From Myxococcales bacterium (GTDB taxonomy: Bacteria; Myxococcota_A; Polyangia; Polyangiales; Houyiibacteriaceae): a stretch of DNA of 42,000 nt. The stretch is taken from positions 27,794 to 69,793 of the forward strand of contig JAHEEE010000012.1 in NCBI GenBank assembly GCA_024640845.1, read 5' to 3'. A program made the translations under genes and the position numbers. The notes beneath the pieces were generated by a model. It worked only from the letters and a program-made list of their open reading frames with translations, made no database searches and was not told the origin of the DNA. Of this stretch, positions 1-42,000 are shown one piece after another (position 1 is the stretch's first letter; each line of letters starts with the position of its first letter).

Positions 1-984
1 CTAGCGCAGGTTTCGCAGGGCAAAGAGCAAGGAGTCGAGCGCCACCTGTCGGTTGGCGTTGTGTTGCATCGACCGCATGCACTGGTGAATCAGAGACACC
101 CTCGCGGACGAAGCGCTCGCGGACAGCGAAGCAGATCGCTCGCCTAGGTCGTCCACCAGTGACGCGAAGCCGACATGCCGCGCGTTTTCGTCGACCGCGC
201 TCACCGCTAGGTCGCGGTAGAAGCTCTGGAGTGTGAACAGCGCAAGCTCGAGGTCTTCGCGCCGGGCCAGCCGTTCAGCCATCTCGATGAGGGTGCCCGG
301 CCCGGCCTCGCGGACGGCGTCGTCGACCGATGTGACGAGCGCCGTGAGCTCCTTCACTGTCCCTTCGCGCGCCAATGCGAGCGCCACGTCGGCCCGGCCC
401 GCACAAAGCGCGATCGCGGGGTCGATCTCCTCTTCCGGCACACCCTCTTCGGTCAGGATGTCCCGCAGGACGGCTCCGGGCAGTCGTCCGAAGCGGATGC
501 GTTGGCAGCGCGAGCGGATCGTAGGGAGAAGGGAGTCCGCTCGTTCCGACGTGAGAATGAAATGGACGTTGGCGCGCGGCTCTTCGAGGGTCTTGAGGAG
601 TGCATTGGCCGCCTCGGGCTGAAACTCGGGGAACGATACGTCGGCTTCTGGAAAGATGAAAAACGTGGCGGCAGCTTCGAACGGCGCGAATTGAGCGAGC
701 GGAAGGATTTCGCTCCTCAAGACGTCGACCTGGATGTTCTTTTTGCCTTCGTCTCGGGGTCTGAAGATCCGAACATCGGGGTGCGCACCCGCTTCGATCC
801 GGTCCATGACGTGCGGGTTGCCGCCGGCGACGACGTCGGTGGCGAACGAGATCGCCGCAAGCTGCTTCCCGACGCCGCTGGGCCCGTCGAACAAGTATGC
901 CGAGGCGATGCGTTTGTGCTCATGAGCCCGCTTCAGCGCCTGCACTGCGCCCGCCTGGGCTCGCACGTCACCTAAGGCGTTCAC
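1..984 (-). CDS. holB: DNA polymerase III subunit delta' (clamp loader)
   Basis: This is the AAA+ delta' subunit of the clamp loader, which helps place the sliding clamp on primed DNA. The 327-residue protein has a Walker A-like loop GPSGVGKQ at about residues 34-41, the family block AANALLKTLEEP near residue 130, and the SRC motif (sensor 1 region) further on. The first base of the window lies in its TAG stop, so the gene is complete. The start is GTG at 984, and it overlaps the TGA of the upstream TetR gene by four bases (GTGA), which implies translational coupling. The four-cysteine zinc module that normally lies between Walker A and the HPD motif is absent: residues 45-70 contain no Cys, although HPD is kept. 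Family assignment is firm; the effect of losing the zinc module is unknown. Confidence 0.92.
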   Translation of the reverse strand: MNALGDVRAQAGAVQALKRAHEHKRIASAYLFDGPSGVGKQLAAISFATDVVAGGNPHVMDRIEAGAHPDVRIFRPRDEGKKNIQVDVLRSEILPLAQFAPFEAAATFFIFPEADVSFPEFQPEAANALLKTLEEPRANVHFILTSERADSLLPTIRSRCQRIRFGRLPGAVLRDILTEEGVPEEEIDPAIALCAGRADVALALAREGTVKELTALVTSVDDAVREAGPGTLIEMAERLARREDLELALFTLQSFYRDLAVSAVDENARHVGFASLVDDLGERSASLSASASSARVSLIHQCMRSMQHNANRQVALDSLLFALRNLR

Positions 985-1601
985 TGGGAGGAGCCCCCGG
1001 TGAAGATCGAGAGAGCAATCGTCTGCACCGCGTCGACCACATCGTCGGGCGAGAAGGCCTCGGGGTCGACGAAGGCCTGCATGACGAGCCCGTCCAGAAG
1101 GCCCATGACGATGCGAGGGAGCATGTCGAGCGAAATTCGCGATTCGATGCCGAGCGACATGACGTTCTTTTCGAGGTACGTCCGAATTTGGTTGGCGCCG
1201 AGCTCGTAGAACTCTGCGAGCTTCGGCCGGAGCGATTCATCGTACAGGCTCAGCGCGATCAAGTCGGCGACGACGAGGGCTTCGTCCGTACGCTCGGCGC
1301 GCGCCGCCCAGAGCTGTTCGAGGGACTTCCGGAGCGCCTCGAATGGGTTGTCCGACGGTGACCAAGCCGACATGGTACGCGCCTGCACGACGTTGCACGC
1401 GGTTTGGAGCACAGCGTGAATCAGGGCCTCCTTCGTCGGGTAATGATAGTGAAGGGCGCCCTTGCTCATTCCGGCTTCTTTGGCGATGTCGAGCAAGCTG
1501 GTGCGCGCGTAGCCTCGACGCGCGAGCACCCGGATGGCGGCGTCGATGATCTGCTGGGAGCTGACCGCGCTTTTTGCGTACGCCATGGGCAGCCGGACCA
1601 T
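981..1601 (-). CDS. TetR/AcrR family transcriptional regulator
   Basis: This is a one-component DNA-binding repressor of 206 residues. The N-terminal helix-turn-helix domain is typical of TetR proteins, with the RRGYARTSLLDIAKEAG stretch followed by the MSKGALHYHYPTKEAL recognition region. The C-terminal ligand and dimerisation domain is variable, so the effector cannot be named. Two ATG starts are possible, at 1601 and 1586; the first has a purine-rich AGGGGCAGG stretch four bases upstream and is used here. Its stop overlaps the GTG of holB, so both are read from one transcript. Whether it regulates itself, holB or the divergent mazG gene is not shown. No clear operator palindrome is visible in the short space before mazG. 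Confidence 0.88.
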   Translation of the reverse strand: MVRLPMAYAKSAVSSQQIIDAAIRVLARRGYARTSLLDIAKEAGMSKGALHYHYPTKEALIHAVLQTACNVVQARTMSAWSPSDNPFEALRKSLEQLWAARAERTDEALVVADLIALSLYDESLRPKLAEFYELGANQIRTYLEKNVMSLGIESRISLDMLPRIVMGLLDGLVMQAFVDPEAFSPDDVVDAVQTIALSIFTGGSSQ

Positions 1602-1648
1602 GAAGCCTGCCCCTGGGGCTCGTCAACCGCCTGTGCTACACGCGCCCG

Positions 1649-2434
1649 ATGAGTAAACGAGGCGAATCGCTCGCACAGCTCGTCGAGCTGATGGAGACGC
1701 TGTTGGGTCCGAACGGGTGCCCCTGGGATCGCGAGCAGACCCTCGAGTCGCTTCGGCAGTACGTGATCGAAGAGGCACACGAGGTGGTCGACGCCATCGA
1801 TGGCGGGGAGCCGGAGATGCTGCGTGAGGAGCTCGGCGACCTCTTACTGCAGGTCGTGTTCCAAGCGGCACTTACCGAACGGCAGGGTTGGTTCGACATC
1901 GACGGCGTGGTCGACGGGATTTCGGAGAAGCTCATACGGCGTCATCCGTGGGTGTTCGGCGACGAGGAAGTGGACGACGCCAGTGGCGCCATCAACAGCT
2001 GGGAAGCAATCAAAGCCAAAGAAAAGAAGGAACGGGGAGCCCTTGGTGGCGTTCCCGTGTCGCTTCCAGGACTACTTCGTGCGGTTCGCATCGGCGAAAA
2101 GGCGAGCGCAGTCGGGTACGACTGGCCAGATGCGGGCGGCCCCCGTGCCAAGATCGACGAGGAGCTCGCAGAGCTAGACGAAGCCGCGGAAAATGGTGAC
2201 CTGGCCGCGCTCGAGCACGAGCTCGGCGACCTCCTCTTCGCGCTGGCCACCTACGGCCGTAAGCAAGGTCTCGACCCCGAGGCCGCCATCCGCGCATCGC
2301 TCAACCGATTCTCTTCGCGCTTTCGCCACTGCGAGTTGCACGCAAAGGCGGAAGGCAAAGACCTTCGCGACTACGACGAGCAGGCACTCGACGCGATGTG
2401 GGAGCGTGCGAAAGCCGCCGAGCGGGGTGAGTGA
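1649..2434 (+). CDS. mazG: Nucleoside triphosphate pyrophosphohydrolase MazG
   Basis: MazG hydrolyses NTPs and dNTPs to the monophosphate and pyrophosphate. It acts as a cytoplasmic house-cleaning enzyme and, in E. coli, modulates the stringent response. The 261-residue length matches the E. coli protein. Two MazG domains are visible: the first starts at GCPWDREQT (residues 23-31) with acidic metal-binding helices at EEAHE (41-45) and EELGDLL (60-66). The second, catalytic in E. coli, contains a matching pair of acidic helices around residues 170-200, including ELGDLLFAL. There is no Shine-Dalgarno sequence before the ATG. A TGC-TACACG element (1634-1642) lies six bases upstream, so the transcript may be leaderless; this is an inference. 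Confidence 0.95.
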   Translation: MSKRGESLAQLVELMETLLGPNGCPWDREQTLESLRQYVIEEAHEVVDAIDGGEPEMLREELGDLLLQVVFQAALTERQGWFDIDGVVDGISEKLIRRHPWVFGDEEVDDASGAINSWEAIKAKEKKERGALGGVPVSLPGLLRAVRIGEKASAVGYDWPDAGGPRAKIDEELAELDEAAENGDLAALEHELGDLLFALATYGRKQGLDPEAAIRASLNRFSSRFRHCELHAKAEGKDLRDYDEQALDAMWERAKAAERGE

Positions 2435-2435
2435 C

Positions 2436-2456
2436 GAGCGCCTCGCTGGGCGGCTC
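2436..2456. terminator. Hairpin between convergent mazG and epmA
   Basis: GAGCGCC (2436-2442) can pair with GGC-g-GCTC (2449-2456) around a TCGCTG loop, with one bulged G. It lies just after the mazG stop and before the end of the opposing epmA gene. There is no T-run, so it is at best a weak two-way terminator. Confidence 0.3.
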
Positions 2457-2468
2457 CTGAGACATGCT

Positions 2469-3356
2469 CTAGAGCTCTTCGGCAGGGAACGGCATCACCG
2501 ACTGAATCGAGCTCGCGCGTGTGAGCAGCATCAACAATCGGTCGACCCCGAGCGCGTTGCCGCCGCTCGCCGGCATTCCAAGCTCGAGCGCCTCGAGGAA
2601 CCGCTCGTCGATCGGGTAAACGGGCAGGCCGGCATCAATTCGGTGGGCGCGGTCTCGTTCGAAGCGCCTTCGCTGTTCAGCGGCGTCGGTTAGCTCACCA
2701 AAGCCGTTGCACAGCTCGACCCCTCGAAAGAACGCTTCAAAACGGTCTGCGGTGCCGTTGTCGTTCAACTTGGCCAACGAGGCCATCGACGCCGGCCATT
2801 CCGTGACGACGACGGGCCGCGCTTTTCCGAGCTGCGGTTGAACTGCCTCGGCCCAGGTCTGGAAGAAGCGGGCCTCGTCGGCCGGATCGATGATCTCACC
2901 GGCATGCTCGTCGAATGCTTCGTTCACCGTGATCCGGTCCCACGGCGAAGATAGCGAGCCCGCGTCGGCGCTTGCGAGCACGTCCGCAATGTGGGCGACG
3001 AGGCATTCGGTATCGCGGATCACATCATCGGAGGTACCCTGAGCCCGATACCATTCGAGCATCGTGAACTCGCGCTCGTGGTGACGACCGTGCTCCTCGG
3101 CTCGGTAGCTCCGACACAGCTGAAAGATCCGTTCTGCTCCGGCGCTCAACAGGCGCTTCATCTGGTACTCGGGGCTCGTGGCGAGCCAACCGACGGGGCT
3201 GCCTTTTGGGTCGCGTACCTCGAACGCGGATAGATGCACGTCGAGCCCGGGAGAGGGCACGATCGCCGGGGTCTCGACCTCGAGAAAATCGCGCTCCGAG
3301 AAGAACTGGCGGATTGCCTCCATGGCCTTGGCGCGCAGCCGCAGGACCTGGAGCAT
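2469..3356 (-). CDS. epmA: Elongation factor P--(R)-beta-lysine ligase EpmA
   Basis: EpmA (PoxA/GenX) is a class II lysyl-tRNA-synthetase paralogue without an anticodon-binding domain that attaches beta-lysine to EF-P. The 295-residue protein carries the catalytic core only: DFLEVETPAIVPSPG near residues 23-37, the motif 2 block FQLCRSYRAEE followed by EFTMLEWYRA, and motif 3 with GNALGVDRLLML at the C-terminus. Lack of an N-terminal OB domain separates it from LysS. It begins eight bases after the stop of efp and so is co-transcribed with its own substrate. The lysine 2,3-aminomutase EpmB that supplies beta-lysine is not in this window. The ATG at 3356 is used; family members are often about 30 residues longer, but no earlier start fits. 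Confidence 0.92.
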   Translation of the reverse strand: MLQVLRLRAKAMEAIRQFFSERDFLEVETPAIVPSPGLDVHLSAFEVRDPKGSPVGWLATSPEYQMKRLLSAGAERIFQLCRSYRAEEHGRHHEREFTMLEWYRAQGTSDDVIRDTECLVAHIADVLASADAGSLSSPWDRITVNEAFDEHAGEIIDPADEARFFQTWAEAVQPQLGKARPVVVTEWPASMASLAKLNDNGTADRFEAFFRGVELCNGFGELTDAAEQRRRFERDRAHRIDAGLPVYPIDERFLEALELGMPASGGNALGVDRLLMLLTRASSIQSVMPFPAEEL

Positions 3357-3364
3357 GCCGGCGC

Positions 3365-3928
3365 TCAGCCCTTGACGCGCTCGACGTACGACCCGGTGCG
3401 GGTGTCGATCTTCAGCTTGTCGCCGGCGTTGACGAAGAGCGGGACGTTGACCTGCAAGCCCGTCTCGAGCGTTGCGGGCTTCGTCGTGTTGCTGCTCGTG
3501 TCGCCCTTGAATCCTGGTTCGGTCTCCGTGACGACCAGCTCGACGAACGTAGGCGGAGTTACCCCGATGGGGCGGCCTTCGAAGAGCATGATATCGACCT
3601 CGGTGCCGTCCAACAGGTAGAGGGCGTTCTCGCCGAGCTGCTCGTTCGTAAGCGAGAGTTGCTCGTAGCTCTGGGTGTCCATGAAGACGCGCGTGTCGCC
3701 TTCCGGATAGAGGTACTGCATCGTGCGCTCTTCAGTGTCGGCCTTCTCGACCTTTTCACCGCTCTTGAAGGTTCGGTCGATCACGGCGCCCGTCATCATG
3801 TTCTTGATGCGGGTACGGATGAACGCTTGGCCTTTGCCGGGCTTCACGAACTGGTGGTCGACGACTGCGAAAGGGACGCCGTCGATGAGCATCTTGAAGC
3901 CTTTTTTGATGTCGCTGGTATCTGCCAT
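3365..3928 (-). CDS. efp: Translation elongation factor P
   Basis: EF-P enters ribosomes stalled on consecutive prolines and promotes peptide bond formation. The 187 residues comprise the KOW-like N-terminal domain and two OB domains. The loop that reaches the peptidyl transferase centre reads KPGKGQAF, placing the modifiable lysine at K32; this matches the adjacent EpmA ligase gene, so beta-lysylation is the expected modification. The C-terminal signature near GLQVNVPLFVNAGDKLKIDTRTG is present. A GAGAAG sequence precedes the ATG, and the upstream lipoprotein gene stops only three bases before it, so the three genes form one minus-strand operon. Confidence 0.97.
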   Translation of the reverse strand: MADTSDIKKGFKMLIDGVPFAVVDHQFVKPGKGQAFIRTRIKNMMTGAVIDRTFKSGEKVEKADTEERTMQYLYPEGDTRVFMDTQSYEQLSLTNEQLGENALYLLDGTEVDIMLFEGRPIGVTPPTFVELVVTETEPGFKGDTSSNTTKPATLETGLQVNVPLFVNAGDKLKIDTRTGSYVERVKG

Positions 3929-3931
3929 GGC

Positions 3932-4351
3932 TTACTTCTCGCGGATCTTCTGTGAGGCGATGACGAGGTCGCTCGGTTGGGTAGGGCTCTCGCTTGGCTC
4001 GGCCGTGATTCGGACATCGAGCTCCCGCAGCGAGGTCGGAATCGAGGCCCGCCCGGTTCGTGTCTCCGCGTTATATTCGAGCGCCTGCTGAGGAATCGGG
4101 TACTCGCCGACCACGCTGAACCAAACGACGTAGTGGGTCATCCCCGGCTCGATCACCGCGGGCGGAGAAAGGTGATCCATCGCGACGACGACCATCATTT
4201 GCTCCCGGTCGATCTTCTCGATGCGGATATCGCCTTGGGCGGCGGGTACGTAGGCACTTCCGACGAGCGCATAGTCCGCGGGCGGATTGCATCCCGCGCA
4301 TGCCACGACCGAGATCGCCCCGATCAACCAAAGCCCCGCGTACTTCTTCAC
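3932..4351 (-). CDS. Predicted lipoprotein of unknown function
   Basis: This 139-residue protein begins with a lipoprotein signal: VKKYAGLW, a hydrophobic stretch, then SVVAC, where VVAC fits the lipobox and the Cys would be acylated. The mature part is beta-rich (DIRIEKIDREQMMVVVAMDHL, and TGRASIPTSLRELDVRITAE), looking like a small immunoglobulin-like or fibronectin-like fold, but I recognise no family. GTG at 4351 is chosen because it gives the signal peptide directly; a longer in-frame extension to 4549 would run under the divergent TPR gene. A good -35/-10 pair ends seven bases before this GTG. The gene is first in the operon with efp and epmA, which says nothing clear about function. 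Confidence 0.75.
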   Translation of the reverse strand: MKKYAGLWLIGAISVVACAGCNPPADYALVGSAYVPAAQGDIRIEKIDREQMMVVVAMDHLSPPAVIEPGMTHYVVWFSVVGEYPIPQQALEYNAETRTGRASIPTSLRELDVRITAEPSESPTQPSDLVIASQKIREK

Positions 4352-4358
4352 GGCACGG

Positions 4359-4387
4359 CTTGTAGGCGGCCCATCTGGCCTCGTCAA
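4359..4387 (-). promoter_or_regulatory. Sigma-70-type promoter of the lipoprotein-efp-epmA operon
   Basis: On the minus strand TTGACG (4387-4382) is followed after exactly 17 bases by TACAAG (4364-4359). Five of six and four of six bases match the consensus. The -10 element ends seven bases before the GTG of the lipoprotein gene, so the transcript would start at or next to the start codon. Confidence 0.55.
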
Positions 4388-4433
4388 GCGCCAGCCCTTG
4401 CCTCCGGTCCGGGTCGGTTGTACCCCGGGTTTC

Positions 4434-5342
4434 ATGCGAGACGTCGACGACGAGGTACGCCAGATCAAGAAGGAGATCGTCGAGAGCCGAGGCCTCATCA
4501 TCAAGACCAACAACTTGGTCAATGCCCTCGGTGCGGACATCAAGTCCATCGCGAAGCGCCAGGCCGGCTATGAGCGCCGCCTGAACTGGAACAGTGGCGT
4601 CGCGATCGCGGTAATCGGCGTTCTCTCCTTCGTTGGGCTCAAGCTCTATTTCGACGCGCAAACGGGTGGGCTGCGCTCTGAGAAGGCAGAGGCGGAGGCC
4701 GCGGCGGAGCAGCTCCGACAGGATCTGAGCGACGAGGTGCGCCGGTCGTCGGACCGAGGGACCGCAGCGACGAAAGCTGCCAGGTTTTACGAGCTGATCC
4801 GAGAACGGAAGCGCGCCGAGGTCATCCGGCAGTATCCGTCCATGGCCAAGGAAGCCCTTTCGCCCGCCGAAGCAGCCATGTTTCGCGACTACGAACAGCA
4901 GTTTCGCCAAGCCCTTTCGCTCGAGGTCTACCAGAAGGGCCTGCAGCTTGCGGCCGGCAAGAAGCAGGAGGAGGCGATCGCGCGTTTCGAGGAAGCGATC
5001 GACCTTCATCCCAAGGGGACGCACATCCCCGCGGTTAAATACGCGCTCGCGTCGTCGCTCCGCAAAGAGAAGCGACCCGCCGAAGCCCTGGTTTACGCGC
5101 AGCAGGTGGCGGACCAAACTGTCGACAGCTCGCTTCAGCCTGACGGTTGGTGGCTGGTCGCGCTGTGCGCTCGCGACCTCGACGATCTCGACACCGCGAA
5201 GGACGCGCTCAAGACCTTGATCAACAAGTGGCCCAGGTCTGCGCTCGCACGCGAGGCCCGTCCCCTCTTTCGCGAGGTGACTCGAGAGATCTGGTCGGGC
5301 AAACAGGCGGCAACCACGACTCCGGCCGCGCCCGCCCAATAG
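4434..5342 (+). CDS. Membrane-anchored TPR protein
   Basis: This 302-residue protein has an N-terminal cytoplasmic helix rich in charged residues (coiled-coil-like, residues 1-50) and one transmembrane segment at about 54-73 (SGVAIAVIGVLSFVGLKLYF). A second Glu/Ala-rich coiled coil follows at 80-105. From about residue 160 to 280 there are helical pairs resembling tetratricopeptide repeats, for example LEVYQKGLQLAAGKKQEEAI and DLDTAKDALKTLINKWP. This layout resembles YbgF/YfgM-like scaffold proteins. It probably mediates protein contacts outside the inner membrane, but the partner is unknown. ATG at 4434 is chosen because upstream codons overlap the divergent lipoprotein gene. Confidence 0.8.
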   Translation: MRDVDDEVRQIKKEIVESRGLIIKTNNLVNALGADIKSIAKRQAGYERRLNWNSGVAIAVIGVLSFVGLKLYFDAQTGGLRSEKAEAEAAAEQLRQDLSDEVRRSSDRGTAATKAARFYELIRERKRAEVIRQYPSMAKEALSPAEAAMFRDYEQQFRQALSLEVYQKGLQLAAGKKQEEAIARFEEAIDLHPKGTHIPAVKYALASSLRKEKRPAEALVYAQQVADQTVDSSLQPDGWWLVALCARDLDDLDTAKDALKTLINKWPRSALAREARPLFREVTREIWSGKQAATTTPAAPAQ

Positions 5343-5360
5343 GTCATGCGCAAGAATTGC

Positions 5361-5389
5361 GTGTCGACGCGGCGTCAAACGTGTGACAC
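5361..5389. other. Nested hairpin between TPR gene and patatin gene
   Basis: GTGTC (5361-5365) is complementary to GACAC (5385-5389), and inside it GACG (5366-5369) pairs with CGTC (5373-5376) around CGG. An eight-base bulge lies on the right side. It sits 12 bases before the patatin ATG and has no T-run, so it may be an attenuator, operator or chance. Confidence 0.25.
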
Positions 5390-5401
5390 CTTGTAAAAGA
5401 G

Positions 5402-6322
5402 ATGCCTCGGCCCCGCGTTGCTTTCGTTGGTTCCGGTGGCGCCGCGAAGGGCGTTGCGCACGTCGGCGTCCTCCGCGCGATGCAGGAGCTCGGGATCGAA
5501 GCCGACATTTGCGTTGGCGCATCAGCCGGCGCGATTGCGGGTGCGTTCTACGCTCAAGGTTTCACGCCGAACCAGATGATCGACTGGTTTCGTCCGTTCT
5601 GGCAACGCGGACTCGAGAGTCCGCCACTCAAAGCCCGCTACTTCCTCGGCCTGCCAAACGAAGAGCAGCGAAGGAGCTGGGGCTATCTCACCAGCGGGTT
5701 GTGGTCGATCGACCGTTTCGAACGTTTCGTTGCCGAGCAGCTTCCAACCGATGACTTCAGGGATTTGGAGAAACACCTTCTCGTCACCGCGGCGGATGTC
5801 GATGGACGCGGCCGAGTCGTTTTCGGTCGGGGCTATCGCGAGGACGTTCCGATCAGCAAGGCGGTCGCGGCATCGTCATGTGTGCCAGTCCTGTTTCGTC
5901 CGCACCGTATCGGCGATCGCTACTACATGGACGGAGAGGTGGTGCGCACCTTGAGCATCGACCTCGCCGTTGAAGCGGGGGCTGACGTCGTAATCATCTC
6001 GAACGTCTATCGTCCACACGTCGGGCGGGTCGGAAGCCAGTCGCTCGTTCACCAAGGCGGGTTGGCAGTGGCTCGCCAGGCCTTGAACACGATTCTCAAC
6101 GAGAAGGAGAAGCGGGGCATCGACTTGATCCACAAGATGTATCCGCAGATTCAGGTCTTGGTCGTCTCACCCGATCTCGGGCGCCTTCCGTTTACGTCGC
6201 GGCTCCATGCGCGCGCGATGTTGCGACGGGGCTATCGAGATGCGCTTCGGACGCTGGCGAAGGCAAAGAGGCGTGGGGTATTTGAAGTTGCGCCGAATGT
6301 TCGGAGTATTGGGAAGGCGTAG
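5402..6322 (+). CDS. Patatin-like phospholipase
   Basis: This is a serine lipid acyl hydrolase of the patatin/RssA type, 306 residues. The oxyanion loop is GSGGAAKG (residues 10-17), the nucleophile elbow is GASAG with Ser41, and the catalytic Asp is D177 in YMDGEV. DGE replaces the usual DGG/DGA but keeps the Asp of the Ser-Asp dyad. There is no signal peptide, so it probably acts in the cytoplasm or at the inner membrane face. A basic C-terminus (RLHARAMLRRGYRDALRTL) could favour lipid contact. Its substrate cannot be named from sequence. The gene ends in a strong hairpin shared with the opposing cutA gene. Confidence 0.9.
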   Translation: MPRPRVAFVGSGGAAKGVAHVGVLRAMQELGIEADICVGASAGAIAGAFYAQGFTPNQMIDWFRPFWQRGLESPPLKARYFLGLPNEEQRRSWGYLTSGLWSIDRFERFVAEQLPTDDFRDLEKHLLVTAADVDGRGRVVFGRGYREDVPISKAVAASSCVPVLFRPHRIGDRYYMDGEVVRTLSIDLAVEAGADVVIISNVYRPHVGRVGSQSLVHQGGLAVARQALNTILNEKEKRGIDLIHKMYPQIQVLVVSPDLGRLPFTSRLHARAMLRRGYRDALRTLAKAKRRGVFEVAPNVRSIGKA

Positions 6323-6337
6323 CCGAGCGGCTACGCC
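6316..6337. terminator. Perfect hairpin between convergent patatin and cutA genes
   Basis: GGCGTAGCC (6316-6324) and GGCTACGCC (6329-6337) form a perfect nine-base stem with a GAGC loop. The patatin stop codon TAG lies inside the left arm. No T-run follows on either strand, so termination would rely on the stem alone or on Rho; the convergent position supports a two-way terminator. Confidence 0.55.
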
Positions 6338-6351
6338 GGCCGCTCTGGCAC

Positions 6352-6684
6352 TCAACTCGTCTCCTCGATCACCCACTCGAGATACGCAGCACTCACGCGC
6401 TCCGCGGGCAGCGCCACGATCTCGGGAACCTCGTAGGGGTGGTTGGCCGTCAGCCAAGCAGCCACCGCATCAAACCGGTCCTTCCGGGTCTTGATCACGA
6501 GCTGAACCTCGGCGTCCGCTTCCACTTTTCCCTGCCATCGGTAGAAGGACCTCACTCCGGGAACCGCGTTCACGCAGGCGGCGAGGCGAGCGTCGACCAA
6601 GCCGCGGCCGAGCCTTTCAGCGGTGACGTCATCCGGTGCGGTGCACAGAATGACGAGGAGATCACTGTCGTCCTGGGCGCTCAA
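6352..6684 (-). CDS. cutA: Divalent cation tolerance protein CutA
   Basis: CutA1 is a small trimeric protein linked to copper tolerance in E. coli and widely conserved. The 110 residues show the family pattern: LVILCTAPDD at the start, LAACVNAVPGVRSFYRWQGKVE in the middle, and HPYEVPEIVALP followed by YLEWV at the end. Its length is normal. The start appears to be TTG at 6684, overlapping the TGA of the upstream amidotransferase-like gene by four bases (TTGA); no ATG or GTG lies nearby that would keep the LVILCTA strand. The two genes are therefore translationally coupled, although no functional link is known. Confidence 0.93.
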   Translation of the reverse strand: MSAQDDSDLLVILCTAPDDVTAERLGRGLVDARLAACVNAVPGVRSFYRWQGKVEADAEVQLVIKTRKDRFDAVAAWLTANHPYEVPEIVALPAERVSAAYLEWVIEETS

Positions 6685-7493
6685 AGCTCGTGGACGCTGA
6701 CATTGAGCCGACGGTCGATGATCGCGACCCCTCGCTCGGGGAGCGTCTGGTAGTCGACGGGCACTTCTTCGATGCCGCTGACGAGCATCGCATACCGCAG
6801 TTGGGTGCTCCCCGTCGGCGGACCCGTGTAGTCGTCCGGCGGGTCGTGAAGACCCTGGCGTTCGACGTACGTCATCGGCGTCCCGTGTCGGAGCGCGTAC
6901 ATCGAGCGTCCGTTGGTCAGAATGAAGCTGAGGCTGTTGTCGGCGCTCCCCACTTCGGCCGCAAGACGCTCAACCAAAGTCACCGCGGCGCTAATCGTTG
7001 GTAGGGCTTGCGCTTCGTTCAGGTCGGGGTTGTCGAGTTGACCCGCGTCGTGGAGCAGCGCCAGAATCGTGTGGAACAGGTATTCGCTGTCGGTCTGGCC
7101 GCGAATGTTTCGTCTCAAAAAATCGGGGATCATCTCGGCGAGATTCGCGCGCATTGCGTCGAAATGGCCGATGGTGCCTTCGTGTGCGAAGAGCCAACTT
7201 CGCATGCGGAACGGGTGAGCGTTCTCCGCGCGGAAGTCACCCACCGTTGGCTGTCGCAAGTGAAGGACGGCGCAGTCCGAACGAACGCCACCCGCAATGC
7301 TCTGCCAATCGACGAGCTCTCCAGCCCTCGTGGGACGCTTTTTGTGAAGGACCTCGTCGCCTGCGTAGAAGCCAATGCCCCATCCGCTTGCGCCCGCAGG
7401 CGCGGTCTCCTGACGAAGCACAGCACGCTCCTGATAGAGCGCGTCTCGCATCCGGTCGGCTCGATTCGCGACGTACCCGATGAGCCTACTCAT
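6681..7493 (-). CDS. Class II glutamine amidotransferase-like protein lacking the catalytic Cys
   Basis: The fold is that of YafJ/EgtC-type class II amidotransferases (Ntn hydrolases): an N-terminal MSRLIGY, then ASGWGIGFY, HLRQPTVG, ENAHPF, FAHEGTI and TDSEYLF in the family order. The length is 270 residues. Active members begin MC, with the Cys as N-terminal nucleophile after Met removal. Here codon 2 is AGT (Ser), and the oxyanion Asn of the HNG motif is Glu (HEG). Classical glutaminase activity is therefore unlikely, and the protein may be a structural or binding relative. The ATG at 7493 is chosen because GGTGGA lies five bases upstream; an ATG at 7505 adds four residues and has no ribosome site. 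It overlaps cutA. Confidence 0.85.
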   Translation of the reverse strand: MSRLIGYVANRADRMRDALYQERAVLRQETAPAGASGWGIGFYAGDEVLHKKRPTRAGELVDWQSIAGGVRSDCAVLHLRQPTVGDFRAENAHPFRMRSWLFAHEGTIGHFDAMRANLAEMIPDFLRRNIRGQTDSEYLFHTILALLHDAGQLDNPDLNEAQALPTISAAVTLVERLAAEVGSADNSLSFILTNGRSMYALRHGTPMTYVERQGLHDPPDDYTGPPTGSTQLRYAMLVSGIEEVPVDYQTLPERGVAIIDRRLNVSVHEL

Positions 7494-7579
7494 TGCTTCC
7501 ACCATTCAAGTAAAGGATTCGAGTAGTACATCATCCATCCCTTCTCCGTTTTTACCACGCACCCCGATCTGCATCAATG

Positions 7580-7635
7580 AAAGTGACCCACGCCTACCGA
7601 ACGTAGGCGGAGCCCCGTGGCGACGAAGTCACTTT
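7580..7635. repeat. Nested inverted repeat upstream of xerD
   Basis: Outer arms AAAGTGAC (7580-7587) and GTCACTTT (7628-7635) are perfect. Inside, CCA (7588-7590) can pair with TGG (7618-7620). Innermost, CGCCTAC (7591-7597) and GTAGGCG (7603-7609) form a perfect seven-base stem with loop CGAAC. The element lies in the 211-base divergent region between the amidotransferase-like gene and xerD. It could be a regulatory RNA, an operator pair or a remnant of a mobile element. No second copy was found in this window. Confidence 0.6.
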
Positions 7636-7704
7636 AGGGCCACACGTCGGTTGTGAGCGCACACGAAAAATGGGACCGTCGATGAGATTGTGGTAGCGAG
7701 TAGT

Positions 7705-8598
7705 ATGTCTACCGCCTTCGACGGCGCGTTGGATGATTACATTCAGCATCTGCGGGTGGAGCGGGGCCTCTCTCGCCACACCGTGGACGCTTACGCGGCC
7801 GATCTCGTCAAGCTTGGTGATTGGCTCGAGGCTGAGCGCGTCGTCCTAGACGAAGTGGATGAGACGTCGGTCGCGGGCTTCCTGGTGTCCCTATCTCAAC
7901 GGGGCTTGAGCGCGCGTACGCAGGCCAGGGCGCTGAGCTCGACTCGCGGGTTCTTCCGCTTTCTGGTGCAAGAGCAGCGACATCCTCACGATCCGACGGA
8001 GCTGCTCGAAGGACCGCGCATGTTGGCGAAGCTGCCCGACATTCTGAACCGCGACGAGGTGCTGCGATTGCTGCAGGCGCCAGCCGGCGAGAAGCCCAAT
8101 CGTGTGCGCGATCGTGCCATGTTGCACACGATGTACGCAGCGGGTCTACGGGTGAGCGAGCTCGTCAACCTCGACCTCGGGGACGTCAATCTCGAGGAGG
8201 GCTTCGTCGCGGTCCTCGGCAAAGGGAGCAAGCGCCGTATCGTTCCTGTGGGCGCGCACGCACGCGTCGCCATGGAAGAGTATCTCACGACGGTGAGAGG
8301 GAAGTGGGCTCGTCCCTCGAGTCGGGAATGCTTCGTCACGGCGCGGGGGAAGGCAATGACGCGTCAGGGGTTCTGGGCGATCGTCAAGAAGTACGCGCGC
8401 GCCGCCGGGATCACCAAGCCCATCTCCCCGCACAAGCTTCGTCATTCGTTCGCGACTCATCTCTTGTCAGGCGGTGCTGATCTGCGCTCCGTGCAAACGA
8501 TGCTGGGGCACGCCGACATTTCGACGACCCAGATCTACACGCACGTGACGAGCGAACACCTCCAAAAGATGCACGAGCGGTATCACCCCCGCGGGTAG
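7705..8598 (+). CDS. xerD: Tyrosine recombinase XerD
   Basis: XerD, with XerC, resolves chromosome dimers at dif during division. The 297-residue length nearly equals that of E. coli XerD (298). The N-terminal SAM-like DNA-binding domain spans about residues 1-95. The catalytic residues are R149 (GLRVSEL), K173 (GKGSK), H243 and R246 (HKLRHSFATHLL), H269 (LGHADISTTQ) and Y278 (IYTHV). The ending HLQKMHERYHPRG favours XerD over XerC or a phage integrase. ATG at 7705 gives the family length; GTG at 7690 is an alternative. No dif-like 28-mer is visible nearby. Confidence 0.93.
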   Translation: MSTAFDGALDDYIQHLRVERGLSRHTVDAYAADLVKLGDWLEAERVVLDEVDETSVAGFLVSLSQRGLSARTQARALSSTRGFFRFLVQEQRHPHDPTELLEGPRMLAKLPDILNRDEVLRLLQAPAGEKPNRVRDRAMLHTMYAAGLRVSELVNLDLGDVNLEEGFVAVLGKGSKRRIVPVGAHARVAMEEYLTTVRGKWARPSSRECFVTARGKAMTRQGFWAIVKKYARAAGITKPISPHKLRHSFATHLLSGGADLRSVQTMLGHADISTTQIYTHVTSEHLQKMHERYHPRG

Positions 8599-8680
8599 GA
8601 TCGAACACCAAGCCCCTGGTTTTCTCTCTGGGTCTGCCGACTTGTCGCCCGCGCGCGGCCGAGCCGGTATCCTCTTGGCT

Positions 8681-9331
8681 ATGTCGAGCTTCGACGTTTG
8701 GATCATCCGCTTCGAGCCGGGCGACGCCCCGCCGGCGGAGCGCCTCCAAGCGGCCTTCGGTATCGAGCTGGAGAGCGCGCGCTCGATCGAGCAAAGCCTT
8801 CCGAAAATCGTGAAGCACGCGCTCCCAGCCAAAGCGGCCGGCGAGATGCGACAAGCACTCGAGTCGATTGGAGCGGTGGTCGACTGCCGTCCGGCTCGAG
8901 ACGCGAAGCGCCCACTCGGAGGCGATGCCCCGGCCGTGTTCCATGCGCCCGACGCGGATCTCTTTCCCTCGGGCCGTGTCTCCGCGATCGACCCCTTCGC
9001 GCCGAGCGATGCGAGTGTCCCTCGCATTTCTGTCGACGACCTAGTGCCGCCGGCGGCGCGCCCGAAGAGGACCGCCCCATCGGATGACGAGGAGCCCAGG
9101 CGAATTACCGCATCGCTCCTCGCGACCTCCCGCGCTCAGCAGCGACGGACGTACCTTCAGCAGGCAGCGGGCACCTTCGCTGCGGGCGTCGCCATTCTCG
9201 CAATTGGCTGGTTCTTTGGCAACTCGGTGTTTCGCGGTGAGGCAGGTTGGCTCGATATCGGTTTCGACGGACTTGGGATCTATTTCATGGGGGTCGGGAT
9301 CTTCGACCTGGTCGTTACGCTGAGGAGTTGA
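8681..9331 (+). CDS. Membrane protein with ribosomal L7/L12 C-terminal-like domain
   Basis: This 216-residue protein is not a known characterised family. Residues 3-70 (VWIIRFEPGD through SIGAVVDCR) resemble the C-terminal domain of ribosomal protein L7/L12: strand, helix with ARSIEQSLPKIV, helix with KAAGEMRQALESIGA, final strand. A Pro/Asp-rich linker (75-145) leads to a basic stretch (RAQQRRTYLQ) and two transmembrane segments at about 162-184 and 192-213. The N-terminal domain would face the cytoplasm. ATG at 8681 is used; no ribosome site precedes it, and a TATCCT box ends seven bases upstream. The next gene begins five bases after its stop, so the two are an operon. Function unknown. 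Confidence 0.7.
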   Translation: MSSFDVWIIRFEPGDAPPAERLQAAFGIELESARSIEQSLPKIVKHALPAKAAGEMRQALESIGAVVDCRPARDAKRPLGGDAPAVFHAPDADLFPSGRVSAIDPFAPSDASVPRISVDDLVPPAARPKRTAPSDDEEPRRITASLLATSRAQQRRTYLQQAAGTFAAGVAILAIGWFFGNSVFRGEAGWLDIGFDGLGIYFMGVGIFDLVVTLRS

Positions 9332-9335
9332 CGTC

Positions 9336-9857
9336 GTGCAACTGACGCTTCCGAAAGTCTTGTGGTTCATCGCCGCCCTGGGCCTGGCCTGGGGAATCAA
9401 CCAGTGGCGACAGCAGGCCGCCGCACGTGGCCTGGAAGCAGCGCAAGAGGGCGACCGGAGTGCGGCGGAAGCGTGGGTCGACCGCGCGCTCCGTGAGAGT
9501 CAATGCGAGCTACACGAGGCGCGCGACTACCTCGCTTCCGGAGCGACCCGTCAATACGTACGCCGACCCGAGTATGTCGAGACGTTTGTCGACAAGCTCT
9601 ACGCGGGAGGCGCGGAGGGAATCGAGGTCTGCGAGTCGGACGCGTTGGGCTTTCGCTTCGCTCATTACCTCCTCGTGACCCTCCCGCACGATAACGCTAA
9701 GCACGATCAGCTGATCGCGGACGCTGAGAGCTTGGTCCGGCGCGACGCGGTCGTATACCGGGGTGTAACCTCGGAGGAAGTCGAGAACATCGTGCGTACC
9801 TCGACCCTCGTCGGGACACGCCGAGTCCTGGTCGATTTGCCGGTCGAAGCCGACTAG
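9336..9857 (+). CDS. Hypothetical membrane-anchored protein
   Basis: I do not recognise this 173-residue protein. An N-terminal hydrophobic segment ([17 protein letters not shown], residues 5-21) is followed by [10 protein letters not shown], which looks like an uncleaved anchor. The remainder is soluble and helical with two cysteines ([19 protein letters not shown]) and would lie in the periplasm or cytoplasm depending on anchor orientation. It starts at GTG 9336, just after the stop of the L7/L12-like membrane protein, so the two proteins are probably made together and may interact. No enzyme motif is visible. Confidence 0.65.
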
Positions 9858-9886
9858 AACGCGTTTCGGGCGCGTCGCGGGACTCG

Positions 9887-9895
9887 TGCTATAGC
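9887..9895 (+). promoter_or_regulatory. Extended -10 element of the sucCD-mdh operon
   Basis: TGC-TATAGC (9887-9895) is an extended -10 box; four of six hexamer bases match. No convincing -35 box stands 16-18 bases upstream. Transcription would begin near 9902, leaving a leader of about 70 bases before the sucC GTG. Confidence 0.4.
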
Positions 9896-9970
9896 CGCCA
9901 GCGGCCGTTGCGCTCAGCTCGGTCCCAAGCCGAGGCTCCGCACGGCCGAGAGCCTCAGGAGGCAAGCACC

Positions 9971-11149
9971 GTGAACATTCACGAGTACCAGGCAAAAGAG
10001 CTCTACCGGAAATACGGCATTCCGGTTCCGAAGGGCATCCCCTGCATGTCGCCCGAGGAGGCGACCGCAGCCGCAAAGCAGCTCATCGAGGAGACCGGCA
10101 ACGAGGTCGTGGTCGTCAAAGCGCAGATCCACGCTGGCGGACGAGGCAAGGCAGGCGGGGTGAAGGTCGTCAAGGGCGTGCAAGCCGCCACGGCTGCCGC
10201 GAACGAAATCTTCGGCAAGACCTTGGTGACCCACCAGACAGGTCCCGAAGGGAAGGTCGTCCAACGCCTACTCGTCGAGCAGGGTCTTGCGATCAAGACG
10301 GAGCTCTACCTGGCGCTCGTCGTCGATCGTGAGAGCCGACGCATCGCTATCATGGCATCGACCGAGGGCGGCATGGACATCGAAGAGGTGGCCGCGAACA
10401 CGCCCGAGAAGATCCATACGATCACGATCGACCCGGCCGTTGGACTGCAAGGCTACCAAGTTCGACAGCTCGCGTTCGGGCTCGGGCTTTCGAAGCAAGA
10501 GCAGAAGAACTTCAGCAAGCTTCTGTTCGGCCTCGCGAAGCTGTTCGAGCACGAGGACTGCTCGATCGCCGAGATCAATCCGCTGATCCTGACCGAAGAC
10601 GAACAGGTCGTTGCGCTCGACGCGAAGGTGAACTTCGACTCGAATGCGGAGTTCCGCCACAAGGCGTTCTGGGACTCGGTGCGAGACCTCTCCGAGGAGG
10701 CGCCCACCGAGACCGAGGCCAAGGAAGCCGGCCTCTCGTTCATCCAACTCGACGGCAATATCGGCTGCCTCGTCAACGGCGCCGGCCTGGCGATGAGCAC
10801 GATGGACACCATCAAATACTATGGCGGGGAGCCCGCGAACTTCCTCGACGTCGGCGGCGGCGCCAGCCAAGAAGCGGTCACGAAGGCCTTTCGCATCATC
10901 CTTCAGTCCGAAGCCGTGCAGGGCATCTTCGTGAACATCTTCGGCGGCATCATGCGCTGCGACACCATTGCCAACGGCGTGGTCGCGGCCACGAAGGAGC
11001 TTGGCTTGAAGGTGCCGCTCGTCGTCCGACTCGAGGGCACCAAAGTCGAGGAGGGGCGCAAGATCCTCGACGAGTCGGGCTTGGCCATCACCTCCGCGGC
11101 CACCATGGCCGAGGGCGCCCAGAAGATCGTCGCATTGGCAAAGGGATAA
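9971..11149 (+). CDS. sucC: Succinyl-CoA synthetase (ADP-forming) beta subunit
   Basis: The beta subunit binds nucleotide and, with SucD, interconverts succinyl-CoA and succinate with formation of ATP or GTP in the TCA cycle. It has 392 residues (E. coli 388). The start is [21 protein letters not shown], typical of the family. The ATP-grasp fold is visible in [15 protein letters not shown], in AEINPLI and [14 protein letters not shown], and in the C-terminal ligase domain with FLDVGGGA and [10 protein letters not shown]. The GTG at 9971 has AGGAGG nine bases upstream, which settles the start against longer in-frame options. It is the first gene of sucC-sucD-mdh. Confidence 0.98.
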
Positions 11150-11155
11150 GGAACG

Positions 11156-12025
11156 ATGTCGATTCTCGTAGACAAGGACACCAGGCTCGTCGTTCAGGGC
11201 ATGACCGGCAGCGTCGGTCAGTTCCACACCGAGCAGATGCTGGCCTATGGCACGAACATCGTGGCAGGCTGCACCCCTGGGAAGGGCGGCACCTCGCTGA
11301 TGGACGTGCCGGTGTTCGACACCATGCGCCAGGTCGTGAAGCAGACCGGCGCCAACGCCTCCTGCATTTTCGTCCCGCCACCGTTCGCGGCCGATGCGAT
11401 TCTCGAGGCCGTCGATGCCGAGGTTCCGCTCATCGTATGCATCACCGAGGGCATCCCGGTGATGGATATGGTGAAAGTTCGACGTGTTCTAGATTCACAG
11501 GATAAGAGCCGGTTGATCGGCCCAAACTGCCCCGGTGTGATCACGCCGGACCAGTGCAAGATCGGCATCATGCCGGGTCATGTCCACAAGGCGGGCCGTG
11601 TCGGCGTCGTCTCGAAGAGCGGCACGCTCACGTATGAAGCCGTGGGTCAGCTCACCGCGCTCGGCATTGGGCAGAGCACGGCGGTCGGCATCGGTGGCGA
11701 CCCGATCAACGGCACCGATTTCATCGACGTCTTGAAGCTCTTCAACGACGACCCCAACACCGATGGCGTGATTCTGATCGGCGAGATCGGCGGAAACGCC
11801 GAGGAGCAGGCGGCCGCCTGGATCAAAGAGAACTTCGAGAAGCCCGTGGCGGGCTTCATCGCGGGGCGCACCGCGCCTCCGGGCAAGCGTATGGGTCATG
11901 CGGGCGCCATCATCAGTGGTGGCAAAGGCACCGCGGATGCGAAGATCGCGGCCCTCGAGGACGCCGGCGTGAAGGTCGCGCCGACGCCGTCTGACATGGG
12001 GACCACACTACAGGGCCTTCTCTAA
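11156..12025 (+). CDS. sucD: Succinyl-CoA synthetase alpha subunit
   Basis: SucD binds CoA in its N-terminal Rossmann domain and carries the phosphohistidine intermediate. The 289-residue protein begins [25 protein letters not shown] is the CoA-binding signature. The catalytic histidine lies in [10 protein letters not shown] near the C-terminus, and the cluster around [10 protein letters not shown] and GDPINGTDF is typical. The start is six bases after the sucC stop with AAGGA upstream, so both subunits come from one mRNA. Confidence 0.98.
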
Positions 12026-12039
12026 GAAGGGAGAAAACG

Positions 12040-13023
12040 ATGTCGAAGAAACCGATGCGTGTCGCGGTCACGGGTGCCGCAGGGCAGATTGGCTACAGCC
12101 TTCTCTTCAGAATCGCTGCGGGTGACATGCTGGGGAAGGACCAGCCGGTCGTTCTCCAGCTCGTCGACATCCCGCCGGCGATGAAAGCGGTGAGCGGCGT
12201 CATGATGGAGCTCGAAGACTGCGCGTTTCCGCTTCTCGCAGGCATGGAAGCCAGCGACGATCCGGCGAGCGGCTTCAAAGACGCCGATGTCGCGCTCCTC
12301 GTCGGTGCGCGCCCGCGCGGCAAGGGCATGCTCCGCAAGGACTTGCTCGAAGCGAACGGTGCGATCTTCACCGGCCAAGGCAAGGCGCTGAGCGATGTCG
12401 CAAGCCGCGACGTGAAGGTCCTCGTCGTCGGAAATCCCGCCAACACGAATAGTTACATCGCCATGAAGAACGCGCCGGACCTCGATCCGTCATGCTTCAC
12501 CGCCATGGTCCGCCTCGACCAGAATCGCGCGATTTCACAGATTGCCGCAAAGACGGGCCGCCCCGTGACCGAGATCAAGAGGGTCACCATCTGGGGCAAC
12601 CACTCGGCGACTCAATACCCGGACCTCTTCAACGCGGAAATCGACGGCAAGAGCGTCGCCGACCTGATCAACGACCAGGCGTGGATCGAGAACGACTTCA
12701 TCCCGACCGTACAGCAGCGCGGCAAGGCGATCATCGACGCGAGGGGCCTTTCTAGCGCGGCATCCGCAGCGAACGCAGCGATCGACCACATCCGCGATTG
12801 GCATCTGGGCACCGCGGAGGGGGAATGGGCCTCGATGGCGGTTCTTTCCGACGGCAGCTACGGCGTGCCGGAGGGCATCATTTCCGGCTTCCCGTGCGCG
12901 TGCAGCGGCGGGAAGTGGTCGATCGTACAGGGGCTCGAGGTCAACGACTTCGGCCGCGCGAAGATCGACGCCACTGCCGCGGAGCTTCAAGAAGAGGCTG
13001 CCGCCGTGGCGCATCTGGTTTAG
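12040..13023 (+). CDS. mdh: Malate dehydrogenase (NAD-dependent)
   Basis: This enzyme oxidises malate to oxaloacetate in the TCA cycle. The 327 residues show the nucleotide-binding loop [15 protein letters not shown], the substrate arginines in [15 protein letters not shown] and MVRLDQNRA, and the catalytic histidine in [12 protein letters not shown]. The LVDIPPAM loop and overall length place it in the cytosolic/type 2 Mdh group rather than the E. coli type. AAGGGAGAA lies before the ATG, 14 bases after sucD, giving a three-gene TCA operon. Confidence 0.97.
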
Positions 13024-13054
13024 GATTCGCACTGCCCCATTTCGGGGGGCGCCT

Positions 13055-13954
13055 ATGGACAAGCCCAGGCTGGTCAAAGAGCACGAAGCGGCAGGCAAAC
13101 GCGTCGTCGTGGACGGTCATCACATCTTCGTCCGCGAGGAGGGGGAGGGTGAGCCGGTGCTGCTGCTTCACGGGGTGCCCTCGAGCAGCTTCCTCTATCG
13201 TAAGATGCTGCCCGAGCTGGCCGAGAAGGGCCTTCGCGCGATCAGCTTCGATTTCCCCGGCGTCGGTCTGAGCGACAAACCAAAGGACATCGCCTACGAT
13301 TGGCATGCCTTGGCGAAGTGGGTCGGACGGGTGGTCGACACGCTGGAGCTGCCTCCCGCGCATCTCGTTCTTCACGACGTCGCAGGTCCGATAGGCGCCG
13401 AGTGGGCAATCGAGAACCCGCTCAAGGTTCGCTCCATCACCATCATGAACACCTTGTTGGACGTGGGGGATTTCACGCCGCCGTTCCCGATGCGGACTTT
13501 CCGAGTACCGGTCTTGCGACACGTGGCGTTTTCGACGATGAGCACCAAGATCATGCTGCCTCTCTTCCGTCACAGCGGTGTCAAGAACCCGGAAGCCATC
13601 GACGAGGATGTGGTCAACGGCTACATCTATCTGCTCAAGAACAACGGCGGCCACCATAGCTTCCTCGCCATCATGGATGGCTTCGATTTGACCGAGGAAC
13701 ATCGCGACTATCTTCGCGACGGGCTGCTAGCCATCGACAAGCCGATGCAGCTCGTCTGGGGCGAGCAGGAGATCGCGATCCCGAAGGCGCAGCTCCACTA
13801 CATCAAGCAGGTGTTTCCCCTGCAGGCGGAGCACATGGTCGATGCGCGCCATTTCCTGCAAGAAGAGCATCCTGCCGTCATAGCCGCCCATATCGCCGTA
13901 TTTGTTCGGGGCATTGCCGAGCAACCAAAACGCGCTACATCCGCGGCCGATTAG
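13055..13954 (+). CDS. Alpha/beta hydrolase with Asp nucleophile (dehalogenase-like)
   Basis: This 299-residue protein has the alpha/beta hydrolase fold close to haloalkane dehalogenases and epoxide hydrolases. The oxyanion region is LHGVPSSSF (38-46), the nucleophile is Asp108 in VLHDVAG, and the catalytic His is H266 in [11 protein letters not shown]; Glu at 237-239 (WGEQE) may be the acid. Haloalkane dehalogenases stabilise halide with Asn after HG and Trp after the nucleophile (HGN, HDWG); here both are Val, so dehalogenation is doubtful. No signal peptide is present. A Shine-Dalgarno-like GGGGGG precedes the ATG. It follows mdh by 31 bases, perhaps on the same transcript. The substrate is unknown. 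Confidence 0.85.
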
Positions 13955-14007
13955 TTCCACGGAGCGACTTCGTTGCCGTGGGTCCCAAACTCAGAAAGAG
14001 GAGCCAA

Positions 14008-14427
14008 ATGGCTGTCGAACGCACGCTCAGCATCATCAAGCCCGACGCGGTGGAGCAGAACAACATTGGGAACATCCTGGCCATGATTCAGGGCGCCGGC
14101 CTCAAGCTTCTCGGCATGCGCATGCTGCACCTCACGCGCGCCCAGGCGGAAGGCTTTTACGAGGTTCACAAGGAGCGTCCGTTCTTCGGCGAGCTCGTCG
14201 AGTTCATGACGCGCGGCCCCGTCGTCGTGAGCGCCCTCGAGGGTGAAGACGCAGTGGCCCGCTACCGTGCGCTCATGGGCGCGACCAACCCCGACGACGC
14301 CGAGGAGGGAACCATCCGCAAGGCCTACGGCACCGACGTAGGCGAGAACGCCTGCCACGGGTCGGATAGCGTCGAGAACGGCCGTATCGAAGTCGCCTAC
14401 TTCTTTCCCGAATACCTGCTCAAGTAG
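14008..14427 (+). CDS. ndk: Nucleoside diphosphate kinase
   Basis: Ndk transfers the gamma-phosphate between NTPs and NDPs through a phosphohistidine and balances nucleotide pools. The 139-residue protein starts [17 protein letters not shown]; the active-site histidine lies in [20 protein letters not shown] and the [11 protein letters not shown] segment is typical. Because SucCD in many bacteria couples to Ndk for GTP/ATP exchange, its closeness to the TCA operon fits. AGAGGAG precedes the ATG at 14008, which rules out the earlier in-frame ATG at 13978. dapD starts two bases after its stop. Confidence 0.98.
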
Positions 14428-14429
14428 CG

Positions 14430-15263
14430 ATGGGCAGTTCGAGCGAAAGCCAACTCCGCCCGCTCGTCGAGCAGGCATTCGAAGATCGTTCGAAGCTGGA
14501 AAGCCGCGAGCATCGAGGCGCGGTCGAGGAGACGCTTGAGCTTCTCGACAAGGGCAAGCTCCGGGTTGCGACGCGCGGTGATGACGGAGAGTGGACCGTG
14601 CATGCCTGGACCAAGCAAGCGATCCTGCTCTACTTCGGCATTCGAGCAATGGAACGGGTCGAGGTCGGCGCGTACGAATACCACGACAAGATCCCGCTCA
14701 AGAAGAATCTCGATCAACAGGGCGTTCGCGTCGTGCCTCCGGGCACCGTTCGGTACGGCGCACACATGGAACCGGGTAGCATCCTGATGCCTGGCTACGT
14801 CAACATCGGTGCGTACGTCGGCGCCGGATCGATGGTCGACACTTGGGCGACGGTGGGCTCGTGCGCACAGGTCGGCAAGGGCGTTCACCTGTCGGGCGGC
14901 GTCGGCCTCGGCGGCGTGCTCGAGCCCCCTGGCGCAAAGCCCGTCATCATCGAAGACGGCGCGTTCATCGGTTCGCGCGCGATCGTCGTCGAGGGATCTC
15001 GCATCGGCGAAGAGGCGGTGCTCGGCGCGAATGTCGTCATCACCGCGAGCACCAAGATCATCGACGTGACGGGCCCCGAGCCCGTCGAAACGCGAGGCTA
15101 CGTCCCGCCGCGCTCGGTCGTGATTCCAGGCACGCGCCCCAAGCGTTTCCCCGCTGGCGAGTACCAGATCCCGGTCGCGCTGATCATCGGGCAACGAAAA
15201 GCAAGCACCGACAAGAAGGTGACCTTGAACGAAGCGCTCAGGGATTTCGGGGTCTCGGTTTAG
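14430..15263 (+). CDS. dapD: 2,3,4,5-tetrahydropyridine-2,6-dicarboxylate N-succinyltransferase
   Basis: DapD adds succinyl from succinyl-CoA to tetrahydrodipicolinate in the succinylase branch of lysine and meso-diaminopimelate synthesis, so it feeds peptidoglycan. The 277-residue protein has an N-terminal helical domain and a left-handed beta helix from about residue 100. Hexapeptide repeats are visible in YVNIGAYVGAGSMVDTWATVGSCAQVG and in later turns. The signature LLYFGIRAME and the C-terminal PVALIIGQR are typical. It lies two bases after ndk and is co-transcribed. The link to succinyl-CoA made by sucCD upstream is a plausible metabolic connection, not proven. Confidence 0.97.
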   Translation: MGSSSESQLRPLVEQAFEDRSKLESREHRGAVEETLELLDKGKLRVATRGDDGEWTVHAWTKQAILLYFGIRAMERVEVGAYEYHDKIPLKKNLDQQGVRVVPPGTVRYGAHMEPGSILMPGYVNIGAYVGAGSMVDTWATVGSCAQVGKGVHLSGGVGLGGVLEPPGAKPVIIEDGAFIGSRAIVVEGSRIGEEAVLGANVVITASTKIIDVTGPEPVETRGYVPPRSVVIPGTRPKRFPAGEYQIPVALIIGQRKASTDKKVTLNEALRDFGVSV

Positions 15264-15299
15264 GGTAGGGGGCGGTGTCGGCGCCTGTATACCGTTTCT

Positions 15300-15415
15300 C
15301 CTGAGTAAAAGCGAGCGGCCCCAAGCGGTGCGCGGCAGCGCGAGCCGGAACGGCGAAGCCCGGCGCGAATGCGCCGCCAAGGCAGAGCGAAGCGAGTGCC
15401 GCGGAGGGAGGACTA
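15300..15415. repeat. Structured, REP-like intergenic element after dapD
   Basis: This non-coding GC-rich stretch holds a series of short hairpins: GCCG-GAA-CGGC (15344-15354), CGGCGC-GAAT-GCGCCG (15361-15376), and GGCA/TGCC (15381-15400) around GAGCGAAGCGAG. Such clustered short palindromes are typical of repetitive extragenic elements. A copy elsewhere in the genome cannot be checked here. The rest of the 282-base gap up to the DctP gene shows nothing clear. Confidence 0.4.
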
Positions 15416-15545
15416 CGTGGCGGGGGTGGGCGGGTGGATGCAACAAAAACCTCCCGACGCCGATCGCGTTCACGGTCCCGGGACTTGTTGGACGCCTTTT
15501 TCTTATCCATTGAAGTCGTCCGGTGATCCGTGTTCTTATCGGCGG

Positions 15546-16538
15546 ATGCGCAACTTCGCTCTCTTGCTCGTTCTCGGATTTCTGATCAGCGGTGATTCGT
15601 TCACGACGCGAGCCGGAGCCGAAGCCACCCATCAACTCCGAATTGCCACGCTGGCCCCACGACAGTCCCCGCTCGGCGAAGAGTACAGCAAGCTGAAGAC
15701 TGGGATTCGCGAGGCGACAAACGGCCAAGTGAACATGAAGATGTACTACGGGGGCGTCGCCGGCGACGAGATCACCGTGGTGCGCAAGATGCGTGTTGGG
15801 CAGCTAGACGGCGCGCTCATCACTTCGACGGGTCTCTCGGCGCTCGTCCGACAGGTGCTCGTCATGGAGGCGCCTGGGCTCATCAGAAGCTATCCGGAGC
15901 TCGACGCGGTCCGGGAAGATCTCGCGCCACAGCTCGAAGAGCTGTTCGACAAAGCGGGGTACAAGCTCGTCGCATGGGGTGACGCCGGCAAGACGCGCAT
16001 CTTTTCTGCCCATAGGATCGTTGGACCCGAGGATTTGCGGAACGTTCGCCCGTGGGTTTGGAAGGACTCCGCTACGATGAAGGCGTTCATCAAAGCGGCT
16101 GGCGCCAACGGAGTCTTGCTCAATCTCCCCGAGGTTTATTCAGCGCTCCAGACCGGCATCATCGACACCATCATCGCATCCTCGGTCGGCGTCCTGGCTT
16201 TTCAGTGGCACACGAACCTCAAGTACATGGCCAAGCAGGCCGGCGGCATCGTCACGGGCGCATTCGTGATTCGCAAGGAGCACCTAGACACGCTTCCGCA
16301 GGAAGCACGCGATTACCTCGACAAGGTTGCGGATGAAACCGAGGAAGCGTTTCGCGTGCATGGGCGCGAGGTCGACGACGAAGCCGCCGTCACGCTTTCC
16401 AAGCGCCTGAAGGTGGTCAATCTCTTCCGCGCACAACGCGCATGGGAAGAGGTGCAATTCACTGCCCGAGAATCACTCGTGGGCCGCATGTATTCCCGCG
16501 CCTTGCTCAACCGCGTGCAGGAAGTGCTGAAGAAGTAG
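15546..16538 (+). CDS. TRAP-type C4-dicarboxylate transporter, periplasmic binding protein (DctP-like)
   Basis: This 330-residue protein has a cleavable signal peptide (RNFALLLVLGFLISG, cleavage near RAGA-EA). The mature part matches DctP-type TRAP binding proteins: LRIATLAPRQSPLGEEY at the start, MKMYYGGVAGDE, GQLDGALITSTGL, VRPWVWKDSATMKAF, NLPEVYSALQTGIID and the C-terminal helix-rich end. It would capture an organic acid in the periplasm. The membrane subunits DctQ and DctM are not adjacent; the next genes are on the other strand, so it is an orphan here. ATG at 15546 is chosen for the signal peptide; longer in-frame extensions run through non-coding repeat-like DNA. Confidence 0.88.
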   Translation: MRNFALLLVLGFLISGDSFTTRAGAEATHQLRIATLAPRQSPLGEEYSKLKTGIREATNGQVNMKMYYGGVAGDEITVVRKMRVGQLDGALITSTGLSALVRQVLVMEAPGLIRSYPELDAVREDLAPQLEELFDKAGYKLVAWGDAGKTRIFSAHRIVGPEDLRNVRPWVWKDSATMKAFIKAAGANGVLLNLPEVYSALQTGIIDTIIASSVGVLAFQWHTNLKYMAKQAGGIVTGAFVIRKEHLDTLPQEARDYLDKVADETEEAFRVHGREVDDEAAVTLSKRLKVVNLFRAQRAWEEVQFTARESLVGRMYSRALLNRVQEVLKK

Positions 16539-16553
16539 GAGAGAGGTTCTGGC

Positions 16554-16985
16554 CTAGTAACCCCCGCCTCGTTTGAAGCGGTTCCAGGCTTTGCAGGGAG
16601 TGCCGTAGCGTTGGTCGATGTAGTGCAGGCCCCAGGCGATTTGCGGCCAGGGGTTGGTTCGGTAGTCGACGCCATACGCCTCTCCGAAGGACCTCATCTT
16701 GTTGCAGGGATAGGACTGCGGGATCCCGCAGGCGCCGGTTCGTTTGTTTCGCGCGCGATGGTTCCAGTGGCTCTCCGCCTGCCAGAGCTTGTCGAGGCAT
16801 TGGAACTGGGTTGCGTTGTCCCAGCGCGCGTATTCTTCGCGAATCAAATGCCGCGCGATCTCCCTATTCTGCGTAGGCGTGTTGTCGGCCGCACGCGTGG
16901 TCGGGGATGGGTTGGAGCTCGCGCCACCGCAGGCTGAGGCGAGGACGAGAGCGATGGCTAAGCGAGTCGACCTCAGGCGCTCCAT
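16554..16985 (-). CDS. Lipoprotein with lytic transglycosylase-like (SLT) domain
   Basis: This is a short 143-residue predicted lipoprotein. The signal is TRLAIALVLASAC with acylated Cys19. After a Ser/Thr/Pro linker, residues 60-140 match a truncated SLT domain: CLDKLWQAESHWNHRA puts the catalytic Glu at E71, followed by GACGIPQSYPCNKM and WPQIAWGLHYIDQRYGTP. Such proteins cleave peptidoglycan between MurNAc and GlcNAc. Six cysteines after the lipobox suggest disulphides. It starts six bases after the TM2-like gene with GGAG before the ATG, so the two are co-transcribed. Confidence 0.82.
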   Translation of the reverse strand: MERLRSTRLAIALVLASACGGASSNPSPTTRAADNTPTQNREIARHLIREEYARWDNATQFQCLDKLWQAESHWNHRARNKRTGACGIPQSYPCNKMRSFGEAYGVDYRTNPWPQIAWGLHYIDQRYGTPCKAWNRFKRGGGY

Positions 16986-16991
16986 GGCGGG

Positions 16992-17204
16992 CTAGTCTCC
17001 GAGCGGTGCATTGTCCCGCGCCCAGCCGTAGGCCATGTAGGACGACACCAGGTGGCAAATCCACCCGAGGAATCCGCCCGAGCCGATCCACAAACCCGGC
17101 GTAATGACGAGCCAGATGATTCCACGCAAGAACTTGCCGTTGTAGAATTGGCCGAGGCCCGGGATGATGAAAGACAGCACGGCGGCAGTGCCAGGACGAT
17201 CCAT
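16992..17204 (-). CDS. Small TM2-like membrane protein
   Basis: This is a 70-residue protein with two or three hydrophobic segments: GTAAVLSFIIPGLGQFYNG, then FLRGIIWLVITPGLWI, then GGFLGWICHLVSSYMAY. The IPGLGQFYNGKFLRG block is the signature of the TM2-like family of small membrane proteins that often sit beside unrelated domains. No enzymatic motif is present. It precedes the SLT lipoprotein gene by six bases, so an envelope role is a guess. It is transcribed divergently from rlmN. Confidence 0.75.
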   Translation of the reverse strand: MDRPGTAAVLSFIIPGLGQFYNGKFLRGIIWLVITPGLWIGSGGFLGWICHLVSSYMAYGWARDNAPLGD

Positions 17205-17268
17205 CTAATCAAAGTGCGTCGGGGGTCCGGGTTGTCAAGGGCCCTGAACTCTGCCACCCATCAGGGTC

Positions 17269-18357
17269 GTGAAGCTTTCTCCCGACCGTTTAATCCCTCC
17301 GTCCCATCCGATCGCACGCTTGCCCAGCGAGTGGGTCGCTCGGGTGAGCGAATGGGGCGAGCCCGCGTACCGTGGCAAACAGATCTTCGATTGGATCCAT
17401 CGTCAGGGTGTTCTCGACCCCGACGAGATGAGCAATCTTCCCAAGTCCCTCCGCGCCCGTCTCCACGAAGAAGGCATGGGGTGGCCCGTCGAGATCGTCT
17501 CCTCGCACGAGGCGGCGGACCGCACTCGGAAGCTGCTGCTCGGTATGCCGGACGGCGAGCGAGTCGAGACGGTGCTCATCCCTCAGCTGAACGACGACAG
17601 CGTGGTCACTCAGTGTATTTCGAGCCAAGTCGGGTGCGCGATGGGTTGCGTTTTTTGCGCCTCTGGAGTCGCAGGCTTGAAGCGGCAGATGAGCGACGGC
17701 GAGATCGTCGCCCAAGTGCTCCTCGGCCGCCGTGAGCTAGGGCCCGATCGGCGCGTCCGAAACGTCGTCTTCATGGGGATGGGCGAACCGCTTCACAACT
17801 ACGATGCTGTCGCGCGCGCCCTGGTGTTGCTCACGCATCCCGACGGCCTCGATCTTTCGAAGCGGCGCGTCACGGTGTCGACGAGCGGGCTGGTCAAGCA
17901 AATCGACCAGCTCGGACGGGACTTCAACGGTCAGGTCCAGCTCGCCATCTCTCTACATGCGGTCCGTGACGCTGCCCGTAGCAAGATCATGCCTGTGAAT
18001 CGAAAGCACGGGCTCGGCGAGCTGACCGAGGCGTTGCGGCGCTATCCGCTTTCCAAGCGGCAGCGAATCACCATCGAGTACACGTTGATTCAGGGGCTTA
18101 ATGATTCTCCCCGCGATGCGCGCGAGATGGTCGACCTATTGAAGGGGATTCCCGTGAAGGTGAACCTGATTCCGATGAATCCCATTTCGGCATCGGACCT
18201 CAGGGCGCCCGATCAGAGTCACGTTCTCCGTTTTCAAGAAGAGCTGACGCGCCGAGGGCTGTCGGTCTTCGTTCGCAAGACGCGCGGCGACGACGTGGCG
18301 GCGGCCTGCGGCCAGTTGGCGTTCCATGGGGAATCGCGTCGAAGCCCGCGTGCTTAG
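17269..18357 (+). CDS. rlmN: 23S rRNA (adenine2503-C2)-methyltransferase / tRNA A37 methyltransferase
   Basis: RlmN is a radical SAM enzyme that methylates C2 of A2503 in 23S rRNA and A37 in some tRNAs. The 362-residue protein has the CxxxCxxC iron-sulfur motif with C123, C127 and C130 (VGCAMGCVFCASG). The mechanistic cysteines appear at C116 (TQCISSQ) and C347 (AACGQL). The N-terminal helical domain carries YRGKQIFDWIHRQG, and GMGEPLHNYD is a further signature. The absence of Cfr-like features makes it RlmN rather than a resistance enzyme. The start is GTG at 17269. It is convergent with the next gene and overlaps it by four bases. Confidence 0.96.
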   Translation: MKLSPDRLIPPSHPIARLPSEWVARVSEWGEPAYRGKQIFDWIHRQGVLDPDEMSNLPKSLRARLHEEGMGWPVEIVSSHEAADRTRKLLLGMPDGERVETVLIPQLNDDSVVTQCISSQVGCAMGCVFCASGVAGLKRQMSDGEIVAQVLLGRRELGPDRRVRNVVFMGMGEPLHNYDAVARALVLLTHPDGLDLSKRRVTVSTSGLVKQIDQLGRDFNGQVQLAISLHAVRDAARSKIMPVNRKHGLGELTEALRRYPLSKRQRITIEYTLIQGLNDSPRDAREMVDLLKGIPVKVNLIPMNPISASDLRAPDQSHVLRFQEELTRRGLSVFVRKTRGDDVAAACGQLAFHGESRRSPRA

Positions 18358-19472
18358 AGGCTGCCGCGTGCTTTGAGCGCCGTCACGATGGCCGGGCGTT
18401 CCTTGTCCACGTCGTCCGGTGTCTTGATCGGCTGGAATCGGGCATCGGGCCCGTGCCGTTCGACGCGCAAGAAGCTCGATTCGAGGAACGCCGTGAGCTC
18501 GCCGACCAGTCGTTCGAACTGGACCGCAGGCTTGCCATCGACGGTCTTGTTGACTGCGAACCAAGTGAGCGGAAAGTCCGCGTCGATCGCTTCGGCATCG
18601 AGCACAAACGTGTTGGTGTTGAACACTGGAATGCGTTCTTGGTCGAAGTCGTCGGGAAAGCGGAAGGCCTCGACGATTTGCGCCCTTCCGTCGACGCGCG
18701 CGGGAGCACCTCCTTTGTCGCCCGGTTCTTTGGGGGCCATCTCCGCGGTGAGGGCGGTGCCGGCTTCCAAGTGCGCGCCGATCACAGCCGGGTCGAGCGT
18801 CGCGGTGAGGTTGTCGACGTTCGACATCATCAACGTCTTGCCACCCGCCTTTCGAAACCGCTGAAGAACTCCGGAGCGTCGGAGCGCGAAGGTCAAATCA
18901 CCGTGCCCCGGAGCGTATGGCGACAGCGCTCCGGAGGCATCGCGAAAAAGCTCGCCCTCGGGCGTGATACGCAGCGAGATGAACTGGGGAAAGCTGAAGA
19001 TCGGGCATTGCTCGGTGCTCAACGGCTCTGCCATTGCTTGAATCGCTTCATGGGTGGCGAAGCTGGTCATGAGGTAGACCGGGATTGTCGCGTCGGCGCG
19101 CTCTGCGACCGCCGCGATGTCCTTGAGCTTCAGCTCCAGGAACGATTGGCCGTCGAGCACCTCAACAGCCGCCTTGACGACCCCACCAAAGCGCGTCGCC
19201 ATGCCGCCAGCCAAGATCACCGAGGCGACTTCGCCTCGGCGCATGGCTTCTTGTCCGCGCTCGGACAGGGCCCTGCGTACATCTCCGCCCAAGGGGGGGA
19301 GGGCACGAAGGTCGCCCTCGTCCGGGGGCTCCACCTGGCCGACGATCCGGTTCTGGTCCGCGCCGACCTCGCCCAAAAGCAGCCGCTTTCTCAGGGAATC
19401 GAAGGGAATGTCTTCAAATCCGTAGCGTTGAAGAAGTTTGGCCGTCCCGGCGTCTATGTCGTGTGAGCTCAT
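18354..19472 (-). CDS. UDPGP-family UTP--sugar-1-phosphate uridylyltransferase
   Basis: This 372-residue nucleotidyltransferase belongs to the eukaryote-type UDPGP family (UGP2/UAP1), unlike bacterial GalU. The uridine-binding loop is LAGGMATRFGG (87-97), with K100 soon after; further blocks are PVYLMTSFATHEAI, the PGHGDLTFAL substrate loop, MSNVDNLTATLDP, and FNTNTFVLDAEAI. It probably makes UDP-glucose or UDP-N-acetylhexosamine for polysaccharide or envelope synthesis; the sugar cannot be decided by eye. ATG at 19472 is used. It is convergent with rlmN by a four-base overlap and divergent from the exported repeat protein. Confidence 0.85.
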   Translation of the reverse strand: MSSHDIDAGTAKLLQRYGFEDIPFDSLRKRLLLGEVGADQNRIVGQVEPPDEGDLRALPPLGGDVRRALSERGQEAMRRGEVASVILAGGMATRFGGVVKAAVEVLDGQSFLELKLKDIAAVAERADATIPVYLMTSFATHEAIQAMAEPLSTEQCPIFSFPQFISLRITPEGELFRDASGALSPYAPGHGDLTFALRRSGVLQRFRKAGGKTLMMSNVDNLTATLDPAVIGAHLEAGTALTAEMAPKEPGDKGGAPARVDGRAQIVEAFRFPDDFDQERIPVFNTNTFVLDAEAIDADFPLTWFAVNKTVDGKPAVQFERLVGELTAFLESSFLRVERHGPDARFQPIKTPDDVDKERPAIVTALKARGSL

Positions 19473-19585
19473 TCGAACGGTCGCAAACCAAGCACTTTCT
19501 CGACCTCCTGTCGAGCGGGCGGCGCCCGCTCGCCGCGTTCGGGGTGACGATGGCGCGCGACAGGCGTAATTGGACTGGAGGACAC

Positions 19586-20962
19586 ATGACTACCCTCGCT
19601 CGACTGGTTGCCCTTTTCGCATGGACGGCGGCGATGGGACTGACCGTTTCGGCTGGAGCCGATTACGAGGGCGCGTCGGGGTACGACGCCCCTACGCCCT
19701 ACGAGATCGACGTGTCGCATGACGGGTATCCGCGCGGTGATCAGCCGCCCGGCGGTCAAATGGATGCCGCTGCCGAGGCTCCTGATTACGTCGTGATCGA
19801 AGTCGAGGACGGCGTGGCGGAGGAGGTCGATGGCGAGACGGTGATCGTCGTGCAGGAACCCGAGCCGATCGCTGCGACGGACGTCGAGCCGCCACCCCCA
19901 CGTGAGGTGGCAGTCGAGCAGCCGTTCGGGCGTTGTCCCGACGGCATCTGGGTCGACGGCTACTGGTCGTATGGCGACGGCCAATACGTTTGGGTCGAAG
20001 GTCACTGCGTCGTCGAGCGCGTGAACTACGTGTTCGTGCATCCGCGCTGGGACTTCTATGGAAGCGTGTGGTGGTTCGTTCCGGGCTACTATCGGCCCTG
20101 CAGCGTGTGGGTCGGCTTTGGGTACCACCGCCCGTGGTACTGGTTCCCTCCTTACTACAACAGATATTACCGCGGCTATCGAGGCGTGCCTGTCCATCGC
20201 GGTGTTCCACGGCGGCCTATCGTTCGGCGCCCGGTCTTGGGTCCAAGCGTTCGCGGCGCCACGCCAACGAACAGAATCCCCACCGTGGGAAGACAAGCTC
20301 CGCGGAGCTACGGACGCACCCCCACGGTAAATCGGGCGCCCAGCCGAACCACGACAGTCGGCCGCGCACCGACGCGGACCCCAACAGTGAATCGTGCGCC
20401 ACCGACGCGGACCCCAACAGTGAATCGTGCGCCACCGACGCGGGCCCCAACAGTGAATCGTGCGCCACCGATGCGGGCTCCCACGGTCGGCCGCGCACCG
20501 ACGCGGGCGCCAGCAGTCAATCGCGCGCCACCAACGCGGGCCCCATCCGTCACTCGCGAGCGCCCAACCGAAGCTCCCACGGTCAGCCGCGTTGGCAGAG
20601 GCCCGGCGGTGACCGGTACGGTGCCGCGCTCTCGGCCGAGCGTCGTGAGAAGGCCGCCAGTGAACCCGACCCGAACCACCAGCGTCGCGCGCGGTCCTGA
20701 TCCTCGGCAATCGAGCACAGGCGCGCGGCTCGGTGGATTTGGTAGTCGCCAGAGCTCGGGGCGCTCTCCTACGAGCGCAGCGCGCCGGCCGAGCTTCGGC
20801 AATCGGCCGAGCTCGGGGCTATTCGGTCGGGCGAATATCGGCTCATCCCGTCCAAGTCTGGGGCCGCGCCCCAGCTTCGGCCGACCCGGCGGGGGCTTAG
20901 GTAGGCCATCTTCTGGTGGTTTTGGAGGGGCACGAAGCGTCCCCACGGCGCGAGGTCGCTGA
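19586..20962 (+). CDS. Exported repeat protein with YXWXXGH-type region
   Basis: This 458-residue secreted protein starts with a signal peptide (MTTLARLVALFAWTAAMGLT, cleavage near SAGA). An acidic segment (residues 25-115) contains Glu/Asp-rich EVEDGVAEEVDGE. An aromatic region of about 80 residues with WVDGYWSYGDGQYVWVEGHC and YYNRYYRGYRG resembles YXWXXGHW-type envelope proteins. The C-terminal half is basic and made of Pro/Arg/Thr-rich 11-residue units (TPTVNRAPPTR) and then Gly/Ser/Arg-rich sequence. It is probably surface-attached or binds polyanions. The ATG at 19586 has GGAGG four bases upstream, which rejects a longer GTG start overlapping the divergent gene. Function unknown. Confidence 0.8.
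   Translation: MTTLARLVALFAWTAAMGLTVSAGADYEGASGYDAPTPYEIDVSHDGYPRGDQPPGGQMDAAAEAPDYVVIEVEDGVAEEVDGETVIVVQEPEPIAATDVEPPPPREVAVEQPFGRCPDGIWVDGYWSYGDGQYVWVEGHCVVERVNYVFVHPRWDFYGSVWWFVPGYYRPCSVWVGFGYHRPWYWFPPYYNRYYRGYRGVPVHRGVPRRPIVRRPVLGPSVRGATPTNRIPTVGRQAPRSYGRTPTVNRAPSRTTTVGRAPTRTPTVNRAPPTRTPTVNRAPPTRAPTVNRAPPMRAPTVGRAPTRAPAVNRAPPTRAPSVTRERPTEAPTVSRVGRGPAVTGTVPRSRPSVVRRPPVNPTRTTSVARGPDPRQSSTGARLGGFGSRQSSGRSPTSAARRPSFGNRPSSGLFGRANIGSSRPSLGPRPSFGRPGGGLGRPSSGGFGGARSVPTARGR
20368..20562 (+). repeat. 33-base tandem repeats inside the exported repeat protein
   Basis: The 33-base unit encoding TRTPTVNRAPP-like 11-mers occurs at 20368-20400 and 20401-20433 as identical copies, at 20434-20466 with one change, and as diverged copies to 20562 (one unit of 30 bases). 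Earlier degenerate units extend to about 20290. Perfect copies mean recent duplication and possible length variation by slippage. Confidence 0.85.
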
Positions 20963-21038
20963 AGGCCGAGCCAGGCGCTTTGCCCTTGTGCGGCGCCAGG
21001 GTAACCTTATTAAGGGTTCGTGTATTCAGCCCCCCGGG

Positions 21039-22648
21039 GTGCCCGTGCGTCGTCGTTACAGAGAACCAGTCGCCATTGCCTTTGCGCTCGCTTTGATTGC
21101 GTCGCTTTCGGTGCATCTTCCCGTCTACGACGTGCTCGGTAATCTCGCAGACCGCTTGAAGGCCCAAGCCGAGGACGCTCGCAAGAACCGCAGCTACGAT
21201 CCGGTCGAAGTCGACTTCGAGGTCGCGGAGTCGAGCAAGTCCCAGCGGCCCCGCAAACAGGCGCGCGAGGAACGGGCGAAGCGACGACAAGAGCAGCAGC
21301 CCGTGGCCCAGGTAGCCGAGCAGCCGCAGCCGGCACAGGCAACCCCGGAGCAGCGCGAGCCTGCCCAACCACCCCCGAACGCGCCGCAGGCCGTAGAACA
21401 GCACAGCACCAATCCCGACGTCGAGCCCGACAACGCGCGCTTCATTGCCGAGCAGAACAACCGTGTCGAAGAGGAGTCGGTGGCGCGAGTGCGCAACATG
21501 GTGCGTGACGACCAAACGCCCACGCCTGGGCGCCAACAGAAGCCGTCGGACACCCTCGAGGAGTCCGGGAACTCCGCCGAGCAAGAGGTCGCGGAGATGC
21601 GCAACAAGGAGGGGAGCGATGCTCGCAAGGCCACCCCGGACGAAGCGCGTCGACAGCGACCCGACAAGGCGATCGAAGCCGATCCGATCAAGGCGGAGCG
21701 GGTTGCTTCGAAGTCGCCAGCCGGGAAGACCTCCGACAGCTCGGGCGACCGAGCAAGTCAGGAGGCGATGGAGACGATCACGATCACCGATCCGGCCGGC
21801 ACCTTCAGCATCCGGCGCCCGAGCCAGGCGAGCCAAGGCGGGGGAGAGCGCCAGCAAGGAAAAGGGCCGGGCGCCAAGCTCGCATGGTCACAGTTCGAAG
21901 CTGCCGTAGGCTCGGATGAGCTCGCACAGGATCGGCGCGCGTATCTCGCGGAGCAGAAGTCGTCCCAACGAGGGATTTCGCGGGAGAAATCGTGGAACGA
22001 GTTTCGCGCTGCGATCGAGAACTACGTCCCCGGGGTGAAGTCCGGGAACACCACGGCCCTGAACGCCGCGGCATCGCCGTTCGCGGCGTACATCGCCGCG
22101 GTGCATCGCCGCATTCATCAGGAGTTCGCGGACCGGTTTTTGCGAAGCTTGCCCATTGGAAGCCCGTATCAAGATCCGATGCTGATGACGAAGCTCGAGA
22201 TCGTGCTCAATCGGGACGGATCGGTGCATCGCGTCGGCGTCGTCCGATCGAGCGGCCTCTTGCCCTTCGACTTCGGCGCCTTCAATTCGGTGTTGCGCGG
22301 GCAGCCGTATCCGCCGGCACCCGCATCGATTCTGAGCGGCGACGGACGGGTCTATTTTCATTGGGGCTTTTACCGCAACCAGCGGCAATGCGGCACGTTC
22401 AACGCGGAGCCCTACATCATACCGAACCCGCGCGGGACTCCGGGGCGCACCGATGGCCTGACCGACGCGCCTGACTGGGAGACGGTCGTCCCCGCGGACG
22501 CCAAACCGACCTGGCGCACTCGAGGCGAGGAGCCGAACGAGGATCGGACACCGAAAAAGCCGCCTCCGAAGTCTCCCCCCGCCCAGCCGAGGGACCCGGA
22601 GGGCGAAGCGCCGAGGATACCGCCTGCGCCGCCCGGCGCGGGTCTCGG

Positions 22649-22652
<4 letters not shown>
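21039..22652 (+). CDS. TonB-like protein with long charged linker
   Basis: This protein of about 537 residues has one N-terminal transmembrane segment (PVAIAFALALIASLSVHLPVY, about 10-30), then some 300 residues rich in Glu, Arg, Pro and Gln. A conserved domain follows with KLEIVLNRDGSVHRVGVVRSSG and FNSVLRGQPYPPAP, matching the TonB C-terminal fold. A Pro-rich tail of about 90 residues extends past it, which is unusual. Such proteins link the inner membrane to outer-membrane receptors. No ExbB or ExbD gene is near. The start is uncertain: GTG at 21039 or 21045 gives the cleanest membrane anchor, but no ribosome site is convincing. Its stop overlaps queG by four bases (ATGA). Confidence 0.72.
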
Positions 22653-25924
<3,272 letters not shown>

Positions 25925-25938
<14 letters not shown>

Positions 25939-25953
25939 AACTGCGTGCTAACC
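25925..25953 (+). promoter_or_regulatory. Putative promoter of the sulfatase-DUF3604 operon
   Basis: TTGACG (25925-25930) is followed after 17 bases by CTAACC (25948-25953), with TAACCG at 18 bases and TG just upstream as an alternative -10. The -35 overlaps the end of the preceding gene. The leader would be about 65 bases, with a strong GAGGAAAG ribosome site before the ATG. Confidence 0.4.
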
Positions 25954-26024
25954 GCAGCGAGGTTCTCTGGGGCGGAAATGCGGGGCTCGAAACGACTTCC
26001 TGGGGCACGGGAGGAAAGCATCTG

Positions 26025-28271
26025 ATGCGACTGTTGTTGGTGGTGATCTGGACTCTCGCGCTCGCGGCGGGATGCAGCTCAAAGAGCGCTAAACCGGATC
26101 CGTTCGCGGGCCTGCAGACCCACATGGACCTCACCGAGCTCAGGCATCTCGCCGAGGTGCGCGATGGCGGCTGGTACATCGATTTCGGCACCCCCGCGCA
26201 GTCGAAATACACCGTCGGCGATTGGCGGAGTGGCTGGGTTGGCAAGGGCGCGGACGGCGACGCCACGTATGCGCATGTCGGAATACGCGGCCGAGTGTAC
26301 TTCGGCGCCGATCGACCAGAGGCGTTAATCGCTCGCGTGCGATTGCGTCCGCACGGCACCAAGGCGCTCACGCCATACCTCAACAACAAACAGCTCAAAT
26401 CGGTCCACCTCGGCAAGGGAGACGGCTTCGCAGAGTACGATATCGAGCTTCCGCAGGAGCACGTGACGACCGGCGAGAACTATCTGCTTCTGACCTTCGG
26501 TGGAACGACTCCCATCGACGGGCAGGACGTATCGGCGGCAGTGGACTCGATCTGGATTGGGAGCGCGGCCGAGCTCGCGTCCGGCGCACGTCCACCTGCG
26601 TACGACACGATGGTTGCCAACGTGCGCGTGGGAGACGAGGAGCGGCAGGCGGTCGCACTGTCTCGAAGCTCGACGCTTCGCTATCACGTGCTCGTCCCCA
26701 AGGAGGGGATGCTCGGCTTCGGCGTCGGCGTCGAAGGCGAGAGCGAGGCGCCGTTCAGCGTCGAAGTGAGTGCGGACGGAGAGCCGAGCGTTGAAGTGCT
26801 CGCGGGAAGCGCGACCTCGACCTGGAGCGATCAGAAGGCAGACCTCAGTCGCTTCGCCGGCAGGACCGTTCGGATCGACCTTCGGGCAGAGGGAAGCGGG
26901 GCCGGCCGCGTGGCGTGGAATTCCCCCCGTCTGCTCGTGCCTGAGCGTGCGGCGCGGACCCTCGATCCAGCCAAGAACGTCGTGGTCCTGGTGGTCGACA
27001 CCCTACGCGCAGACAAGCTTCGCCCGTTCAATCCGGAAACCCGGGTCGAGACGCCCGCGATCGATCGCTTCGCGTCCGAAGGCGTGGTGTTCGAGCTGGC
27101 GCAGGCCCCGGAGAACTGGACCAAGCCGTCAGTGGCCTCGATTCTCACGGGTCTTCACCCCCAGACCCACCAGCAGAAGACCGGCGACGCGGCGCTTCCA
27201 AGCTCAGCTGTTCTCCTGAGCGAGCACTTGAAAGACAACGGGTTTGCGACTGGGAGCTTCATCGCCAACGGCTACGTCTCCGATCGCTTCGGCTTCGACC
27301 AGGGTTGGGACGACTACACCAACTACATTCGCGAGGGCGGAAGCACGGAGGCGAAGGACGTGTTCGACGCCGCCGGCAACTGGATCGAGGCGCACAAGGA
27401 GGAGCGTTTCTTCGCATACATCCAGACGATCGATCCCCACGTGCCGTACGACCCCCCTGGGGAATTCGTGAGAATGTACGACCCGAGCGAATACGATGGG
27501 CAGGTTCGGCCTCGCATGACCGGTGACCTGCTCGAGAAAGCGAAGCGCAAGCCGCCCGAGGTCGTGTTCGACGCGCGGGACAAGAGGCGAATCGAAGCGC
27601 TCCACGACGGCGAGATCACCCAGCACGATGGCTTCTTCGGAGCGTTCCTCGAGCGGCTCGCGGCACTCGGGCTGTCCGATGATACGTTGGTGGTGGTCAC
27701 GTCGGATCATGGCGAGGAGTTCGACGACCACGGCTCTTGGGGGCACGGGCATTCCGTGTACCAAGAGCTCTTGCACGTGCCGTTGATGTTCCGTCTGCCG
27801 AACCGGCTTCCCCCCGGCGCGAAGATAGGCGATGCAGTCAGTACCCTCGACATCTCTTCGACCGTCACCGAGCTCCTCGGCGTGCCGCCGATGGCGCAGA
27901 ACGACGGTCACCCGCTCGTCGGGTTGATGCTCGGTGAGGCGCTGACACGACCTGCGGTTGCTTTCAGCGATTTCCAAGACGACCGCCGCGTGATCACGAC
28001 CGGTCGCTGGAAGCTCATTCTTCGCGGGAACCTCACCTCCACGATGTTCGATCTCGAGAAGGATCCGAAGGAGCAGGTCGAGCTCGACGCTTCTGCCTTC
28101 CCCGTCGGGCGGCGGTATGCCCGCATGCTGCTCGGCCAGTTCCTGGGCGCAACCAGTCGAGGCGACTGGTTGAGTGCGGAGCAGAAGGGCGGTACACAAC
28201 TCGAGCGTAAGAACGCGGAGATGGACGACACGATTCGGGACCAGCTTCGCGCACTCGGATACGCGCACTGA
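26025..28271 (+). CDS. Sulfatase-fold lipoprotein with Thr nucleophile
   Basis: This 748-residue protein is a lipoprotein (LLLVVIWTLALAAGC, Cys17) with a roughly 290-residue N-terminal beta-rich, carbohydrate-binding-like region and a C-terminal alkaline phosphatase/sulfatase-superfamily domain. The metal site is visible in VVVDTLRAD (D325, D330) and SDHGEEFDDHGSWGHGH. In true sulfatases the nucleophile is Cys or Ser in CxPSR, which is converted to formylglycine. Here the equivalent site reads NWTKPSVASILTG, so Thr366 is the candidate nucleophile and the Arg is Val. Phospho- or alkyl-phosphate transferases of the LtaS/EptA type also use Thr. The substrate could therefore be a phosphoester of an envelope lipid or glycan. 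GAGGAAAG supports the ATG. Confidence 0.82.
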   Translation: MRLLLVVIWTLALAAGCSSKSAKPDPFAGLQTHMDLTELRHLAEVRDGGWYIDFGTPAQSKYTVGDWRSGWVGKGADGDATYAHVGIRGRVYFGADRPEALIARVRLRPHGTKALTPYLNNKQLKSVHLGKGDGFAEYDIELPQEHVTTGENYLLLTFGGTTPIDGQDVSAAVDSIWIGSAAELASGARPPAYDTMVANVRVGDEERQAVALSRSSTLRYHVLVPKEGMLGFGVGVEGESEAPFSVEVSADGEPSVEVLAGSATSTWSDQKADLSRFAGRTVRIDLRAEGSGAGRVAWNSPRLLVPERAARTLDPAKNVVVLVVDTLRADKLRPFNPETRVETPAIDRFASEGVVFELAQAPENWTKPSVASILTGLHPQTHQQKTGDAALPSSAVLLSEHLKDNGFATGSFIANGYVSDRFGFDQGWDDYTNYIREGGSTEAKDVFDAAGNWIEAHKEERFFAYIQTIDPHVPYDPPGEFVRMYDPSEYDGQVRPRMTGDLLEKAKRKPPEVVFDARDKRRIEALHDGEITQHDGFFGAFLERLAALGLSDDTLVVVTSDHGEEFDDHGSWGHGHSVYQELLHVPLMFRLPNRLPPGAKIGDAVSTLDISSTVTELLGVPPMAQNDGHPLVGLMLGEALTRPAVAFSDFQDDRRVITTGRWKLILRGNLTSTMFDLEKDPKEQVELDASAFPVGRRYARMLLGQFLGATSRGDWLSAEQKGGTQLERKNAEMDDTIRDQLRALGYAH

Positions 28272-28277
28272 GGCCCC

Positions 28278-30146
28278 ATGTTCGTCATCGAGCAAACCCG
28301 AGAGCGGTACCTACGAAGCCCGCGCTTGGAGCCGGTGGACGATGGCGGCGCGCTTCTGCACCTGTTGGCATGGACCGGCGACGAGGAGTGCATCCTCCGC
28401 TTCAAGTTGACCCGCGACGGGGTCGTCGAAGGCGAACCCGCTGCGACGGACCATGCGCCCGCGATCATGGGCTGGGCCCCGGGGATGGTACACCCGGTGA
28501 ACGATCCCCTGGCCGAGCTTCAAGCGGAGCACCAAGGGTGGCGTGCGACCGTGCGCCACGAGGGCGCGCGCTCGACCGTGCTCGTCGTGACGCCAGCGGG
28601 GCATGAGTTCATCGCGTGGACGGCGTTGGGCATCGCGGCGGCGCCATGCATCAACGCCGCCCGAGGGGGGGCATGGATAGCGTTCCATCATGACGTGAGG
28701 GAGGACACTGGGGTTCCCGACATCGCCAAGTGGATCGCACTTCGTTTCGTCGACATGGAGGGCGGGGTGTTCGAGCCGGCTGCGCCGATGACTGGGCGCA
28801 ATCGCGACCTCGATGGCGAGGAGCAGAGCTTCGAATTTCCGACGCTCGTCGTGGGGGACGACGGCGCCGTCGATCTGTTTGGACGCGGCTCGCACAACGT
28901 CTATCGTCAACGACTCGACGCGAAAGGATTCTCGGAGCGCGAACCGATCGATGACGGCCACTGGGGCTGCCGAGGGCGACGCGTGAGCGCCGTGCGATTG
29001 ATGGACGGCACCACCCTCGCTGCTCGTCGCGGCCGCAAGGGCATCGTGATTCAGCGCTTCGATGCTCCGACCGGTGGGGCGCCCGAGCTGGTGCCGGCAC
29101 AGATCGAAGCAGGCGGGCGCGAGGCGGAGCTCGCACACGCCGCCGCCTGGTCCGGCCCACAAGTGCTGTTCGGCGACATCCAACAGCACAGCGCGCACTC
29201 CGACGGCGTCGGGAGCGCCGATGAGACCTATCTTCGGGCGCGTTACCGGTATGGAGACGACTTCGCGGCGCTCACCGATCACGAATCGTTCCTCGGAAAG
29301 CGAATCGGTCCCGGGGAGTGGGCCTACCTTCAGGCCGTAACCGAGCGGTACGACGATCCGGGGGAGTTCGCGACGATCGTGGCCTACGAGTGGACCGGCA
29401 AGGCGTACCCGGGACCCGGCCACAAGTGCATCTACCTGCCAGGGCCTGGGCTTCCGATCATCTCGCGCGACGATGTTCCGCGCGGTGCCGACATCGTCGA
29501 GCAAATCACGGCGCAGGGCGCGCTGACCGGTCCCCACCATATCGGATGGACCGGCGCCGACGTTGAAGGCCACAATCCGGCCGGACAACCCGTGTGGGAG
29601 ATCTGCTCCTGCCATGGTTGCTACGAGCACCCCGATCATCCTCTCGGTCATCGCGGCGATCTCGAGGACCAGTTCGCGAAGCCTCTGCTCGATCGTGGTC
29701 TTCGGTTCGGGTTCATGGCTAACTCGGACAGCCATGGGCTCCTCTGGCATCATGGCGAGTGTCGGAAGCGCGACCCTTTCCGAACCGGGCTCACGGCTGT
29801 GATCTCGGCGAGGAGGACCCGCAAAGCGATTCTCGAAGCGCTGCGTGCACGCCGCTGCTACGCGACCAGCGGCGCGAAAATATTGCTCGATGTGCATGTT
29901 GCCGGCTTTCCAATGGGGAGCGAGCTCGAGATCGAGGGGCCGGTGGACGTCCACGTTCGAGCGCTCGGAACCACGGACATCGAACGAATCGAGCTGATGA
30001 CGCCCGACGGGATCGCCGCCTCGGATCAACCGGGCTCCCCGTCCGCTTCGTTCGTCGGCGAGGTCGAAGCGCCTTACGTCTACTGCCGGATTACGCAGGC
30101 CGACGGCGAGATGGCCTGGTCGAGCCCGATCTGGTTTGGGAACTAG
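28278..30146 (+). CDS. DUF3604/PHP-like metal-dependent hydrolase
   Basis: This 622-residue protein has a C-terminal half resembling DUF3604 and PHP-type phosphoesterases. The metal-binding motif QQHSAHSDG (H304, H307, D309) is followed by TDHESF (D334, H335), PHHIGW (H420-421) and NSDSHG (D484, H486). The first 290 residues are beta-rich and may form a propeller-like region. It has no signal peptide, so it seems cytoplasmic unless another export route exists. It begins six bases after the stop of the sulfatase-fold gene, so the two form an operon and may act in one pathway on a modified glycan or phosphoester. I do not know the substrate. Confidence 0.78.
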   Translation: MFVIEQTRERYLRSPRLEPVDDGGALLHLLAWTGDEECILRFKLTRDGVVEGEPAATDHAPAIMGWAPGMVHPVNDPLAELQAEHQGWRATVRHEGARSTVLVVTPAGHEFIAWTALGIAAAPCINAARGGAWIAFHHDVREDTGVPDIAKWIALRFVDMEGGVFEPAAPMTGRNRDLDGEEQSFEFPTLVVGDDGAVDLFGRGSHNVYRQRLDAKGFSEREPIDDGHWGCRGRRVSAVRLMDGTTLAARRGRKGIVIQRFDAPTGGAPELVPAQIEAGGREAELAHAAAWSGPQVLFGDIQQHSAHSDGVGSADETYLRARYRYGDDFAALTDHESFLGKRIGPGEWAYLQAVTERYDDPGEFATIVAYEWTGKAYPGPGHKCIYLPGPGLPIISRDDVPRGADIVEQITAQGALTGPHHIGWTGADVEGHNPAGQPVWEICSCHGCYEHPDHPLGHRGDLEDQFAKPLLDRGLRFGFMANSDSHGLLWHHGECRKRDPFRTGLTAVISARRTRKAILEALRARRCYATSGAKILLDVHVAGFPMGSELEIEGPVDVHVRALGTTDIERIELMTPDGIAASDQPGSPSASFVGEVEAPYVYCRITQADGEMAWSSPIWFGN

Positions 30147-30248
30147 CCGGAGAATCGGTCGCGACGCACGTGCTCGCGCTGGGGTGCCCCGCTCGGCCGT
30201 CTCCACACGGCAGTACACGACTCGCCTCCCGACGCCAATGGCGTTGGC

Positions 30249-31505
30249 TCACCCCAAGATTGCTTTCGCCCGCTTTGCTGCCTCCGCGCGCGACACCTCG
30301 TCCTGCGTCTTTTGCTCGAGATCCTTGAGCTGGACGACCCCATTTTCGACTTCCGATTCGCCCAGGATCATTGCGATGCGGGCGCTCATCTTGTCGGCGC
30401 GCCGGAGCTGGCTCTTGAGCGAGCCGCCGCGCAAATCACTCTCGACGCGCAAACCCGCGTCGCGAAGCTCCCGTCCGAGCAGTGCAGCCTCGGAGCGAAC
30501 ACTCGCCTGGGCCGCCACGATGAACACGTCGACGTGGGTGGGATCCGGCTCGCTCGGCATCGCCATCAGCAGGCGTTCGAGACCCATCGCGAAGCCGATG
30601 GCCGGGGTATCGGGGCCTCCCAGGCTCTTCACCATTTGGTCGTAGCGACCGCCGCCGAGCAGCGCGTTCTGCGCGCCGAGGCCTTCGCCTTTGCCGAGGA
30701 CTTCGAAGAGGGTCCGGGTGTAGTAGTCGAGGCCGCGGACGAGCGAGCCCTCGACGCGATAGGGCGTACCGAGAAGGGTGAGCGTTTTCTGCAGCGTATC
30801 GAAGTGTGCGCGATCCGCATCGACCAAATGGCTCAAGATCGAAGGTGCGTCCGCAGCGATTTCGGAGCAGCGTGGGACTTTGCAATCGAGGACGCGTAGG
30901 GGATTGGCGTCCATGCGCCGCTGGCAGTCGCTGCAAAGCTCCGAGCGATAGGGTTCGAGGTAGCCGAGCAGTGCATCCCGGTAGTTCGCGCGCGTTTCTG
31001 GGCCCCCGATCGAGTTGATCAACACTTCGACCTGGGTGATGCCCAGGCTCGAGATGAAGCCGACCACCATGTCGATGACCTCGGCGTCCACGTAAGGCCC
31101 GGGGTCACCGAAGACCTCGATGCCAGCCTGGTAGAATTGGCGGTAGCGGCCTTTGGCAGGACGCTCGCGCCGATACATCGGCCCGACGTAAAACCATTTG
31201 GTCACCGGCTCCAACGCTTGGACGTTGTGCTGAATGTATGCGCGCACTGACGATGCCGTGCCTTCTGGGCGCAACGTGAGCGATTTGTCGCCGCGATCGG
31301 TAAAGGTGTACATCTCCTTTTCGACGATGTCGGTGTTCTCCCCGATCGACCGAACGAACAAAGCCGTCGGCTCCACGATTGGGAACCGCGCCTCGCGAAA
31401 GCCATAGAGCGCTGCGCGCGCGCGAAACGCATCCTCGAGGCGGTGCCACTTCGAGATCTCGTCGGGCAGGATGTCTTTCATCCCTTTGACGGCGCGAAGA
31501 CTCAT
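30249..31505 (-). CDS. hisS: Histidyl-tRNA synthetase
   Basis: HisS charges tRNA-His and is a class II synthetase dimer. The 418-residue protein shows LRAVKGMKDILPDE at the start, motif 2 with GPMYRRERPAKGRYRQFYQAG, the histidine-specific blocks VRGLDYYTRTLFE and GRYDQMVKSLGG, motif 3 in AIGFAMGLERLL and the C-terminal anticodon-binding domain from about residue 330 (THVDVFIVAAQ). ATG at 31505 gives a normal length. It is the last of four minus-strand genes reading down from moxR, but each gap is 69-71 bases, so co-transcription is not certain. Confidence 0.98.
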   Translation of the reverse strand: MSLRAVKGMKDILPDEISKWHRLEDAFRARAALYGFREARFPIVEPTALFVRSIGENTDIVEKEMYTFTDRGDKSLTLRPEGTASSVRAYIQHNVQALEPVTKWFYVGPMYRRERPAKGRYRQFYQAGIEVFGDPGPYVDAEVIDMVVGFISSLGITQVEVLINSIGGPETRANYRDALLGYLEPYRSELCSDCQRRMDANPLRVLDCKVPRCSEIAADAPSILSHLVDADRAHFDTLQKTLTLLGTPYRVEGSLVRGLDYYTRTLFEVLGKGEGLGAQNALLGGGRYDQMVKSLGGPDTPAIGFAMGLERLLMAMPSEPDPTHVDVFIVAAQASVRSEAALLGRELRDAGLRVESDLRGGSLKSQLRRADKMSARIAMILGESEVENGVVQLKDLEQKTQDEVSRAEAAKRAKAILG

Positions 31506-31576
31506 GGCGTCCCGTTACTCGATGCACGGTCACCAGGCAAGGGTCGAAGCCCCGTGGGCGACGCGTAGCGCCGGTT

Positions 31577-32062
31577 TTACGGGGCGGGGTTGCTGAACTT
31601 GACGAAGACGTAGTTGAAGCCGTCTTTGCCCTTCTTCTGTGTGATGGTCGGCGTGACGTCTTCACGCATCTCGAAGACCATCTTCACGTCCTTCTTGCCG
31701 CTGCGCTGCACCGTGGCGCGCGTGACTGGTGTGTCGAAAAACTGGGTCTCCAACGGCAGGAAGTTCGTCTTCAAGTGCACCCGGATGTTGTGGATCACGA
31801 GCTCGAACTGGCCCTTCGTCTGAGTCGTACCGTAGCGGACCTCTTTCGAGGTCTGAACGAAAAACGACGAGCCGTCCTCGTGCATGATGAAGCCAGGCCA
31901 GGTGAGCATGACCGCACCCTCGGGGATCTCCTCGACCTTGGGCGGGAGATTCTCGGAGTCGGACTCCGGGTTTACGCCATCGTAGGTCTCGCTTTGCGCC
32001 GACGCGACGGCCGGTGCGATCCCCAACGCGATGACGAGCATCAGTATCGACGACTTCCCCAC
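31577..32062 (-). CDS. Exported AMIN-like protein
   Basis: This 161-residue protein has a cleavable signal (GKSSILMLVIALGIAPAVASA, cleavage before QS). The mature part contains an AMIN-like beta domain: FELVIHNIRVHLKTNFLPLETQFF then TPVTRATVQRSG, KKDVKMVFEMRED and FNYVFVKFSNP. AMIN domains usually target envelope proteins to the cell wall or secretin complexes. There is no catalytic region. It sits between the VWA gene and hisS on the same strand. The domain assignment is by strand pattern and is moderate. Confidence 0.65.
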   Translation of the reverse strand: MGKSSILMLVIALGIAPAVASAQSETYDGVNPESDSENLPPKVEEIPEGAVMLTWPGFIMHEDGSSFFVQTSKEVRYGTTQTKGQFELVIHNIRVHLKTNFLPLETQFFDTPVTRATVQRSGKKDVKMVFEMREDVTPTITQKKGKDGFNYVFVKFSNPAP

Positions 32063-33319
32063 GCCTTCAGGGTAAGCGACCCGCCGTCAGGAGCCCAAAT
32101 TTCGAAGCGGAGGCCCCGGTTTAGGGGCGATCAGTGGGCTCGCCCACCCTTGAGGAGATGGCTCACGCCCTCACCGAGCCCCTCGAGGGTCAGCGGGAAC
32201 ATGTCGAATACCTGTCGGACGTATTCGATTGTGTTGCCATTCCAATAGCGTTGCGGCTCGGGGTTGAGCCAGATGCTGCGGTGGAAGTGCTGGCTGAGCA
32301 TCATGAGCCATTGCAGGCCTTCGATGCCGCGGTCATCGCCGAGGTCGAGTGAGCCGCCCGCGGCGAGCAACTCGTAGGGGGCCATCAGGGCGTCGCCGAC
32401 CATGATGAGCTTGTAGTGGGGACCCGCCTCGTGGATGAGGTCGCGCACCTTGACCGGCGTGTCGAAACGCTCGGTCTCATACACGTGGCCGTAGACGCAG
32501 TTGTGGAAGTAGTACGTGCGGAGCTCTTTGAAGTGCGAGGACTTCTTGGCCGCAGAGAACAGCCGTGAGCAAAGGTGGGCGAACGGGTCCATCGACCCGC
32601 CGACGTCCATCATCAAGATGATGCGTGTGTTATGACGGCGGGGAGGGCGGGTGACCACTTCGAGCTCGCCGGCGTTCTGTGCAGTGGCGTCGATGGTGCC
32701 TTCCAGGTCGAGCTCTTCGTCGCCGCCTTCCCGAGCAAAGATGCGGAGCTTGCGAAGCGCGACCTGCATCTGGCGCACGTCGAGGGTGAGGTCCTGGCGG
32801 TACGGACGGTAGAGGCGCGCGTCTGCCACCTTGACCGCGCTTCGACCGCCACCGGAGCCGCCGATGCGAAAGCCCTTCGGTGAGCGCCCGCTGTGCCCGA
32901 ACGGCGACGTGCCGCCGGTGCCAATCCACTTGTTGCCCCCGTGGTGCTCCTCGTCTTGCTCTGCCATGCGCTCTTCGAACATCTTGCGGAGCTCGTCGAG
33001 GTCGAGGCTCTCGACGAACTCGCGCTGCTCGTCCGTGAGTTCGCCCATGTTCTCTTTGGCCTCTTGAAGCCAATCCCAGAGCTCGTCTTTGAGCTTCTTA
33101 CTCTCGATCTCGATCCCCTTGAAGAACGAGAGGAATGCTTCATCAAAGGAGTCGAGATGCGCTTCGTTGTGGATCATCACCGCGCGGGCGACGTTGTAGA
33201 AACCGTCGAGCGAGCTGTCATGGAGCCCCGCCTTGAGCGCCTGGGCAAGCGCAATGACCTCTTGCGTTCCGACGGGAACGCCGCGGCCGCGAAGCTCGAA
33301 CATGAAGGGGACTAGGATT

Positions 33320-34162
<843 letters not shown>

Positions 34163-34311
34163 GTGGCGCGAAACTTAACATGCTCCTGCAGAAAGGCGAC
34201 CGCGAGGGGCAGGGGGCAGCGGACTCCTGCAGGTACGCAGGGGGCAAGCCGCCAGCGCCAGCGTCAGAAGTGCCCAACATTACAACGAGTTAACCAGCCG
34301 ACCTACGCTCC
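34163..34311. other. Intergenic region with short direct repeats
   Basis: CTCCTGCAG occurs at 34183-34191 and 34224-34232 and CAGGGGGCA at 34210-34218 and 34238-34246, within the divergent region between moxR and yceD. They are short and GC-rich, and I assign no role. The yceD promoter follows. Confidence 0.3.
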
Positions 34312-34340
34312 TTGACACCGATATCCCCACAACGAATAGT
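34312..34340 (+). promoter_or_regulatory. Sigma-70-type promoter of the yceD-rpmF-fab operon
   Basis: TTGACA (34312-34317) is a perfect -35 box, and AATAGT (34335-34340) follows at exactly 17 bases, matching four of six -10 positions. Transcription would begin near 34347, giving a leader of about 50 bases before yceD. This is the clearest promoter in the window. Confidence 0.65.
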
Positions 34341-34397
34341 AGCGGACCTTTGTGGCCGGAATTGGCCCCTTGGCCTTCGGTTATCGCGTGAATTTCA

Positions 34398-34949
34398 ATG
34401 TCAGCCTTCGTCCTACAGATCCAGGACCTCGACGAGTCCGGGAAGGATTGGAACTTTGCCATCGGCAGGGATTGGTTGGCGTCTGCGCTCGCAGACACTG
34501 AGCTCGGGCCGGGATCGCAGGATGGCCGCTTGCAGGTCCACGCCCAGCGAAGTGGCATGGACGTGCTCGTGCAAGGACACATCACGAGCCGGCTTGCCGC
34601 CACATGCGCGCGTTGCCTGGAAGACGTGGCGCTCGATATCGACCTTGCCATGACGGCGCTCTTCAGCCCCGAGCACACTCGCCCGGACGACAGCCAGGAG
34701 ATCGACGTTCGGCTGGACGAGGTCAACCGTGACTACTACGGGGGCAGGGAGATCGTGTTGGACCCGATGGTCCGCGAGTACCTGTTGCTCGAAGCACCCA
34801 TGAAACCGCTTTGCTCGGAAGATTGCGAAGGAATCGCCGTCCCGGAGCATCTTCGACCTCCTGCGGAGGTTTTTGGGGACGCCGCGCCTGACGCGCGTTT
34901 CGCACCGCTACTCAAACTCAAAGAAGAACTTACGAAGAACGAGGAGTAA
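34398..34949 (+). CDS. yceD: DUF177/YceD family protein
   Basis: YceD is a conserved small protein that almost always precedes rpmF; it is connected with 23S rRNA or ribosome assembly in plants and bacteria. The 183-residue protein has two cysteine pairs, C70 and C73 (CARCLEDV) and C139 and C143 (CSEDCEG), that could bind metal. The first half includes FAIGRDWLASALAD and LQVHAQRSGMDVLVQG. No Shine-Dalgarno is evident before ATG 34398. rpmF starts four bases after the stop, and the operon promoter lies just upstream. Confidence 0.9.
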   Translation: MSAFVLQIQDLDESGKDWNFAIGRDWLASALADTELGPGSQDGRLQVHAQRSGMDVLVQGHITSRLAATCARCLEDVALDIDLAMTALFSPEHTRPDDSQEIDVRLDEVNRDYYGGREIVLDPMVREYLLLEAPMKPLCSEDCEGIAVPEHLRPPAEVFGDAAPDARFAPLLKLKEELTKNEE

Positions 34950-34953
34950 TCCC

Positions 34954-35148
34954 GTGGCAGTACCGAAGAGACGAACCAGCCCGATGAAGCGCGACCAGCG
35001 CCGGGCTCAGCACGACAAAATCACCGCGCCGAACGTGATTCCCTGCCCGAACTGCGGCGATGTGATGCTGCCACACCGGGCGTGTCCGGCGTGCGGCTTC
35101 TACAAGGGCCGCCAGGTCGTCAAGGGCAAAGCCGAAGAGCTCGAGTAG
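34954..35148 (+). CDS. rpmF: 50S ribosomal protein L32
   Basis: L32 is a small protein of the large ribosomal subunit. The 64-residue protein begins VAVPKRRTSPMKRDQRRAQH and has a zinc ribbon with C31, C34, C44 and C47 (CPNCGDVMLPHRACPACG), the C+ form. GAGGAG lies eight bases before the GTG at 34954, inside the end of yceD, and fixes the start. The next gene, fabG, begins three bases after the stop, where many bacteria have plsX and fabH. Confidence 0.97.
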   Translation: MAVPKRRTSPMKRDQRRAQHDKITAPNVIPCPNCGDVMLPHRACPACGFYKGRQVVKGKAEELE

Positions 35149-35151
35149 ATC

Positions 35152-35898
35152 GTGTTCGATCTGGCCGGGAAAATCGCCGTCGTGACTGGGGGGTCGCGAG
35201 GCATCGGCCGTGCCGTAAGCATCGCGCTCGCCGGAGCCGGGGCTCATGTGCTCGTCAACTACCGCTCGAACGAAGAAGCTGCGAAGGAGACGCTGCGGCT
35301 GATCGAAGAGGCGGGTGGCACGGGGGAGGCCCTTGGCTTCGATGTGGCTGACTCCGAGTCAGTAGAGACCGCGATCAGGGACGCCGCGAAACGGCACGGC
35401 CACATCGACATTCTCGTGAACAACGCGGGAATCTCGATCGACCAGTTGTTGTTGAGAGTGTCGGCGAAGGACCTCGAGATGACCTGGGCCACCAACGTGA
35501 ATGGAGCGATCTTCTGTTCCAAGGCCTGTATCCGCTCGATGATGCGCAACAAATGGGGTCGGATCATCAGCCTTTCGAGCGTGGTGGCCGAGTCCGGAAA
35601 TGCCGGCCAAGTGGTTTATTCTTCGTCGAAAGCCGCCCTTTTGGGGATGACTCGCTCGTTGGCGCGCGAATACGCCTCGCGGGGCGTGACGGTCAACGCG
35701 GTCGCCCCGGGCTTCATCGAGACCGACATGACGGCCGATCTGCCAGAAACGGCCAGGCAGGGAATCGTCGACCAGACCCCGCTCGGCCGAATTGGCCGCC
35801 CTGAGGAGGTCGCTGCGGCGGTTGTGTTTTTAGCTAGCGAAGAAGCGAGCTATATCACCGGGCAAGTCGTCCGGGTCAACGGAGGCATGCACGTTTAG
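35152..35898 (+). CDS. fabG: 3-oxoacyl-[acyl-carrier-protein] reductase
   Basis: FabG reduces 3-ketoacyl-ACP with NADPH in each round of fatty-acid elongation. The 248-residue short-chain dehydrogenase has the cofactor loop VTGGSRGIGRAV (11-22), NNAGIS at 90-95, and the catalytic triad S143, Y156 and K160 (LSSVV, YSSSKAALLG). The C-terminus IETDMTADLPE is FabG-like. The start is GTG at 35152, three bases after rpmF. acpP and fabF follow on the same strand. Confidence 0.95.
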   Translation: MFDLAGKIAVVTGGSRGIGRAVSIALAGAGAHVLVNYRSNEEAAKETLRLIEEAGGTGEALGFDVADSESVETAIRDAAKRHGHIDILVNNAGISIDQLLLRVSAKDLEMTWATNVNGAIFCSKACIRSMMRNKWGRIISLSSVVAESGNAGQVVYSSSKAALLGMTRSLAREYASRGVTVNAVAPGFIETDMTADLPETARQGIVDQTPLGRIGRPEEVAAAVVFLASEEASYITGQVVRVNGGMHV

Positions 35899-35922
35899 AA
35901 ACGCGCGTGACGGAGGAAGCAG

Positions 35923-36159
35923 ATGGACATCGCTGAGAAGGTCAAAGAAATCGTGTCAGACAAGCTCGACGTCGATCCGGCCGACATTCAGGAAGACAAG
36001 GACTTCGTCGAAGACCTCAAGGCTGACTCGCTCGCGATTGTCGAGGTCGTGTTGGCGCTCGAGGAGCAGTTCGAGATCGAGATCCCCGACGAGGACACCG
36101 AAAAAATCAAGACCGTCAACGACGCCATCGAATACATCAAGGCGAACGCCAGCTCCTAA
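35923..36159 (+). CDS. acpP: Acyl carrier protein
   Basis: AcpP carries growing acyl chains on phosphopantetheine. It has 78 residues, strongly acidic, and the prosthetic group attaches at S36 in [10 protein letters not shown], followed by [21 protein letters not shown] precedes the ATG. Its place between fabG and fabF is the standard fatty-acid gene order. Confidence 0.98.
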
Positions 36160-36188
36160 GCGGTGCTCCGCTTGCTGGGTCCACTTCG

Positions 36189-37427
36189 ATGAGGCGCGTA
36201 GTCGTGACAGGCGTGGGCACCGTGAGCCCATGCGGCACCAATGTCGTCACCACTTGGGACAACGTCTCGAATGGCCGCAGCGGCATCGCGGAGATTCAGG
36301 GATTCGACGCGGCCGACTTCGCCTCCAGGATCGCAGGGGAGTGCACGGACTTCGAGCCTCTGCAGCACATGGCGAAACGCCGTTTGCGCGAGTGCGCTCG
36401 ATTCATTCAGCTTTCCATCGTCGCAAGCGCCGAGGCGATCCTAAACGCGGGCTTCGAGCCCACTGAAGAAGAGAAGGAGCGTGTCGGGACCTTCATCGGT
36501 GTCGGCTTTTGTGGTCTCGAGGTGTTCGAGGATACCTGCAAGACCCTGTTCGAGAAGGGTCCTCGGCGGGTTTCGCCCTACTTCATTCCCTCGGTGATTT
36601 CCAACCTGGCTCCCGGGCAGGTGACCATCGATTGGGGCTTCAAAGGGCCGAGCTACACGCACACCAGCGCTTGCGCGTCAGGAGCACATGCGATTGGCGA
36701 TGCGTTTCGTTGGATTCAGCGCGGTGAGATCGACGCAGCCGTTGCGGGTGGCGCAGAGGCCGCCGTAACTCCGATCGGCGTCGCCGCCTTTGCCTCGATG
36801 CGCGCCTTGTCGCGTCGCAACGACGAACCCGAGCTGGCGAGCCGACCGTTCGACTCGGGACGGGACGGCTTCGTCATTGCCGAGGGTGCCGGCATCCTGA
36901 TGCTCGAAGAGCGAGACAGAGCGCTTGCTCGTGGCGCCAACATCTTGGCGGAGATCATCGGATACGCCGCGACCTCTGATGCGTATCACATGGTGCAGCC
37001 GGCTCCCGATGCAGAGGGCGCTCAGCGCGCGATGAAGCTGGCGCTGGCCGATGCGAAGCTCAACCCGGAAGACCTCGACTACGTCAATGCACACGGGACC
37101 TCGACGCCCATGGGCGATGTAGGCGAGCTCGTGGCCATTCAGAAGGTCTTCGGTGCGCATGCAAGCGGTGGGCTCGCCGTGTCGAGCACCAAGAGCATGA
37201 CAGGGCACCTGCTCGGTGCAGCGGGCGGCCTCGAACCGGTGCTTTGTGTACTCGCGTTACGAGACGGCCTGATCCCGCCGACCATCAACCTAGACGACCC
37301 TGACCCGGTCGGAGCAGGCATGAATCTCGTGCCAAACGCAGCGCAGGAACGGCCGATTCGCGCCCTGATGAACAACTCCTTCGGCTTCGGCGGAACCAAC
37401 TGCGCGCTCGTGCTAGGAGCACCGTAG
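36189..37427 (+). CDS. fabF: 3-oxoacyl-[acyl-carrier-protein] synthase II
   Basis: FabF condenses malonyl-ACP with acyl-ACP in elongation. The 412-residue thiolase-fold enzyme has C162 (TSACASGAHA) as nucleophile, H302 (NAHGTSTPMGD) and H340 (KSMTGHLLGAAGG) as the two decarboxylation histidines, and the C-terminal NNSFGFGGTN. It begins 29 bases after acpP and is followed at two bases by rpiB, so it is part of the same transcript. It does not look like a polyketide synthase component. Confidence 0.97.
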   Translation: MRRVVVTGVGTVSPCGTNVVTTWDNVSNGRSGIAEIQGFDAADFASRIAGECTDFEPLQHMAKRRLRECARFIQLSIVASAEAILNAGFEPTEEEKERVGTFIGVGFCGLEVFEDTCKTLFEKGPRRVSPYFIPSVISNLAPGQVTIDWGFKGPSYTHTSACASGAHAIGDAFRWIQRGEIDAAVAGGAEAAVTPIGVAAFASMRALSRRNDEPELASRPFDSGRDGFVIAEGAGILMLEERDRALARGANILAEIIGYAATSDAYHMVQPAPDAEGAQRAMKLALADAKLNPEDLDYVNAHGTSTPMGDVGELVAIQKVFGAHASGGLAVSSTKSMTGHLLGAAGGLEPVLCVLALRDGLIPPTINLDDPDPVGAGMNLVPNAAQERPIRALMNNSFGFGGTNCALVLGAP

Positions 37428-37429
37428 CC

Positions 37430-37873
37430 ATGGCCAATGTTCTCATCGTAGGTTCGGATCACGCAGGACTCGAGCTGAAGCGCGAGCTCGCGAGCCTGGC
37501 GACCGAGCTAGGATACGACCTCCGCGATGTGGGGACGCACACGAGCGACTCGACCGACTACCCGGACTACGCCCACCAAGTTGCTAGTGCGGTCGCCGCG
37601 GGGGAGGGTCTCGGGCTGCTGGTGTGCGGAACTGGGATTGGCATGTCGATGGCGGCCAACCGCCACCCTGGCGTTCGGGCGGCCTTGTGTGGTGATGTCT
37701 TCAGCGCGACGATGGCTCGGCAACACAACGACGCCAATGTGCTTTGCATTGGCGCCCGTGTCGTCGGCAGCGGCTTGGCCGGCGAGATCCTCAAAGCCTT
37801 CCTCGGCGCGAGCTTCGAGGGCGGCCGCCACGAGCGCCGGGTCAACAAGATCGACCTCTCCAATGAAGGTTGA
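37430..37873 (+). CDS. rpiB: Ribose-5-phosphate isomerase B
   Basis: RpiB interconverts ribose-5-phosphate and ribulose-5-phosphate in the pentose phosphate pathway. The 147-residue protein starts ANVLIVGSDHAGLELKREL, with catalytic C66 in VCGTGIGMSMAANR and H99 in ARQHNDANVL. The length is normal. It lies at the end of the fatty-acid cluster, and the next gene overlaps it by 11 bases. Confidence 0.95.
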   Translation: MANVLIVGSDHAGLELKRELASLATELGYDLRDVGTHTSDSTDYPDYAHQVASAVAAGEGLGLLVCGTGIGMSMAANRHPGVRAALCGDVFSATMARQHNDANVLCIGARVVGSGLAGEILKAFLGASFEGGRHERRVNKIDLSNEG

Positions 37874-38057
37874 GCAGGACGCCCGCTTTCGCGAGCAAAG
37901 GCAGCACTTCAAGCTCAAGTGGACCTGCGAGGACTGCGTCCTCTTCGACCCCGACTCCGGTTGCGCTCACGGTTTTCCGACCCACCGCCACCGGAACAGC
38001 CGCTACGAAGATCCGAGCGCCGATTTGCTGTTCTGTAAGGACTTCGAGTTGAGGTAG
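37863..38057 (+). CDS. Small cysteine-rich protein of unknown function
   Basis: This 64-residue protein (MKVEQDARFREQRQHFKLKW at the start) has a CEDC pair (C22, C25), then C34 and C58, with several histidines (GFPTHRHRN). The arrangement looks like a zinc or iron-sulfur binding site. It starts at ATG 37863, overlapping the last 11 bases of rpiB, so it is translationally coupled. No known family is recognised. It is missing from many annotations because of its length. Confidence 0.65.
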   Translation: MKVEQDARFREQRQHFKLKWTCEDCVLFDPDSGCAHGFPTHRHRNSRYEDPSADLLFCKDFELR

Positions 38058-38067
38058 GGGCGCAGCC

Positions 38068-39093
38068 CTACGCGCTGGACTTCTGCAGGCGGGCCATGCC
38101 GGCGAACAGCGCCAAGATGTCGGGTTGCTCGGTGTCGCCCTCGAGCTCCCGATACAAGGTGTGGACATTGACGTAGATGCGTTCGGCGTCTAGCCAGCCT
38201 CTGAATTCATCGAGAGCCATGTCGCGAATCGCGTCCTCGATGCTCATGCCTGCGTCAAAGCGGCGTCGCGTTTCCTTCGTGAGCACCTCGAGGTAGTGGA
38301 GGATTTCTCGCAGTCCGGTCTTGTCGGTCAGCACCCCGTGGCCGGGGACCACAGTCTCCACGTCCATCTCGATGAGTCGTCGCAACGCGGCAATCCAGTT
38401 CGACACGGGCCCTTCCCAGATGATCGGATGCGCGTCTTTGAAGAGCAGGTCGCCTGTGAAGAGGGTCTTGTCCTCTGGGACGTAGACAACTGCGTCCCCC
38501 TTGCTGTGCGCGGGGCCGAGCTCGAAGAGCACGACCCTCTTGTCCCCAACTCGAAGCTCGAGCTCGCCATCGAAGATCCGGGTCGGAGGCACGGGCTTCA
38601 TGCCAGAAAAGTCGAAGTCGCCGAACGCGGGAAGCGCGAGCGCCGCCGCATCAGATAGGAGGGCGATGCGGTCGATCCCGACTGAGTTGAGCACGCTGCC
38701 GACGAAACGAGCGCCGGCGCCGAGCGAATCAACGATCCGGGCGGCTCGCATCAACAACTGGTTCCGGCTAGCCGGACCCTCCTCGAGATCCTGTACGCAA
38801 CCGCGCGTGCCGATGATCTCGGCGTCCGCGACGAGCACGTTGCCGTAACAGTGATCCCCATTTCCATGCGTGTTGACCACCGTGTCGATTCGAGACGCAG
38901 ATGGCACCGCTCGCCGCATCGTGTCCAGCATCTCTTGCGTGATCTTCCGATCGAAGAGCGTGTCGACGAGGAGCGTTTCACCGCCGTCGGTGATCAGCCC
39001 GGCGTTGCTCCAACCCCAGGAGCCGGGAAGCTGAGTGTAGGCGTAGACGCCGTTGCCAATTTCGTGAAGGGTCTTTTGAATCCTCGCTCCCAT
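38068..39093 (-). CDS. MBL-fold metallohydrolase with HxNxDH motif
   Basis: This 341-residue metallo-beta-lactamase-fold enzyme has the zinc motif NTHGNGDHCYGN: H76, N78, D80, H81, where the canonical second His is Asn. Further ligands are likely in GPAHSKGDAVVYV, FTGDLLF and VVPGHG. It has no signal peptide. HxNxDH members are a subfamily whose substrates are poorly known; quinoprotein relay and thioester hydrolases are possible relatives. A promoter with a 17-base spacer ends five bases before the ATG at 39093. It is convergent with the small cysteine-rich gene. Confidence 0.82.
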   Translation of the reverse strand: MGARIQKTLHEIGNGVYAYTQLPGSWGWSNAGLITDGGETLLVDTLFDRKITQEMLDTMRRAVPSASRIDTVVNTHGNGDHCYGNVLVADAEIIGTRGCVQDLEEGPASRNQLLMRAARIVDSLGAGARFVGSVLNSVGIDRIALLSDAAALALPAFGDFDFSGMKPVPPTRIFDGELELRVGDKRVVLFELGPAHSKGDAVVYVPEDKTLFTGDLLFKDAHPIIWEGPVSNWIAALRRLIEMDVETVVPGHGVLTDKTGLREILHYLEVLTKETRRRFDAGMSIEDAIRDMALDEFRGWLDAERIYVNVHTLYRELEGDTEQPDILALFAGMARLQKSSA

Positions 39094-39098
39094 GGGCC

Positions 39099-39127
39099 TT
39101 TATCCCAGGTCGGACGGAAATTGGAAA
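39099..39127 (-). promoter_or_regulatory. Promoter of the MBL hydrolase gene
   Basis: On the minus strand TTTCCA (39127-39122) is followed after 17 bases by GATAAA (39104-39099), with four of six bases of the consensus in each box. The -10 box ends five bases before the ATG, so transcription would begin at or near the start codon and no ribosome site is visible. Confidence 0.4.
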
Positions 39128-39146
39128 GAGCGGCCAACCGAGCGGG

Positions 39147-40409
39147 CTAGGGCGCCTCGAAGAACCGCGTCATCACGTCGATCATTTTCGGAACGTCAGC
39201 GACAGCGGCCACCTCGCGACACGAGTGCATCGAAAGCATGGGGTTGCCAACGTCGACTGTGCGAATGCCTAGCTGTGCGGCCGTGATCGGCCCGATCGTG
39301 CTTCCGCATCCGAGGTCCGATCGAATGACGAAGCGCTGGGTGGTGACGTCGGCTGCCGCGGCGGCTCGCTCGAAGCGAGCCCAGCTTTCACCGTCGGTCG
39401 CATACGACTGGTTGACGTTGATCTTCACGACCGGGCCGGCGCCTAGTCGCGGTTGGTGTTGAGGCTCGTGCATGTCGGCGTAGTTGGGGTGAATCGCGTG
39501 CGCCATGTCGGCCGAGATGAGGAACGACTGCGCGACGGCTCGATGGTAGTCCTCGGGCGAGGAGCCAGACAAGCGTTGGAGGCAGCTTCGAAGGAAGTCG
39601 GACGCAGCGCCTTGGGCGCTTCGGCTTCCGACCTCTTCATGGTCGTACAGCACGATTCCTCGCGTTTCTCGGACCTCATTCGACGCCGCAAGCAACGAGG
39701 TCAGCGCCGCGTGACAGCTCGCCAGGTTGTCGAGTCGCGCAGCATGAATGAACTCCCGGTTGATGCCGCTCAACGCGGCCGGCTGGAGGTCGTACGCCAT
39801 CAGGTCCCACGCGAGGATGTCCTTCGCGCCGACGTCGCCGAGCTCCGCTGCGAGCAGCGCGCGCAGCTCCATGGGATCCAAGCCGTCGAGCGCAGCAATC
39901 GGCGCCATGTGCTTCTGGGCGTTGAGAACCAGCCCTTCGGTGTTTACCTTGCGGTTCAGGTGAATCGCGAGCGATGGTACGCGTAGCAGCGCCCGCCCGA
40001 AGTCGACGAGCCGCTCGGTACCATCGGCCAGCAATGCGCGTCCTGCGATCGAGAGATCGCGGTCGAGCCAGGTGTGCAGCAGCACGCCGCCGTACGGTTC
40101 AACACCAATCTGCTCGTATCCCGAGCGACGGAGCTCCGGGTTCGGCTTGATCCGGAGATTCGGGGAGTCCGTGTGGGCGCCGATGAGTTGGAACCCAGCA
40201 TCGCTCGGGGGCGTGTTGCCCAGGTGGAACGCGGCCAGTGAGCCACCCCCACGGGCAAGGTAGACCTTGTCGCCCGGGCCCACGTCCCACGCCTTCGCTT
40301 CGTCGAGGCGTCGGTAGCCTGCGGCTTCCAAGCGTCCGGCGGCCACCGCGACCGCGTGAAACGGGGTGGGGCCGGCGTTGATGTAGTGGAGTAGATCCTG
40401 AACGGGCAC
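39147..40409 (-). CDS. M18-family aminopeptidase
   Basis: M18 enzymes are zinc aminopeptidases acting on N-terminal acidic or neutral residues. The 420-residue protein starts VPVQDLLHYINAGPTPFHAV, with metal ligands at H79 and D81 (GAHTDSPNLRIKP), further acidic residues in LYDHEEVGSRS, and the late SADMAHAIHPNY and LSMHSCREVAA. GTG at 40409 is chosen because GAGGA lies about six bases upstream; GTG at 40421 overlaps the HMG-CoA lyase stop. It follows that gene closely on the minus strand. Confidence 0.9.
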   Translation of the reverse strand: MPVQDLLHYINAGPTPFHAVAVAAGRLEAAGYRRLDEAKAWDVGPGDKVYLARGGGSLAAFHLGNTPPSDAGFQLIGAHTDSPNLRIKPNPELRRSGYEQIGVEPYGGVLLHTWLDRDLSIAGRALLADGTERLVDFGRALLRVPSLAIHLNRKVNTEGLVLNAQKHMAPIAALDGLDPMELRALLAAELGDVGAKDILAWDLMAYDLQPAALSGINREFIHAARLDNLASCHAALTSLLAASNEVRETRGIVLYDHEEVGSRSAQGAASDFLRSCLQRLSGSSPEDYHRAVAQSFLISADMAHAIHPNYADMHEPQHQPRLGAGPVVKINVNQSYATDGESWARFERAAAAADVTTQRFVIRSDLGCGSTIGPITAAQLGIRTVDVGNPMLSMHSCREVAAVADVPKMIDVMTRFFEAP

Positions 40410-40417
40410 GTTCTTCC

Positions 40418-41347
40418 TCACTTCGCGAGGGAGCGTACACCAGCGCGGTGCACTTTGCCCGGAAGGTCGCGGCCGACGATCGCTTCGGCGACCTGACCGG
40501 CCTGCCACAGCTTCTCGAGGTCGATCCCGGTCTCGATCCCCATGCCATGTAGGGTGTAGACCAAGTCCTCGGTCGCGAGATTGCCCGCCGCCCCTGGCGC
40601 ATAAGGACAGCCGCCGAGCCCCGCAACCGAGGCGTCGAAGGTCGTGATTCCCATCTGTAGCCCCGCCAAGACGTTGGCGAGCGCCGTGCCCCGCGTGTCG
40701 TGCAGATGAAGCGCGATCTTCTCGAGCGGGATGTCCTTCGCGAATAGCTCGACGATGCGCTGCGTCTGAATGGGCGTTCCGACGCCGATCGTGTCCCCGA
40801 GCGACACCTGGTAGCAGCCGGCGTCGAGTAGGTGCTTGGCCAGCGTCAACCCCTTTGCCGGATCGACGTCGCCCTCGTACGGGCAGCCCCACATCGTCGA
40901 GACGTACCCGCGCACCGTGAGCCCCCGTTCGACCGCCGGCCCGATGACCGGTTCGAAGGCCTTCAGTGTTTGCGCCACGGTCTTGTTGACGTTTTTCAGG
41001 TTGTGGGTCTCGCTCGCGCTGACGAACACGGCGATCTCGTCGATGTTTGCGGCGATGGCGCGCCGGAGGCCCGTCGCGTTGGGGCAGAGGCACGCGTAGG
41101 TCACGCCTTGGCGCCGTTCGATCATCCGGCACACCTCGTCGGCATCAGCCATCTGAGGCACCCACTTCGGCGCGACGAAGCTCCCGACCTCCAGCCGCCG
41201 AACCCCTGCGTCGACCAGTGCCTCGATCAGGCGGACCTTGGCGTGCGTCGCGACCTGCGCGCTCTCGTTTTGCAGCCCGTCGCGCGGGGAGACCTCGTAG
41301 ACCGACACTTTGGACGGCAGCTTTGAACCCGGATCCATACCCTTCAT
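40418..41347 (-). CDS. Hydroxymethylglutaryl-CoA lyase
   Basis: HMG-CoA lyase cleaves HMG-CoA to acetyl-CoA and acetoacetate in leucine degradation. The 309-residue TIM barrel starts LPSKVSVYEVSPRDGLQNE, with catalytic R22 and D23, and has the metal motif LHLHDTRGTALANV and the signature loop GLGGCPYAPGAAGNLATED with the catalytic Cys. Methylmalate or isopropylmalate synthases are excluded by this loop. AAGAAGG precedes the ATG at 41347. It is the first of two minus-strand genes with the M18 aminopeptidase, with which no functional link is known. Confidence 0.93.
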   Translation of the reverse strand: MKGMDPGSKLPSKVSVYEVSPRDGLQNESAQVATHAKVRLIEALVDAGVRRLEVGSFVAPKWVPQMADADEVCRMIERRQGVTYACLCPNATGLRRAIAANIDEIAVFVSASETHNLKNVNKTVAQTLKAFEPVIGPAVERGLTVRGYVSTMWGCPYEGDVDPAKGLTLAKHLLDAGCYQVSLGDTIGVGTPIQTQRIVELFAKDIPLEKIALHLHDTRGTALANVLAGLQMGITTFDASVAGLGGCPYAPGAAGNLATEDLVYTLHGMGIETGIDLEKLWQAGQVAEAIVGRDLPGKVHRAGVRSLAK

Positions 41348-41458
41348 CTACTTTGCCTTCTTTCGCGCGCAAAGTCCGAGGCAATTCAACGAAAAACCCC
41401 CCGACATGGGTGCAGGTACCTAGCCCCCAAACGCGATCTGGTAGATACTCCGCACCGC

Positions 41459-42000
41459 ATGACGACGCTGACCGCTTTGATGCTGGCGACGCCCTTGTTT
41501 GGCATGTCGCTGCAAATCGATTCCGCGATGCTGGACGCCCCAGCGATGGCGGTCGACCCCGGCGCCTTCTTGGCCACGGCGAGCGCAACGGAGCTGAATG
41601 AGCCAACCACGGCCGACCTGATCCGACAGCGCAACAAGATCAAGAAGGTCCACAAATGGTTTGGCATTGCCACGTGGTCTCTCATGACCCTGACCGTTGC
41701 GGCAGGGTTCGTGCAATTCCACAACCAGTACGGATGGTGGCAGAGCCAGGCGACGAATCCGTGCGTCCAGGGGACGGCTTTTCCGAGACAGCAGGCCTGT
41801 AGTGGGGTGCCGATCGCCCATGCGACCCTTGCCGCGCTCACCTCGGCCGCCTATTTCACCACCTTCGGCTTGTCCTTCGCGATGCCCGACCCGCTCAAGG
41901 TCAGCGAGGGCGACAGCGCCTTCGCGAGGAAGCTTCGGACCCACAAGGTGCTTCGATGGGTGAGCTTTGCGGGCATGCTGACCCAGATCGGTCTCGGCAT
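41459..42000 (+). CDS. Cytochrome b561-like membrane protein (partial, runs off the window)
   Basis: This reading frame is open from ATG 41459 to the window end and is therefore incomplete at its 3' end. The first 180 residues show a signal peptide-like start (TTLTALMLATPLFGMSL), then hydrophobic helices at about 67-84, 118-140 and 166-180. Histidines stand at helix starts: H65 (VHKWFG), H121 (IAHATLAAL) and H162 (THKVLRWVSF). This spacing is like haem-ligating histidines of b561-type proteins. C102 and C114 lie in the loop between helices. A GATACT box (41444-41449) lies nine bases before the ATG, with no ribosome site. The assignment is tentative. Confidence 0.55.
   Translation, partial: MTTLTALMLATPLFGMSLQIDSAMLDAPAMAVDPGAFLATASATELNEPTTADLIRQRNKIKKVHKWFGIATWSLMTLTVAAGFVQFHNQYGWWQSQATNPCVQGTAFPRQQACSGVPIAHATLAALTSAAYFTTFGLSFAMPDPLKVSEGDSAFARKLRTHKVLRWVSFAGMLTQIGLG

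Follow-up and report, generated by a model that had tools for sequence, protein, structure and literature searches.

Class II (Ntn-type) amidotransferases generally conserve an N-terminal catalytic Cys, and branches of the superfamily in which this residue is missing have been recognized. The glutaminase-like domains of beta-lactam synthetase and carbapenam synthetase are class II amidotransferase domains without the catalytic Cys, fused to an AsnB-type synthetase domain, whereas the protein described here stands alone. In E. coli PurF, replacement of the Cys by Ser or Ala abolishes glutamine use, and the Crenarchaeota have a Cys-less PurF paralogue, PurF', which occurs beside the active enzyme and carries Ala or Val at the Cys position (PMC3261824); Cys-less class II paralogues are thus already known in another branch of the superfamily. 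PurF' is an archaeal, PurF-type protein, in contrast to the one-domain, YafJ-type protein from Myxococcota-type bacteria studied in this work.

The nearest solved structures to this protein are 3mdn, EgtC (4zfj) and 1te5. With the YafJ-like/GATase_4 proteins (PF13230; PDB 3mdn, 1te5) it has in common full-length similarity, the G-W-G core, the HxR motif, and the motifs PF...W..AH.G and G.TDSE; unlike them, it lacks Cys2 and the oxyanion Asn and displays the family-specific residues L49, P54, R96 and R131. EgtC, the amidohydrolase of ergothioneine biosynthesis (TIGR03442; PDB 4zfj), belongs to the same superfamily (local match 3.9e-17), but the protein scores 62.4 bits against the equivalog cut-off of 218.65 and has no catalytic Cys. 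No description of the Cys-less family was found in the literature searched, the scope of which left out most subscription journals. What is new here, judging from the alignments, is a conserved, apparently dead class II amidotransferase of phylum-wide occurrence, in which the dead site has changed many times independently.

The gene and its superfamily ancestry

The window, i.e., the whole 42,000-nucleotide stretch of DNA that was analysed, carries the pseudo-class-II-amidotransferase gene at 6681..7493 on the minus strand (270 aa). A previous sequence-only reading had placed an amidotransferase reading frame there, the strand being unstated, and this was borne out by the open reading frame and its translation, the GATase_4 match and the same-genus orthologues. 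The ATG lies at 7493-7491 and the TGA stop ends at 6681; the protein begins MSRLIGY, its longer N-terminal sequence, translated from the minus strand, being MSRLIGYVANRADRMRD. Codon 2 (7488..7490, minus), which aligns to the Cys2 of the paralogues, is AGT and encodes Ser2 at the catalytic-Cys site, and codon 105 (7179..7181, minus) is GAA, encoding Glu105 at the oxyanion Asn position (FAH-E-G, within WLFAHEGTI). Both substitutions had been read correctly. The equivalents of the carboxylate-binding Arg (Arg80; 7254..7256, minus) and of the glutamine-binding Asp (Asp135, in TDSE; 7089..7091, minus) are present.

The exact start had been attributed to a good ribosome site. The start itself holds by comparison with relatives, among which the ATG and the next residues are conserved, and several from other genera display a GGAGG-like site before the same ATG, but the Shine-Dalgarno sequence of the window gene is only moderate (GGTGGAAGCAATG). 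The sole in-frame extension upstream of the ATG consists of four codons (MVEA) without Cys, leaving none upstream for processing to uncover; with the start conserved, an alternative start or a propeptide concealing a Cys was ruled out.

Class II ancestry, as previously proposed, is well supported. Pfam GATase_4 (PF13230) matches the protein above the cut-off (E=8.7e-20), GATase_6 matches at E=1.1e-9, and PDB 3mdn was matched at 7.6e-18 using the family profile. Furthermore, HHalign against the Cys-bearing paralogue family gave a probability of 100% over 263 columns, with Ser2 aligned to Cys2, and this full-length homology, together with the PF13230 match, places the protein by descent in the class II (Ntn-type) superfamily. 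The Ntn fold (alpha-beta-beta-alpha sandwich) is predicted by homology; an AlphaFold model built from 14 sequences was unusable (mean pLDDT 41.4).

Orthologues were found in 15/19 same-genus genomes, own genome included, at 77-100% identity, and 54/57 relatives displayed some match. Ser2 is constant within the genus, encoded by AGT in all 14 genes read at DNA level, whereas position 105 is Glu in 3/15 and Gln in 12/15. Hence Ser2 and Glu105 do not form a co-conserved pair, a candidate that was rejected on the genus and family alignments, and Glu105 is, as far as these alignments indicate, a local substitution. Pairwise dN/dS within the genus had a median of ~0.065, an approximate figure because dS was near saturation. 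The chance that a decaying gene, an assembly error or a wrong start conceals a Cys is accordingly negligible: the gene is intact across the genus with Ser2 throughout and a low dN/dS, the MVEA extension holds no Cys and the start is conserved. The sequence-only reading would have accepted decay or error if close relatives carried Cys2 and Asn, and no orthologue carries Cys2. The protein with Cys2 and HNG encoded elsewhere in the window's genome is a paralogue in its own right, not an orthologue.

Extent and conservation of the Cys-less family

Profile searches covered two overlapping genome sets, one of the class (240) and one of the phylum (187), and 40 further loci were read, yielding 104 usable distinct sequences, 94 of them Cys-less and 10 bearing Cys2 and HNG. 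In a tree computed without columns 1, 2 and 105, and for which no root was inferred, one branch divides the 94 Cys-less sequences from the 10 Cys2-bearing paralogues (support 97/81; present in 96% of bootstrap trees). The Cys-less sequences come from across the window's phylum, and the tree supports a subfamily that keeps the Cys-less state. As the tree is unrooted, the direction of change, namely loss of Cys, is taken from the general conservation of Cys in the superfamily. Viral contigs were also searched for relatives, and none was found.

Among 90 readable Cys-less relatives, residue 2 is Ser in 39, Ala in 23, Gly in 18, Thr in 5, Pro in 4 and Tyr in 1, and in none is it the N-terminal catalytic Cys of a functional enzyme; Ser predominates outside the window's order, and relatives at 50-57% identity carry Gly2 or Ala2. 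Position 105, which changes no fewer than 42 times on the tree, is occupied by Thr, Gln, Val, His, Asn, Ser, Ala, Glu and others; its entropy, at the 91st percentile, places it among the most variable columns, next to an invariant G106. The oxyanion Asn-Gly of a functional enzyme (HNG), which reads HEG in the window protein, has kept its Asn in 7/94 members. The glutamine-binding Arg and Asp (HxR, TDSE) are present in the window protein as Arg80 and Asp135, and are kept in 79/94 and 81/94 Cys-less members, respectively, being gone in some lineages; those that lost Arg80 or Asp135 as well include L135, L136, L142 and L157-L160.

Other positions are nearly fixed. L49, P54, P94, G106, G132 and E137 are invariant in the Cys-less group, and R96 and P123 each vary once; Arg96 (PFR; 7206..7208, minus), found in 93/94 Cys-less members, is mostly Gln in the Cys-bearing paralogues. 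L49, P54, R96 and P123, along with the frequent R98 and R131, are different or looser in those paralogues, in which Glu137, Gly106 and Gly132 are equally fixed.

The window's own genome encodes a second, distant homologue (L002; 31% identity) with canonical MCRLFGF, HNG and TDSE. Another GATase_4 protein of this genome (G000:C67, L169:436-2283, minus) is fused to a transglutaminase domain and displays an apparent Ser where Cys2 should align (MQQLNSDLLAVCYDSP), with HNG kept; its QQLNSDLLA start is identical in three same-genus relatives.

Genomic neighbourhood

A cutA homologue with a TTG start (6352..6684, minus; CutA1 E=2.2e-37) lies directly downstream, an adjacency found in part of the order, and the TGA stop of the gene overlaps the cutA start in TTGA (6681..6684, minus). 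This overlap, previously taken as a hint of a non-catalytic role, does exist, but it was seen only in the window and in one other species (L015), most same-genus species having a gap of ~13 nt, and elsewhere a lipoprotein gene often intervenes; as functional evidence it was discarded. On the other side, a divergent xerC/xerD-type tyrosine recombinase gene (7690..8598, plus; Phage_integrase 2.1e-49) represents conserved synteny only. In the window's order, the gene usually stands between this divergent gene and cutA, patatin, TPR, EF-P and class II tRNA-synthetase-type genes; in the window, the class II tRNA-synthetase-type gene, possibly EpmA-like, directly follows that of EF-P (2469-3356 and 3365-3928, both minus).

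Two further genes recur in the order. One encodes a protein of ~900 aa, weakly Omp85-like at its C-terminus (E=0.024), which divergently adjoins the gene in many genomes (L070:2876-5632, minus, and equivalents) and often stands between it and the xerC/D-type gene; it is absent from that position in the window's genus. The other encodes a ~200-aa lipoprotein with faint DUF4440/SnoaL-like similarity, which follows or overlaps the gene in many of the sampled order genomes outside the window's genus; this family is fast-evolving, with a conserved C-terminal end like PRIVGL (L070:6668-7333, plus; L074:8162-8818, plus; L077:6292-6891, minus; and equivalents). The lipoprotein was detected in none of the 7 genomes of the window's genus that were searched, which rules it out as an obligate partner. 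In other orders, an alpha/beta hydrolase gene (Hydrolase_4, 3e-60 to 2e-74) precedes the gene in the same direction: at 12 loci the gap is -4 to 243 bases, and at two more one gene lies between them; it does not adjoin the gene in the window's order and was likewise dismissed as a universal partner. No universal neighbour of the Cys-less gene was found among the loci compared.

Possible roles of the protein

Taken together, these analyses demonstrate, at the level of sequence, Cys loss, separation from the Cys-bearing paralogues by one supported branch, purifying selection and relaxed active-site positions. With homology kept and catalytic residues lost, this is the profile of a pseudoenzyme, and we consider it likely that the protein is an ancient non-catalytic paralogue of the YafJ/EgtC/GATase_4-type class II amidotransferases, retained for a role other than that of a glutaminase. 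An inactive standard glutaminase, as had been anticipated, would be the likely outcome of losing Cys2 and the oxyanion Asn. The essential Cys was probably lost long ago, yet the gene is intact across much of the phylum, and therefore the protein probably acts by binding some ligand or partner and not by splitting glutamine. The persistence of the Cys2/HNG paralogue L002 in the same genome speaks for this reading, as does the loss of Arg80 and Asp135 in some members, e.g., L135, L136 and L142. Against it count the retention of Arg80 and Asp135 in ~85% of members, as could be expected of an enzyme too, and the variable neighbours, none of them conserved across the whole family.

In a rival reading, Ser2 replaces Cys2 as the N-terminal nucleophile, and the protein would be an Ntn amidase or glutaminase of the Ser type; the presence of Arg80 and Asp135 in the window protein favours it. 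Known Ntn nucleophiles include Ser and Thr, and no other residue occurs at position 2 as often as Ser among the family members sampled, in which it predominates outside the window's order. However, the oxyanion Asn is lost in nearly all members, and the new nucleophile that had been offered as an option at Ser2 falls at a position where roughly half of the family has Gly, Ala or Pro, with Gly2 or Ala2 in relatives at 50-57% identity; these substitutions, along with the loss of glutamine use in E. coli PurF when its Cys is changed to Ser or Ala (PMC3261824), make such an enzyme highly improbable, and the alignment gives Ser2 no standing as a conserved nucleophile. Repurposing as an enzyme whose active site has moved to family-specific residues such as Arg96, Arg98 and Arg131 is unlikely as well. 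Several such polar residues are nearly invariant, and a small metabolic pathway could lie behind the alpha/beta-hydrolase gene found just upstream in many relatives from outside the window's order; nevertheless, Gly, Pro and Arg can be conserved for structural reasons, Glu137, Gly106 and Gly132 are just as fixed in the Cys-bearing paralogues, and the hydrolase gene does not adjoin in the window's order. With somewhat speculative intent and at low probability, a broader proposal may be drawn for the phylum-wide family, in which a conserved Arg-rich site that replaced the Cys/Asn machinery would have endowed the scaffold with a novel activity, or with a role in sensing that is linked to envelope or lipid genes, this link being drawn from the lipoprotein gene 3' of the gene in the window's order and the alpha/beta-hydrolase gene upstream elsewhere. 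It is also quite unlikely that the protein is a regulatory subunit forming a heteromer, as its dead member, with the Cys-bearing paralogue encoded in the same genome. In many of the order's sampled genomes, the Cys-less gene is accompanied by another, more distant homologue, carrying Cys2 in those read, and regulation of an active enzyme by a dead paralogue has general precedent (e.g., PMC5201418), but in the window's genome the two genes are on separate contigs, and a single match was all that many genomes gave, most of all those from other orders of the class.

Under the preferred pseudoenzyme reading, the nucleophilic Cys would have been lost in a single event that preceded the spread of the Cys-less group across the phylum, and the oxyanion Asn would afterwards have drifted freely, while the fold core and the family-specific residues (L49, P54, R96, R98, P123 and R131, with G106, G132 and E137) were held. 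The protein would hydrolyse no glutamine and would instead be a sensor or scaffold that binds another protein or, in the former active-site pocket with its mostly retained Arg80 and Asp135, a small ligand of anionic or amino-acid-like character; a pocket or surface for binding is what the conserved residues suggest.

In domain searches the members are labelled glutamine amidotransferases, although the whole family is without the catalytic Cys. The family, in which residues 2 and 105 have changed independently many times, constitutes a deep and well-sampled case (~90 sequences) of amidotransferase active-site decay while another function would be under selection, and R96, R98 and R131 provide defined residues on which the selected function may be tested.
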